The notes under the pieces: generated by a model | Seen by the model: only the letters and a program-made list of their open reading frames with translations | Told to the model about the DNA's origin: nothing | The model's database searches: none | Shown: positions 1-64,000 of the stretch, piece by piece | Numbering within the stretch: the first letter of the stretch is position 1 | How the letters are laid out: each line of letters opens with the position of its first letter | Position numbers and translations under genes: made by a program | Source: Triparma columacea | Taxonomy: Eukaryota; Sar; Bolidophyceae; Parmales; Triparmaceae | Assembly (NCBI GenBank): GCA_030267965.1 | Contig: BRYA01000100.1 | Location: 22,085 to 86,084 of the forward strand | DNA length: 64,000 bases | Direction of reading: 5' to 3'

Positions 1-3000
1 AACGTCATCGCTAATCTTGACGACACCATCATTCACAAGGACCAGCTCCACGTTATAGTGTCAGAGGGAGAGAATCTGATGGTGCAGCTGACTGCTAAGG
101 GTATGGGTACCACCCTTTACTCGCACGAGGACCTCCAGGTCATTGATTTCGGTGCCACCTTCACCAACCAGCAGTGCTCCAAGTACATCACAATTGAGAA
201 CAAGGGACGCCGACCACAATCGCTCAAGTGGATTAACCAGACTATCAAGGACCGCATGTTATCCCAGGCGGCCAAGAACAAAAAGCAGGACGACTCGAAA
301 CCGAAGAAGAAGCCACCTTCGCTTGATCCTGTCTTCATCATAAACCCTCCTGAGATCGAGCTACCCCCTAGAACGCATATTCGCTTCCACCTCATAGGCT
401 TCTCCAAACACAAGGGCGTCTGTTCCGAGCGCTTACTCCTAGAGACCAAGGTCCTCAAGGATAAGCAGGCTCGCATCGTATTCGACACAGAAATCAAAGC
501 AGATTTCATGAATCCCCTTCTCGACCTCTCTGTCCCAGCCCTTGACTACTCGTACACTTGGGAGAAGGGCGTCCCTATTGAGATCATTACTAAGCCCATG
601 ACCATGACGAACCGCACGCCTTTGCCCTTGCACTTTGTGCTCAAGGCGCAGGTCCCCTACACAATTGATCTGTGGGAGCATTCTCTTGCCCCCCAGGAAT
701 CCGCGACCATTAACGTTGACTTCGACCCCGGTTACAAGGGCGATCGCCAGTCTCACATTGATGAGTCCGCCCTCACGGCTGTTTACAAGGGTCATCCACA
801 ACGCGACAACATCAGCCTCAAGGGAGAAGTCAACTTTCCCAATCTCGACTTTGAGTACACTGTCATCAACTTTGGATGCGTGCTTAACGACACGACCAAG
901 ACTATGCTGGTGAAGGTTACCAACGTGTCAAAGGTCGATACGGCTTTCTCGTGGTCGTTCGTAGAGGATGGGGATGCTGCGAGGAGCACTGCCACGACCA
1001 AGAAGCCGTACATCCCTGTCAACCAGGTCTTCGACATTCTTCCTATCCGCTCTTACCTTCGCCCGGGCGAATCGGAGGATATCGAGTTCGTCTACTATGG
1101 ACACAGCAATAGGAGATTCAAGGGGCTTACTGTGTGTGAGGTTGAGGGTGGACCTGAGTATGAGATCACCCTTCTCGGCGAGGCCTCCCAAGTCGGATTC
1201 AAGCTCGACCGCAGTCTCGTCGACTTTGGCAAGGTCCTCCATACCAAGTCGGAGGAGCGCGAGTTCAGCATTATCAACACTGGAAAGGTTGCCTTCAATT
1301 ACACAATCTCAGAAGAGCTCGTTTCCCGTGCCGACCTCTTTGAGATATCGCACCCTGCTGGAAAGGTCTTCCCTAACGAGAAGCAGAAGATCGTGGTCAA
1401 ATTCAAGCCTGGCCTCCCTGAGAAAGTTTACGAAAAGCTCGTTCTCGAGATCGCTCACTTTGATCCTGTTGAATTTCCACTTTATGGGGAGGGTATCTAC
1501 TGCCAGCTTGGTGTCACCCTCCCCCGCGACGAGAACGTCAACCCGTGGGGACTTCCCCTCGCTTCTGGCCTGCCATCCTGGCCCGAGATGCTCGAGGAGG
1601 CTAGGTGCAACCTTGTGGATCCCGACCCCAAGCTTTTCGTTCCCCAGGACGAAACCCTTCCACCTCCTCCCAATGCTACGTCAAACGTGCCGACGAGCCT
1701 CGTCCCACCCGTGACTGCCTCTACCATGGGTGGCACTTCCTCGAGGCCAATGACTGGCATGACAAATCTTTCCTCGCCCGGATCTTCGGTCTACACCGAT
1801 TCGCGGCCTGGAACTCGTGGAACCGTCCCTGGCTCCCGACCTGGTTCCTCGGCTGCGAACCAGCCGTTCCCGGTGCTTGACGCTTTCCCTGCCTTTGAGA
1901 CTGGCGTCCACAACGTGAAGGAACCCACTCCCCAAGAGATCGAGATGGAGGCCAATCGCCTCATTTTTATGAAGCATTTGACCGGACAGGCAGTGCCTGT
2001 CAGTAGGAACAAACCCTCTGAAAACCCCAACTCGATTACGTCCGCCCCAGCTACAATCTCAGAGGAGAAGAAGGACGATGCCGTCAACCTGGAGAAGCCC
2101 TCTACTGCTACATCTACTGCATCGTCCAAGAAAAAGAAGGATCCTTTCATCATTGCTCGCCACGTCTCCAACTTTGGTCATGTCATCCTTGGCCAAACGC
2201 GCAAGAGGACCTTCAAGATAACCAATACGTCTGCTCTTGGCCAGCTCTCTTGGGTGTTTGATAAGAACATCCTCGCTGGCACCGGCTTCTCTTTGGAACC
2301 GGAGAAGGTCGTTAGGCTCCCCGAGGGCCAGTCGGTCTCCTTTAATGTTACCTTTTCTGCAAAGAAAAATTTTGCTCTAGGAGAGAGGGAAGTCATCGTC
2401 CCCCTTGACGTCAAGAATGGCCCTTCGATGATTATTATCCTCCGCGCCATTGTGACTGTCCCTGAGCTCACTGTTTCTCAGGATCACGTAGACTTCGGAC
2501 CCGTGTGGGTGGGATGTGTCAAGCGCATGTTCTTGCAGTTGAAGAATGTTTCTCCAGTTAATGCTGACTGGGACTTTAAGAAGGCAATGGGCAACACCAA
2601 GGACGAGCTCAACTTTAAGATAGAACCTCGCGGTGGGTTGCTGGCCCCAGGGCAATGTACGAACGTCTCGATAGAGTTCATCCCTGTGGACGAGAGGCCC
2701 CACGCTCTCAAAATCCCTCTCAAGGTTGCCAGCGGGAACAAAGCCAAGAACATCCTATTGACGGGGATGGGCGAGCAGGTGCACCTCACCCTGTCACCAC
2801 CCCTTGCAGAGTTTGGCCCCATACTGCCCAAGACTCCCGGGGGGGCCACCAAGATTATCACCCTCACTAACGAGTCCTCCAAGTCTGTCGAAGTTTACTC
2901 TGTCGACTTCGACGAGAAGTACCTTGCTGAGGAGGAGGTTCTAATGAAGGTTTCTGGGTACGGGGAAGATGGCGTCATGAAATTGCCTGTTAGGGCTCCC

Positions 3001-6000
3001 GGAGAGCCCCTACCCCCTCATATCATGGCCGAATACAACAAGATTGCCGCTAATGAGGAGAAGAAGAGGGCGAAGGAGGAGCGTATAAAGGCCAGGGAAG
3101 CCGCCGTTGCTGCCGCTGTCGAAGCCGGAGAGGATCCGCCCCCTGCCCCTGAGGAGGAGGAAGAGGAGGAGGATGACTGGGGAGATTTTGATAACTCTGG
3201 ACTGGCTCCTGCGACCCCCCGCTGGTCACTCCCTCCAACCGCCCGAAGTGAGGGTGACGCTACTGATTACATCGTCGTAGGAGCTCCTTTGACAGGCAAA
3301 ACGACTATAGCCGGACGTCTTTCGAAGCAGTTCTCATACCCCCTTCTTACGGTCGATGAGATAGTGGATCTAGCGGCGTCCAAGAGGTCAGACCTAGGAG
3401 TCAAGGTGCGGGCGTCTTTGGGCAAGAGCACAGAGTTCGAGGCCAAGTCTTTGAAGACTAAGGTTGCTGAGCTCGAGTCTAAGATCGCTGCAGAGGCTGA
3501 GGAAAAGGCGGCCGCCGCAGCAGGAAAGAAGGGGAAGAAGGGTGCGGTTGAGGAGGATGCTGAACCGTCTGCTGCTGAGTTGGAGCTCAGTGCACTCAAG
3601 AACCCCTCTGGCCCTGACAGTGCCCTTCTTGAGGAGGTCATCAGGTGGAGAATTGAGGCTGAGGATTGCGGTTTTGGATCCATCATCGATGGCCTCGACA
3701 GCCAGTACCTCCCAGTCCAGGAAGTTGCTGCTATTTTGAAGAAGATTATTCCCGACGCTACCCTCGTCGAGTTCACATATGACGAGGAGGGTTATTCCAA
3801 GAAGATGGAGGCTCTGTTCCTTGAGGCCACCGAAGATATCGGGGAGCTCGAGGAGGAGTATGCTGAGCTCCCTCTTGAGGAACCGACCATTCCTGAACAT
3901 GATGGTGGCGAGGAGGGTGAGGCATCGCCGGTCGATGTGACAGCCACCCCCGCCAAGCCGAAGGCCAAGGTTGCTCCCCCCATGACCCCCATGACCAACA
4001 TGACTGAGCTTCCTGTTAGCGACGATGATATTGAGAACTTTGTTGAACTCGACGACATGGACCTTTTCATGCTCACTGAGCAAGCCAAGAGGCACTACTG
4101 GGCGAGCAGGGAGGCCAACAGGGCTTGGCGCTACAAACGTGCCCTGGACTTAGTCACGAGACTCAAGGGCGTCTGGACCACTGAGGGTGGTGTGCTAGGT
4201 GGTGTCGAGCAGGAGAAGGAGCCTGTTGATGGAGAGGAGAAAGCCGCAGAGGAAGCCAAGACTGAGGCTAAGGCTGACGGTGAGGGTGCCGAAGAGAAAG
4301 TTCCTGCTGAGGAGAAGGCAACTGCACCCGTCGTGACATTCTTTTCCTACAAGGCAGATGCTGAACTTTTCAAGCCCATGTTTAAGATGGAAGAAGTTCC
4401 CACTGAGGACGCTGTGGTAGATTCCGAAGAGAAGAAGGAGGTCGCTGAGGACGAAAAGAAGGTCGAGGAGACTGAGGCCCCTTCCGAGGTCGGAGGAGAA
4501 AAGGAGGCGACTGAATTGGCGCCTTCAGAGGAACCTCAGGCCCCCACTGTCAAGGGTCTGCTTGAGTTTGTTCAAGCTGAGCCCGCCTGCACAATCGATT
4601 CCACCTTTGGCGATTTCATGCAGGCCATCCCTAAGCCTACCGTTGAGCCCCCTGTGCCCGGGTCTCTTCTCATCCCCCACCCTACGGTCCGACAGGTTGT
4701 CAGGAGGCCCTACCCTCGAATGGAGCTTACTCCCATCTTTAGTGAGAAAATGGGATTCGAAATTCTACCTTTCGTCGAAGAGGGTGCTGAAGATCCTAAT
4801 GCTGCCCCTCCCGCTGATGGGGCTGAACCCACCAACGCCTCGGCCGTGAGAGAGGGCAGGTGGATCGTGGAGGCCAACTCATCTGTGAAGTTTGTGGTCA
4901 AATTCCATTCAGAGGAAATCTTCAGGCTCGACTCTGCGCTCAACTTTGAGGTTGTTGGAGGAGGAGTAAGGCCCTTCTTGTTGTCTTGCGTTGGGCACTG
5001 CGAGGTCCCCACCATCAACAGCGACCCCAGGAATGTCTTCATGAACAGAATAAAGACGAGGCCCCTTGAAGCTCCACCTGTTTCCAAGAAGTTTGTTCTG
5101 TCGAGGGAAGTTTTCGAATTCGGGCCGCTTCTCAGCTGGAAGGAGTCCTCTCTTAAGGAGCCTGTGGCAGAGGACGCTGACGAAAAGGCTCAACTTGCTG
5201 TGTCAACCACCCTCGAGACAAACAGCGAGAACTTCCGCATTTCGAATAATGGTTCTTTCCCCGCTGTCGTGGACTTCTTCTTCGAGTCCTCGAGAGCCAG
5301 TGAACCTCACCCCGCGAAGGATCTTTTCACTGTCGACCCCCCTCACCTGGAACTTGACATCGGTGACACCGCCGACGTCAGGGTCTGGTGCTTCCCTAAG
5401 GAGGTTGGCACTCTATTCGAGGACTCGCTCGTCGCGACTCTCAAGGACTCCCCTTTCGAGACAAAGTTTGACGTCTCCTCTCTCGGTGCTGCGCCAGTTG
5501 TGGAGCTGACGGGCGACTGGACCAATGAGGCTGAACTTTTGGAGACCCGCGCCGAGCAGCTTCTTCCTCCTCCTGCCGAACCTACCGTGGACGAGGAGGG
5601 CAATGAAGTGCCTCCTCCTGCCGTTGACCCTGAAGTTCAGAAGGAGGCCGATGAGCTTCTCGAGAAGGCGAAGGCCATTAGGGCCGAGCCTCTCATTGAC
5701 TTCGATAGGCTCCTACTCAACAGGTCCGAAGAGAAGGACTTCGTTGTAACCAACGGCGGCGTCGTTCCTCTTGTTTGGAAGCTTGACGCTTCCGACTTTG
5801 ACTCCTTGGAAGAGTTCAGGGTTTCTCCCATGGAGGGGTCCCTCATGCCTGGGGAGGACGTGCGTGTTGTCATTGGTTTCTCTGCCATCGAGGAAAAGGA
5901 GCTTAATCCTTCCGTGACAGTCCACTGGAGTGACGCTGAGGGTGGCTTCGAGTCCGAGCAGGCCGACCGCATGTATTCTTCTACGATTTCCATCAAGGCT

Positions 6001-9000
6001 GAGTCCTACAGCATCAAGGCTGTCGCATTCGAAGAGGATGACGAGTCCAATGATGGTGTGGTCGACTTTGACAAGCTTCGCGTTGGAGACACCGCTAGCC
6101 ATAAGTTCAGCCTTAGGAACAGAGGCAAGTACGAGATCTCTTACGACTTCAGTTTCAGGCGACCTGGCGTTGCACACCTCTTCAAAATTGAGCCCTCTAA
6201 CGGCACGATAGAGCCTGGTGCTGCTGCTGAAGTTACCTTGACATTTACCTCACTCGAGGAAGTATCCCTCAAGAACAATAGGGATATTAAGTGTGTTATA
6301 TCTGAACCGCACACTGGGGAGGCTGTCGAGAACTTCACCGTTTCAGTCTCGGTGACTTCGCATTTCTCTCGCCTCCGCCTCCAGCCGGCTCGTGGACTCA
6401 ACTTCGGGGCCATCAAGTACAACGAGGAGCCCAAGACGAGGCGGTTTGAGCTCAAGAATGAGGGCCTGTTTGAATACACTTTCACCGTCACTGGTCAGGA
6501 CGTTGACGAAGCAAGCATGGGTAGCATTGTTGCCGCCACCCCGGAGGGCCTGAGGAAGGAAGGCGCCACACCCGGTGGTCCTGTTTCTGAGGCTGAAAAG
6601 GAGGTTGGTCAGTTTGTCGTCACTCCTTCGGGTGGTGTTCTCCAGCCCGGACAATCAGTGGGGATTGAGGTCAAATTCATCCCTAAGGGCAGCTCTGTTT
6701 ATAGGGAGGATCTCAAGATTCTCATCAGCGGCTGCGACGAGGCTGACAACAACGTAGTCAACGCATCCATGTATGAGTGCATCGGCGAGTCTTGCTTTCC
6801 TGGGGTTGTCATCAATGACTTCAGGAGCATCTTCGAGGAGCAGACCGTCATTGGCAGCATGTCGGAGCTCGGAGAGGTCGGAGCGAACAATAAGAGCACC
6901 TCCAAGACGGCCGGTAACAGCAATGCCATCGGGAAGGCTGTTTTTGCCGAGGAGGACGTCCTCTTCAACTACGGGAACGTCATTAGCAGCACGACTGAGG
7001 CTGACAAGGGTACAGTGGAGAAATTCAGGATTACCAACCCGACGAAGGTGAACTCTATTGTCTCGTTTGAGCTGGCGAGCAGCAGCGGCGGAGAGGCGAC
7101 GGATGTAGACTGCTTCACCATCCAGCCAAGCAGCTGGGACATTCCCGCTCACGAGTACCGTTACGTATCTGTGTACTTCCGCCCCAAGGAAATGAAGGCG
7201 TACCGCTGCAGCTTCTCGGCCAACGTTGCGGACTCCCACGAATCTCAGGAGAAACCTGATGGCTCCACTGGGTCCAAGATAGCCTTTGACCTCACTGGAG
7301 CTGGAACGCTTCCCTGCGTCAACGTCACCCTTCCGTCTACCGCTAACGAAGAGGGCCAGCTCCTCATGCCTTTTGGGAGTGTCGAGCTTGGAAAGTCCAG
7401 GTCCCTCCCAATTCACCTCAGCAACGACGGGGTGGTTCCTGTCACGGTCCTTTTTGAGATGGCCGATAGCGAGTGCTTCTCGTTTTCTAAGGCAAATGGT
7501 AGCGAGACTATGGAACCCGGCGAAGAGAGGCAGCTCCAGGTGTTCTTCAAGCCAAAGGCGGTTGATGCCGAAGAGCAGAGCTCTTCCATCATGATGAGGG
7601 TGATGCACAACAGCTTTGAGACTCAAACCCTCAAGCTCACAGGCGCCTGCTTCTCGAATGACGCCATCATTCAGGACATTGAAGGCGATGAGCTCACATT
7701 CGATGAGGTTGACCTCAACAGCTCTGATCCTTTGAGCCATATTGCTTTCTCGATCCGTTCTCAGGTCGACGTGCCCCTTAAGTTTGAATTCAAGCCTCAT
7801 GAGCACTTCAAGTTTGTGCCCTCGACTGGTCACCTTCCTCCGAACTCCGTCAAGGACGTCGTGGCGAAGTTCTTCACTGGCGGAGAGAACAAGACTTACA
7901 AGGCTGAGAGCATCGAGTTTTCGACCACCAAGATTGAGTACAGTGTTGGGGAGGGTGATGAAAAGGTCATTGTCGAGCCCTCTATCGTTGGTTGGGATGA
8001 CAGCATGAAAGAAGTCAGGTCAGCGACCGAAGAAGAGGCCGCTGAGATTGCTAAGAACGCCGAAGCTGGGGATGAAGCTTCCCCTCTTTCCTTCAAGGTT
8101 GTTGACATTGTTGACGGGGTCCAGATGATTGAGGTCGGATCTCCTGAGCCGGAAAGCACTGTAACTGGGGAGCCTCAAATCCAGCCTCTGAAGTGCACTG
8201 GCGTCGCTGATACTACCAAGTTCGAGTGCGAGACTCGCTCTGTCATGTTCAAGTCCACGGCCATGTTCCAGAAGAGAATCCACAGGTTCACGGTCAGCAA
8301 TAAGGGGGACACTCAGTTGAGCTACAACTGGGCGCTAGAGAATGTGCCGGAAAGGCGCCGCCCTGCCGACGCGCCCCCTCCCGCCCATCCCCCTGTTCCT
8401 TGTCCTTACACGATTGAGCCAAGTGAGGGTGCAATTCCTGCCCAAAGCGACCAGCAGTTCGTGGTTACCTTCGCTCCTGTCGAGGTCGACGACTTTTGCT
8501 ACCTCGCCAGGTGCAACATGCCTTCCCTCGTCAAGACCGAGGAAGGACCCAACGAACTCGTCGTGAGTGTTCGAGGCAAATCCAACAGGCCCATTGTTCA
8601 CGTTGAGCTTGGCGACCAAAACGACTACTTGTCCCGTCGCCAGAACAACCTCCGCAACGAGCTTGGGCTGTTCGGGCAGATTGAAGCCTCTTCTGTGAGG
8701 GTCGTCGAGATGGAGAGCAGGGGCACCAGGGTCAGGAACACCAAGCGTTTCCATGTCATCAACCCCACCTCCAACAACTACAACTTCTCTTGGACGCCTC
8801 AGGGTAACCCGAGCCCTGCGTGGAGGTGCGTTACGAGCAAGGGTATGATTCTCGCTGGCAAGAGGGGAGAGATGGTCTTCGAATACACCCCTGATGATGT
8901 CGGCGTCGCTGAGTCCTTCTTTAAGTTCACGATCCAGGGTACCTCCGTTGATGAGATCTTCCTATTCGCTGGGAACGTTGTGGAGCCGGTCGTGGCTTTC

Positions 9001-12000
9001 GATCGCCAGAGGCTCGACTTTGGGGCCCAGCTCTTGGGTGGGCTCTGCACCGACATTGTCCACATCGTCAACGACGAGAACCTGCCTTTCAGCTTCAACT
9101 TCGATGCCATGAGCATGGGTGGTGCTGGGGACGTCTTCCCAGGGTTCAAGCGCCCGGTGCTTGAGATTTTGCCGATGAGCGGGCTCGTGCCTCCCAACGG
9201 TAGAATCCCCATTACCATCAACTTCTCCCCCGCCGAGGAGAAGTTCCACAACTACAACTTGGTGTGCAATATCAGGAAGAAGCCCCATAACCTCAACCTC
9301 AACTTGAAGGGAGAGGGCTATGCTGTTCACAGCAAGCTCATGCTGACGGAGGAGAGCGGCGGGGATGATGGAGACGGTGAGAGGGAGATGATCGACAAGA
9401 GAAGAGGAGTTAACTTCGTCGACTTTGGCAACGTTCACTTGAACGAGAAGCTCGTGAAGAAGCTGAGTGTCAGCAACACGGGCAAGTTCAACGTGGATTA
9501 CAGTTGGAGCAAGAACAAGAACAACCCGATGTTGCAGATCTTGGGTGGCAAGAGCCACGGCAGTTTGAAGAAGGGGGAGAGGCTCGAGTTCACGTTGGAG
9601 TTCTCGCCTGTCACAGAGACTCTCCTGGATGGCATCGAGCTAGTGTGCACGATTGCCGGAAGGTACGACTACGTCTTCCAGATTGGTGGCAGCGGTGTTA
9701 GGCCAAACCTGCACTTCAGCTTCACTCAATTCAACTTCGGGGCCAGGTTCATCACCGCCCCAGGGGCCGCCCTCGAGCCTGCGGAGAGTATCCTTCTGGT
9801 AACCAACAGGGACGTCGAGAACAGCTTGAGCATCGACTGTGCCTTTGTCAACCAGAGGGCTCTAAGTATCGAGAGCAAGCCGACTGTCCTTGAGCCTGGA
9901 GAGGCTATCGAGATCCCATTCCTCTTTGCTCCCAGGGAGATGAAGGACTATGAGTTCCAGGTGCCTTTCTTGGTGAATGGAACGAGTAAGCAGATGGTGG
10001 CCGTCAGTGGCAAGGGCGTTTACGCCAGGCTTGAGCTGGCTGACCTGCATCAGAGTCACGTCCAGTTCGGCAACATAGTCGAGGGCACCTCCGTAAGTCG
10101 CAACGTCAAGGTTGTGAACAGGAGCGCCGCGACCATGACCTTCAGCATTTTGGACGAGGATAAGGTTGGGTTCGGGAAGAAGAAGCTCGAGTACAATGAC
10201 ATCATGTACTTTCCTGCTGGCCCTGTCACCCTTGGTCCCCACGAAAGCACCGTGATCAACCTGACCTTCAGTCCTGTGAAGAGGCTGATGCAGTTCACGG
10301 AGGAGTTGCTCGTGAGGTACGCTGGAGAGACTAGAAAGTTGTTGAGCATGAGCGGTGGAGCTACAGGATTCGAGGTGATGCTTGAGACCGACGCCTTGCC
10401 CTTTGGTGTTGTCATGGCTGGTAGCAAGAGAATCAGGAAGCTGAACTTCGAGAACAGCGGCGACATGCCTGCGAGGTGCAAGTGGCTTGAGGGAACCTTT
10501 GGGGAGGACTTCAGCATCACCCCGCTGGACGTGAATGTTCCCCCGAACAGTGAGTTTGCATTCGATGTAGCCTTCCACCCCACGTACATGAGTGACGACA
10601 TCAGGCAGGAGGGAATCAAGCTTTTAGTTGACGGGAGCGATCCTTTGACGCTGACCTGCTCCGGTGGCTGCGTCCCTCAGCCTGATGATACCATCAAGAC
10701 TCTGAGCTTCAAGAGCAGTGCGAGGAAGGCATTTGAACAGACCGTCTCCCTCAGCAACCCGACCGACAAGGTTTGGGTGCTCACGCCTGTCATGAAGGGT
10801 ATCCACTGGTTCGGCATGGACGAGATCAGTGTCCCCGGCAAAGGAAGCGTGGACTACAAGGTCACTTATTTCCCTCTCAGCATGACTGTTGGGGAGGAGG
10901 CTCCTTCCACTGACGAGGTAGAGGGAGGGGCGGAGGCTCAGGGGGAAGAAGGGGCGTTGAGAAAAGAGGCGAAACACAAGGGAAGCCTCTTCTTCTCGCT
11001 GCCCAACGGCAGCGCTTTGCTGTACCACCTCGAGGGAGAGGCCGGCGAGCCTGAGCCCGAGGGCAGGGTCGGTGAGAAGACTCCAGCCAAGAGCATGCTC
11101 ACGATTCCTCTGCCTGTGAAGAACTGGCTGAGACACCCCCAGAAGTTCAAGGTCGACATTACGCTGGCTGACGAAGCCGAGGGATCTTCCACGTTCCTCG
11201 AAGGCGCCAACCAGATTGATGTGCCGAGCATGGCGACTAGGGACTATCCGCTTCGCTTCTTCAGCTACAAGGAGGGCACTAGGGCCGCCATTATCAAGTT
11301 CACCAACGTCGAGACTGGGGAGTATCTTTTCCACGAAGTCGGGGTTGAGGTGGGGGCGGCGGAGGTGCAGGAGCTGTTCAAGCTTGAGGCACCCGTAAGG
11401 CAGGTCGCCAAGAGGATATTGTCGATTGACAACCCTCTTGGCGCGGACAAGGAGATTAACTTCAAGGATGACTGGTGGAAGTGCGATAATGAGTTCGTGA
11501 GGTTGAGACAGATTGGGGAGATGGCTGGAAACAAGGAGGGCACATTCGAGATTGAGTATCGTCCCCTCGTGCCCACCGCGAGCGTAGAGAAGGCCAGCCT
11601 GAGCTTCGAGATTGAGGAGCTTGGGCTGTACAAGTACGATCTGGAGTTGACCGCCATGCCCCCGAGCGCGGCCTACCAGCTTAGGTTCGAGTGTCCCCTA
11701 GGAGGGAAGCAGACTGAAACGTTCACCTTCAAGGCGTTCAACAGGGTTGGTGGAAACTTCGACAGTGTGGTGGAGAAGCCTCAGTTCTTCGACGTGGAGA
11801 AGCAGATCAAGGTGGACGCTTGCGAGGACGTATGGGAAGGACAGAATGTGAGGCTGCAGGTGTCCTTCGAGCCCAGCAGCATCGGGGAGGTCAGGGATGT
11901 CTTGAAGGTCCAGAGCAAGGACTTTGGGGAGTACAGCTGTACTTTGGTTGGGGTCTGCAAGCCCCAACTTCCCCAGGGGCCCTTCGAGCTCGCGGACGGA

Positions 12001-12267
12001 GGGACCAAAGACATCGAGTTCAGGAACGTTTTCGACAGTGCAATGGACTTCAACTTTGTGTGCGACGACCCGAGGTTTACGGTGAATGCTGGCGTGGTAA
12101 ACATTCCAGCCAGGGGAAGCAAGGGCGTGCAGGTCAAGTACGTCAAGGGAGATGCCGGGGAGGAGGGAAGGAGAGGACCTGAGAAGGTCAGCGCCAAGCT
12201 GAGCGTGAGGTGCGAGGGCAGGGAGGACGTGCCCGCATGGATCTATTACTTGAATGGAGAAATTTAA
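1..12267 (+). CDS. HYDIN: HYDIN-like central-pair protein (5' partial)
   Basis: The frame is open from base 1 to a TAA ending at 12267, about 4088 residues, and the true start lies left of the window. HYDIN is a scaffold of the C2 central microtubule projection of motile cilia and flagella. The protein is a long series of ASH/MSP-like beta-sandwich modules with recurring phrases such as VDFG, FxIxNxG, LxPGxxxxIxVxFxP and LxGxG. A nucleotide-binding insert begins near residue 1090 with the Walker A motif GAPLTGKT, matching the adenylate-kinase-like insert known in HYDIN. Acidic, Lys/Glu/Ala-rich linkers flank that insert (about 3040-3210 and 4200-4530). Animal HYDIN is about 5100 residues, so roughly a fifth is missing. 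No intron is visible over 12.2 kb, unlike most neighbours. The family call is firm; module boundaries are approximate. Confidence 0.93.
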   Translation, partial: NVIANLDDTIIHKDQLHVIVSEGENLMVQLTAKGMGTTLYSHEDLQVIDFGATFTNQQCSKYITIENKGRRPQSLKWINQTIKDRMLSQAAKNKKQDDSKPKKKPPSLDPVFIINPPEIELPPRTHIRFHLIGFSKHKGVCSERLLLETKVLKDKQARIVFDTEIKADFMNPLLDLSVPALDYSYTWEKGVPIEIITKPMTMTNRTPLPLHFVLKAQVPYTIDLWEHSLAPQESATINVDFDPGYKGDRQSHIDESALTAVYKGHPQRDNISLKGEVNFPNLDFEYTVINFGCVLNDTTKTMLVKVTNVSKVDTAFSWSFVEDGDAARSTATTKKPYIPVNQVFDILPIRSYLRPGESEDIEFVYYGHSNRRFKGLTVCEVEGGPEYEITLLGEASQVGFKLDRSLVDFGKVLHTKSEEREFSIINTGKVAFNYTISEELVSRADLFEISHPAGKVFPNEKQKIVVKFKPGLPEKVYEKLVLEIAHFDPVEFPLYGEGIYCQLGVTLPRDENVNPWGLPLASGLPSWPEMLEEARCNLVDPDPKLFVPQDETLPPPPNATSNVPTSLVPPVTASTMGGTSSRPMTGMTNLSSPGSSVYTDSRPGTRGTVPGSRPGSSAANQPFPVLDAFPAFETGVHNVKEPTPQEIEMEANRLIFMKHLTGQAVPVSRNKPSENPNSITSAPATISEEKKDDAVNLEKPSTATSTASSKKKKDPFIIARHVSNFGHVILGQTRKRTFKITNTSALGQLSWVFDKNILAGTGFSLEPEKVVRLPEGQSVSFNVTFSAKKNFALGEREVIVPLDVKNGPSMIIILRAIVTVPELTVSQDHVDFGPVWVGCVKRMFLQLKNVSPVNADWDFKKAMGNTKDELNFKIEPRGGLLAPGQCTNVSIEFIPVDERPHALKIPLKVASGNKAKNILLTGMGEQVHLTLSPPLAEFGPILPKTPGGATKIITLTNESSKSVEVYSVDFDEKYLAEEEVLMKVSGYGEDGVMKLPVRAPGEPLPPHIMAEYNKIAANEEKKRAKEERIKAREAAVAAAVEAGEDPPPAPEEEEEEEDDWGDFDNSGLAPATPRWSLPPTARSEGDATDYIVVGAPLTGKTTIAGRLSKQFSYPLLTVDEIVDLAASKRSDLGVKVRASLGKSTEFEAKSLKTKVAELESKIAAEAEEKAAAAAGKKGKKGAVEEDAEPSAAELELSALKNPSGPDSALLEEVIRWRIEAEDCGFGSIIDGLDSQYLPVQEVAAILKKIIPDATLVEFTYDEEGYSKKMEALFLEATEDIGELEEEYAELPLEEPTIPEHDGGEEGEASPVDVTATPAKPKAKVAPPMTPMTNMTELPVSDDDIENFVELDDMDLFMLTEQAKRHYWASREANRAWRYKRALDLVTRLKGVWTTEGGVLGGVEQEKEPVDGEEKAAEEAKTEAKADGEGAEEKVPAEEKATAPVVTFFSYKADAELFKPMFKMEEVPTEDAVVDSEEKKEVAEDEKKVEETEAPSEVGGEKEATELAPSEEPQAPTVKGLLEFVQAEPACTIDSTFGDFMQAIPKPTVEPPVPGSLLIPHPTVRQVVRRPYPRMELTPIFSEKMGFEILPFVEEGAEDPNAAPPADGAEPTNASAVREGRWIVEANSSVKFVVKFHSEEIFRLDSALNFEVVGGGVRPFLLSCVGHCEVPTINSDPRNVFMNRIKTRPLEAPPVSKKFVLSREVFEFGPLLSWKESSLKEPVAEDADEKAQLAVSTTLETNSENFRISNNGSFPAVVDFFFESSRASEPHPAKDLFTVDPPHLELDIGDTADVRVWCFPKEVGTLFEDSLVATLKDSPFETKFDVSSLGAAPVVELTGDWTNEAELLETRAEQLLPPPAEPTVDEEGNEVPPPAVDPEVQKEADELLEKAKAIRAEPLIDFDRLLLNRSEEKDFVVTNGGVVPLVWKLDASDFDSLEEFRVSPMEGSLMPGEDVRVVIGFSAIEEKELNPSVTVHWSDAEGGFESEQADRMYSSTISIKAESYSIKAVAFEEDDESNDGVVDFDKLRVGDTASHKFSLRNRGKYEISYDFSFRRPGVAHLFKIEPSNGTIEPGAAAEVTLTFTSLEEVSLKNNRDIKCVISEPHTGEAVENFTVSVSVTSHFSRLRLQPARGLNFGAIKYNEEPKTRRFELKNEGLFEYTFTVTGQDVDEASMGSIVAATPEGLRKEGATPGGPVSEAEKEVGQFVVTPSGGVLQPGQSVGIEVKFIPKGSSVYREDLKILISGCDEADNNVVNASMYECIGESCFPGVVINDFRSIFEEQTVIGSMSELGEVGANNKSTSKTAGNSNAIGKAVFAEEDVLFNYGNVISSTTEADKGTVEKFRITNPTKVNSIVSFELASSSGGEATDVDCFTIQPSSWDIPAHEYRYVSVYFRPKEMKAYRCSFSANVADSHESQEKPDGSTGSKIAFDLTGAGTLPCVNVTLPSTANEEGQLLMPFGSVELGKSRSLPIHLSNDGVVPVTVLFEMADSECFSFSKANGSETMEPGEERQLQVFFKPKAVDAEEQSSSIMMRVMHNSFETQTLKLTGACFSNDAIIQDIEGDELTFDEVDLNSSDPLSHIAFSIRSQVDVPLKFEFKPHEHFKFVPSTGHLPPNSVKDVVAKFFTGGENKTYKAESIEFSTTKIEYSVGEGDEKVIVEPSIVGWDDSMKEVRSATEEEAAEIAKNAEAGDEASPLSFKVVDIVDGVQMIEVGSPEPESTVTGEPQIQPLKCTGVADTTKFECETRSVMFKSTAMFQKRIHRFTVSNKGDTQLSYNWALENVPERRRPADAPPPAHPPVPCPYTIEPSEGAIPAQSDQQFVVTFAPVEVDDFCYLARCNMPSLVKTEEGPNELVVSVRGKSNRPIVHVELGDQNDYLSRRQNNLRNELGLFGQIEASSVRVVEMESRGTRVRNTKRFHVINPTSNNYNFSWTPQGNPSPAWRCVTSKGMILAGKRGEMVFEYTPDDVGVAESFFKFTIQGTSVDEIFLFAGNVVEPVVAFDRQRLDFGAQLLGGLCTDIVHIVNDENLPFSFNFDAMSMGGAGDVFPGFKRPVLEILPMSGLVPPNGRIPITINFSPAEEKFHNYNLVCNIRKKPHNLNLNLKGEGYAVHSKLMLTEESGGDDGDGEREMIDKRRGVNFVDFGNVHLNEKLVKKLSVSNTGKFNVDYSWSKNKNNPMLQILGGKSHGSLKKGERLEFTLEFSPVTETLLDGIELVCTIAGRYDYVFQIGGSGVRPNLHFSFTQFNFGARFITAPGAALEPAESILLVTNRDVENSLSIDCAFVNQRALSIESKPTVLEPGEAIEIPFLFAPREMKDYEFQVPFLVNGTSKQMVAVSGKGVYARLELADLHQSHVQFGNIVEGTSVSRNVKVVNRSAATMTFSILDEDKVGFGKKKLEYNDIMYFPAGPVTLGPHESTVINLTFSPVKRLMQFTEELLVRYAGETRKLLSMSGGATGFEVMLETDALPFGVVMAGSKRIRKLNFENSGDMPARCKWLEGTFGEDFSITPLDVNVPPNSEFAFDVAFHPTYMSDDIRQEGIKLLVDGSDPLTLTCSGGCVPQPDDTIKTLSFKSSARKAFEQTVSLSNPTDKVWVLTPVMKGIHWFGMDEISVPGKGSVDYKVTYFPLSMTVGEEAPSTDEVEGGAEAQGEEGALRKEAKHKGSLFFSLPNGSALLYHLEGEAGEPEPEGRVGEKTPAKSMLTIPLPVKNWLRHPQKFKVDITLADEAEGSSTFLEGANQIDVPSMATRDYPLRFFSYKEGTRAAIIKFTNVETGEYLFHEVGVEVGAAEVQELFKLEAPVRQVAKRILSIDNPLGADKEINFKDDWWKCDNEFVRLRQIGEMAGNKEGTFEIEYRPLVPTASVEKASLSFEIEELGLYKYDLELTAMPPSAAYQLRFECPLGGKQTETFTFKAFNRVGGNFDSVVEKPQFFDVEKQIKVDACEDVWEGQNVRLQVSFEPSSIGEVRDVLKVQSKDFGEYSCTLVGVCKPQLPQGPFELADGGTKDIEFRNVFDSAMDFNFVCDDPRFTVNAGVVNIPARGSKGVQVKYVKGDAGEEGRRGPEKVSAKLSVRCEGREDVPAWIYYLNGEI

Positions 12268-12508
12268 GTCAGAGGATTGATTTAAGTCGAGGGCGTGGAG
12301 GGCGACTCGACTTATGATTAGAATAATAATAGTACAATAGTACAATAGATATCAAACTCAGGATTTTTTTAGGGAAGTTCTTGCTGTTCGTGTTCAGACG
12401 AAGAAAAACATCATGTCTTGTATTTTCTTGTCCTGAACACGGTGGTCATGCGACTACGGGGAAAGCTTCAATAAATAGACCAAGTTTTAATTTTCAAAGG
12501 GGCTGTAA

Positions 12509-13330
12509 TTAGACGTTTGAGGCGACGTTGTCTTTGTTTGCAGAGGGTGAGTCGGTGGCATTCTTGTTGCTCCTGAAGGAGCTGGTTAGGGTTCCCAGTA
12601 GGCTGCTCTTCCTCGGGCCCGGGTTGCTTCTATCGGAGTCGGTCAGGTTGCTGTTATTGGCTGCGGATTTGGATGCTGCCATCCTTGTATAGGGAATGCC
12701 CTCCTCGGGGGGCACATTAAGGGAATGTTGGTGGTCGTTTAAGGTTTGGCGGTTTCCCAGTGATTTCTTCATCTCCTTGTTACTAAGGTACCTCTGACTC
12801 TTGCTCAGGTAGAACTTATTGGCGGCCCTCTTCATGAGAAAGCCTACCACACAGATTCCGCCTATTCCGCATACAAGCATGAAGATGGCCTCGGTGCTGT
12901 GGAACTTGTAGAAGCCCATCAGGGAAATGGACATAAAGAAGGCGAAAATTCCGCAGCAGAAGAGGAAGAGGACAAACTTGTACTCCCCCCTCACGGCCTT
13001 GACGCTCTTCTCGACGCTGTCATCTGCTCCCCTAAGTGCAAGGCGGACAGAGTAGAGGGAGGCAAAGGTTGCTGCACAAAGGGTGATTAGGTTGAGGGCG
13101 ACACAGAGGGTGGAAGATATTGTGAAGAACGTTCTGAAGAGGAGGCGCTCGTCGCTCTCTTCGTTCTCCAGGGACATGGCAAGACCACTGAAGGCGAATC
13201 CTGCAAGCACTGCGGAACTTGTGGAGATTGTGTTGAGGGCAGCGTTGTAGAACTGCAGCTCCTTCTCGAGAATTTCATTCTTCTTTAGGCGCACATGCGT
13301 GTCCAGGTCGAGATTCTGGAGAGTAAGCAT
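12509..13330 (-). CDS. Four-helix membrane protein, possibly Orai-like
   Basis: One exon encodes 273 residues from an ATG at 13330. Four hydrophobic segments lie at about residues 32-55, 68-95, 118-142 and 147-165. The N-terminus is charged and amphipathic, and the 100-residue tail is Ser/Asn-rich, basic and probably cytosolic. The first segment reads SAVLAGFAFSGLAMSLE, resembling the first helix of Orai store-operated calcium channels in its GFA core, and the spacing of helices 1-2 and 3-4 also fits. The acidic pore residue of Orai is replaced by Met at the aligned position, so channel function is doubtful. The gene converges on HYDIN with about 240 bases between stop codons. Treat it as an unknown tetraspan protein with an Orai-like look. 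Confidence 0.6.
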   Translation of the reverse strand: MLTLQNLDLDTHVRLKKNEILEKELQFYNAALNTISTSSAVLAGFAFSGLAMSLENEESDERLLFRTFFTISSTLCVALNLITLCAATFASLYSVRLALRGADDSVEKSVKAVRGEYKFVLFLFCCGIFAFFMSISLMGFYKFHSTEAIFMLVCGIGGICVVGFLMKRAANKFYLSKSQRYLSNKEMKKSLGNRQTLNDHQHSLNVPPEEGIPYTRMAASKSAANNSNLTDSDRSNPGPRKSSLLGTLTSSFRSNKNATDSPSANKDNVASNV

Positions 13331-13867
13331 ATCAGGGGAGGGTGGGGGTGGGGGGGCACGAGGAGTAGGTTGAGATTATTGGATGAGATGAATTAAATGC
13401 CGGAAGAGGAAGCGTTATGGGAAGGTTGGGTTGCAGGAGGGGCGGGGCTAGTACTATGATGTACTATGGGGGTGGTTTGTCGTTGGTTTTCAGATGCAAA
13501 ATTTTGTCATGGTTGCACGATGCAACAAATTGAGGAGAAAAAGGAAGGAGGAATCCAGTTCTCCTTTGCAAGTTTTGAAGTCTTTAAATCCGTTTATTCT
13601 CACAAAGCGCCGTATAATCGGAGTATATTATATTCCATTTGTATAATTTGACCTACACATTCGAGATTAACAAGGTAAGGAGGTTAAAAACTGCCTTCCC
13701 TTGGGCGAGGGTGGGGGAAGTGGGGAACTGTATTTTTCATTCTTTTACATCATCAAACACACACGTACATCGTTACTTACGCCCCCCCCCCCCCCCACAC
13801 ACACACACACACCTGAACTACCTTCTTACCGCAACTCAGCAGTCCACCTCTCTGTGGCCGAAGAAAG
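13331..13867. other. Intergenic region between divergent genes
   Basis: This 537-base stretch separates the starts of the tetraspan gene and the GCC-repeat gene and should hold both promoters. It contains a homopolymer plus dinucleotide tract near its right end. No convincing coding exon was seen. Confidence 0.5.
13782..13812. repeat. C15 run followed by (AC)8
   Basis: Fifteen consecutive C bases (13782-13796) run into eight AC dinucleotides (13797-13812), just upstream of the next start codon. This is a simple-sequence tract likely to vary in length. Confidence 0.9.
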
Positions 13868-16800
13868 ATGGTTTGCAGTCGAGTGAAAGTGTCTCATATT
13901 TGCCTAATCTTTTGGACCTGCTTAGTCCTAGTCGGAGGGAGGTCATTGGGTGAGGTGAATGTGGTCGATATGAACGGGCTGTTCAACACCGTCAGTAATT
14001 ATGCAACTACCAACACTGGCAACTCCATCATGGCGAATGATGACACTGTGGTTCTAGCTGTTGGGTCGTATAAATGCTCACAGGGGACTTGTGCAGATAG
14101 TTCTAACATGCTGTGGACAGATGACTTGAATGGAGAGGTCAAGTGTGTGGAGGACAACGCAAGCTGTGTGTTGGATGGAGAGAATACAAGAAGAGGGATT
14201 AGTGTGTATGGAACTGGGAGTGGTACACTTATTCTCCGAGCTCTCAACTTCGACAAGGGGTATGAATATGAAGGTGGAGGGGTTTTCATGGATAGTGCCA
14301 TAGTTGACTTGAAGCTCTGCGTCTTCTCCAACAATAGAGCTACAAGTAGTAGTTTTGGAGGTGGAGCAATTTTTGTTTGGAGTGGAACTATTAATATCTA
14401 CGGTTCATTCTTCAATGGAAACTCAGCAGACTCAGGAATTGGTGATGATATTTACAGGCTTGCTGGAACCATCACCATCCACAATACGTGCCCTTCTCCC
14501 TACTCCTCCAACACTCCAATCCAAGGTAAGACGAGAATGAGGATTGTGTAGTCTGTAGAACCATTCCTAACCCCACAACTCACTTTACGTTACCGCTGCA
14601 CCAACTCCTATTCCTACCTCTCGCAGGGTCCCGTTTGGACACTTACGGCACTGGCAATGGTGGACTCAACTGCAGAGAAGAGAACTGCAATTTTTTGGGT
14701 TGGGGTTGTGAAACAGTCTGTGACTTTTACTCTTACTCTCGTTGCTACTACTACTGCGATGCTGGGTACTACAACCCGACTGGCGGCGATTCAATTTCGG
14801 CTTGCCGAGCATGTCCCGCTGGTAAGTTTAGTACCATGAGCGGAATCACAAAGGAGTCCTCCTGCATCTCTTGTTCTGCCGGAACGTACAGCACGTCAAC
14901 TGGAGCTACAAGCAACGCTGCATGCGAAGATTGCGGCAAGGGGAAGTACAGTACATCAACAGGAGCCGCTACTTGCGAAGATTGCGGCAAGGGGAAGTAC
15001 AGTACATCAACAGGAGCGATATCTGATGCTACTTGCGAAGATTGCGAAAAGGGGAAGTACAGTACATCAACAGGAGCCATATCCGACGCTACATGTGTAG
15101 ATTGCGGTGAAGGAAAGTACAGCACATCAACAGGAGCGATATCCGCTGCTACTTGCGAAGATTGCGGCAAGGGGAAGTACAGTACATCAACAGGAGCGAT
15201 ATCGGCTGCTACTTGCGAAGATTGCGGCAAGGGGAAGTACAGTACATCAACAGGAGCGATATCCGCTGCTACTTGCGAAGATTGCGGCAAGGGGAAGTAC
15301 AGTACATCAACAGGAGCGATATCCGCTGCTACTTGCGAAGATTGCGGCAAGGGGAAGTACAGTACATCAACAGGAGCCATCTCCGACGCTACTTGCGAAG
15401 ATTGCGGCAAGGGGAAGTACAGTACATCAACAGGAGCGATATCCGCTGCTACATGTGTAGATTGCGGTGAAGGAAAGTACAGCACGTCAACTGGAGGCAC
15501 AAGCGAATCAACATGTGAAGGTGAGATGGGAGGATATGTAGCATGTAAGCGACTCCCCACTACAATATGCCTAATCCATTTACCCAATCCCTCACTTGTC
15601 ACAGCTTGCATTGCGGGAACATCCAGCTCTTCCATAGGAGCGACAAGTCCAGCCACTTGCACAACATGCCCCAAAGGTACCTACTCCGTAACGTCCTCTT
15701 CCTCCTGCACCGCCTGCCCGGCTGGCCGTTTCAATTCAGACGATGCCACTTCCCCAGATCTCCACACCGACTGCTCCATCTGCCAAGCTGGCAAGTACAT
15801 CTCTGATAAAGGAACCAATGCCACAAAGCATATAGAGTGCGATTTGTGCCCTCTTGGAAAGAGCAACGGCTACGATAATACTGACGCCAGCAGACACAAT
15901 TCGTTTGATGACTGCGAACCCTGTAATGTTGGGTACTACAATGACGTGGCTGGAGCTACAGTTTGCAAATCTTGCCCTGAGGGAAAGTCTTCAGGAGCTG
16001 GTTCGCCTGCTTGTTCTTCCTGTCCGATGGGTTATGCTTGCAATGACGACGGCACGCAAACTGCGTGTCCTACTGGAAAGTATAGGTGAGAAGGGGGGGG
16101 AACAAAGCGCATAGCGTCAACAATGTCACAAAGCAATGTCTTCAACTCTTCCTGAAGTTCACCGTTCACCTAATCCACTTATCTAACCGACCATCGACTC
16201 GTTTCGCTCGTCACCGCAGCGATGGGGGAACAGATGGCAAGTGTGAATCTTGTCTTTCGGGCCATAGGTGTCCTGGAGGAACGAAAGCAATGCCTTGCTC
16301 TCCTGGAAGTTTCCGAAGTGAGACATCATTGTCGACCGACGAATCGCGAAAATCTTGTGATCCTTGTGTAGCAGGAAGGTATCAAGGAGATGGCGGAAAG
16401 GAAGATTGTTCGGCTTGCCCTGAAGGATACTTCTGCACCGAGTCATCCACAGCTCCGATCCAATGCGGCAGCGTTGCTCTTTACTGTCCTACAGAGAGTC
16501 CCATTGTCAACGCTGCGACGTCAGGATACTACACTACCCCAACTAGCGCTCCCGCCGAAAATAGAGTTGCTCAACAGCGTTGTGAGGCCGGATTTGCTTG
16601 CGTAGGAGGCGTAAGGGAGGAGTGTGTTGAGGGCTCTACCTACCAGCCCAACCATTCTCAAACGTCCTGCATCACCTGCTCTACGTGTCCTGCTGGAACC
16701 TACGAGACCTCAGCCTGTACCACCACGTCTGACACTGTTTGTGAGCCCTGTCCTGCAGGTTTTGCGTGCTTGGAGGGTTTGAAGGCTCCCTGCACGGCAA

Positions 16801-19800
16801 CTTCCAATTACCAACCTGATCCCTCCAAGTCCTCCTGTCTCACGTGCTCTACGTGTCCTGCTGGAACCTACGAAAGGTTGGCCTGTACCACCACGTCCGA
16901 CACTATTTGTGAAGAGTGCTTAGCCGGTTCAGCCTCAATGGGAATCACCGCCACAGCTTGCGACTCTTGCACCGGCGAGGGCGAGTACTCTGACACCGAC
17001 CGTGCCCCAGTGTGCAAGACTTCCCCCGCCGGTCACAAGCCCACGGATGATCACACCAACATTGAACTTTGCCCCAAGAATACCTTCTCCATCGGAGCAA
17101 CCAACGAGTGCACGCCCTGCCCTTCCAACGGCCACTCTCAACCCGGCTCTTCCGCTTGTGAGCGGTGTTTGACAGGAAGGTACTTCAGCGAGCCAGACAA
17201 CAAGTGTGAACTCTGTCCCAAGAACACTTACACAATATCGGGGGCGACCGACATTAGCGGGTGTACCGGCTGCCCTCCTGGTGGCCACTCCGATCCTGGA
17301 TCCGGTTACTGCGAGCAGGTGAGAATAGTCGAGAAGTGAACGAGGTTGTGCACTTTGACACGCGAAGTTGTGCACTTTGACACGAGCATTATACAATCCC
17401 TCTTCCAGCACGCACCGCCCTCAACAATTCTAACCCACTTGCTTTGCTCGTCGCAGTGTTTGACTGGCACATACTTTCATGAGGCTTCCAATGATTGCCT
17501 TGCCTGCCCCTCAGGAATGTTCTCGGCGACTGGAGGAACAAGTTTCGACGATTGCATGGATTGCGACCCAGGTTTTGTCAGCGACGACGGCGCCGGTTTC
17601 TGCTCCCCCTGCCTTGCCGGAAATTACTCCAACCCAACTCAGACGGCTTGCCTCCTCTGCCCCTCCGGCAAATTTTCTGGCATTGCTGCCACTGACTGCA
17701 CCAATTGTGAAGCAGGCAAGTACACCAACCTTGGGGGTTCCGATGAGTGCTTCACTTGCCCCGACTACATGACATCAGACTCCGGATCAACCTCCTGCCG
17801 CTGCAAGGATAGCTTCCTGTCAATTGTTGATCCCGCCACCAATAAAACAACCTGCACCTGCGGTCCAGGAACAACGCTTGAGAACGGGGCTTGCGTGCCT
17901 TGCACCAACGGGTTCTTCAAATCGACCACATCCCTTGAAGCTTGCACCTCGTGTAACAAATTTGCTGTGAAGAATGCCATCCAGTCCAAGCGCCCCGCAA
18001 CCTCTCCCCTCTCCTGCATGTGCTCGCGAGGAGACTACAGGGTTCTTGAACCTCCAGAAGAGAGTTTAAAAGACCCAAATTCAACTTTCATAGGACAGTG
18101 CCTTCCTTGTCCCGAGGGTACTCTTTGCGACGAAGCCGGAGTGACAGTCGAAAATCTTCCTCTAGAAATAGGGTACTGGAGGAGCAGCCGTGATTCCTCA
18201 AACGTTGTGAGGTGCTACACGAAGTCTGCCTGCCTGCATCTCAACGATGACGACTCTGAAGACAAGCCCACCCTCTCTACCGACGACCAATGCGCCGATG
18301 GGCATACCGGACCCCTCTGCAACGTCTGTCAGCAAGACTTTGTCAAGTCAACCACGGGAGAGTGTTTGCAGTGTCAACCTTCCACCACTTCAGGCTCTGC
18401 AGCCTTATCCGTTCTAATACTCGTCGGCCTCCCTCTCCTAATTTTATACCTCGTAAAGAGGAGGAGGGCGAGAAAGAAGAAGGACATGGACAGAACTTCA
18501 ACTCTATCCGTCAGCGAGCAATTGAACGAAATGAGAAGCAACAAAAAGAGCAGGTTCCAAAGGTGGCGAACGAAGTTTAAGATTCTAACATCCTTCTACC
18601 AGATTGTGACACAGATGGAGGGTGTGCTGGGCATCCGATTTCCTCCGATCTTTGAGAACTTCGCCCGCTCCGTTTCGCGGATAGCCAATCTCTCCTTCCT
18701 TCACGTTGCAAGGGTGGACTGCATGATGAAGATCAACTTCTACACCACCTTGGCTACAATGACAATAGCTCCTTTAGTAGGTGGGCTCTTAATTGCCTTA
18801 GTGGGGTTCACTTTCTACAAGCGCACTTCCAACCCCGAAAAGAAGAAAGACATTTTGAAGGACACTAACGCTATCCTCCTCACCTTATCTTACCTTGTCT
18901 TTGCCTCCGTTAGCACTTCAATCTTTGAAACCTTCAACTGTACGACGTTCGGTGACGACGAAACTCGCTATCTAGTATCCGACCAGTCCGTAAGCTGCGA
19001 AACTAGCGAGCACAAACTTTGGCAGATCTACGCCTCAGTCATGATGTTCTTCTACCCCTTCGGAACGCCCCTCTTATACAGTTGGTTGCTGTGGAAGGAC
19101 AGAGAGGTGCTCAAGGACGACGAGGAGAGGGACAAGAACGAGAGTACCAACAAAAGCGCTTTTCTCTGGGACCAGTACTCTACCTCCTTCTGGTGGTTTG
19201 ACATATTCGATTGTGCACGCCGCCTCCTCCAAACCTCCTTCCTAATCTTCGTCTTCAAGGGCATGGCCTCCCAGATTGTTTTCGCAATGCTCCTCTCAGC
19301 CGTCTCCTCAGGTTTTTTCATCCACTGGAAGCCCTTCATTCGGGACTCCGACAACACCCTAGCAATCGCCTCCCAGTGCAGCATCTTCCTCACTCTCTTC
19401 TACGCCCTCCTTACTAAAGTGGGGGTAGATCAGGACGAGGATTACGATCAAGTTGCATTCGGTACACTTCTCATCGTCATCAACTTGCTTGGCGTCTTCA
19501 TGGTTGCATCTGCCGCTCTAATCAAGCCCGTGAAGAAGCTCCTCAAGGTCCTTGCGAGAAAACATCGCCACAACGCCCTGATCAAGGGGATCACGTTGAA
19601 TCATAGACCTTGGCCTGCGTTCGAAAAATACTTCTTCGAGTTAGTCAAGAGCACTGAGGAGACTGCGGGGTGGGAAAAGATCGATGCCAAGCATTTTGGA
19701 GGCGGGGGGAAGGGGCAGGCTTGGCTGGAGGAGACAGGCGTTGTCGCAGAGTGGAGGTGCAGCACAGGGGATGGGCCTATAGACCAGGGCAGGGTAGTTT

Positions 19801-20372
19801 ACGAGCTGGATATCGGGATGGTGGACATTCTAACGTTCCTTCAAAAGTCAGATAGCAACAATCGGCTTCTAGGGAGCAACTCCGACGGGACAGATGACAT
19901 GCACATAATTATAGAGATGCCCTTACCGATTTGGGCGAGAGAATGCGTGATTCGAAGAAAAATCGAGATTAACGAGGATACGTGCTGGATCATTACGAGG
20001 ACCAACCCAGGAAGGGACGCAAGGCACGTGAGGAGAAACCCACTGAGAGTGATGTCCGATATTCACATCGGCGCGTACTACTTGGAGGCGTTGGGGAGCG
20101 CCAAGACGAAGGTAACTCATATAGTGGGGTGCGATTTGAACGGAGTGTTCGCGCTGGATTGGATGGCGAGAATGGCCGCGCCGCTGCATATTAAGAGAAC
20201 TGTGGATAGGAATGTAGACTATGTGAAAGGGATGGAGGAGGCCCTGGATTTTGGATCCATCTTTGGTGGGAAGGACGAGGAGGAGGGGACATTCGAGATG
20301 ACCAATATTGCGGCGAGGAAAGTTCCGGTTGAGAAGATCACTAGTCCCCTTCAGGAGGAGGATGGAAGATAA
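13868..20372 (+). CDS. Giant beta-helix / GCC-repeat / multi-TM protein with START domain
   Basis: Five exons (13868-14525, 14627-15520, 15605-16085, 16220-17318, 17457-20372) join in frame to 2015 residues. The order is: signal peptide (about 1-27); Gly-rich right-handed beta-helix region (about 30-215); a long cysteine-rich array of ephrin-receptor-like GCC2/GCC3 repeats with TNFR-like CPAGTY modules (about 220-1390); a first TM with a basic stop (ILYLVKRRRARKKK); about six further TM helices. The last 240 residues look like a START lipid-binding domain, with ECVIRRKIE, RVMSDIHIGAYYLEALG and VGCDLNGVFALDWM. Topology implies an extracellular Cys-rich stalk and a cytosolic START end. Large proteins of this beta-helix/GCC/TM type are abundant in stramenopiles; the START end is unusual. 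Intron 2 (84 bases, no in-frame stop) could be retained without breaking the frame. Substrate and role are unknown. Confidence 0.8.
14881..15510 (+). repeat. 60-bp coding minisatellite (GCC repeats)
   Basis: Eight units in exact 60-base register occupy 15001-15480, with shorter or more diverged units on either side. Each encodes a 20-residue module of the form GKGKYSTSTGAISAATCEDC with two cysteines. Several adjacent units are almost identical at the DNA level, including silent sites, which points to recent unequal exchange rather than selection on protein alone. Confidence 0.93.
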
Positions 20373-20544
20373 TTTTGACCCGGTTCGCATTCTAAATGAC
20401 CATCTTTCTGAAATCTTTTCTTTCGATAACCCTTTGCTCCCGTATCGTCAAGGAATCCCTTATTTTCACAATTTTCTTCAAAATACCATACACCATACAC
20501 GCAGGACACAAACATCACATCACACGAATACACACACGAATACA

Positions 20545-22397
20545 ATGAGTAATGTCGGCGTCGGTATCAGTGATGGAGCAGCAGTTAGTCAATTAAAATC
20601 ACTTTACAGCGCCCTCTCGGAATGTGAGAAACTTCGTCGGGAGAAATTGGCTAATTTAGCTATTAAAAAGGTTATGGGAGATAATGATAGTGGAGTTGGG
20701 ATAAATAGAGGTATCGTGATTGACGGAAAGAGGAAACCAGTACCTAAAAGACCTCTTATGAGCTCAATGAAAAGGGGGAAGACTGAGGTACAAGGGAAGG
20801 GGATTAGATTCGACAAGTCTGTGGTTATGGAAGAAGGGGGAGGGGGAGAGTCACCGCCCTTCACTGTGAGCGGGGGGGGGGAGTCACCACCATTTACTGT
20901 AGAAGGGGGGGTAGAGGGGGGGGAATCACCTCCGTTCACAGTGGGAGGAGCTGATGGGGGAGAGTCGCCACCGTTCACGGCAGATGCGATGGATATAGAG
21001 GGGGGAGAGAGCCCGCCTTATACTGCTGGGATGGGGGGGGAGAGGTAAGGTCGAAGAGCTGTGGGGAGAGAGAGAAATGAAGCGTGAACCTAACACCCCC
21101 CTCTTCCCCTGCTACTCCCCCACAGCGCTGCCGCACCTCCGGCTCCTTCCGGTACGGACACAATCACCCCAACCGTCTCGACGTCGACCACAATGGCTGC
21201 GATCCCAAAGAAGAAAAAGACAGCCAAGAGGAAGCCCCCTCCTCCCCCCTTGGGCGCCCCCCTCGTCAAGCCCCCTCCACCGGTCGACAAAAACGCCCTC
21301 CTCTTCCCCTCCGATTCTGGGGACCTGATCCTGACCTACGACTGGGACAGTCTCAAGGCCGCCGAGCCCCTGACCCTCCCTCTCAATGATTACAGCCCTG
21401 ACGGCATACTGAAGGCAACGAGCAGCAACACGCTCGCCATCGAGTTCACGACGCCGGGGAACTCCAGCAGGTTCTGTTTGAGCATTGCTGGTGATAATAA
21501 GGACGAGAATAAGGTGAGGGTCGGGGGGGGGGGTAACGTGGGAGGGCCAAGCGAATACGTTCTCCACATTCTCACCGAAAACCGCGCTCACCACCACATC
21601 TGCAGATCTTCGAACATACCCTCCTACACGTAAATCCTAGGCAATTCTGGAAGGGCGGGAAAATGCTCCTCAACGACTGCCAGGGCTACAACACGTGGGG
21701 AAAAGCCGTTACCGCGGACCTCGAAATGTTCCCAGTGGTGTTTGGAGTCAAGAGGGCCATCATGGTTATCCAGGTCAGGGAGGAAGGGTTCGACCTTTTC
21801 CTCCAGGGCAGGGAAAACTTTGGGGAGGGGGGAGGGAGGGAGAGTAGGATGGTGAAGGGCTACGGTGACGGTCTGATGCACTGCTACAGATTTGAACACA
21901 GGGCAAGGCTTCCAGCAGAGGGGGACAAACTGTGGCTGCAGTTTCTGACTCATGCGGATGACAAGAAAGGGGAGAACCAGAACTGGACGGTTCACAGGAT
22001 GTGGTGGGGGAAGCAGACCCTGTTCGCGGACGTTCACCCTGACGGGAGCGTGCCAGGGGTCAACCTCCAGCAGCAGCTCCACCCGCACAAGCTGTTCATA
22101 TCTGGGCTCGACAAGGGGGACGGCAGCGCGGGGCACCTGGAGAGGCAGCAGGCCATAATGGAGAGGGACTTCCAGAAGTACGGGGACAAGCAGGAGGGCG
22201 TCGTGGTCAGCTTGAGGAACGGGGGGAGCTACGCACTGGTGACGCTGGCGGACAAGGAGATGACGGACAAGGCGCTGGTGGAAATGAGGGGGAAATACGA
22301 GAGGATGGCGAGGGCGGACAAGACGCAGAGGGAGATACTGGAGGACAGAGAGAGGAGGGAGAAGGAGGAGGCAGCATTGGCTGCCACTTCATGGTAA
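20545..22397 (+). CDS. Galectin-like domain protein with SPPFT repeats
   Basis: Three exons (20545-21044, 21126-21513, 21606-22397) join to 559 residues. I use the ATG at 20545 because upstream sequence overlaps the preceding gene. Residues about 100-165 carry five copies of a GGESPPFTV/YT motif in Gly-rich linker, and a Lys/Pro-rich stretch follows. The middle third fits a galectin fold: HVNPR, then a Trp at GYNTWGKAV, then FPVVFGVKRAIMVIQV and GFDLFLQGRENF, paralleling the HxNPR...W signature of beta-galactoside lectins. The C-terminal 150 residues are charged and helical (RADKTQREILEDRERREKEE). There is no signal peptide, so it is probably intracellular. The lectin call is by motif only and sugar binding is unproven. 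Start codon distance from the previous stop is 172 bases. Confidence 0.55.
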
Positions 22398-22430
22398 CTA
22401 TTGGAATTTTGTTTGGAAGACGCTGTTACT

Positions 22431-23636
22431 TTATTTTGGGGGCGCGCTGGGGGATGGTACGACGGAGGCGATGACGGGCTCCTCGACCACTGCGACTTGA
22501 GCGTAGTCTAGGGTGGCGGCAGGGGTACTATTTATCAGGGAAGCGCCTTTTTCAGCAGCCGAAACATTTGATCTCCTCGATATCAGTAATATGGCCCCAA
22601 CCACTACGACCCACAGAGCCCAAATAGGCGCCAACCATTTGTAGCCGACGATCCCATAATCTATATTTCCCTCCCAATGAACCCTGGCCCCACCCTGACT
22701 ATCCCCCCCGTCAGCCACAGCATAGATGTAGGGCGAATATGCTTTTGGTGTCGATGGTGGAGTCCATGAGGGGTGGGACAGGTCGTAGTCTTTATTCGAG
22801 ATTGTACACGAAACACTTCCGGTGGAGAAAGTTCTGTCGTAATCGTTGTCTATGGCGACGTAGATATCGCTGTCGGAGGAGACGGAGAGGTGGAGGGAGG
22901 AACCAGACCCTGTGGTCCCCTTGACCCAGGACTGAGGAAAGGCTTAGATATTGAGAGGTGCGGTGCTGTCTGGCATTTTGTCAATTCTCACCTTTGAGTC
23001 CCATGAACCAAACCATGCTGATGAATCGCCGTCCTCCATCCACCTGTTCAGCTTCGATTTGTTTTTGAACATGAGGAAATAGCATCCGTCCCTTGATGCA
23101 GGCTCACACGTAATCTTTGATCCCCCCCCATTCAAATGAATCTCCCAGAAGTCAAAGGAACCTGGCTCTAAAGTGGTCGTCGTTTCGAATTCTGAAAGAC
23201 GGAAGGAGGGGAGGAGGGGGCGGGGAGTACGAAAACCAAGAACCTCAGCATGGTCTGGCTGAAACGATACATCGCGGAGGAAGCAAGACGGGTCAGAGGG
23301 ATTGCAAGGGAGGGAGAACAGAAAGCGAGTTTCCGGTGGTTCCATCTCAAAGTCACCACCACTCCACGAGTTAGAGTACACTAGTGGGGGGACAGATAGG
23401 AGGAGAAAGACGAAGAAGGAGGTCGCGATGAGGCACGTCACTCGGGAGCAACAATCACATTTGCAGCTGGTGTCAGAGCTGCCGCTGTGATGGGGTCTAT
23501 GGTGGTGGTAGTGTCTGGAGTAGCTGTAGTCGTCATAGTAGGAAGACGTTGAACCATAGGAATAGGAGTTATAGGATCGAGAACCGCCCCAAGAGGAGGA
23601 GGAAGAACCATGTGATCCATGACCCCCGTGTGGCAT
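22431..23636 (-). CDS. Two-TM membrane protein of unknown function
   Basis: Exon 1 (23636-22992) and exon 2 (22931-22431) are joined over a 60-base intron (donor GTGAGA, acceptor CCTCAG) that contains an in-frame stop, giving 381 residues. The N-terminal 60 residues are rich in Ser, Tyr, His and Gly, followed by a Cys cluster (SCKCDCC) and a TM helix (TCLIATSFFVFLLLSVPP). A region of about 230 residues on the far side of the membrane contains a FDFWEIHLNGG strand pattern and is probably beta-rich. A second TM (WLAPIWALWVVVVGAILLI) precedes a short tail. The arrangement resembles membrane E3 ligases with lumenal domains, but no RING is present. I do not recognise the family. Confidence 0.6.
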
Positions 23637-24377
23637 TGTGATTTAATGAAAGTGAAGACGATAAATTATAGTGACCTAGGTAATGGTGGTTTAAAGATAC
23701 CACCAGGTGGTCAAAATACAAGCAATCGCGTTCAAATCGTCCCAAAAAGCTGTTAGGGCCAAAACAAACTAAAGGGAATCTTCAATGTCCATTTTTTCGG
23801 ATTTTAAAATACGTTTATGTTGATTGTTATTACTTTAAGTTGTTGATCGGTGATCATATTTTAATAAAACTGCTTTACAAGCTAATAAAAATAAAAAATA
23901 AAATAGTTAGATGACTTTGATTTGATGCAAACTACGAGTTATGAGCTCAAATTTTTTACAAATGTTCAAATATGTTCCAATTTATTGATCTTTATCTTTA
24001 ATTGAACAAAAAAGTGCTTTGATAAAAATATTTTTGAAGATTTACTATAACATATTAGAATTGTATTAATCTCACATATGATCAAAATTTGTTTGTTATC
24101 TATAATATATATTTATTTGCAAAAATTACTCATTAAAAAATTCAAAGACTATCAAAAAATTTGATTACCGTTGTGTCACGTCAGGAGCGTGTACATTGTG
24201 TTCCGGAGCGAATATAGCGTTTTTCCACATGTGAAACAAGCGCGAGGACAACAGGGGTGGGAGGAAAAACTGTGCACAAATGATGGCTGAGTTTCATCTA
24301 TTTTTCTAATGATTGACTTATACTTACACCCCCCCCCTACACCCCCATCCCCTGACATCCCCTGACATCCCCTCACC
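23637..24377. other. AT-rich intergenic island
   Basis: About 740 bases lie between the start of the two-TM gene and the stop of AASS. Bases 23750-24170 are strikingly AT-rich with long A and T runs, against the GC-rich surroundings. The right end holds a C-rich tract with a tandem ccctgacatc unit repeated about three times (24350-24372). No ORF or RNA gene is evident. It should contain the promoter of the leftward gene. Confidence 0.6.
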
Positions 24378-27300
24378 CTACCGCTGAACAACTTCACAAC
24401 TCTCCTCGAACACGAGCCCCTCTCCCTCGAGCAAATCTAGTGCCCTCTCGTAAATGCCCTTCTCCATTGGCGTCAACACCCCTGTATCCTTGATATCTCC
24501 ATCGAGGATCATTTCCGTCCCGATCGCAGCAGTGTATCCTACGGTCTTGCACATTGCCGTCATTCCACCCTTGCCCTCGCCAAAGACTTGGAGGCTACTC
24601 TGGTGCTTCTCTAGCCGGCCATCGCTGAACTCCCCTCGGATGTCGTGGTGCATGAGCACCATGTCGCGCTCTGCCTCACCCAGGGTCATTCTATCCTCCA
24701 GCAAACTGCAGAACGACTTGACGACGCTTTCCCTATCGCTCACCATCAGACCCTCCTTCTCCACTCCCAGCCAGTCCATAAATGCCTTCGTTTCTGCAGG
24801 CACATTCATCCCGGCGACAACGTCCCTCCACTCTCCTCCGCCCTCGCACCTGACATCGTCCAGTAATCCCATCTTCTTGATCCCATACATTTGCTCACTG
24901 AAACCGCGGAACCTGATCGTTCCCCTAAAGATGGTGTCGGCGTCAGGGATGTCGTACAACTCCCTGTAGACGAGGCTGCGATGAGCGAATGTGGTGGGTT
25001 AGAGGATGTCGTCTTTTCTCCTTCACGTCTCGTCCATCGTCCTCCTCACCTGTTCCTGTTTGCCAGGCACTCCAAGTTCATCGTCGGGAAAGAATAGAGA
25101 TCCCTGGCATTGTTAAGGAGCTCCGCCCCCTCGATGCTGACGGTCTCCCCGTCCCTTAAGTACAGTGCGTCGTTCTGACTGGCAGTGAGCACCCCCATCG
25201 GGCTCCAGCTGAACTTGTACATGAGCGGATTGTTGGCGGCCTCCGGAGCCGGAAGTCCCCCGCAGACGCTCTCAAAGTGAGAAATCTTCCCTCCCCTGGC
25301 CTTGATGTCATCCATAATCTTCATGGCGGACATGTGATCCATTCCGGGATCAAGGCCAACCTCGTTCAAAATCTTTAAGCCCTTCTCCCTTAGCCTTCCG
25401 TCCAACTCCTGTATTCCGTCGCTGACATAGCTGGCCGTGCACATGTTTACACCACTCTCGATTGCCATCTCCCCTACCATGGGGTGGAAGGGCGCGGGTA
25501 GCAGGGAGACAACGACGTCGCTCTGTTACGACCGACGCGAATCGAGAAAAGAGTTAGGGACGAGGATAGGATAATGACGCGTAAAAATTTAGTTGGCACT
25601 GTCCTCACCTGTTCGACGAGACCCTTAAGCTTCTCTTTATCTCCGGCCACATCAAAAACCACCCCCTCGGCGTGTTTGGCATACCCCGTGACATCCCTGA
25701 CCTCCTCCCCGACATTTCCGCAAACAACAACCTTCCTGTCATCCCTCCTGCCAATGTACTCAGCGAACGAGATGGCGACCTTCCCAGACCCAAGAAGGAG
25801 GACCTGCAAAGAGCGAAGTGAGCCGCGGAAACGCTTGGGTTAGTGGGAGGTATTACATCGTGGGATACAAGTGGTCGCATCGCTCTTCCTGCAACCCCCC
25901 ATCCCTGCCTCTCCTGCCTTCGTACCTGCTTCTGTTTCAAGTCCGTCACCTTGGCCGTGCTCCCCCCCGCCCCATTCCCCCCTCCCCCATACACTTTGAT
26001 CTTTGCCTCTGCGTTCGGGAGGAGCTCGACAAGGTCCTCGACCTTCTTGGCGACGGCCCTAAGGTCGCCATAGGAAAGCAAGCTATTGCTGACCTTGAGC
26101 ACGGCCTGGGTGGTCTTCTTCGTGTCCCCCAAGACCCCCCCGACGTTGCACTCAACAATCTCCATCTTGCACTCGTTGGACTCGATGAGATCGAGCACGT
26201 GGTTGATCAAACCGCTGTCGAAAAGATGCCCATCAAGCTCCAGCATGAGGTGGTCCTCCTGCGAATCGATCTTGTCCTGGGCCTTGAAGTAGTCCCTCTT
26301 CAGTTGATCGATGTACCTGAAGTTCTCTGCGAGCTGCCCGCCAGCCGTGATGCAGGCGTTCTTCAGTTCCTCCCCGACCTCCTCCCCCCTGCCCTCCCCA
26401 ACAATCTCGTGAAGGAGCGGCATGAGAGCATCTCCGAAGTGCTTACTGCTCTCCCTCGGAAGCTCACTCGGAAGGATGTCAACGCCCATAACGCTGATGC
26501 CCTCAGACATGGGAATGTCGCTGACTGTATCGGAGAGGGGATCGTAGTGGAAGTAAGGCATCTCGACCGTTGTACTCTTCTCCAGGAACTCCACACTGCC
26601 TCCAATATCACATGAGATGTCAGCGAGGCAGAGGAAGCTGTTGTTGTCTTCCGAGTAGAGGTCTTTCACCTGTGACTTTGTCAACAACCTGGGGTACCGC
26701 TGGTCCCAGTACATTCCGTTCACGAGAACATTGACGTGCGGAGCCATAACCTCGTGGAAAATAGCCTCATACAGCGCGGGGTTCGCCCTGTAATGCTCGA
26801 CGTCGTGCGTCTTCCTGGCCAGGTGCTGCGACGAGAGGGTTGCGTAAGTGGGTTAGAATTGGTGCACCGGGCTACTTTGTCCTTCACCGATTCTCACCTC
26901 CTCCATCGTCTCGCTCTTGAGCTTGACCATGTCTCCCTGCTCCACCAGGATGCCATAAACGCACTCGTGGGGTCCCTTGCTCTTCTTCAGTTCGTCGAGC
27001 TCTTCGCGACGGACCCACTTGTGGGGAAGAAGCTCGAAGATCTCACGAGCACCCTCGGCGACGTTGCCCTTGCCGGTGAAGGCGAAGACGAGGGGCTCGA
27101 GGCTGCTGGGGAGTCCCCCATTAGCAATATCTCGGCCCATGGAAGATATGCCGAACTTGGCAGCGACCAGGTCCCTATACATGTAACTAGAGGGGCTGTT
27201 GAGGAACGGGGTGGAGTAGCCGCTCTGGAGGAGCTGCTGACCCACGCCGATGAACGTGTTGATCATACCGGCAATTCCCGCAAACTTCCCGAAAGCCACC

Positions 27301-28008
27301 AGCCTCTTCCCATCCGGCCGTTTGATACACTCATAGTCAAAGAGGCGGATGTTGGAGGAGAGCAGTGACTGGAGAAGACTCATGTTTTCAGGCTGGCCCT
27401 TGATTGTGTGAGAGAAGAACATGTAAGACTTGTTGGGTAGGAGCTTGTCCTCCTGTGGTGGTGTGAGGGGGAGAAGCGAATAATTGCAAAAAGGGTTAGG
27501 GGCTACAACTCAAACATTTTCCGCCACTCATTGCCTCTGTCACCCCTCCCTCCCTCACCTCAACCTGCTTCACTCCCAGGATGAGGCAAGCCTCAGAAAG
27601 GTCGTCCTGGACCGTCGCACCAGCCGCCTCATACTCCTTGTTGGTGAAAATTCGCTTGTTACTGGGCTGGATTTGCACCGTATATCCGTGATCTCTAACA
27701 AGGGTTCTGACCTGCTCAGGCGTCAGGGGCACTCTCCTCTCCCACTTTGTATAGCTCTCTCTAACGATTCCTATCACTCCGTTACCCTCATAAGAAGACG
27801 AGGTCGTAGAGAAGAACCTAAAAGAATTGAGGGGTTTCCTTGTTGTGGAATAAAAAGGATTCCGAGCAGCCGGAACCATTGTCGTCAAGTCATCAAACTG
27901 TTCCAATCCAACGTCAGACGCCCCTAAAAAAGACAAAGAAGCTCTCTCACGGGCAGCAAGAGAGACCCGAGAGGCCCGAAACGCTGAACGCACACCTCTT
28001 GCAAGCAT
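24378..28008 (-). CDS. AASS: Alpha-aminoadipic semialdehyde synthase (LKR-SDH fusion)
   Basis: Six exons (28008-27559, 27452-26898, 26825-25926, 25803-25609, 25522-25050, 24975-24378) join to 1056 residues. The start is the ATG at 28008, since the longer frame upstream begins with GTG. The enzyme condenses lysine with 2-oxoglutarate to saccharopine and then splits it to glutamate and aminoadipic semialdehyde, in mitochondria. A basic, Ser/Arg-rich leader (LARGVRSAFRASRVSLAARE) fits a mitochondrial presequence. The lysine-ketoglutarate reductase half includes GIVRESYTKWERRVPLTP, NKSYMFFSHTIKGQPEN and DIGGSVEFL. The saccharopine dehydrogenase half starts near residue 636 with the Rossmann motif VLLLGSGKVA and includes PAPFHP, GLDPGMDHMSAM and RELYDIPDADTIFRGTIRF. 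All introns are 72-122 bases and carry CTAAC. The family call is firm. Confidence 0.92.
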
Positions 28009-28153
28009 GACTAAGCAAAATGGCACAGCCCCAAATTATCTCGAAAATAAGAAATGTTGAAGGAGAACACCAGAGCAAATTGAAAAATCCACACTGTTCC
28101 GAAACCACTACGGCTATGATCGCACCGACGGTAGCCCGGACGGTTTTTAAACT

Positions 28154-29194
28154 TCACGTTTGATCAACTTCTTCTCTCCTATTCTTCTCCTTCAACTCGA
28201 TATATCTTGAGAAATACTCCGTCGCTCGATTACTACTGTGCCACAGTATATTTCCAAACACATCACGCTCTCGGCATCTTTCGAGATCTTCGTATGTGCC
28301 TTGAATTGCCTCCACAATGGCATCCAAATTCCTAGTTTTGTCGAACTCCCTAACAAGGATCTTCCTGGCCGAAGCTCTAGAACTCTCATACCTATCTCGA
28401 TCATTATACAACGCTACTGCAGCGTCAGCGAACTCTTCAGCGCAGTCTATATTCGAAGTTACTGCTCCCCCCCATCCCTCATTTTCCTTCCCTATGCCCT
28501 CAGAGCCTATCTTCGTCGTGACCACGGGACATCCAAACCTGAAAGCATCAATAATCTTCCCCTTGACCCCCGCTCCAAACCGCAGGGGAGCCAAAAGTAC
28601 TCTACTCTTCAAAAATGGTTCCTCGAGGGATGGCACGAAGCCATGTACATGTACGTTATCTGATGGCGAGTGAAGGCTTGAGATTTTTCGTGTTGGATAA
28701 GCACCGTAAATGTTCAAAACCGCATCCGGTATCTTTTTGCTGATTCTAGGCCAGATATCCTCTACTAACCATACGGCGCTGTCAACATTTGGAGGGTGCT
28801 TGAACCCTCCAATTGATATGAAGTCTTTCCGCTGGTTGAAACTGTGGTTATTGTCGTACCCTTTGTCTATTGGAGAAGTGAAGAAGGACCCCATCTGAAG
28901 CTTCTCCCCGGGGATCTTGTACTCCATCTCTAACAAGGCTTTCTCTACGCTCGAGCACACGATGCTCAGGTCGGATCGATTTATCGACGCCAACTCGCGC
29001 ACAAGAGAAGTTGACGTTGAAGGCGAAGGAATAGAAGGAAAAGGGTTTGTTTCCCGGTGTCGACGGAGGGAGTGCATATCCTGCATGTCTAGGACGCGCA
29101 TAGCAGAGGGTTTGATTTCCCTCACCCTGCTAGCATAAGCCTCCTCTGCCAAGAACCTATCAAATACAACCAAATCTGGATCTAATTCACCCAT
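28154..29194 (-). CDS. Glycosyltransferase family 4-like protein, probably 5' truncated
   Basis: A single exon of 346 residues starts at the ATG at 29194. The C-terminal nucleotide-sugar half of a GT-B enzyme is clear: FISIGGFKHPPNVDSAVWL, VLNIYGAYP, VHVHGFVPSLEEPFLKSRV and LAPLRFGAGVKGKIIDAF, followed by GCPVVTTKIGSEGI, the usual acidic/phosphate-binding region. The N-terminal Rossmann half is mostly absent: the protein begins in the middle of it (PDLVVFDRFLAEE). In-frame sequence just upstream has a stop and then runs into an unrelated gene fragment on the other strand. It is either a pseudogene, a gene whose first exon lies elsewhere, or a genuinely short enzyme. Sugar donor and acceptor cannot be told. 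Confidence 0.65.
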   Translation of the reverse strand: MGELDPDLVVFDRFLAEEAYASRVREIKPSAMRVLDMQDMHSLRRHRETNPFPSIPSPSTSTSLVRELASINRSDLSIVCSSVEKALLEMEYKIPGEKLQMGSFFTSPIDKGYDNNHSFNQRKDFISIGGFKHPPNVDSAVWLVEDIWPRISKKIPDAVLNIYGAYPTRKISSLHSPSDNVHVHGFVPSLEEPFLKSRVLLAPLRFGAGVKGKIIDAFRFGCPVVTTKIGSEGIGKENEGWGGAVTSNIDCAEEFADAAVALYNDRDRYESSRASARKILVREFDKTRNLDAIVEAIQGTYEDLERCRERDVFGNILWHSSNRATEYFSRYIELKEKNRREEVDQT

Positions 29195-29204
29195 CGTCTT
29201 AACA

Positions 29205-29441
29205 TTGGCGCAACTTCAGACTTACTGGCGCCTCCTCGGGATCGACCTTCAAGAGAGGGAAAAGGTTAGGAACGAACCCGAAGGTTGTGTAGAGGAGAAG
29301 TGCAATGCCCTGCTTAGGGACGCTACCAAGAGAAAGCGCGAGACCAGGCAAGAGATCGACAGGCTCAACGAAATGAACGAGTCAATGCAGCGAGCCCTCG
29401 GTCGAGTCAGCAACAATACGAGCAGCACTTCGTCGTCTTGA
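29205..29441 (+). pseudogene. Fragment resembling MAP65/Ase1/PRC1 N-terminus
   Basis: An open frame without a usable ATG encodes 78 residues. TYWRLLGIDLQEREKVRNE and the following charged helix (DATKRKRETRQEIDRLNEM) resemble the N-terminal coiled coil of MAP65/Ase1 microtubule bundlers. It ends after a Ser/Thr run and nothing further of the family follows. Its left edge abuts the truncated glycosyltransferase start. I read it as a broken gene piece. Confidence 0.35.
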
Positions 29442-29643
29442 TTCCAGGCACACGTTGGCATATCAACGAGTACAGAGAACCGTCTCTCTCTTTTGAAACA
29501 ACGGGAGTTGGCTCACTACTCACCGAGGACTGTCCTCTCTTCACCAACCCGCTCATTTACGTGACTATGATACAGACCTTCGTAGGGAACCTCCTCATCT
29601 TCTTCTTCCACATGGTCGTCATCCAACACACCGTGTGCGCAAA

Positions 29644-30174
29644 ATGTCCAGGCCTCCTAGTGACGGAAAGGCCCGGAATCTGGGGCTGGCTCCCCTTCCT
29701 CCCCTCGTTGCTGCTCGTCACGGCCCACTCAAAAGGGACCCAAATCTATCAATTGGTGAACGCGCCTTCAAAGAATGCTCCTCCCTCACGGCCATCACCA
29801 TCCAGGACTCGGTGACCACGCTTAGATATCACGCCTTCCACGGATGCACCGCCCTGACGAGACTCAGTTTATCTCCTGCCGTCTCCATCGATGAATTCTG
29901 CTTCTCAAACTGCACTGCCCTAATCTCTGCCGCTACCGATCAAAATATGCCGACTGTCTCGGCCCTTCTCCATTCTAGGTGGCACCGCATACGTGAACGC
30001 GTCAACGCTCTGCTGTGCCTCAAGGGAACCTGGGATCACGTGGAGAATCCACCGAGGAGATCAGCTAGGAAGCGGAAGACAATTGACGGAGTTGAAGCCC
30101 CCGCGCTAAGGGAAACTGAGGCACGTCAGAAGATCCCGAAAGTTTTGTGGAGAGAGATTCTGGAGTTTCTGTAA
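29644..30174 (+). CDS. Short BspA-type LRR protein, likely truncated paralog
   Basis: From the ATG at 29644 the frame gives 176 residues. Only about two BspA-type leucine-rich repeats remain (ERAFKECSSLTAITIQDSV, HAFHGCTALTRLSLSP). They are followed by a C-terminal module shared with the gene at 60629-61576: CFSNCTALISA, DQNMPTV, LLHSRWHRI, a basic PRRS stretch, and an ending WREILEFL. The full-length paralog has about seven repeats, so this copy has lost its N-terminal half. The frame before 29740 does not look like LRR sequence. It may be a pseudogene or a short functional relative. Confidence 0.55.
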   Translation: MSRPPSDGKARNLGLAPLPPLVAARHGPLKRDPNLSIGERAFKECSSLTAITIQDSVTTLRYHAFHGCTALTRLSLSPAVSIDEFCFSNCTALISAATDQNMPTVSALLHSRWHRIRERVNALLCLKGTWDHVENPPRRSARKRKTIDGVEAPALRETEARQKIPKVLWREILEFL

Positions 30175-30441
30175 CTCTAAAATCAATGTTGAACAATGTA
30201 GGCAAGAAACGTGTATTGGTCTTTAGCTCTTTTCAGAGGCGACATGCTCATGCTGCTCCCTGAGCTATTTTTTAGTAGGTACGCTCTTACAAGTAGAGGG
30301 AAAATGAAGAAAATGAGGAAAAAGAGAAAGGCTTTGGAGACTTTGAGATGATTTGGGCATTATTTGCCAAGAACTGTATTATAGCACATAATAATACTTT
30401 TTACAACAACAAAACGCTTCACAAAACCAACAACAATACTA

Positions 30442-33093
30442 CTACCTAGTCTCTTTTTTTTCCTTCTTTCTTTTACTGCTCGTTCTAGTAGGCTTCCCCT
30501 CCTCCTCCTTACCCTCCCAGCCCCACCTAATGTGCGCCAACCGCTTCATCAAGTCCTCAAATGTTACATTGGACTGCCTACTGAGCGCGGTCTCGATGGA
30601 GCTGTGAAGGCGGAAGGGCAGGATGTGTATCATACGCAGGTGGAACGAAACAATGTCGGCAACGAGCTCAATTTTATCACCGACCTTGAAGATGTTCTCA
30701 GTGGGCTCCTTCGTTCTCTTCCTGCTGCCCATCTTACCGCTCGGCACCCCGGAGTAGCGCGTTGTGGTCACCTCCCCCCCCTTCACGAACGTCACACATT
30801 CTTCGAAAAATATAGTGATATTCAAAACGTTCACCCTGAACTTGTCACCATGGATGTGGAAAGGACAGCCCATGGTTTCGGACCAGCTGTTGTGTGTCGC
30901 GGACCAGCTGTGCCAGTAGTCGTAAATTTTGCGCACGACAGCCTCCATCTCCATGTCCTCCTGCAGTGTGCGCTTCCGCAGACCTATCGATTCCACCAGA
31001 CACCCGCACACTGCAACTGTTATGTGAAGCTGGTGCATTAGAAACTCCTCCGTCTCCCTCGTAAACATGAATTCCTCCTTGAGCCTTGGGTCGAGGAGGT
31101 CGGTGATCTCCTTGCAGTCAATGAGGTTGCGAAGCGCCACGAAAAATCGTCTATTTTTCGTGGGATCGCCGTGGCGGGAGCCGATGCCACTGTCGAGATA
31201 ATCCCCGAGATAGTTCCACTCCTGAATCACCCGTAGGAGATTGTCCACAAAGGGCGCTATTCTGGCAGCAAACGAACCAAGCGGCACGACCACACCTGCG
31301 CGCGACAAGTGAAACAAAGTGAAGTTGAGGAATGTCACAAGCTCCGCGCACTCCCACGAACCTTCGCTCAGAGACATGGCTGGTTGGTTGGTAAAAAAGC
31401 CTGCCGCTATCTTCATAGCCACACCTGCTATTGTTTGGATGAATGTAGAAGAAGGTTTGGAATTGGAGAAGGGGTTGAAGAAGCGGGTAGGCTGGGGGCA
31501 GGGGGTGGTGGGACTGTCGGAGGGGGTGGGCATGGAGGTGATTTTACCAAATAATGGTAGCACGGCCCTCTCAAATACCGCCTGGGCGGCAGGGCTACCG
31601 ATGAAGAGGTTAATAAAGGCGGAATAATAGTTGGCACACCTTCTACCAAGGTTGACTGGGCCAAATTTGGTAATCATCTCCGAGAGAACCTCGTAGGAAA
31701 TTGCGGCAAGTGCGGAAGGAATGCCGGGGGAAAGCTCTGCACATACAGCTACAAAATGAAGGCGTGTGGGGAGGGAGGTAGAAGTGACCAGTACGGAAGA
31801 GGGACTGGAGGTCATGTTGCTCCACCGGGATTGGAGCGGGCTGGATTGGTGGTCGTCATCTGAGAGGGGAGGGGAGCCGCTGCAGGTACTACCACTACAC
31901 CCCCCCGATCTCCCAGGTGCCCCTGGGTATAGTTTGCGAACGAAGCCCCCCCCCCCTGCGTCAGCGCTCAAGGCCTCCCGCTTCCTCCTCTGCTCCTCAG
32001 CCTCACCGATGGCCTTCATCCTGCTCTTACAGTCCTTGAGGACAATCTCAAAGGCCTTGCTTTTTCTAGCCTGCTCTTCCATAAAGTGCTCAGCAGCCTT
32101 CGCCTTGCTCGTGAACTGCATCCCGCTAGGTGACTGAAGGAAGTACGATCTGAAGATAATACTTTTGACGCAGGTCCACGTATCGTCGCAGCCGACGGAG
32201 CTCCCAGGAATTTGAATATACCTGGGATCATTCAGCCTCTTTTGGATGTCGTCGAAAGGAGGGTCGGGAGCTCTACTCAGAGCACGCGCGTTCTCCTCTT
32301 CGAAGTGCTCCACAGCCTTCTTCTTGCTATTGAACCTCCTGCCGGATGGTGACTGAAGGTAGTATTGAAAATTCTTTTTGTCAACGGCACAGGTCCATGT
32401 GTCGTCGCAGCCGAGTTCGCTACCAGGAACGCTATGGATATTAGGCCGCTGCAACACCATTTGAATGTCGAAAGGCGCCTTGGTGGCCTCCTTCTTCGAC
32501 GAGATGACCAAGTCGTCGTCGTCCGTGTCGGAGTCATCGATATCGGCCTTCTTCTTCGTGGCTGCTGTGGGGTTGAAGGCAACCGACGACGAGGAGGTCT
32601 GGAGCGGCGAGGAGGTTGTTGTGAAGGAGGAGGTTGGGGGGGAGGATGAGGAGGAAGAGGAGGAGGAGGAGGAGGAGGAGGAGGAGGAGGTCCTCTTGGT
32701 ATTGCTGCCCTTGGTGTCTCCGTCCGATTCGATGTCGCATAGAATCTCGTCGTCGTCGTCGTTGCTGCTGTCTCTAGTCAGGTCAATCGTGGAAGAAGCA
32801 GGGGCGGCGGCGGTGGCGGCGGGGGTGCCGCACACTTTGCACATTTCGCAATCGAAAGAGTTCTCTAAGGTACAATTTTGGCAAGACCACTTAGGGCTGG
32901 GAGGGGCGGAGCGTTGGAAAGGGAAGGACGACAGGGTAGGCAGAAGCAGAAGCAGAAGCAGAAGCAGAGGGAGGAGGAGGGGGGAGTGTGTTGGATTAAT
33001 GGTTTGTGATGAATAGCCATGTAAGAAGGAAAGGCAAACACTTCCCAAACGTTTATCTTACCTCGAATTCATAGGGATAGGAAACTCATCCAT
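30442..33093 (-). CDS. RanBP2 zinc finger plus tandem MBD-like domain protein
   Basis: A 32-base first exon (33093-33062, MDEFPIPMNS) is spliced over a 165-base intron to exon 2 (32896-30442), giving 828 residues. This rescues a start codon, because the long frame alone begins with TTG. A RanBP2-type finger comes first (WSCQNCTLENSFDCEMCKVC). Two repeats near residues 170-285 look like methyl-CpG-binding domains: DDTWTC...YYLQSPSGRRFNSKKKAVEHF and DDTWTC...YFLQSPSGMQFTSKAKAAEHF. Acidic and poly-Ser tracts lie between finger and repeats. The C-terminal 400 residues are helical with no family I recognise, and the last residues are a basic nuclear-type tail (SSKRKKEKKE). Probably nuclear, possibly reading modified DNA. 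Domain calls are by motif. Confidence 0.65.
32639..32690 (-). repeat. Trinucleotide tract encoding poly-Ser
   Basis: A run of TCC-type codons on the minus strand encodes about 16 consecutive serines in the MBD-like protein. Uniform codon use indicates microsatellite expansion. Confidence 0.85.
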
Positions 33094-34094
33094 TGAGTTC
33101 TAAAGGTGGGGAGGGGAGGGGAATTGTGGGGGGGAGAATGGGGGAGACGTATGGTTGGGGTGAGTCTTCGATTACAGAAGGGTCGGGGGTCTGGGGAAAT
33201 TCTCAAAATATGATTCATTGTAGCGTCAATTGCGATTAATTGCCCCATAGTGACCCAATAGAATACGAAAAAATCGTTGAAAGTTGCTTCAAGTAGTATT
33301 ATTGTCGCCTGGGGAGACATTTTTTGTTATCAAGGCACGAGGGACTCGCGATAAAAAAGAGTCGAAAAGTTGGGGTTATGGTTGTTCTTTGGCGGATTTA
33401 TCAACAGTGTCTCGTAACTTGCGCGGAGATACCGCGCAAGTCAGTGGTTTTGGCATCCTTACCTGAACAGAAAACAACAGTATGGCCAAATGCGAGAGAA
33501 AGCAAAATTGGGAAGGAAGAGGAATTCCAAGGGNNNNNNNNNNNNNNNNNNNNNNNNNNNNNNNNNNTAACACATAGCACCAACTTGTACGTTTAAGAAT
33601 CGTTTTTCAGCGACAAGACATGCTAAAAATTGTTTGGCCACATCGGATTTGGCCCAAAAAGCTTGTGTTTCAGGTTAATTGATATTGGATTTTAAGCTTT
33701 AAATTTCGCGCAGCGGTGTTTGTCAAATGTATGATACGGAATTATCGAAAAAATATGTAAAATTACGTACACCTCCATATAAAACCAGATCTGAATAATT
33801 TAATTTATCACCAAAACGGCTTTTGTTACGGCGATTTTTACGACCTTGCAGTGTTGTTCATAGGACTGATGTACGCAACAATTCTACTTACGAACCGTTT
33901 TGCTCACCCTAAAATTGTCAGGAAAATCACACCATGAGCCTGACCAAGGAAGATTGAGTAAACGTCCAATGGTGTATTATAGTCGGTCGAACACCCCTTC
34001 TCCCCATCGGCTTTCCATTACAAATCACCTCCAACCCCTCGCCGAGCTGGACCTCCTTGGGTTCGTCGGAACGGGTCCTGCTTGGGTTTTTACA

Positions 34095-34460
34095 TTATTT
34101 TCGCTGTCTGCAGGCTCCCTGCTGTCTGTCCGTCGTTCCCCCCGCTGCGCACAGCTCCTCCTGCGTGTTGAGGTTGATGAAGGTGTTGAGGAGGTTGACG
34201 TCGACCATCCCGTTCATGGTCCTCTTCATTTGCTTGAAGGACTTGGCGTAGATCCTCCAGCCCTTGGCCGAGCAGGCGGCAGGGCTCTCCAGGGCGTTGG
34301 CCATGATGTTCTGCATCGCGTGAAGCCTCTTGTAAACGAGACTGGGGAGAGGAGCAACTACGCAGAAGCCTCCCTCGGTCGTCCCAAATGAGAGCCCGAA
34401 GACGTCAGTGGTCCCTCCTCTTGCGTGTCACCTTGCGACAGAGTTTTTGAGGACCTCGTA
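34095..34460 (-). pseudogene. Possible two-exon gene remnant
   Basis: On the minus strand a small exon (34460-34432, YEVLKNSVA) could splice with GT-AG ends to 34341-34095, which reads LVYKRLHAMQNIMANALESP and on to KRTMNGMVDVNLLNTFINL before a stop. The codon use looks like real coding sequence. There is no start codon and no complete domain, and I do not recognise the family. The left junction would be a poly-T tract ending in CAG. Confidence 0.3.
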
Positions 34461-34475
34461 CTGGACAAAGGTAGC

Positions 34476-34495
34476 AAAAAAAAAAAAAAAAAAAA
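34476..34495 (+). repeat. A20 homopolymer
   Basis: Twenty consecutive A bases lie about 90 bases upstream of the GAPDH-PGK start codon, next to the exon remnant. Confidence 0.9.
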
Positions 34496-34584
34496 GGTTC
34501 TTTCATTTCGATTTCAACACGCATCCCGCATCATCACCAATCCTGAACCAACTTCAATTCTTATCAGCAAGTCAAAGTCTTCAA

Positions 34585-37123
34585 ATGGTGAGTGAAGCTC
34601 CCTCTCCTTCATCCCTGAATATTTGCGTAGCTTTTCCTGTACCCTCCGAACTTTTTTTCTGCGACGAAGCAAGTCTGAAAGATTTTTTCCATGATGACAC
34701 TTTGACATGACGACGGGCCCTTATTGCCTTCTAACTAATTTTTTTCTCCCAGCCTATTTCCGTAGGAATCAACGGCTTGGGCCGTATCGGCAAGATGGTC
34801 TGCCTTCAGATGCTCGCCGAGCCTGATGTGTACAATATTCGTGCCATCAATGCCACAAGCTTGCAGGCCGATGAGGTTAGTGACTACTTGTGTTATGACT
34901 CTGCCCATCACTACGATCGCGGGCCGATCAAGAACGTGGAGGTAGTTTCCAAAGATTGCGTCAGAATCAACGGGAACGAGATTCGCCTCTTCAAGAACCG
35001 TGACGCTTCCAAGCTTGAGTGGAGAAGTGTAGGAGTCGAGTATGTCCTGGAGTGCACCGGAGCCTACTTGACCACCGAGAAGTGCTCCATGCACGACGTC
35101 GACTACGTTATCCAGAGCGCCCCGCCAAAGGATCCCGAGATCACACCTACGTTCATCTACGGTGTTAATCACTCCGAGTACATGGGCCAGAAAATCGTCT
35201 CCGCATCATCCTGCACTACCAACTGCCTGGGACCGATGCTCAAGCTCGTCAATGAGGCATTCGAGATTGAGAATGTCTTCTTCACCACGATCCACGCCTC
35301 AACCGGATCCCAGATGACCGTCGACACCATCAACAAGAAGAATCGCACCCACAGGTCAATCTTCAACAATATGATCCCTCACTCTACCGGGGCCGCGAAG
35401 AGTATCTTCAAGGTTCTCCCTGAGCTCGGCGGCAAGGTGTGGGGAACTTCGGTCCGTGTACCCTGCATCAACTGCAGTCTCCTTGACGTTAACGTAACCG
35501 TCGCAGACAAGGAGGCCACCCTGGAGGACATTGCAGATGCGGTGACGAAGCACGAGCTCTTCGGCAAGGTCTACCACCTCAACAACAAGATGCTCACTTC
35601 CGTTGACTTTATGACCACCGTCACCCCTACCATCCTCGACTTGAAGGCCTCCCTCAACATGGGACCTGGAGCCTTCAAGCTCATGCTCTGGTACGACAAC
35701 GAGTGGTCGTACAGCGCACAGTGCCTTAGGGTCATGTCTCATATGTTCAAAACGAACGCAGCGGCAAAGAGGGCCCTTACGGGAAGGGTCAGTCCCAAGA
35801 TGAGCCCGGCCTCCAGCTACGTTGACCTTGCTGCCTACAAGCAGCCCAGGGCCTGCGACCTGGACCCCGAGCTCAGCCTTAAAAAGGTTAACGTTGGTGG
35901 CAAGAACGTTGTTGCCAGGTTTGACTTCAACGTCCCTGTCGACAACGGGATTGTTATGGATGACTTCCGTGTCCGCGCCGCCCTTCCCTCCATCAACCAC
36001 ATGCTCGCTCAGAACCCCAACAGGATCGTGCTCGTGTGCCACTTTGGCAGGCCCAAGGGGGCGGATAAGAAGTGCACCGTCGAGTTTCTCGTCCCCATCA
36101 TCAAGAGCCTCTTGGGCAAGGAGGTTACTTTTCTCCCCCACGGAGTCTCATCTAAGACCATCGACTTCCTCAAGGACAGGGAGGCGGCCGACGAGGGCTC
36201 CGGCGCGGTCTACCTCCTCGAGAACATCAGGTTCCACGAGGGAGAGACCAAGTACAAAGCCGGCAGCAAGCTCAGTACCCTTTACAAGTCCCTCGGAAAC
36301 TCGCACGTTGCCGACTGCTTTGGGTGTGTCCACAGAAATCACATGAGCATCGTTGAGAGCACGACCGGCTACGGCTTCCTTATCGAGGAGGAGGTCAAAG
36401 CCATCGGTGAACTCCTCAAAACCAAAGGCAAGAGGGTACTTGGGATCATGGGAGGTAAGACGGGGCGGCGCGAGTAGCGGAGCATGGAGCGAAGCGACGC
36501 ACGATGGAAAGAATTGGAATTACATTACACACGCACACACGTACACATTATGACTTATTGCTTTTGCTAACCCCTTCATTCGCTCCTCCCCAGGGGCCAA
36601 GATCACCGACAAGCAACCTATGATAGAGTGCCTCTGCAAGATGCCCAACACCAAGATCTTCGTCGGCGGGGGGCTCACCAGGGGCTGGAAGGGTAATTTC
36701 CCCGAGACCCCCGCGAACGTCATCCTTAGCAGGGACGCCTACGGAGCCGCTGACCTCAAGGCCCCCGCGACCTACCTCCCAGACATTCTCGAAAACGAAG
36801 GGGGGGGGTTCGACGTGGGCCCCCAGGGAATGAGGGACCTCATCGCAGAGATCGATCAGGCTGATGTTATCTTCTGGAATGGATGCCTGGGTGTCATTGA
36901 GGACCCTCGCTATAGGGTCGGGTCAGCGATGATCGTGGACTACCTCCTGGCGCAAACTGGGAAGAGGGTGATCATCGGGGGAGGAGAGACTGCGAGCCTC
37001 TTCGTGGGGAAGGATGCGGATCACGTTTACCTAAGCACAGGGGGAGGTGCACTCTTGGCTCACATTCAGAGCTGTGTGTTGGACAAGGCCACAGTCCCTG
37101 GCTTGGCCGCTTACGAAATGTAA
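34585..37123 (+). CDS. GAPDH-PGK fusion enzyme
   Basis: Exon 1 is only the ATG (34585-34587), followed by exon 2 (34753-36454) and exon 3 (36594-37123), for 744 residues. Residues 2 to about 340 are glyceraldehyde-3-phosphate dehydrogenase: GINGLGRIGK, catalytic Cys in SASSCTTNC, catalytic His in TTIHASTG, and VPCINCSLLDVNV. After a linker of about 30 residues, phosphoglycerate kinase runs from about 375 to the end: VARFDFNVP, DDFRVRAALPSI, HFGRPKG, ENIRFHEGE, FGCVHR, GGAKITDK, FWNGCLG, and GGGETASLF with STGGG. The two catalyse consecutive steps, producing and consuming 1,3-bisphosphoglycerate. No leader precedes GAPDH, so it should be cytosolic. In GAPDH the usual IND at the NAD ribose site reads INA, so cofactor preference is open. 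The minimal ATG-only exon is striking. Confidence 0.93.
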
Positions 37124-37273
37124 TGAGGATATGGACTGGTAATAAAGGCTGAATTTAATTGAAAGTTTTGACTTTGAAAAATGATCAAAAAATGTGCGCC
37201 TTGTTGCGAAGAAAAAGACAATGGTGTTTGCCTTCTTCTCCCCCCTCCCCCCCCAACAACCCCCCCCCTATAT

Positions 37274-38209
37274 CTACAGCATCGTCGGCGTCTCCCACTC
37301 GGTGCCGTTCCAGAGGTCAGCGCGCGGCTTGTCCTCGAAGTCCTTCACCCAAGTGTCGGGAGGAGGATTCGTGTAGTTGGACCGGAAGCGCGGGAACTTC
37401 ATGGCGTTCGTGGAGCCGACGAGAGCGACTGCCTGGCTGGCGACGTACATCCAGGCGACGCCGTAAGTGATGAAGAAGGAGAAGGTCACGAGGACGTTGG
37501 GAACGTGCACGAAGAGGATCTTCCACTTGTTCCAGGTCGGCACGTTGTGCTCCGGCGCGACGTACTTGTTCCAGTACAGCTGGTCCCAGTTCGCCTTGAA
37601 GCCGCCCTGCACCAAGAACGTGAGCAGAGCAGTGCCCCAGCGCGGCCACCCGAAGGACGCCTCGATGACGGCCCAGAAGACGAGGAAGAGCTGGGCCTCG
37701 CACGCGCCGTCAATGACTCCGAGAAGGGTGCACATCACGGCGCTGTAGGTGAGGGAGCACTCTTTGGAGCGCCCGTAAGACACGGTGCCCATGGGCCAGA
37801 TGACCCAGTACCCAAGCAGCACCACGGCGAACGTGCTAGCGCCGAACAGCTTCTCCTCCAACGTGTCGACCGGGCGGGGCAGGGGGTGGAAGAAGGTCGC
37901 CGAGAGCACACCAGTGCGCCACGACAGGAGGATGCACAGGGAGAAGAAGGTGAAGGCCTGCAGCCACGCGGCCGAGGCCTTGTAGGGCAGGGCGGCGCGC
38001 GCGACGGGGTGGTCGGCGGGAAGGAGCAGCTGCTCAGCAATGCCAGTGATGACCATCTTGCTCTGGAGCTCAGACCTCCTACGAAGGAACTGGATCAGGC
38101 TGGCGGAGAAGCACAGCACGAACACAACTCCCGCGGCCCCGGCGACGTACAGCTGATCGGCATCGTAGATGTCGGCGCGGGTAAATATGGGCTCGGTATC
38201 GGTCCACAT
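37274..38209 (-). CDS. Multi-pass membrane protein of unknown family
   Basis: The start is taken at the ATG at 38209 (MWTDTEPIFTRADIYDADQL), giving 311 residues; the longer frame upstream lacks coding character. Six or seven hydrophobic helices are visible, with loops carrying LPADHPVARAALPYKASAA, GWPRWGTALLTFLVQGGF and a Trp/Asn/Tyr-rich NWDQLYWNKYVAPEHNVPTW stretch. Strong preference for C- and G-ending codons, like the GAPDH-PGK gene it converges on, suggests high expression. No domain was recognised. Its start is 95 bases from the start of the divergent rhomboid gene. Confidence 0.7.
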   Translation of the reverse strand: MWTDTEPIFTRADIYDADQLYVAGAAGVVFVLCFSASLIQFLRRRSELQSKMVITGIAEQLLLPADHPVARAALPYKASAAWLQAFTFFSLCILLSWRTGVLSATFFHPLPRPVDTLEEKLFGASTFAVVLLGYWVIWPMGTVSYGRSKECSLTYSAVMCTLLGVIDGACEAQLFLVFWAVIEASFGWPRWGTALLTFLVQGGFKANWDQLYWNKYVAPEHNVPTWNKWKILFVHVPNVLVTFSFFITYGVAWMYVASQAVALVGSTNAMKFPRFRSNYTNPPPDTWVKDFEDKPRADLWNGTEWETPTML

Positions 38210-38304
38210 GGAGGGAGGAGTATCTGAAACTGGTGGCTCTAGACTCCTGAGGTCTGAGGTCAGGAGGCAGGGTGAGGGAGAAAGGATCGAGGAGCAAAAA
38301 AGAT
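38210..38304. promoter_or_regulatory. Short divergent promoter region
   Basis: Only 95 bases separate the start codons of the membrane protein and the rhomboid gene, so both promoters and 5' leaders must be packed here or overlap the coding ends. Confidence 0.4.
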
Positions 38305-40599
38305 ATGTTAGGTAAATTGTTTGGGACGGGGACGAAAACCTCCAAAGATAACAACAAAACGTCAAAATCTCCCAAGAAGTCAACTCAATCTCTCAAACGG
38401 TCGTTAAAAAGCACCGAAAAGCCAAATTCTTCTCTCCCGAGGAGTGGATTTGATGTTTCTGAGGCATCAGATGTGAAACAGTCGTCGATGGAAAGTGGAC
38501 GGGTGGCTGAACGTTTAAAGCGACCAGGGATTGAACAAGATGCCGAGAAAGGGGGAATTGGAAGGATTGGTGGCAAGAAAGTTGGCTCCACAAAGGTGAG
38601 AAGTCGTGAGAGAGGCGTCGTGATTGTTCTGTTGACTCTTTATGAAGCCATTGTTGTCATTATCGACACCATGCATACGCACACAAATAATTTTAACAAT
38701 AAACTCACCCTTCCTCGGTAGCGCGGGAGCTCGTATGTGCCTCCTCAAGTATCCTCTCCTGTTAATCTCAATTCCTCGAGGGCTTCAAAGGATACCAATG
38801 AGATTACCGAGAGGATGGACAACGAGACTGAGTACTTGTCATACTCTAATATTGGCTCTGGGTCTGACATTTACGCTGCTGATTCTAACAATGAGATCGA
38901 GATTAGGTGGGAAAACTCCTCCCTTAAGTCCTTAGTTTCCTCCGCATCGACTAATAGGTCGACGAAAACCGCCAAGTCGTTGAACGACGTAGTCATGAAG
39001 AAGATGCAGGTCGGCCAATACGACAAGGCCTTGCTCCGTCGCATCCGCGACTTCAAGTTTGCCCAGCGCAAGCGCCGATCCGAGGAAGGAGGAGAGGGCG
39101 GGCAAAAGGCGGCCCCCATCGGAATTCTCGGCATTTACGCGAGCCTGCAGGGCGTTCGCAGGGATGTAGAGTGGGCGGAGGACAGTGCGTACAGAAGGAC
39201 ACACAACATCCCGTACCTGAAGTGGAAAGACTTTGAGAAAACCCAGAGCATGAGGTGAGAGCTCGGGGGGGGGGCCTTGACGGTGGAAAAAGCACTGAAA
39301 GATATACTCGTTCACTAATACTCGTTCACTAACGCTCGTCCCCTCCTCCTGTTCCCTCTTTATCCCTTAGCGCCCGCAAAATCTGCTGGTTCACCATCGT
39401 GTTGTGTACCGTGTGCGTGGCTATGATGATCTGGGAATTCTCCGTCAACAACTGGAAGTTCGCGCCCATGTCAGAGAACCCCCTCCTCGGAGTCTCGGGG
39501 GAGACCCTCATCAAGTGCGGCGCCAAGGTCACGTTCAAGATCGTCAACGAGGGGCAGGTGAGAGTGTAGTTTGAGAGTGTAGTTTAAAAGTGTACCTAAA
39601 ACCCGTAACGGGAAGGCAATACTAATGCATCCTCCCTGACACGCATACCACGGTGCTCGCCGCTCTTCGCTCCGCTCGCTGCAGCCCTACAGGCTCATCA
39701 CGGCAATGTTCCTGCACTCTGGTTTGATCCACTTGTTCTTCAACTTGACTGTGCTCATCTTCGTCGGCAGGGGGGTCGAGCTCGCCCACGGGACGCTTAT
39801 CGCGACGGCGGGCTTCATCATCGGGGGCTACGGAAGCAACGTCCTTTCGGCCCTATTCCTCCCGCAGTATATCTCCGTGGGAGCGTCAGGCGGCATCTTC
39901 AGCCTGCTCGGGATCGCCCTCGCGGACGTCTTCATTAACTGGCACATCCTGTTCGGGGGGGGGGAAGAAGAGCAGGCCGTCCTGGTGAGGACGCACAAAG
40001 ACAAGAGGAATGTTAAGTGGGTGCTGTTCTTTCTCTTCATTGACATCGTACTCAACCTCGCTCTCGGCTTGTTGCCTTTCATAGACAATTTCTGCCATCT
40101 GGGAGGTCTGGTATTTGGGATGCTCATCGGCATCGCATCCCTGCAGCGCGTGGAATTTGGATTCTTCGGCTTCAAGAAGAGCTGCTTCCAGAAGTTCCTC
40201 ACCTTCATCAGGAAGACTTGGGGCATCATCGTCACTCTGTGCCTCCTGGTATTCTCGACGGTGTGGCTCTTCGAGTTCAGCGACGGCTACACCACGGTCT
40301 GCCACGGCTGCAGGTACGTCAACTGCGTCAGCATGCCCTTCTGGTACGACATCAACGACAGGTGGTGGCACTGCGACGACTGCATGTCGACATACGGGAC
40401 GGCGAACTATTTGGAGAACAGGGGCTACTACGAGGTCGAACTCACGTGCCCGAGTGGCAAGGAGGTCCTAGTGACGCCGACGAATCCAGTATTTACCCTC
40501 GACGAGCTGAATGCGGTCCTTCCATCGTACTGCAGGGAGTTTTGTGGGGCAATGGGAAAATATAGCGTGGGCACCAATTGGGACGGCGGTGGAGAGTGA
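38305..40599 (+). CDS. Rhomboid-family intramembrane serine protease
   Basis: Four exons (38305-38595, 38722-39254, 39371-39557, 39685-40599) give 641 residues. A long basic, Ser-rich cytosolic N-terminus of about 270 residues precedes the first TM (WFTIVLCTVCVAMMIWEF). The catalytic core follows: YRLITAMFLHSGLIHLFFNL, catalytic Ser in the GASGGIFSLLG motif, and catalytic His in NFCHLGGLVFGMLIG. Both active-site residues are intact, so it is not an inactive iRhom. The C-terminal region beyond the last TM is Cys/Trp-rich (CHGCRYVNCV, WWHCDDC) and would face the lumen or exterior, an unusual addition. Introns are 116-127 bases; the last ends in a TTCGCTCCGCTC-rich 3' sequence. Substrates unknown. 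Confidence 0.88.
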
Positions 40600-40801
40600 A
40601 GGCGGTTTCGGAGTTGAGGGTAACAATGACACGTCGTAAATTACAGCGTCCAATCTATTTCATATTAAAACCACTCCTACCGCAGGTATTCTTATGTTAT
40701 ACGTGCCCTCATAACCCTTCTATCAGATCAGATACTCACTAGGAGTTTCTGGACTTGGAGCAGTTCTCATTTATTTCTCATACCAACAATTTTCCAGGGC
40801 C

Positions 40802-41622
40802 ATGGGCATAACCTTGCGTCACTACAACACTCGAAGTCGAGCCTCCAATCTCCGTAAAGCCAATGCTTCCGTCCGTTCCGCCTCAAATCTCCGCAAGCTC
40901 CTTCCTTCAGATGACTTTCTCTGGGAGAGTAACAACCCGTGGAAGAACTCTGCGAAAGAAAAGGTAAGAGGATCAGCCGGATTTATAAGACCGACCATCG
41001 AGTGAGGAGCCCGATGGTTGTGACCACGCAGGGTCGAGATTTTTGTGATGTCAGTGCTTGTGATCTTCCTCCAACCATAAAGATCTTCCTCGGAAGTTGT
41101 CATCCAACTACTGTTTCACCTTATGACCCTCCCCTTCTCCTCACCCTTGCCCCCACCCCCTCCCCCTAGAACCGTAGTATATTCATCGGCGTATCCGCGT
41201 CCGCTTTCATCCCTTTCCTCCTCATCCTATTTGAGCTTGACTTTCAGTTCTTAGGTTGGTGGTGGGTTCTGCAGACGTTCCTCTGCTTCGCCTCAGACTA
41301 CTGGACCGCCGGTCAGACGAGCTGGACACACGGGGGTGACAGGATAATGGCTCCCCTCTCCACCGTTCAAATGGGCCTAATAATCTACCTCCAGATGGGC
41401 CTCCCAATCGGCTTAATTTGGGGTTCCCCTGCCCTAGCGTGCTGGGCATTGGCGCAGAAAGCAAGGAGGGAGGGTAACAAGAGGGGTTACGAGTACTTGC
41501 ACGGTTTGTGGCACTACCTGGCGTGCTTTGCGGCGTGCGTGGCGATGGGGGGAGGGGTGGACGGAGCAAAGGGACTGTTGAAGGCCTCGGTGGAGAGGAA
41601 AATTGAGGCATTGGGAATATAA
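40802..41622 (+). CDS. Small multi-TM protein, possibly CREST-like
   Basis: Exons 40802-40963 and 41170-41622 join to 204 residues. The N-terminal 55 residues are basic, followed by about five hydrophobic segments (SIFIGVSASAFIPFLLILF, FLGWWWVLQTFLCFASDYW, a third and fourth around LIIYLQMGLPIGLIW, and YLHGLWHYLACFAACVAM). The motif HGLWH in the last helix and an upstream His/Asp pair (THGGDR) recall the metal-binding CREST superfamily (alkaline ceramidases, PAQR receptors), but only weakly. Function unknown. Confidence 0.55.
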
Positions 41623-41666
41623 TTTTAGGCTATGAATATATTTAATAAACAGACGAGCACCATCTA

Positions 41667-41889
41667 TTACTTCGTCGCGCGTTTTCTGGAGGACGCGCGC
41701 CTCTTTGTGGTTGTGTTCTTGGTTGTGGTTTTAGTCTGTCCCCTCGTTGGAGTCTGCCTCTTCTTCTTGGTGGACTTCTTCGCGCTCGTCTTCTTCCCCT
41801 TATGTTTCTCCATTACATCATCGACGAACCTCTTCACATGTTCGTATCCCTTCTCATCAGGTTCCTCCTCCTCCTCCTCCTCCTCCTCC

Positions 41890-41925
<36 letters not shown>

Positions 41926-42971
41926 CCCTCCCCGTCCTCAACCTCAACCTCAACCCATTCCTCCCCCACCTCCCCGAAATCGTCAAAGAATAACCTACAC
42001 CTAGTCGCCACGACTCTCCAAGCCTCCTCGAATACCCCCTCCCCACAAAACGCCCTGCTCATTACAAAGTCATGAGGGGCATCATGACCAATGTGAATCT
42101 CACAAGTACCGGAGGTACCACCGGAGGCTAACCAGAGGGCGACGTTCTCGTCGGCCATTAATTCACCACCGCCTGTAACTATTAGAGTGTCTGATAAGTC
42201 CTTTGAAGCTACTAGGATCTCCTCCAGTGTTGGGATTGGTGTGCCTTCGGCTGAGAGGACGATGCGCTGGAAGGCCTTAACAAAATGGTATGACATGTAG
42301 TCGGTGGATCGGTTGGTCGTGTAAGAAGAGAGGGGGTTAGAGCCGTGAACGTCCAGCCAAGGAGATAGGAGGACAGACCCCTTAGGTACGCAAAAACCGG
42401 TGGATTGAGAACGGAGCGTAAGGGATAGGGCGATGTTACCACCGGCCGAGTCTCCCATGATTACGACGTTCCCCCCTGCGTCCTTGTACACCTCTTCGTA
42501 CTGCTCCCAGCAGTGTTTCATTATCTCGTCCACCGATGCATAAGGGCAGAGGGGGTAGTCGCAGAGGTAGAACCTGCAGTTGGGGTAGAGCTTGATTACC
42601 TCTGAGGCAACGATCTTCTCGGTCGCGGTGTGGACGCAGAAGCCTCCGCCGTGGATGTAGAACACTGTATTGGTAGGGGCGGGGGAGGACCTGGGAGTGT
42701 AGTAGGAGGAAGATAGGGATGGATTGGTGATCTTTTTTAACGTGGTGAGGGTTGAGAGCTCGGCGAAGAGGCGGATGAATGTACACTCTACGTATCTCAT
42801 TGAGTAGGTGTAGAGTTTATGGCCAAAAAGAGACACCCCAATTGTCTGCTGAAAAGAAATCCATCTAATTAGCAGGTTACGGATGATTGAATTGTTAGAA
42901 CCTTTTGGAGGCGGAATGATGGCAAGTAGGAGCGGGATCAAAGGAATTAGAGACAGATAGATGGTATTCAT
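41667..42971 (-). CDS. HSL-type alpha/beta-hydrolase (esterase/lipase)
   Basis: One exon of 434 residues starts with an N-terminal signal anchor (YLSLIPLIPLLLAIIPPP). The hormone-sensitive-lipase signature is complete: oxyanion-hole HGGG in VFYIHGGGFCVHT, nucleophile in GDSAGGN, an Asp candidate in GGELMADEN, and the catalytic His in HDAPHDFVM. These enzymes cleave carboxyl esters of lipids or small acyl groups. The C-terminal 110 residues are not part of the fold: a run of about 21 Glu, then a Lys/Arg/Thr-rich tail with nuclear-signal-like KKSTKKKRQ and KRRASSRKR. Such a charged tail on a membrane-anchored esterase is odd. It is divergent from the kinase gene with 344 bases between starts. 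Confidence 0.88.
41863..41930 (-). repeat. Trinucleotide tract encoding poly-Glu
   Basis: A run of CCT/CTC triplets on the plus strand (GAG codons on the minus strand) encodes about 21 glutamates in the esterase tail. Only a few GAA interruptions are present. Confidence 0.88.
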
Positions 42972-43315
42972 GGTGGTATAAAATTGGTGAATAGATATAT
43001 GGGAGTGTGAGATCTCGGAGCGAGGTCACACTGGTAATGAATAAAATGAAAACAACTCTCAACGTCACGTGATTTAAAATAAAACGAGCGCGTCCGCAAT
43101 AGATTCTTTGGTGCCGGGCACACCAAAATTAGTTAGTTGGTGTCACGTCATTATTAAGGAAGGTATTAAGGAAATGAATTAATTAATTGAGGGAAGTCTG
43201 GAGAGAAAGTTTGGCAAAGTAAGTGAAATTAAATTCAATTTGAAGAGCCTTAGTGCGGGCGATAGTAGTAAAAAGTAGTGTATATGTGTTAGTATCTAGC
43301 ATAAACACAGTTGTA
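42972..43315. promoter_or_regulatory. Divergent promoter region, AT-rich
   Basis: This region separates the esterase start and the kinase-like gene start. It contains CACGTGA (near 43067) and several ATTAATTAA-type stretches. No coding exon was seen. Confidence 0.4.
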
Positions 43316-44728
43316 ATGTTGTTAAGTATTAAAATGAGCAAGAAAGTGAGGCCATCTTTGTTGAGTCGGGGGAGGCATCATTTTAGGCATCATTTTAGGC
43401 ATCATTTCTCAACAAATACGACAACAAATATGCCTCAATTATCTCAATTATCTCAATTATCATCTACAGATGTTGTCAAAAGAATGCTTACGTGTATGAA
43501 GGAGAATCTCAAAATAATGTCGACCTTGAATCAGACTAAATATATAGCCAACATTACACACATGTACACATCTACGCAGAAGGATTTGGAGAAGGACTTG
43601 GAGAAACATTTGGAGTACTCGCATTTGACCAAAACCACTACTCAAAACACAACTCAAAACACAACTCAAGAAACCTCCCTCCGAGAGAACTCACGCAGAC
43701 TCATTAAAGACATCACAACAAGACACGCATTAGGTACCACAGACTGGCTCCTAGATCACGTTCACTCCGCCACAAACGAGTCCCCTACACTAATTAACTC
43801 CGTGCTCTCAAATCACTTCAAAATAACCCTCCTCGGAGAGCTTTACGATGCCAAGTGCAGGGGCAAGACGGGGGGGATCAGGAGGGTGAACAGGGGGGGA
43901 GTTATGGAACTCCTGAAGGAGGCGGTTGAGGAGACCAGCTTCCTGACGAGCGTGGCGTACCCGGATGACTTTGTAGAGGTCAAGGTGATTGAGGGAGATG
44001 ACGACGAGGATGATATCGATGTGTTTGTGGTACCGAGCTCTTTTAGGTATATCATCATGGAGGGAGGTGAGATGTGAAGCAAACTTGGTGGAGCCCGCGT
44101 TTTCTCTTCAACCCCAACACACTAACGAGTTGTTCTCACCTCAGCCAAGAATGCAATCTCATCCTCAATCAAGAGTCCCGGTCCCTTCATCCCCCCCACT
44201 ATATCCGTCACCACCACCCCCACCTCAATTCAATTAACAATCCGTGATTTCGGTGTCGGTTTAACCAGTCTATCAGTCCCCTCTCTCTTCAAGTTCGGTC
44301 AATCAAAATCAAAGTTTGATCGTTTAAACCACCAAACCTCCTACGCCGCCCTCCCCCACGATCCCATATCCGGTGTTGGCGTTGGTCTCTCTATTAGCCA
44401 AATCCTCGCGCACCGAGACGGCGGGAATCTTGACCTCATCTCACCCCCTGATGGGGGGGAGGGAGCAATGCTGGTTTTAACGGTACCGAGGGCGGAGGGG
44501 GGGGAGGGGAAGGTTAGACCTAGATACCTGCATGTATCACCGAGTGGGGATGCGTGGGTGTCGGAGGAGCTTTTTGCGGCGAAGCACCTTAACAACGATT
44601 ACGTTAGGAGCTTCGGACCTGTTGAGGAGGATAGCTTTGATGTGGAGGATATGGACGTTGAGGAGTTGTATGAACTTTATGACAAGGGAGGCGAAAAACC
44701 TACACCATGGAACGGACCCAAGGGCTAA
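43316..44728 (+). CDS. PDK/BCKDK-like mitochondrial protein kinase homolog
   Basis: Exons 43316-44066 and 44145-44728 join to 444 residues; an alternative ATG is at 43334. The N-terminus is basic and His/Arg-rich (KVRPSLLSRGRHHFRHHF), plausible for mitochondrial import. A helical region of about 220 residues precedes a GHKL ATPase domain. The ATP lid motifs are visible as LTIRDFGVGL and GVGVGLSIS, and the closing strand as AMLVLTVP, matching pyruvate or branched-chain keto acid dehydrogenase kinases. The N-box reads ELLKEAVEET, where active members have Asn for the fifth residue, so Mg-ATP binding may be impaired. Short tandem DNA repeats mark the leader (a 12-base unit near 43377 and a caattatct unit near 43436). 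Kinase identity is moderate. Confidence 0.5.
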
Positions 44729-44798
44729 AAATACTCTACCTTGCTGATAATAAAACTCCACATTTATTTTCTATATCAAAATCGTCTTCTATACATTG

Positions 44799-47700
44799 TT
44801 ATTCCCTCTCGAAATAGTACAGCGGTCTCTTCCCTTTCAAGCTCGGCATTGCAATCGGCGAGGTCATGAGGTTCGGGAAGAAGAACGCCGGTTTCTGTCT
44901 CTCCCCCATTCCCCCCTCCTCCCCTCTCCCCTCCCACTCGTCAATAACAACATCCCTTCTCCTCCTATTCGGCGTCCCCTCCCCCCCCGCCGTCCCGGCC
45001 CTGCTCTTCTTCCCCTTTTTCCTCCTCTCCCNNNNNNNNNCCCCCTCCTCCTCCCCCCCCCCTCCTCCACCCTCCTCCCCCAAATCCATCAAGGCCATCC
45101 TCTCTAACTTCTTCCTAGTCTCCTCCTCCTCCTTTTTCTTAATCAGTTTCCCCGCGATCGGTTCATAAACCTCCCCCCCCCCCCTCTCTGCCTCGTTGCT
45201 TGTCCCGCAGTTGTTCGGCTGGTAGTTAACCGGCATCTTCTCCGGGCTACTCCTCGGCCTCATGTCGTCCGGCGCCTGGATCCCTACGCTTACCATAACC
45301 TTCCTCTCCCTCTTCTTCTTCCCCGCCGCGGGCGAACCCACGGTCCGGGGCCTGGAGGCTGAAGCCTTGGAGGGGTCAGAAGCTAGCTGCTCCTTCTGCT
45401 CCTCCCTGGCGATGACGAAGAACCGGGATAGGAACTCTGCGCCGTCGACGAACTTGTCGCCGTCCTTGTCGAACATAACCATGAGGGCCCCGACCTCGGG
45501 GTAAGTGAACCTGCTGGCGAACGACTTGTGAAGGCACTTACGGAACTCGTCCGCCGTCATCGGTGGCCCGCTCTGGAACGCGTCTAGGCCCATGCTGTTG
45601 GCTGCGGTCCTGTCGAACCGAAGGGCCTCGTCCCTTATCTTCTTAACCGCGCTGAGCCTCTCCGCCGCTGTGAACCTCGTCTTGGCGTTGAGCTTCTCCA
45701 GCCTGTCCCTCTCCTTCCTCTCCGCCTCGGCCCGAACCCTCTCGTCTGCCCGGCGCTGCCTCTGCCTCCTCCCCTCTGCCCTCCTGTCCCTCTCCTGGTG
45801 CTTGATCCTGAAGAACTGGTTCAGGAACTCCGCCCCGTCGACCTCCCCGTCCCCGTCCCTGTCGAAGATTGAGATGACAGCCCCCAGCTCCCCCGGGGAT
45901 AACCGGAGCTCGAACGTCCTCTTTAGCATCTCCCTGAAGACGTGGGGCTGCATAACTGAGCCCTGGAAGGCTTGGAGGGCCAGTGAGTTAATGGGGTCAA
46001 CGTTGAAGTCGATGGCGCACTCTGCGATCTTTTTTAAGGCCAGCTCCTTGTGGGCGGGGGTGAAGGACCTGTCGACCTTCTTCTCGTTGTTCTGCTGGAT
46101 CTCCTTCTCCCTCTTTTCCCACCAAATCCTGTCCAGAGCGTCCCTCCTCTCCTTCTCCTTCTTCCTCTCATTGAACCTCCTCGTCTTCTCGTTGAAGCCT
46201 AGCTTGGTGAACAGAAGGAGGAACTCAGTGCCGTCAACCGTCCCGTCTCCGTCCTTGTCAAAGTACTTTATGACCGCCCCGGCCTCCCCGGCTGTCAGGG
46301 TAACGCCGAACGTCCTGAAGATCATGTCGCGAAATAGAGGGGGGTGCATGGCGGAGCCTTGGAACGCCTAAGATGAGCCGAGCGGGGGGACGAAGGTTAG
46401 CGGCGGGGAAGGGTTAAGGGGAACCAACCCAAGCTTGTAAGAAAGTTCAGTTCCCAACCCCACGCTGCGCTCTCTCTCACCTGAAGAGACATTGCCGAGG
46501 CACTCATCTTGTCGTAGTCAGCAGCGGCGGCGGTGATTTTAGACATCGCGCTCTTCCAGTCTATATCCTTCACCTCCCCCAACGCGACCTTCTTCGCATC
46601 CTCGGCTGCCTGCTTTGCCACCCTTCTCTTCTCTCTGTCAATCTCCTTCTGCCTCTTCCTATCGTCGAACTCCTTCCGCCTCCTGAAGCGCTCGTTCTTC
46701 TCGGCGAAACCCAGCTGGGTGAACTTGACTAAAAACTCACTCCCGTCCACCGTCCCATCACCGTCCTTATCGAACTCGTGCATCAGCGCCCCCATCTCGG
46801 CCGGGGGGAAATTTATTTGGAACACGACGCCACACAGTTCCTTGAAGGTGTGAGGCTCCATCCGAGCCCCCTGGAAACACGACAGGTTCAGCGCGGCCGC
46901 GGAGGTGGGGTCGTAGTCAGCGGATTTGTTGGCGAGCTTCTGGAGGGCGTTGCGAAGGTCTTCGGAAGTGTATTTGAAGGTGAAGGAGTTGTCCGACGCC
47001 TTCTTCTTGGCCGCTTCCCTCTCGGCCTCCAAATCCTCAAAGTGTTTGTTCATGGCGGTGGTGTTCTCCCTTTGCTGCTTCGCCCTCAAGGTTCGCTCCT
47101 TGAAGCCGAGCTTCTTGAAGTTGATCAAGAACTCGCTGCCGTCGAGCGTCCCGCTCGCGTCCTTGTCGAAGGCGCTCATCATCGCCCCGATCTCCTTCCC
47201 AGAGAGGCGAAGGTTAAATGTCCTTCGGAGCATGTCGCGCAGGTTCCCAGGCGTCAGGGGAGTCCCGAGGAAACCCTGAAGGGACATGGCAGAGGCGGAA
47301 GTCGCGTCGTAGTCACCAGCGACCTGCTGAATTTTTGCCAACGCGGACTGGAGATCGTCCTTTGAAAAATCCGTCGTAATGTTCATTTCCATCTTCTCTT
47401 CCTGCAGCATTTGCTTCCTCTTGGCCTCCATCTTGTCGGCGAGGCGCTTCTTCCTCTCCTTCTCCCTTCGCCTGTAGGCTATTCTGCTCTTCTCCTTGAA
47501 ACCGATGCTCATATACTGAACCAAGAATTCACTCCCGTTGATTGTTCCGTCCCCGTCCTCATCAAACTCCTGTACTAGCACGCTGAACTCCTCGTCAGTC
47601 AACTTGATGTTGAGACTCCTTCTCATTTCAAGCCTGAAGGCGACGGGGCTCATCGCACCGCCCCTGAACGCGTTGATATAAACGCCATCCTTATCCCTAT

Positions 47701-48043
47701 TGTACTTCACGGCAGAAACGCTAACCTTCCTGAGGGCCTTGCCCAACGCATCGTCTTCATCCCACCGCTGAGGGAGGGAAGGATCAAACCTATTCGCCTT
47801 CATCGTCTGAGAAGTATACACAGAGTCGTCTTCGATCAACATACTATCGCCCCTCTCCAAACCGGTCGCAATCGAACTGTCAGCCAGTTGGTTGGGAGAG
47901 CTCAGGTCCCCGGACACTGGGTCAAAGTCAGATTCACCGGTTGCCTTCTTGTGAACCGACCGTGACATCCGGCTTGTCATCTTCTCTTGGTTATCCCACC
48001 ACTCATCCTGGATACTTTCTCGAGCGACATTTGACTTGGTCAT
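44799..48043 (-). CDS. Six-repeat EF-hand coiled-coil protein
   Basis: Exon 1 (48043-46481) and exon 2 (46367-44799) join over a 113-base intron to about 1043 residues. Upstream in-frame ATGs at 48199 and 48157 overlap exon 1 of the opposite gene, so I prefer 48043. The protein is built from six copies of a module of about 165-190 residues: YDxxSAxAMSLQxFxG, then an amphipathic FRxMLRRTFxLRLS helix, then one EF-hand with a canonical loop (such as FDKDGDGTVDGSEFL), then a charged Arg/Lys/Glu helix. Five loops keep full calcium ligands; the last (FDKDGDKFVDGAEFL) has Lys for Gly. A 9-base N gap (45032-45040) lies in the low-complexity Glu/Gly tail. Likely cytoskeletal or axonemal, judging from its partner gene. 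No known name. Confidence 0.78.
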
Positions 48044-48155
48044 CTCCAACTGGTGGTAATGTGGGGGACCTTCCCTCACAGTTTTGAGGCAGTTGGAAGC
48101 TCTTTCAGGGTCATTCTCTACATTGGACAAGTGCAACCGTTCGGGCGAAGTAACC
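48044..48155. promoter_or_regulatory. Shared promoter of two EF-hand genes
   Basis: About 110 bases lie between the preferred start codons of the divergent six-EF-hand gene and the RIIa/EF-hand gene, consistent with a bidirectional promoter coordinating the pair. Confidence 0.4.
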
Positions 48156-49963
48156 ATGAGCAGCAAGTACACGAAGAGCTTCAAAGTCCCCACCAACATG
48201 GCGTCGGTGCTGACGGACCTGACAAGAGAGCTTTTGAGGGTCAGCACGTGAGTGCGGAGGGGAAAAGGTTGGGGGTTTAAACTTTAGGTTGCACGACCAG
48301 GGTAATTTTCGTTACCACGGAGCTATAAGGAGCAACAATCCAGGAAATTCGTGCCCACTTTATATTCCAACGTCTCTCTCTAGGGGAGTTTGAGGTTTCC
48401 ACATGAGGGGAGAAGGGGTGGTGAGGGTTGAGTTGTTTTGAGTTGTGGGTCGTCGCCCGTCAACCCTGTCCCCCCCCACCTTCTCACCCATCCCATCATC
48501 CAACCCCCTTCCCGTCTCTCCAGCTATTCCAACGACATTAACGAGCCCGCCGACTTGTACGCCTTCTCCTACACTCACTTCATGCAACTGATTGAAGCCC
48601 GAGATGCTGCTGGGACTGCGGGGGATGGCCCGGAAGTGAAGATGTCTAACGACGAGCTGATCGATCGCGTGGGGTCCCTCTTCGCCGAGGCCGATGCGGA
48701 CGGCAACGGGTACCTCGACCGAAAGGAGTTCAAGGCCGTTTTCACATCACTCAAGGAGGAGCTTGGACTTTCGAACAAGGTCATTAAGCAGATTATGGCC
48801 GAGGCCGACGAAAATGACGACGGAGTTATCGAGTACAGGGAGTTTGTGCCCATGGCGGTTGACGTGATCAACGTTATGGAGGCCAAGGCTGACTTCAGGG
48901 AGAACAAGATTCTTGACAAGGAGGAGGCGCTCGAGGACGCCAAGGACTTCTTGTTGCACGGCATGCCGAGGGATACACTGGAGGATATGCTGAAAAACTC
49001 CTTTATAAAGGCGGACAAGGACAAGAGCGGATACTTGGACAGGAAAGAGTTCAAGGTATGCCTGAAGTCCAGCGGTCTCGGATTTACCAAGAGGGAAATC
49101 AACGTGATGATGACGGAGGTGAGAAGCGGGGAAGAGGATGGCGAAGGCCAGAGGGTTGACCACCTCGTCACCCGACCCCGAGAGAATACTTGGGAGGCGC
49201 ACATTTCAAAGTCATAACAACCCTAACCTCGATACGACCCTTTTCCCGTCCCTCCACCTTGCAGGTTGATCTCGACGGGGACGGAAAGATCACGTACGAA
49301 GAGTTCGTCCCCCTTTGCTTCTCCATGCTCGCGGACATGATGGCGGACAAGATGGAGCAAGCGGCCACTGAAACTGAAGAGTCGATAACTGAAACAATAA
49401 TCGAGCTGTTTGAGGGAAGCGGCTTCGAGGAGGGCTCTACCATGGTGAATAAGAGTGTGGCCACGTCCATCCTGAGGGACGGAGATCTTGGCCTCACCAG
49501 GGTTCAGATTGCTGCCATTATGAGCGAGCTCACAATTGACAAGAAGAACATGATCGACTACAACGAGCTCGCCAAGTGCTGCGCCGGCGTCATGAGCGCC
49601 CTCATGAACGTGGAACAGCAGAGGCTCCTCGCCGACCAGATGAGCGACATGAGGGCGCAGGAGGACTACGGCACTATCCTCGGGCTCACCCAGGACCAGA
49701 TGGCCAGCAGCCTCGACGCTGGGTTCCGCGAGCTCGACACCGAGGGGTGCGGCTTGCTGAACCAGCAGCAGGTGTCCGACGTAGTCACACAGATCTTGGT
49801 TGGCCTCGAGGCACCCCACTACCAGGCCGTCATGTCCCTCGCCTGCCCTGACGACGAGGGAAATGTATGGTATGATGATGTTTCAGAGTGGGCCTTCCAC
49901 ACCTTAGAATACCTTGTCAGTGGCCAGCACGCAGTCCTGAGCCCTAGAACGCAGGAAGATTAG
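48156..49963 (+). CDS. RIIa-domain EF-hand protein, RSP7-like
   Basis: Three exons (48156-48247, 48524-49118, 49265-49963) give 461 residues. The first exon begins MSSKYTKSFKVPTNMASVL and continues TDLTRELLR, spliced to DINEPADLYAFSYTHFMQL; this is an RIIa/Dpy-30-type dimerization-docking domain. Several EF-hands follow: ADADGNGYLDRKEF, ADENDDGVIEYREF, ADKDKSGYLDRKEF and VDLDGDGKITYEEF, with weaker ones beyond. RIIa plus EF-hands is the layout of Chlamydomonas radial spoke protein RSP7, so a radial spoke or other axonemal AKAP-binding role is likely. The second intron interrupts the fourth EF-hand just before its loop and is one of two near-identical introners in this window. Confidence 0.82.
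49119..49264 (+). mobile_element. Introner copy A (intron in the RSP7-like gene)
   Basis: This 146-base phase-0 intron starts GTGAGAAGCGGGGAAGAGG and ends CCCTCCACCTTGCAG. It matches the intron at 56604-56751 in 140 of 148 hand-aligned columns (6 substitutions, 2 single-base gaps), while the host genes are unrelated. A CCTAACC branch-point-like site lies about 40 bases before the acceptor. AGGT occurs at both exon-intron junctions, a possible short target duplication. No coding capacity, so movement would need a helper enzyme from elsewhere. Confidence 0.8.
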
Positions 49964-50033
49964 TGTCTCTGTGTGTGTGTGTCTAGGGCAGGGCTAAGTA
50001 AGGCGGAGTAAATTCAGTGTGACAGGTTTTTGT

Positions 50034-51226
50034 TCAAGTATTAGTGGTTTTCGTTATTTCTATCCCGCCATTCTCCCAATCCCAATTCTTCTCGATGTCC
50101 TTTTCTCTCTTGGGCACTCCCTTGATCTCTCTCATGCCCTTGAGAAACTTAAAGATCCTCCTCCTCCTAATCTTCTCTGTGTTTCCCACCTCAAAAGCGT
50201 TCGCATCGCAAGCTGCAAGCATCGTATCTAGCGCAACCTGCTCCCGCCCACCGCACCACACCACCCCCGACGCACAGGCCGCGAGGAACGCTGACAGCCT
50301 CGCCAGGCTGTCAGCCAGGGCTTCCTTGTGAGGGAGCTTGGGGCTGGCCTCAGAACGGTACTTGGAGAGTAGAAGGGAAAGGTAGGCGGGGAGGGGGGAC
50401 GCCAGCTGCGACGGGATGGAATCAGGAATCAAGATTAGGTCAGGATTAGTGTGTCGGACGCTCTCAACTGCACCCTTACCTTCATCTCAGCCTCAGGGTC
50501 AATCTGAAAGTCTCCCCCGGGCGGTGCTTCTGCTAAGGCCTTCTGCTTCCCCTTAACAATTTCCACAAGCTTCCCGTAGGCTTCTAGGTAGTCCCTCCTG
50601 TCAGCCAGGACCTTCTCAACTTTAGCACTTGGCTTCTCTTCACTCTTCTCACCACCCTTGTGCTTCTTCTCATCAGACGACAAACCCTTGAATGCCGCGT
50701 CTAGTCTCTGGTAGCTCTCCTCGACAGCGGCACATGCATCTTCAATGACCTTGAACTCCCCAGTCGTGAACCTCCCCCCCTTGTTGCTCCCGCAGAGCGC
50801 CATCACATTCTTCCTGTCTCCCGTCAAGAGCCTGCTGGAGCTCTCCGGGATGTTGTAGAGAGCGTGCTCATCCTTTGACACGGGGTGATTTCGGAGCTGG
50901 TCAATGTACCTCATTGACGAAGACAGCGTCAAATCAGAAAGAAGATCCTTACCCTTGATGAAGTCGAAGTAAAGGAGACCAAATTTCAAATCTGACGGGA
51001 CCCTAACCTTCTTAGGCGCCGTTACCAATACCCCCATGCCCCCAGCACCCCCTAATCTCCCAATACCTCTTGCGAAGGGATTGGGGGGACGAGCACTCAT
51101 GAGACTTGCCACGGAATTCGGAGTGAGTGGGACTGAATTTGATTCTATTGAGGAACTGTGGAGGGGTAGCGGACCTCGAGGTGGGCGGCCAAACAGCAGA
51201 CCGGCCGGAGGAGGGGGGAGGGGCAT
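50034..51226 (-). CDS. Conserved-looking protein of unknown function
   Basis: Exons 51226-50480 and 50405-50034 join over a 74-base intron to 372 residues. The N-terminal 60 residues are Pro/Gly/Ser-rich with basic residues (plausible organelle leader, not proven). A helical region follows: DLKFGLLYFDFIKGKDLLSDL, YIPESSSRLLTGDRKNVM-like segments, then a Lys/Glu-rich linker and FLAACASGVVWCGGREQVAL near the C-terminus. No domain recognised. The start is 76 bases from that of ureG on the other strand. Confidence 0.62.
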
Positions 51227-51302
51227 AGTTACGCGGTTCGAGATTATTTGACTCCTTGTTTATTTGATTTTCGGACTTGAAACACAAATTCCCCTATAGA
51301 TT
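51227..51302. promoter_or_regulatory. 76-base divergent promoter
   Basis: The unknown gene (leftward) and UreG (rightward) have start codons only 76 bases apart, the tightest divergent pair in the window. Confidence 0.4.
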
Positions 51303-52203
51303 ATGTCTGCACACGCTCATTCACACGGACACGATAATTGTTGCGACGGAGATGAGGTGAGACCGCCCTTTCCTCAGTTTGTTTGGAAGTCTGTCGATGT
51401 CGGTGTTTTTTTGAGAAGGATTCTTGACCAAATAACAGCTCCAACTCACCATTTTTTCACGACCGCAGGGACACGATCATGGCCACGATTCTCACCATCA
51501 CGACCATGGACACTCCCACGAGCACCTTGACCATCCTGGGAACTTTTCTGAGCGGGATACTGTCACAAAAAAGCCAAAACATCGCGATTACGAAGAGCGC
51601 GTGTTCACCGTTGGGCTTGGTGGCCCAGTTGGTAGCGGAAAGACCGCCCTGATGCTTGCCCTGTGCCGCAAGCTTCGCGACCACTACAACATTGCAGCAG
51701 TGACCAATGACATCTTCACTCGCGAGGACTGCGAGTTCTTGATCCGTAACGACGCCCTGCCCAAGTCCCGCATAGCAGCCGTCGAGACCGGTGGCTGCCC
51801 CCACGCCGCCATCCGCGAGGATATCAGTGGCAACCTCCACGCCTGCGAGACCCTGACCGCTCAGATTGACGGCCTCCAGATGATCCTCCTAGAGAGCGGG
51901 GGTGACAACCTGGCGGCCTCTTACTCCCCCGAACTTGCCGACTACACAGTTTACGTGATCGATGTCGCCGGGGGGGACAAGGTGCCCCGGAAGGGGGGAC
52001 CTGGGGTCACGCAGAGTGACCTCCTCGTCATCAACAAGACGGACCTAGCGGAGAAGGTGGGGGCGAGCCTGGAGGTCATGGACAGGGACAGCAAGCGCAT
52101 GCGCGGCGACGGACCAACGGTCTTCGCTCAGTGCAGGGAGAATTTGGGGGAGGGGGTGGACGAAATCGTCAACCACATCTTGAATGCTTGGATGGAAAAG
52201 TGA
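51303..52203 (+). CDS. ureG: Urease accessory GTPase UreG
   Basis: Exon 1 (51303-51356) and exon 2 (51469-52203) join to 262 residues. UreG is the SIMIBI-class GTPase that drives nickel insertion into urease with UreD/F/E. The N-terminal 50 residues are very His-rich ([29 protein letters not shown]), a nickel-binding extension as in plant UreG. The P-loop is [13 protein letters not shown]; further signatures are [55 protein letters not shown] and INKTDLA. All catalytic motifs are intact. The intron splits the His-rich region from the rest. No other urease gene lies in the window. Confidence 0.95.
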
Positions 52204-52314
52204 GCGCTTTGGATATGTTAGAAGGGAGAGGGATGGCACCCCGACAGAGATTAATAAAAAGTTTTGACAATGGCATTTTGGCGAGAAACAAAGTTTGCGT
52301 CTCATTACGCTCCA

Positions 52315-53213
52315 TCAGCCCCCTCCTCTCCTCACCCACTCTAGCACTCCCTCTACATTAAAACCCGTGAAGGCGCTCAGCTCGAAGACCTTCGCCACAT
52401 CCTCCTCCGGCTTCTTGGCGTACTTCGCGTACTCCTCGCAGAGCTTCGCGAGCCTGAGGTGGTTGTTGAGGGAGGCGACCTGCGTGGGGTTCGAGAGGTC
52501 CGCCTTGTTGAGGATTATGGCGACCGGCTTCACGTCCTTGCTCTTCCTCTGCATGAGGACGTTGAACAGATTACACAGCTCCACCTTCGCCTGCGACAAC
52601 CGGGTCAGGGATGAGCTGTCTATCACGAACCATATTGTGGCCGAGGCTTCAAAGTACTGAGGCCACATCGGGGCCAGGGAGGAGCCGACCTCGGTGATTG
52701 TGAGGGGGAGGGAGTCGTACGTGCACGAGCACTTCTCTACCCCCACAGTGGGGAACGTCGAGACAGTGAGGTTAGGGAGGGACTTGAGCTGCAGCTGTGC
52801 GGAGTTCTTCTTAAGCTTCCTCATCGTGAAGACTTCGCATTGCCGGACGAGCGACTTGAGGAAGAGGGTCTGCGAGAGCGAGGCAGCAAGCAAAGCGAGT
52901 CGCGCAAAGGGTTAGGTCAGAGCATAAGACACAGGACCCCCACAGTATTGTAGCGAAATCCCCCTGTTCTCACCTTCCCGGAAGACGCAAGACCAATCAA
53001 GAGGATAGCGTGCGTCTTAAGCATTAAATTCAGCGCCGATGACGACGACGTAAGCTTGAAGCTCCCCGAAAGGTATTTCACCAATCTCGTCTTCTTGTCC
53101 ATGGCATTCTTGCCATCGTTAGTTCCTATCTGGTTGTAAACCGCTGTCTGTGAGATGGCGTTAGAGGATTGTCTAACCATGGGCATGGTGCCGTTGTCAT
53201 CATTAGTCTTCAT
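52315..53213 (-). CDS. ARL16-like small GTPase
   Basis: Exons 53213-52974 and 52869-52315 join to 264 residues, with the 104-base intron inside the P-loop codons (LIGLASSGK|T). The other G motifs are degenerate: the switch II region reads TITEVGSSL where most ARFs have WDxGGQ, and the base-binding motif is ILNKADL. These features fit the ARF-like ARL16 subfamily, linked in animals to cilia and membrane traffic. A 60-residue N-terminal extension without a clear motif is present. The gene converges on ureG (112 bases between stops). Confidence 0.6.
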
Positions 53214-53524
53214 GGGGTTATCCAGGGAGTTTAGTTCACCCTAACTGACCAGGGGGAGGGTGGGATTTGGGTTAAAGAAGCAGAAGGGCCGAGAAAGCGG
53301 CGGCGAGGGTCGGGATTATAGAATTTATGGAGGAACACTATTCGAAAGAGCGCCTGTTGACAATGTTTTGGTGTGATAAAATTGGGGTGACCAAGGCAGA
53401 GGCAGAACAGTTTCTTGAATTCTCTTGGCTTTGCAAAGCAAAACAAGAAGGCGAAAGCGAGTTGATTTGTTGTTGTTGTGAATAATGACTATTAAATATT
53501 TGGGAAGGGGGGGGGAGAGAAATT
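53214..53524. other. Intergenic region
   Basis: This 311-base spacer lies between the start of the ARL16-like gene and the stop of the ZIP gene, both leftward. It must hold the GTPase promoter and the ZIP 3' end. No other feature was seen. Confidence 0.5.
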
Positions 53525-55002
53525 CTACATTTCGTCGTGGCCGTGATCGTGGTGGTCATGGTGGTCGTGGTCATGGTCTTGGTAATGTTGTCCGATTTCC
53601 TCATGTTGTCCAACCCCGTGTCCGTGTCCATGCCCGTGTCCGTGTCCGTGTCCGTGCCCGTGTCCGTGCCCATGTCCATGATGTCCCCCCATATCCTCCA
53701 TAACCTTGACCGCCCACAGGCACCCTACCCCCGCCACGAATCCTGCCGCCACCCCCCACCTCCCCCCCCCCCCCCCCACGGCGTCAGAGAGCAGAGTCAC
53801 GGCCCCTAGGTACAGGAAACCACCAGAGCAGAAGGGGACGAGGAGGAAGGAGAGGGAACCGTCGAGGATTGTGGGGGCTAGGAGACCGAAGATACAGCCA
53901 AGGAGGGCGCCAACCGCGGTGACCATTTGCGCGAGGATGGCTTGAGACTAGGAAGGGGGGATGGGGGGGGAAGGCAAGGGGTTAGGAAAGTTAGCGTGAG
54001 CGTGAGGAGGGTGGCGGCGAGTGTGCATGTGTGGGGGGGGTGGCTGCATTTTGGTCCAAACACCAAACACAGTTCTATCTCTCTCTTGGCTCTTGGCTCT
54101 TGGCTCACCTTTGACATCCCCTCACTTCTCAGAACCGCGTAGTCACCCATCTCGTGGGGGACTTCGTGTAGCAGCACGGACATGAAGGCCGTCATGGAGA
54201 AGGTCGTCGACGAGGACAGTCCCAGGAATAGGCCGTCAGTGAAATTGTGCATGAGGTCACCGAGGAGGTTCAGCAGTAAGGCAGAGGAATATCCGGCGGG
54301 GGAGGGGGAGGGATGGTCGAGGGAGGGTTCCCCCACCTCCGGTATCATCTTTGTCGCCCCCTCTATCGCCTCAGTGTCCACTACCAGCATTTGCTTGGCC
54401 CTTTTCTTGATCTTGTTACCTTCATCATCCTCTGCCGTGACCCAGCCCTTTCCGCTGCTCTTCACGACGTACGTGGTGGGTACGTCGCCTTCCGAGGCGT
54501 CGAGGTCACCGTCTACGACGACGGTCAGCCCCGGTCGGCGTGACTCAGGCACGGAGGAGAGGAGGGATGTGGAGGTGAGGCTCACCATGTCCTGGATCAA
54601 ATCCTCTGCTGACAAAAGGGCGGCCGCAATATCGCCCCCGTCACCAACCCCGTCACCAGCACCCTCACCGTGAGAGTGACCGGCGTGGCCGTGACCTCCA
54701 TGCCCCCCTCCCTCCCCCCCGTTGGTGATGAGATTGAGGAACAGGAACATGAGGAAACCTGCAACCACAGCCAGCCCAACATCATCAGGTTCCTCAGCCT
54801 CATTGAAAGCTGAAGGCAGGCTATGGATGAAAACGTCACCAATTAGCCCCCCAGCAGACAGGGCCTTGGCGGCATTTAGGAGGGTGGAGGACTTCCCAGA
54901 GGCAGCTTTTGGGAAGAATAGGAGGAGGAGGGTTGGAGCGATGGAGATTACTACAACCTGAAGGATGGCAGATTGGGAGGCTGTGAGAGTAGAGAGATCC
55001 AT
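53525..55002 (-). CDS. ZIP-family zinc transporter (SLC39A7/KE4-like)
   Basis: Exons 55002-54109 and 53947-53525 join over a 161-base intron to 438 residues. ZIP transporters bring zinc or related metals into the cytosol from outside or from secretory organelles. The metal-site helices are intact: HNFTDGLFLGL in TM4 and LLHEVPHEMGDYAVL in TM5, the latter typical of the LIV-1/KE4 branch. TM2 carries GDVFIHSLP. There are two His-rich segments, one in the loop after TM3 (GGHGGHGHAGHSHGEG) and a long HG-repeat plus DHDHDHHDHHDHGHDEM at the C-terminus. A large variable loop of about 120 residues separates TM3 and TM4. Confidence 0.92.
53618..53681 (-). repeat. 6-bp repeat encoding (His-Gly)n
   Basis: A GGACAC/GGCATG-type hexamer array on the minus strand encodes about ten His-Gly pairs in the ZIP C-terminal tail. 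Confidence 0.85.
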
Positions 55003-55374
55003 CGCTCCAAGTTAGAGAGGAAGTGCTAGAGTCGGAGGAACGATTCAGTACAGAAGACACGGACTGGGAGAGAGAGGGAGTAATGTGGATCGAGGAGAGG
55101 GGAGAGGTTAGGGTGAAGGTCTGCGTTTGTGACGAAGGGAGAGAGAGCTGGAGGGTTTGCAGGTGAAGGGATTGCTGCACGAGCCAGATACGGGAAAGAA
55201 GAGGAGGAAGATTGGTGAGGGGGAAAGTCTGATTTCGTCAGGAAAACTATGGAGAACAAAGGAGAAAAATGGGAAGGCTGATGAAGCACAAACCAGGCAA
55301 GTGCAGATCATTTCTGCCTTCCTTTTTTGATATACCGTACAATACAATATAAATACAGTACATACGGTCTAATT
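55003..55374. promoter_or_regulatory. Divergent promoter region (ZIP / TrpEG)
   Basis: This 372-base region lies between the start codons of the ZIP and anthranilate synthase genes. It is AG-rich on the ZIP side and AT-rich near TrpEG (repeated TACAATA/ATACAGT around 55335-55365). No exon was recognised. Confidence 0.4.
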
Positions 55375-58275
55375 ATGAGATTCTACACCTCGTTGACACT
55401 GTTCATCTCCTTGATATCACTAACAACATCATATATCACAACATGTAACCCTGCTCCGACATTCATCTCCTCCCTTTCCTCTTTTCATCCTCCTCAACGT
55501 CTCTCTTTGCGATATCAAACTAGATATCAGACATCAGAACGTACATCACCAACCCGTACACACACAATGATCCTAAAATCTGCACCATCAGACTCACACT
55601 CACCACAACCTACTAAAAAAGGAGTTAAGAAGACTGGAGGAACAGGAGCTGTACAAGTAGCTGACACGGCACAATCACTCGGACTATCACTAGGAGCACC
55701 GACGGGACGCCCGACGGGGGGCCACTACCTTACCAAGGGTGGAGTGCAGATAACCACCGATGTCCAGCCTCTTGAATTCTCCCTAGACAAGAATGCCAAG
55801 ACCGGGTCAGCCTTTGCCATCGAGGAGCTAATTACAAAGCTAGACAATAGGAGGGGTGTCCTCCTCCAGTCCTCCTACGAGTTCCCGGGCCGCTACTCGC
55901 GCTGGTCGCTAGGTTTCGTTGACCCCCCCTTGTCAATAACTGGTCGCGGGCGCACCTGCACAGTCCAGGCGCTGAACGCTAGGGGCCTCGTCATACTGCA
56001 GGGCGTCAGGTCGGCCATTGAGAAGCTCAGGCTCCAGGGCGACGTCGTCAGCGTCGGGGAGGAGAGGGGCGAGAACGACTGGCAGGGCGAGGGGGCTGAG
56101 GCCAACACCCTCCACTGCGAGGTGGCGGGGACACCGCCGCCGGGATCGTTCGAGGAGGAGGACAGGAGCAGGCTCCCGAGCCTCTTCTCTATCGTCAGAG
56201 CGATCAGGGAGGAGTTCGGGTACCAGAGCTCCGATGGGCAGCTGGGACTTTACGGTTCTTTCGGGTACGACCTAACGTTCCAGTTTGAGCCCATTGAGTT
56301 CAAGAGGGACAGGGACGAAGAGCAGAGGGACCTGGTGCTCTTCCTCCCCGACCAGGTCACCGTGGTCGACCAGGACAAGAGGGACGCTTGGACTATCAAC
56401 TACGACTTCTCAATTAATGACAAGTCTACCTCCGGCCTACCCCGCGGCGGAACCGAGATCCCCTTCCAAGAACACGATGGGTCCGCATTCGAAAGAAGGG
56501 ACACGCCCGAGGGGAAGTTCGCGGACGCGGTGGACAAGGCTAAGAGGGAGTTCGCGGTAGGCAACTTATTCGAAGCCGTCATCAGCCAGACTTTCAGGGA
56601 GAGGTGAGAAGCGGGGAAGAGGATGGCCAAGGCCAGAGGGTTGACCACCTCGTCACCCGACCCCGAAAGAATACTTGGGAGGCGCACATTTCAAAGTAAT
56701 ATACAACCCTAACCTCGAAACGACCCTTCCCCCCGTCCCTCCACCTTGCAGCCTCGACTCCAGCAACCCGCCCAGCAAGCTCTTCCGCAGGCTCCGAAAG
56801 CGCAACCCTTCACCCTACGGCTTCCTCATGAACCTGGGGTCCCAGGAGTACCTAGTAGGCGCGAGCCCCGAGATGTTCGTCCGTGTCGAGGAGGTGGAGA
56901 ACTCTGACCTCGGCAGGAGGGCCCTGAGGGTAGAGACTTGCCCCATCAGCGGGACGGTGGCGAGGGGAGCGGACGCCCTGGAGGACGCCAAGAACATACA
57001 GGCCATACTGAGCAACGAGAAGGAGGTGAGGGGAGGGGGGAAGGGAAGGACCATGGACAAGTCGGGACATGACAAGATCTTCGTTCGTCACCTTATACCA
57101 CAACTCACGCAAAACAAAACACCTTCGCACAGGAGTCTGAGCTTACCATGTGCACGGACGTAGACAGGAACGACAAGAGCAGGATCTGCGAGGCCGGCAC
57201 CGTCAAGGTGATTGGTCGTCGTCAGATTGAGATGTACTCCCGCCTCATCCACACCGTCGACCACGTCGAGGGGTACCTGCGCAAGGAGTTCGACGCCCTG
57301 GACGCCTTCCTCGGGCACACGTGGAGCGTCACGGTGTGCGGCAGCCCCAAGGCCTGGGCGACCCAGTTCGTCGAGGACACGGAGAAGTCAGCCAGGGCCT
57401 GGTACGGCGGGGCGGTGGGCCTGGTGGGATTCGACGGGGGCCTTAACACGGGCCTGACGCTGAGGACCATCAGGGTCAGCAAGGGAATCGCGGAGATAAG
57501 GGCGGGGGCGACCCTGCTGTACGACAGCAACCCTGTCGCCGAGGAGCTGGAGACCGAGCTGAAGGCCTCTGCCATAATCGACGCCGTGGTCAACAGCGGG
57601 GGGGGGGAGGAGGACGAGCAGGCAGGGGAGGGGGGGCAGGTGGAGATCAAGGAGCAGAACGTGGGGGAGGGAAAGAGGGTCATCATAGTGGACCACCAGG
57701 ACAGCTTCGTGCACACGCTAAGCAACTACTTCAGGCAGACGGGAGCGGAGGTGAAGACGCTAAGGAGCGGACCGGAGACTAGGAAATACCTGGAGAGGGA
57801 GAAGGACAGTATCGACCTCGTCGTACTGTCACCTGGACCAGGCAACCCAGACGACTTCGGGCTGAAGGACACAATGGAAACTCTGATCAAGCTGAAACTC
57901 CCTGCCTTCGGGGTCTGCCTAGGGCTCCAGGGAATGGTTGAATACTTCGGGGGAACCCTTAGCGTCCTAGGCTACCCCATGCACGGGAAGCCCAGCTCCA
58001 TCACCCTCGAGGGCGACAGCGGCGGTCTGTTCACCAGCCTCCCCAGCACCTTTGAAGTGGCTCGGTACCACTCCCTCCACGGGACCAAGTCCAAGATGCC
58101 CGCGGTCCTCTCCATCACGGCCCAGACGGACGACGGGGTAGTGATGGGAATCCAGCACAAGGAGCTCCCGTACGCGGCGGTGCAGTTCCACCCGGAGAGC
58201 ATTCTCACGAGCCCAGCACATGGGATGGCGATTGTGGAGAACGCGATAAGGACGCTCAAGTACGATAAGGCGTAA
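55375..58275 (+). CDS. trpEG: Anthranilate synthase, fused TrpE-TrpG
   Basis: Three exons (55375-56603, 56752-57025, 57133-58275) give 881 residues. The enzyme makes anthranilate from chorismate and glutamine, the first committed step to tryptophan. The start at the ATG 55375 gives a hydrophobic signal peptide ([18 protein letters not shown]) followed by a Ser/Arg-rich stretch, a bipartite plastid leader in complex-plastid algae. The synthase half has [48 protein letters not shown], and [11 protein letters not shown]. The glutaminase half has [31 protein letters not shown], the nucleophile in FGVCLGLQG, and FHPESI. The fused order matches the alphaproteobacterial TrpEG clade rather than separate plant-type subunits, suggesting gene transfer. 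Its first intron is introner copy B. Confidence 0.93.
56604..56751 (+). mobile_element. Introner copy B (intron in trpEG)
   Basis: This 148-base phase-2 intron is nearly identical to 49119-49264. The first 70 bases differ at one site only, and differences cluster in the last 60 bases. The donor GTGAGA, the CCTAACC site and the TTGCAG acceptor are all kept. Junctions read GAG|GTGAG and CAG|CCTCG, so only AG is shared by the two ends. Copy A is phase 0, copy B phase 2, in unrelated proteins, so descent from a common host gene is excluded. Confidence 0.8.
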
Positions 58276-58373
58276 ACGCATTTTGAAGAGAATCATTCTT
58301 TCTTTCTTCTACCTATAAATGTGACTGTGTGTGTTTGTGTTTTTTCGCAACGCCAAGGATGCACATTCTCCTC

Positions 58374-59118
58374 TTAAAGATGTATCCTGCGGGAGGAGCG
58401 AAGCGACGACCGAGTTAGTGGATGTCGTGATGTGCATCGGTGTGTTACCTCGTCGCTCCGCTCCTTGTCGCCCTGCTCCTCCACGCTTTCCCCATTCTCA
58501 CCATCCCACATGTTGGGCTTTCATCTCAGGCCCCGCCGTCGTCCTCGGTCTGCAGTTGTTGTTGATCGACTTGTACCAATCCCTCGTCCCAGCATTGCCC
58601 CTGTACACTGTGCCCCCCAGGGACTCGTCCCTGTGAGGGCCGTTCCCTGGAGCTCGTGTTGCATTTTTCCTGGAGAGACTTGTTGGGGACAAAGTTTTCA
58701 ACTGAGGGGCCTTGTTTCTGTGGGGTAATTGGGATTTTCTTAGAGTTCCGAGTTGCATTTTCATGCTCCTAAGGCGCGCCGCCTTACTGTCAGGGTGGTC
58801 ATCCATATTATCTTTCATTGACCTGGTACTGCTAAGACGCGCAGCCTTGCTGTTAGGACGATCATTAACATTGTTGTTGATCGACCTATACCAGTCTTTT
58901 GTCCCCGAGGGCCATGCACTATACCTTCCGAGCGACTCGTCAAAGTGTGGCCCGTTACCTGGAGCCCTTGTCTTAACCTTGGACCTGTCAATAAAATCCC
59001 GCGAAGATTGACGCCAAAGAGGGGCGTCTGACTGTGTTTTTGGTCTGGAAGACGTGCTCTGATAGCCTCCGAATGTCTGTTTGAAAGTTTGGGGCTGAGA
59101 TTTCGGACGCAACGTCAT
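58374..59118 (-). CDS. Small repeat protein next to DNALI1, possibly flagellar
   Basis: Exon 1 (59118-58502) and a 13-base last exon (58386-58374) give 209 residues ending GWIHL; without splicing the frame ends one codon after W's first bases, at TGA in the donor. Two copies of a basic module are present: RAPGNGPHFDESLGRYSAWP with TKDWYRSINNN, and RAPGNGPHRDESLG with TRDWYKSINNN. A shorter repeat (PNSKAARL/PDSKAARL) lies between. Tyr/Trp/Gly-containing basic modules of this sort are common in microtubule-binding axonemal proteins, and the gene shares a 120-base promoter region with DNALI1, but the family is not recognised. The intron carries long matching inverted ends. Confidence 0.55.
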
Positions 59119-59238
59119 CTTGGGGGGGTAAAAAGGGATGCAAGAGGAAATTCTTTTTCCCTCAAATCTTTTGTCATTCATCAGCGGTTTTGGGCACCAG
59201 CTTGGGCCCACATTTTTGGCCCAACTGCTTTCTTGGCC
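59119..59238. promoter_or_regulatory. Divergent promoter of the repeat protein and DNALI1
   Basis: About 120 bases separate the two start codons. The arrangement suggests joint expression of the two genes. Confidence 0.4.
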
Positions 59239-60538
59239 ATGGCATCAGTAGGGAACACTTTTGCAGCACCCTCTCTGCCCCAATCGCTCCTTAAGTTTGA
59301 GGTTCAAGAGACTGTAACAAGCGTTGAGGACATACTCCCCCACAATAGTCCCAGGCCTCCCTCCTCTGGTGAGGCTCGTGGCCCCTTGTCCTCAAAAACG
59401 AGAACCCACGTAGTAGAGGCGAGCGCTGCTCTAGCAGAGATCACGAGATCGATACTTCCCAACAGGATCCTTACGGACCCTGAGACGGGGGAGTCTCTGG
59501 AACAGATTGTCTCAACGACACTGTGCGGGAGGAAGGATGTGAAGGAGCTGGCTGAGGGTTTGGACGCAATGCTGTCAATGTCGGGCGTCAGACCGAAGGC
59601 CGTGTGCAGGGACAGGGAGGTGATATTCTCGGATTGTTTCAACGAGCTCATCCGGCAGGTTACCTTGGAGTGCCCCGAGCGGGGGCTGCTTTTACTGAGG
59701 GTTAGGGACTCCATCCGTCTCACGATATCGAACCACCTTCACATCCTCCGTTCGTCGCTGAACTTTGGCGCCGAAAAGATGGCAGTCGGTGAGGAAGGGA
59801 TGGAGGAGATGAACAGGACAATAACGGAAAAGGAGAGGACGAGGGATCAACTCAAGGCTAGGGTGTTGGAGCTGCAGTTGGACGCAGAGCGGCTAGAGGC
59901 CGAGTACCAAGAAAGGAGACTGGATAGGGACAAGGCGAACTCCAAGGTCCTGGCCAAGTTGAATGGGCAGGCCGGGACAATAAGGACGTTCATAGCCAGG
60001 TGAGGGTTGGTTTAGCTGGGCGAGGAGGAGGAGGAGCGAAGCCGATGACCTATGGAGGTTAGCGATAGGCTCAGCGATAGGCCCCGCGATAGTCTATTTA
60101 AAAGTCCCCCTCCCCCCTCACCCGCCCTCTTCCCTTCACGTCCCCTAAAATCCTAACCCCAAAAATTCCTAATTCCTTCCCCCCCCTCCCCTCCCCCCCT
60201 CCCCCCCTTTCCTCTAAAGTCTCGACGCCGGGGGCGGTTCTCTCAAAGGTAATTCTCTCACTTCGTCCACCCCCGGTGCCCCCCGTACCCCCTCCAAGAA
60301 AAAGAAGAAATCAAAGAAGAAGAAATCCGCACTACCTGGTTCCTCCTCCTCCGAATCCTCCGACGACGATGAAGAAGAAGGTAGCGGGGAGGAGGACGAA
60401 GAGGATGATGAGGAGGATGATACGGACACTGAGGAGGAGGAGGAGGATGACTCGGATACGGACACTGAGGGGAGCGAGGAGGAGAGCGAGGGAGGTGAAA
60501 GGGGGGGGGAGGAGGGGGAGAAGGGAGACGTCGTGTAG
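59239..60538 (+). CDS. DNALI1: Axonemal dynein light intermediate chain (p28/DNALI1)
   Basis: Exon 1 (59239-59999) and exon 2 (60220-60538) join to 359 residues over a 220-base intron. DNALI1/p28 is a subunit of single-headed inner-arm dyneins of motile flagella. The family core is clear: LDAMLSMSGVRPKAVCRDRE, FSDCFNELIRQVTLECPERG, LLLLRVRDSIRLTISNHLH and a long C-terminal coiled coil. Normal p28 is about 255 residues, ending near the end of exon 1. Exon 2 adds about 105 residues: a Lys block (KKKKKSKKKKS), then a Ser/Asp/Glu tract of nearly unbroken acid residues. Read-through of frame over the splice is exact (phase 2), so the tail appears real. Confidence 0.88.
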
Positions 60539-60628
60539 TTCCCCCCCCCAAAAAATAAAATTGTTTTGTTCGTAAATATTTCGGGACCCTTTTTCATGCC
60601 GTTCAACAGTGACTTTAGAGTTAGTCCG

Positions 60629-61576
60629 TTACAGAAATTCCAGAATAACTCTCCACATATCCTTCGGGAGCCTCTTGAATGCCTTAGTTCCCTGAAGCGC
60701 GACCACTTCATCTCCGTCAAGGCGCTTCCGCTTCAGCCTATCCGATCTCCTGGGCTGGTCCTCCAAAAGTGTCTTGAGGCAGAACAGAACGGTGGCGCGT
60801 TCAAGTATGCGGTGCCACCTAGAATGGAGAAGGGCCTCGACAGTCGGCATATTTTGATCGGCAGCGGCAGAGATTAGGGCAGTGCAGTTTGAGAAGCAGT
60901 TGACACCGATGGAAACATCGGGAGATAGACTGAGTTTCGTTAGGGCGGAGCAATTGCTGAAGGCTAAAGCGCCAATCGTTGTCACTCCATCCGGGATTGT
61001 GATGGCTGCGAGGGAGGAGCATGCCGAGAAGGCGGACCAGTCAATCGACCTCACTGAGTCCGGAATTGTGATGGCTGCGAGTGAGGAGCATCCTACGAAG
61101 GCGCATCTGCTTATCGTCGTCACTCCGTCCGGGATTGTGATGGCTGCGAGGGAGCGGCATCCCGCGAAGGCGGACCAGTCAATCGACCTCACTGAGTCCG
61201 GGATTGTGATGGCTGCGAGGGAGATGCATTCACTGAAGGCGTATTCGCCAATCGTCGTCACAGAGTCCGGGATTGTGATGGATGCGAGGGAGGAGCATCC
61301 CCTGAAGGCGTGCATGCCAATAGTCGTCACTCCGTCCGGGATGGTGATGGCTGCGAGGGAGTAGCATCCGTAGAAGGCTTGATCGCCAATTGTCGTCACT
61401 CCCTCTGCAAAAGTCACCTCCGTGAGTTCCCATGGTTCATTATAGAATCTCTCTAACCCTTCGCCAGAGTATACTGCTGTTTTGGGAAGGGGAGAGTCCC
61501 CATCATCTGGGTCGTCATAGTCACCACCATCGTCATCACTATAGTCATCACCATAAGCAAAGTCTAATTCACTCAT
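60629..61576 (-). CDS. BspA-type leucine-rich repeat protein
   Basis: A single exon of 315 residues starts at the ATG at 61576. The N-terminus is acidic (DDYSDDDGGDYDDPDDGD). About seven BspA-like LRRs follow, each of 23 residues with the form ITIPDGVTTIGxxAFxGCxSLAA. The last 100 residues form the module shared with 29644-30174 (CFSNCTALISAAADQNMPTV, LLHSRWHRI, basic PRRSDRLKRK, and LPKDMWRVILEFL at the end, recalling an F-box helix). LRR_5 proteins are expanded in stramenopiles; roles are unknown. No signal peptide, so intracellular. Confidence 0.85.
   Translation of the reverse strand: MSELDFAYGDDYSDDDGGDYDDPDDGDSPLPKTAVYSGEGLERFYNEPWELTEVTFAEGVTTIGDQAFYGCYSLAAITIPDGVTTIGMHAFRGCSSLASITIPDSVTTIGEYAFSECISLAAITIPDSVRSIDWSAFAGCRSLAAITIPDGVTTISRCAFVGCSSLAAITIPDSVRSIDWSAFSACSSLAAITIPDGVTTIGALAFSNCSALTKLSLSPDVSIGVNCFSNCTALISAAADQNMPTVEALLHSRWHRILERATVLFCLKTLLEDQPRRSDRLKRKRLDGDEVVALQGTKAFKRLPKDMWRVILEFL
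60945..61435 (-). repeat. 69-bp tandem LRR-coding repeats
   Basis: Repeats of 69 bases encode the LRR units. Phrases such as gggattgtgatggctgcgag recur at constant spacing on the plus strand near 60994, 61063, 61132, 61201 and 61270. DNA-level similarity between neighbours indicates recent unit duplication. Confidence 0.85.
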
Positions 61577-61998
61577 TATAGGGATGGAGAGGATCTTTTA
61601 TGGCAGTGCTCGAGCTAGAGTATGCTGGGGTATTGCGTGAATGTTTAGATGGAGAGGAGGAGATTGAAAGTTAGGGATTTGGACGACGTAGTTTTGTTGG
61701 GGACCAAATTTGAGCTCAAACTACAATGTGTTTGGATATGGTGTAGGTAGTAGTATCGTTGTTGGTATTGTGAAGAGTTAGGTCGGTCGTAAAAGTATCT
61801 AAAGGTTATAACACAGCTTTCTTGCCAAAATGATGCCCAAATCTTTCCCAAAACCCCAAAAATGATGGTTTGAGGTTTTTTTGAGGCTCCAAAAAAGAAG
61901 CTAAAACAAAAGGCTGGGAGGAGACAACTCCTCCCGTAAACCTCAATTGTTTAGTATTGCAAAAGGTATACTTCGTTAACAACCAATATCTCCCCACA
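61577..61998. other. AT-rich intergenic region
   Basis: This 422-base spacer lies upstream of the LRR gene and downstream of the coiled-coil gene, both leftward. Apart from one perfect hairpin (listed separately) no feature was recognised. Short ORFs here lack coding character. Confidence 0.5.
61916..61935. other. Perfect 8-bp inverted repeat (hairpin)
   Basis: GGGAGGAG (61916-61923) and CTCCTCCC (61928-61935) are exact complements separated by ACAA. This would form a tight stem-loop in RNA from either strand, about 65 bases past the coiled-coil gene's stop codon. Function unknown; perhaps a 3' end or processing element. Confidence 0.5.
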
Positions 61999-63401
61999 TC
62001 ACTCTCCCCCCCTCCTTCTTTTCCTTTTAAACCATCCCTTAATTCTCCCCCACCTCCCCCCCCCCCTACTCTTCTGTCCCACAGCTTCCTCCCATTTTTG
62101 AAATTCCTTCTCTCTCTCTTTTAAGTATCTTTTCTTCTCTTCAAGTATTTGTGATGTGATAATATCTTTTTCTTCGTTAGCGGCTGAGACCATTAGAGCA
62201 AGTCTTTTACTTCTACCTTTCCATTTCTTAACCTCCCCCTTCATTTCCTTCAACTTATCTACCATTTCTGCCGACTCTTTTGAAATTTCCTCAACCCGAC
62301 CTTCCAATTCCGTAGCTAACGATTCCCATTTAGCCCTCTCCTTCTCCCTCCCCTCGCTTTCGTTTTGAACTCTTCTCATTTCACTCTTTATATTAGAAAC
62401 CTCGGCAATCGTACCTTCCCCTAGTACCTTTTGTATCCTATCGTATTTCATCCTCTCGATTTCTGTTTCTGTTTTAAGGATTTTCTCATACCCTTCCCAC
62501 TCTCTTTCTCTATTCCTTCCCTCCTCCTCAAGTTTGTTAACCTCGTCTAATGCATTGTCTCTTTCTATTCGTGTTGACTCTAGTAGTGAGGATAGTTTTA
62601 CACGTCGTGATTTCTCTGTGCGGTAGCGAGATGATACGGAACTAAAACGTATGGTAAGGTCACGAAACTCGGAGGAGATTGACCGACTCTTTACCTCTAC
62701 CAGGGAGAGGGGGGTGGGGGAAGGGGGGTATGAGTGTGTGTTGCTTATTGTTATTGTGTGATCCCCCCCCCCACTTTCCCTCTCTTCCCTCTCTTACCTG
62801 ATGCGGTAAGCTGTTCAGCAAGTGTGGTGCACCTCCTCTCCAATTCAACCCTAGCGTCAAGCTCCCTCTGCCTCCTCTTACGCATATCCCTACTATCCTC
62901 ATCCTCACCCCCTTCCCCCGACCCTAACGGAGAATTTGAGGTAGAGTCGATAGGTGTCTCCGTATTAGACTCGGTGGACTGCGTAGCCAGGGTTTCAGTG
63001 AGGTCGTCAAAAGCGACCTGGAGGAGCTTGTACCTGCTCTGGTAACGCTCGAGGAGGCGGGTCTTCCTTGATAGGGCTTCGGAGAGGAGGTAGGTCCGCC
63101 GCTTGTACTTTGTTAGGAGAGAGGTGGTGGGGGGGGAGGGAGATGAGGAGGAGGAAGTTGATGGGGGGGGAGGAGGAGGAGAGGAGGGTGAGGGGGAAGG
63201 GGAGAGGGGGGTGTAGGATAGGGAGTCGAGGTAAAAGGAAGCGTCAGAGAGGGATTGGTTGAAGGATTCGGGGGAGGGGGAGATGGGGGGATCAGAGTAG
63301 TAATCTTCTTCGCCTAATTTGAGGGGTGAGGGGAGGGGAGGGGTTGAGGGTGAGGGGAAGTGTATGTGTGTGTATGTGTGTGTATGTGTACGTGATGGCA
63401 T
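61999..63401 (-). CDS. Coiled-coil protein with proline/serine-rich N-terminus
   Basis: Exon 1 (63401-62798) and exon 2 (62696-61999) join over a 101-base intron to 433 residues; the join is supported by an open frame of 245 bases upstream of the first internal Met in exon 2. The N-terminal 90 residues are Pro/Ser-rich low complexity. From about residue 95 the protein is nearly all charged helix with heptad character (LLSEALSRKTRLLERYQSRY, LEGRVEEISKESAEMVDKL). The tail is strongly basic (WGRIKGWFKRKRRRGGE). No family recognised; it may be a structural cytoskeletal protein. Confidence 0.6.
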
Positions 63402-64000
63402 GTTGTTGTTGTTGTTGTTGAGTGTTCATTCAGGTTTCTTACCATCTCTTTGATTTTGCATATTTAGATGTGATGAGAAGTGATGTAATGATGGAGATAA
63501 TAATGGAGATAACGATGGAGATAAGGATGATACACGTATGAATGACGTTGGAGGGAAGGATGTTTTAGAGGCGATGGATGTGAAGGCTTCACAAAGTCCA
63601 ACTTTATTTATTGCTATATCCAATATTACGCATATTAAAATATATGTGCGTGTAGAGAATGGAATACTATGAGTTGGTATCCTCATTTTAAACTACGATA
63701 TTGAGAATAGAATATAAAAAGAGACTTATAAAAGACTCCAAGTTTGGCTTTGCATCGGGGCACAGATCCGAGCACAGAGCACAGGTCGGCACAGATTTCC
63801 CAGAAATGCCTTGCAGGCAAAAAACAAGTTGCAACAAATAAAGGTGAGACGGACAACAATGACAATAATAATCGGCTACCAAACTTTTCCTTCCTGTTAT
63901 TCGTCCTCTCCGTCGTTTTTAATTTCCCATTTACGTAAACCTGAAAAGTTACCCCCCCTCTTCAATCCCGATCTTGTACTTCATGGATTTTTTCCCTCCT
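63402..64000. other. Right-edge non-coding region
   Basis: A TGTTGT repeat lies at 63401-63421 just upstream of the coiled-coil gene start, and a GGAGATAA-type short repeat at 63490-63530. The remaining sequence to the window edge shows only short frames without coding character. Confidence 0.45.

Follow-up and report, generated by a model that had tools for sequence, protein, structure and literature searches.

Near-identical introns in unrelated genes of Triparma columacea: a probable case of recent, low-copy intron copying

Introduction

The origin of new spliceosomal introns has been a question for a long time, and recent cases are few. The target-site duplications of published DNA-transposon introners are constant in length, at 3-9 bp. 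Triparma columacea is a small marine alga of the Parmales, a sister lineage of diatoms.

The closest described systems are cited here from parts of two sources. Micromonas introner elements number some 6,100 copies in four populations, and reverse splicing was proposed for them (PMC3879977). A survey from 2022 kept introner families of at least four introns, with Aureococcus and Florenciella as stramenopile cases; among its testable families, target duplications were found in 49 of 130 and inverted ends in 72 of 177 (PMC9860276). In Oikopleura, 4 near-identical intron pairs were found among about 75,000 introns, within the same gene (as cited in PMC3879977). In the open-access literature searched, which mostly leaves out subscription journals, no paper mentions introners together with Triparma, Parmales or Bolido, and the survey's main text contains none of these names (PMC9860276).

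We analyzed 64,000 nucleotides of Triparma columacea (assembly GCA_030267965.1, contig BRYA01000100.1; "the window"), which contain two near-identical introns, a and b. As with the Micromonas introners, the introns that we describe are near-identical, sit in unrelated genes in sense orientation and bring their own splice sites; unlike them, they occur so far in groups of 2 to 4, together with a 3' end common to hundreds (PMC3879977, in part). They share with the survey families a likeness that extends, within the survey's tolerance, to both splice sites and a location in non-paralogous genes, but target duplications and inverted ends are not the rule here (PMC9860276, in part). The isolated near-identical pairs recall Oikopleura, where they are attributed to reverse splicing, although here four groups came from a small sample and lie in different genes (PMC3879977, in part). 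All four groups, with copy numbers that are lower bounds, fall below the survey minimum of four introns per family, and doublets such as a/b would therefore be overlooked by surveys with this threshold (PMC9860276, in part).

Results

Introns a and b (Table 1) share a strand, and 7,485 bases separate their starts. The first-pass annotation had aligned them by hand, and its figure holds: 140 of 148 columns are identical, exactly from the donor GT to the acceptor AG, and the differences amount to six substitutions and two one-base gaps. A whole-genome search with intron a as query matched b with E = 2e-58. The likeness ends at the splice sites, the upstream exon letters GAG being the only shared flank. 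The surrounding exons are unrelated, as had been claimed, since the flanking DNA does not align; likewise, the antisense reading of both introns does start with the same peptide, MCASQVF.

Table 1. Positions of the introns and of the adjoining coding regions in the window
Feature	Position	Strand	Remarks
EF-hand gene, open-frame exon 5' of intron a	48438..49118	+	start is that of the open frame
Intron a	49119..49264	+	GTGAGAAGCG...CACCTTGCAG, 146 nt, phase 0
EF-hand gene, exon 3' of intron a, through stop codon	49265..49963	+	
trpEG (anthranilate synthase fusion), open-frame first exon region	55327..56603	+	
Intron b	56604..56751	+	GTGAGAAGCG...CACCTTGCAG, 148 nt, phase 2
trpEG exon 2	56752..57025	+	
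trpEG second intron	57026..57132	+	107 nt, unlike a and b
trpEG exon 3, including glutamine amidotransferase part	57133..58275	+	
F2 window copy, intron	58387..58501	-	GTGAGAATGG...CCTCCCGCAG, 115 nt; second copied intron in the window
Open frame 5' of F2 window intron	58502..59211	-	no continuing frame found 3'

The reading frame is kept only if a and b are both removed, and splicing is thus predicted for both. Predicted splicing of b yields FRE-S-LDSS, which is also the reading of protein P0005 from Triparma retinervis, and that of a yields MMTE-VDLDGDG, as in the proteins of relatives (a RIIa domain is listed for relatives of the EF-hand protein). The metagenomic ORF P0124, which represents a cluster of 9 sequences, continues into intron a, where its 32 residues and its end point are the same, so that intron a is no error of this assembly; independent support for intron b covers the first donor bases only (P0004 ends in FRER). 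The predicted proteins P0126-P0128 (82% identity over 73% of the query) run uninterrupted across site a; in their sources, other ORFs (P0124, P0004) continue directly into introns. The predicted protein P0188 is likewise uninterrupted across site b.

The first-pass annotation had interpreted the pair as part of an introner family. There is good support for a recent event in which an intron was copied into an unrelated gene, but the many copies expected genome-wide were not seen: with the whole intron as query, only two were found in the 37.85 Mb assembly (a lower bound), and a 26-mer of a/b, with up to 3 mismatches, again gave only two in the whole assembly. Introns a and b are accordingly a doublet and not a large family. 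Two copies with extended flank likeness had been named as a pattern that would speak against the idea; there are two copies, but no such flank likeness, because the likeness stops at the splice sites. A search of the sampled sequence for distant relatives of a/b gave none that was convincing, and no kinship with other sampled introns was found. A functional RNA inside the intron was considered and rejected, as Rfam gave no match over the window at gathering scores and folding was only slightly stronger than for shuffled sequences (z -1.6 and -1.1). No match to a 30-mer of intron a was found in viral or prokaryotic contigs.

Copying was also assessed for introns at large. Gene models from a crude gene finder provided a list of 118 introns (114 non-overlapping) that includes antisense shadows, and a genome-wide search covered 76 of the 118, in sets of 19, 29, 21 and 7. 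No copy in an unrelated gene was found for 73 of the 76, the exceptions being a, b and C1:33883; copy numbers are lower bounds, because only the best candidates were scored (the best 40 of 163 in the 29-intron search) and about 37 kb of the 228 kb of fetched sequence reads N. The set of 21 introns contained none with a copy elsewhere, save two weak partial matches. The query's own place was recovered for 27 of 29 introns in one set (2 were missed) and for 21 of 21 in another; it was not listed for the sets of 19 and 7, which thus have no positive control.

Besides a/b (F1), the genome contains at least three more groups of near-identical introns, F2, F3 and F4. Two of these, F2 and F4, came from region searches outside the intron list, so that no rate can be drawn from them. 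The partner of the F2 window copy (contig C13, 23641-23754) is 97% identical and is a phase-1 coding intron there; splicing of the window copy adds few residues before a stop, and this copy would therefore lie at the 3' end of its gene. F3 consists of C1:33883-34025 with copies in C226 (98%) and C142 (96%) and a fragment in C148 (91%), all with unrelated flanks. F4 pairs C1:78211-78303(-) with a place in C752, 95% identical from G|GT to CAG|. Group sizes, as lower bounds, are two for a/b and F2, one further place for F4, and three introns plus a fragment for F3. The likeness ends at the splice sites in F2 and F4, breaks off 2-3 bases ahead of the acceptor in the C226 and C142 copies of F3, and in the C148 fragment does not reach both exon-intron boundaries. 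By DNA comparison, the flanks did not align in any of the four groups, which marks the host genes as non-paralogous.

All nine copies taken as intact in F1-F4 start with GTGAG and end with AG. In seven, the frame is open both before and after the intron, and six of these need splicing; the C1 copy of F4 needs it in only one of two open phases. The F2 window copy and the C752 copy of F4 have no continuing frame and keep the same intron ends. The donor is preceded by AG in seven of the nine and by TG in two.

Several other repeated introns were set aside. The intron at window positions 14526-14626, with 20 further places at 96-99% among the matches listed, belongs to a paralogous gene family (4 were read). 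Also left out of the copy count were the window introns at 16086-16267 and 17319-17456, which sit within long matches belonging to a paralogous gene family. In C200 and C1, local repeats either continue into exons or end inside introns.

A second kind of likeness concerns the intron 3' end. The 18-base end TCGCTTCGCTCNTCGCAG gave 388 matches with at most 1 mismatch (67 of them exact), versus 4 for the reversed control; it is absent from a and b. Among the first 17 exact matches, at 16 loci, 15 end introns whose removal the frame requires, with flanks open over 23-150 bases upstream and 70-79 downstream; the other two, both in L044, have no assignment. In 12 of the 15, AG before the donor helped to delimit the intron and so cannot serve as independent evidence. 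Within 255 kb, the core CGCTTCGCTC was found at 13 places. None of these lies in sequence that a crude gene finder labelled as coding on the motif's strand, a label carried by 58% of bases; two overlap a coding label on the opposite strand. A 22-mer of the 3'-end motif and a stretch of F3 had no match in viral contigs.

Direct repeats at nine insertion junctions measured 4, 2, 2, 2, 4, 2, 3, 2 and 1 bases, with no constant length. Terminal inverted repeats as a rule were unsupported: among 74 sample introns of at least 100 bases, own ends paired no better than those of different introns (6.22 versus 6.25), and 14 of the 15 assigned motif introns gave 8.0 for own and 7.92 for different ends. 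The single clear exception is L048, whose two ends match as inverted sequences over 23 columns with a single gap. Inverted stretches were also seen in F2 (16 bases, 1 mismatch) and in the C142 copy of F3 (17 bases, 3 mismatches), while the longest in a and b are only 7 bases.

Discussion

Introns a and b are probably two copies of one spliceosomal intron and an instance of ongoing genome-wide intron copying, the likely route being intron transposition. One copy would have entered an unrelated gene recently, as an intact GT-AG intron placed after an AG, by a process that may yield small groups of near-identical introns, mostly at AG| sites. Most likely, an excised intron would be reverse-spliced into another transcript, and a cDNA of this transcript, with its new intron, would then recombine into the gene. 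The shared 3' end may be a trace of the same process. The wider claim of introner-like copying in this lineage is supported, at the level of sequence, by F2-F4 and by a 3' end shared hundreds of times. Several observations count against our main reading. The assembly yielded only two copies of a/b, 73 of the 76 listed introns searched gave no copy in unrelated genes, and the shared 3' end is absent from a and b. Pieces other than introns are copied as well. Moreover, a and b lie on one strand only 7.5 kb apart, for which the chance with random sites is about 2 in 10,000, and reverse splicing does not predict proximity.

The same closeness would suit copying at the DNA level, in which trpEG or the EF-hand gene suffered a break that was mended with a copy of a nearby stretch, via short GAG/AG end matches, and only insertions with exact boundaries survived in coding sequence. 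Other window stretches are also near-identical to distant loci (C72, C300, C592), with abrupt ends. We nevertheless consider such templated copying rather unlikely, as members of F2, F3 and F4 sit on different contigs, and the F2 window copy and the C752 copy of F4 end in GT and AG despite having no evident continuing coding frame. Physical closeness is also compatible with gene conversion that maintained the likeness of two old introns, or with duplication of paralogous exon-intron stretches, and the genome does have paralogous families with alike introns (for example, at 14526-14626). This is very improbable for a and b, whose exons do not align, whose phases differ, and whose site a is crossed without an intron by proteins of relatives.

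A non-autonomous, MITE-like DNA transposon that carries splice sites and is moved by a transposase would be in line with the inverted ends of L048 and the inverted stretches of F2 and the C142 copy of F3, and introners of this kind have been described (PMC9860276, in part). It appears improbable here, given junction repeats of 1 to 4 bases without constant length, intron ends that pair no better than those of different introns, and the short inverted stretches of a and b. Intron transposition thus remains the reading that we prefer. More tentatively, and with some doubt on our part, ordinary introns in general, rather than one or two selfish families, might be copied singly into new genes by reverse splicing; much of the intron set would then be a layered record, with doublets like a/b as its newest entries.

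Recent low-copy transfers would allow a comparison of source copy, empty site and new copy, which would separate reverse splicing, transposon insertion and templated repair.

Near-identical copies in the window also comprise pieces that are not introns. Positions 55002-55195 are near-identical to C72 (99.5%), and 29195-29515 resemble C300 (97%) while the adjoining 29517-29729 resemble C592 (98.6%), as a patchwork; the ends are abrupt in each case. Copying may therefore not be intron-specific.

Two near-identical introns in unrelated genes

Introns a and b were reported in the first-pass annotation as near-identical, and alignment confirmed this in 140 of 148 columns, with six substitutions and two single-base gaps. 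The similarity runs from GT to AG, beyond which the exons have only an upstream GAG in common. Intron a lies in phase 0 and intron b in phase 2, and both reading frames require splicing. Protein comparison fixes both junctions, as MMTEVDLDGDG spans site a in relatives (whose listed domains include RIIa) and FRESLDSS spans site b in Triparma retinervis. TrpE (491-residue query) is 91% identical to the T. retinervis protein and 82% identical to a transcriptome protein with a listed name starting 'Bolidom', on which basis the source is taken to be a Parmales alga.

The same exon is present in the metagenomic ORF P0124, which represents a 9-sequence cluster; this ORF continues into intron a with 32 identical residues and the same endpoint, so intron a is not an assembly error. 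Another metagenomic ORF, P0004, terminates where the TGA of the intron b donor would stop reading, and bears out the donor's first bases only. Three EF-hand relatives (P0126-P0128, about 82% protein identity) read uninterrupted through site a, as does a TrpE relative (P0188, 73%) through site b. Judged from these predicted proteins, the sites are probably empty there, since the same sources contain ORFs running into introns. The relative behind the metagenomic TrpE ORF P0008 (73% identity over half of the query) seems to carry an intron 17 codons before site b, as the ORF becomes non-homologous after AKRE.

Copy number and further copied introns

In the assembly (37.85 Mb, 789 contigs), the whole intron matched two places and no more even at E up to 10, and a search with 26 core bases, allowing 3 mismatches at most, gave the same two. 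The pair is therefore a doublet: of the introner family proposed for it, the copying is well supported, and the many-copy membership is not.

Copied introns and other segments with matches elsewhere (C numbers, contigs of the same assembly)
Feature	Location	Counterpart	Identity	Remarks
1st group	window 49119-49264 (+), intron a	window 56604-56751 (+), intron b		EF-hand gene; trpEG fusion
2nd group	window 58387-58501 (-)	C13:23641-23754	97%	donor to acceptor; window pieces searched against genome
3rd group	C1:33883-34025	C226; C142; C148	98%; 96%; 91% (123-base part)	flanks unrelated
4th group	C1:78211-78303 (-)	C752:61798-61888	95%	G/GT to CAG/
Paralog intron	window 14526-14626	at least 20 further places	96-99%	large paralogous gene family
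Double patch	window 29195-29729	C300; C592	97%; 98.6%	two adjoining stretches, abrupt ends
Following segment	window 29762-30178	repeat-protein family	80%
Upstream patch	window 55002-55195 (194 bases)	C72:17032-17225	99.5%	directly upstream of start of ORF 53878-55002 (-)
Repeat-protein gene	window 60545-61900	197 genome-wide matches in one search, many sharing contigs		very large gene family

The second group has only two copies genome-wide; the C13 copy interrupts one long frame, and no continuing coding frame is evident around the window copy. In the third group, similarity to the C226 and C142 copies ends 2-3 bases before the acceptor, with GTAG in C226 and additional tandem units in C142. 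In the fourth, no continuing frame is evident for the C752 copy, and the C1 copy could be read through unspliced in one of two open phases.

A genome-wide search with 76 of the 118 listed introns as queries turned up near-identical copies in unrelated genes for three (a, b and C1:33883). A 21-intron set, each member of which found itself, gave no copies except two weak partial matches. Recent copies are thus a minority among introns. Window introns 14526, 16086 and 17319 were not counted, as all three lie within paralogous gene families. Four groups in this small sample is nevertheless far above the 4 near-identical pairs among about 75,000 introns of Oikopleura (as cited in PMC3879977), in a rough comparison of differing methods.

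A shared intron 3' end

Sampled introns frequently end in ...TCGCTTCGCTCGTCGCAG. With at most one mismatch, TCGCTTCGCTCNTCGCAG had 193 + 195 matches genome-wide versus 1 + 3 for the reversed pattern; 67 were exact. The first 17 exact matches, at 16 loci, were read: 15 end introns that need splicing and lie between open frames, over checked flanks of 23 to 150 bases. Donors were sought as AG/GTRAG for 12 of these and chosen by eye for three (L041, L045, L048). The other two matches, both in locus L044 (C106:8730-9180), were not assigned to introns; there, two intron-like units stand head-to-tail, each terminating in the shared 3' end. L043 and L050 have the 3' end unit in tandem repeats; the L050 intron is the third group's copy in C142.

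The core CGCTTCGCTC occurs 13 times in 255 kb, 12 times in predicted introns and once in unlabelled sequence. No occurrence falls in same-strand sequence with a coding label, though this label covers 58% of bases; two overlap a coding label on the opposite strand. TCGCTTCG is present in 12 of the 118 introns versus 0.36 expected under a first-order model. Introns a and b do not carry the shared 3' end, and no relationship to the other introns sampled could be detected for them, so their membership of the same process is an inference.

Possible routes of copying

The nine copies taken as intact are all GTGAG...AG units, preceded by AG in seven cases and TG in two. Junction direct repeats vary from 1 to 4 bases, and inverted ends are no rule, as an intron's own ends pair no better than ends from different introns. 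These features fit the insertion of an excised intron, which would enter by reverse splicing and then pass through reverse transcription and recombination, a route also proposed for Micromonas (PMC3879977). We put this RNA route before templated DNA repair, and a transposon third. Two observations speak against the RNA route and for templated repair: a and b lie close together, with a probability of about 2 in 10,000 if sites were random, and near-identical non-intron patches are present within the window.

As a type of element, introners are well established. A 2022 survey counted 548 families in 175 genomes, retaining families with four or more introns, and its main text names neither Triparma, Parmales nor Bolido (PMC9860276). 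The open-access literature searched gave no match for 'introner' together with any of these names, so that, as far as these searches go, intron copying in this Parmales alga represents a new lineage of the introner kind, in an unusual low-copy style.

Copied patches in the window

The region 29195-30178 reads as a patchwork of copied pieces. The patch upstream of ORF 53878-55002, which by eye we take to encode a putative ZIP-type transporter, is possibly a copied 5' exon; its C72 counterpart adjoins a donor-like GGTGAG. At four places read from the 14526-14626 group, the intron and adjacent upstream exon are similar and the downstream exon is divergent, a pattern perhaps due to gene conversion.
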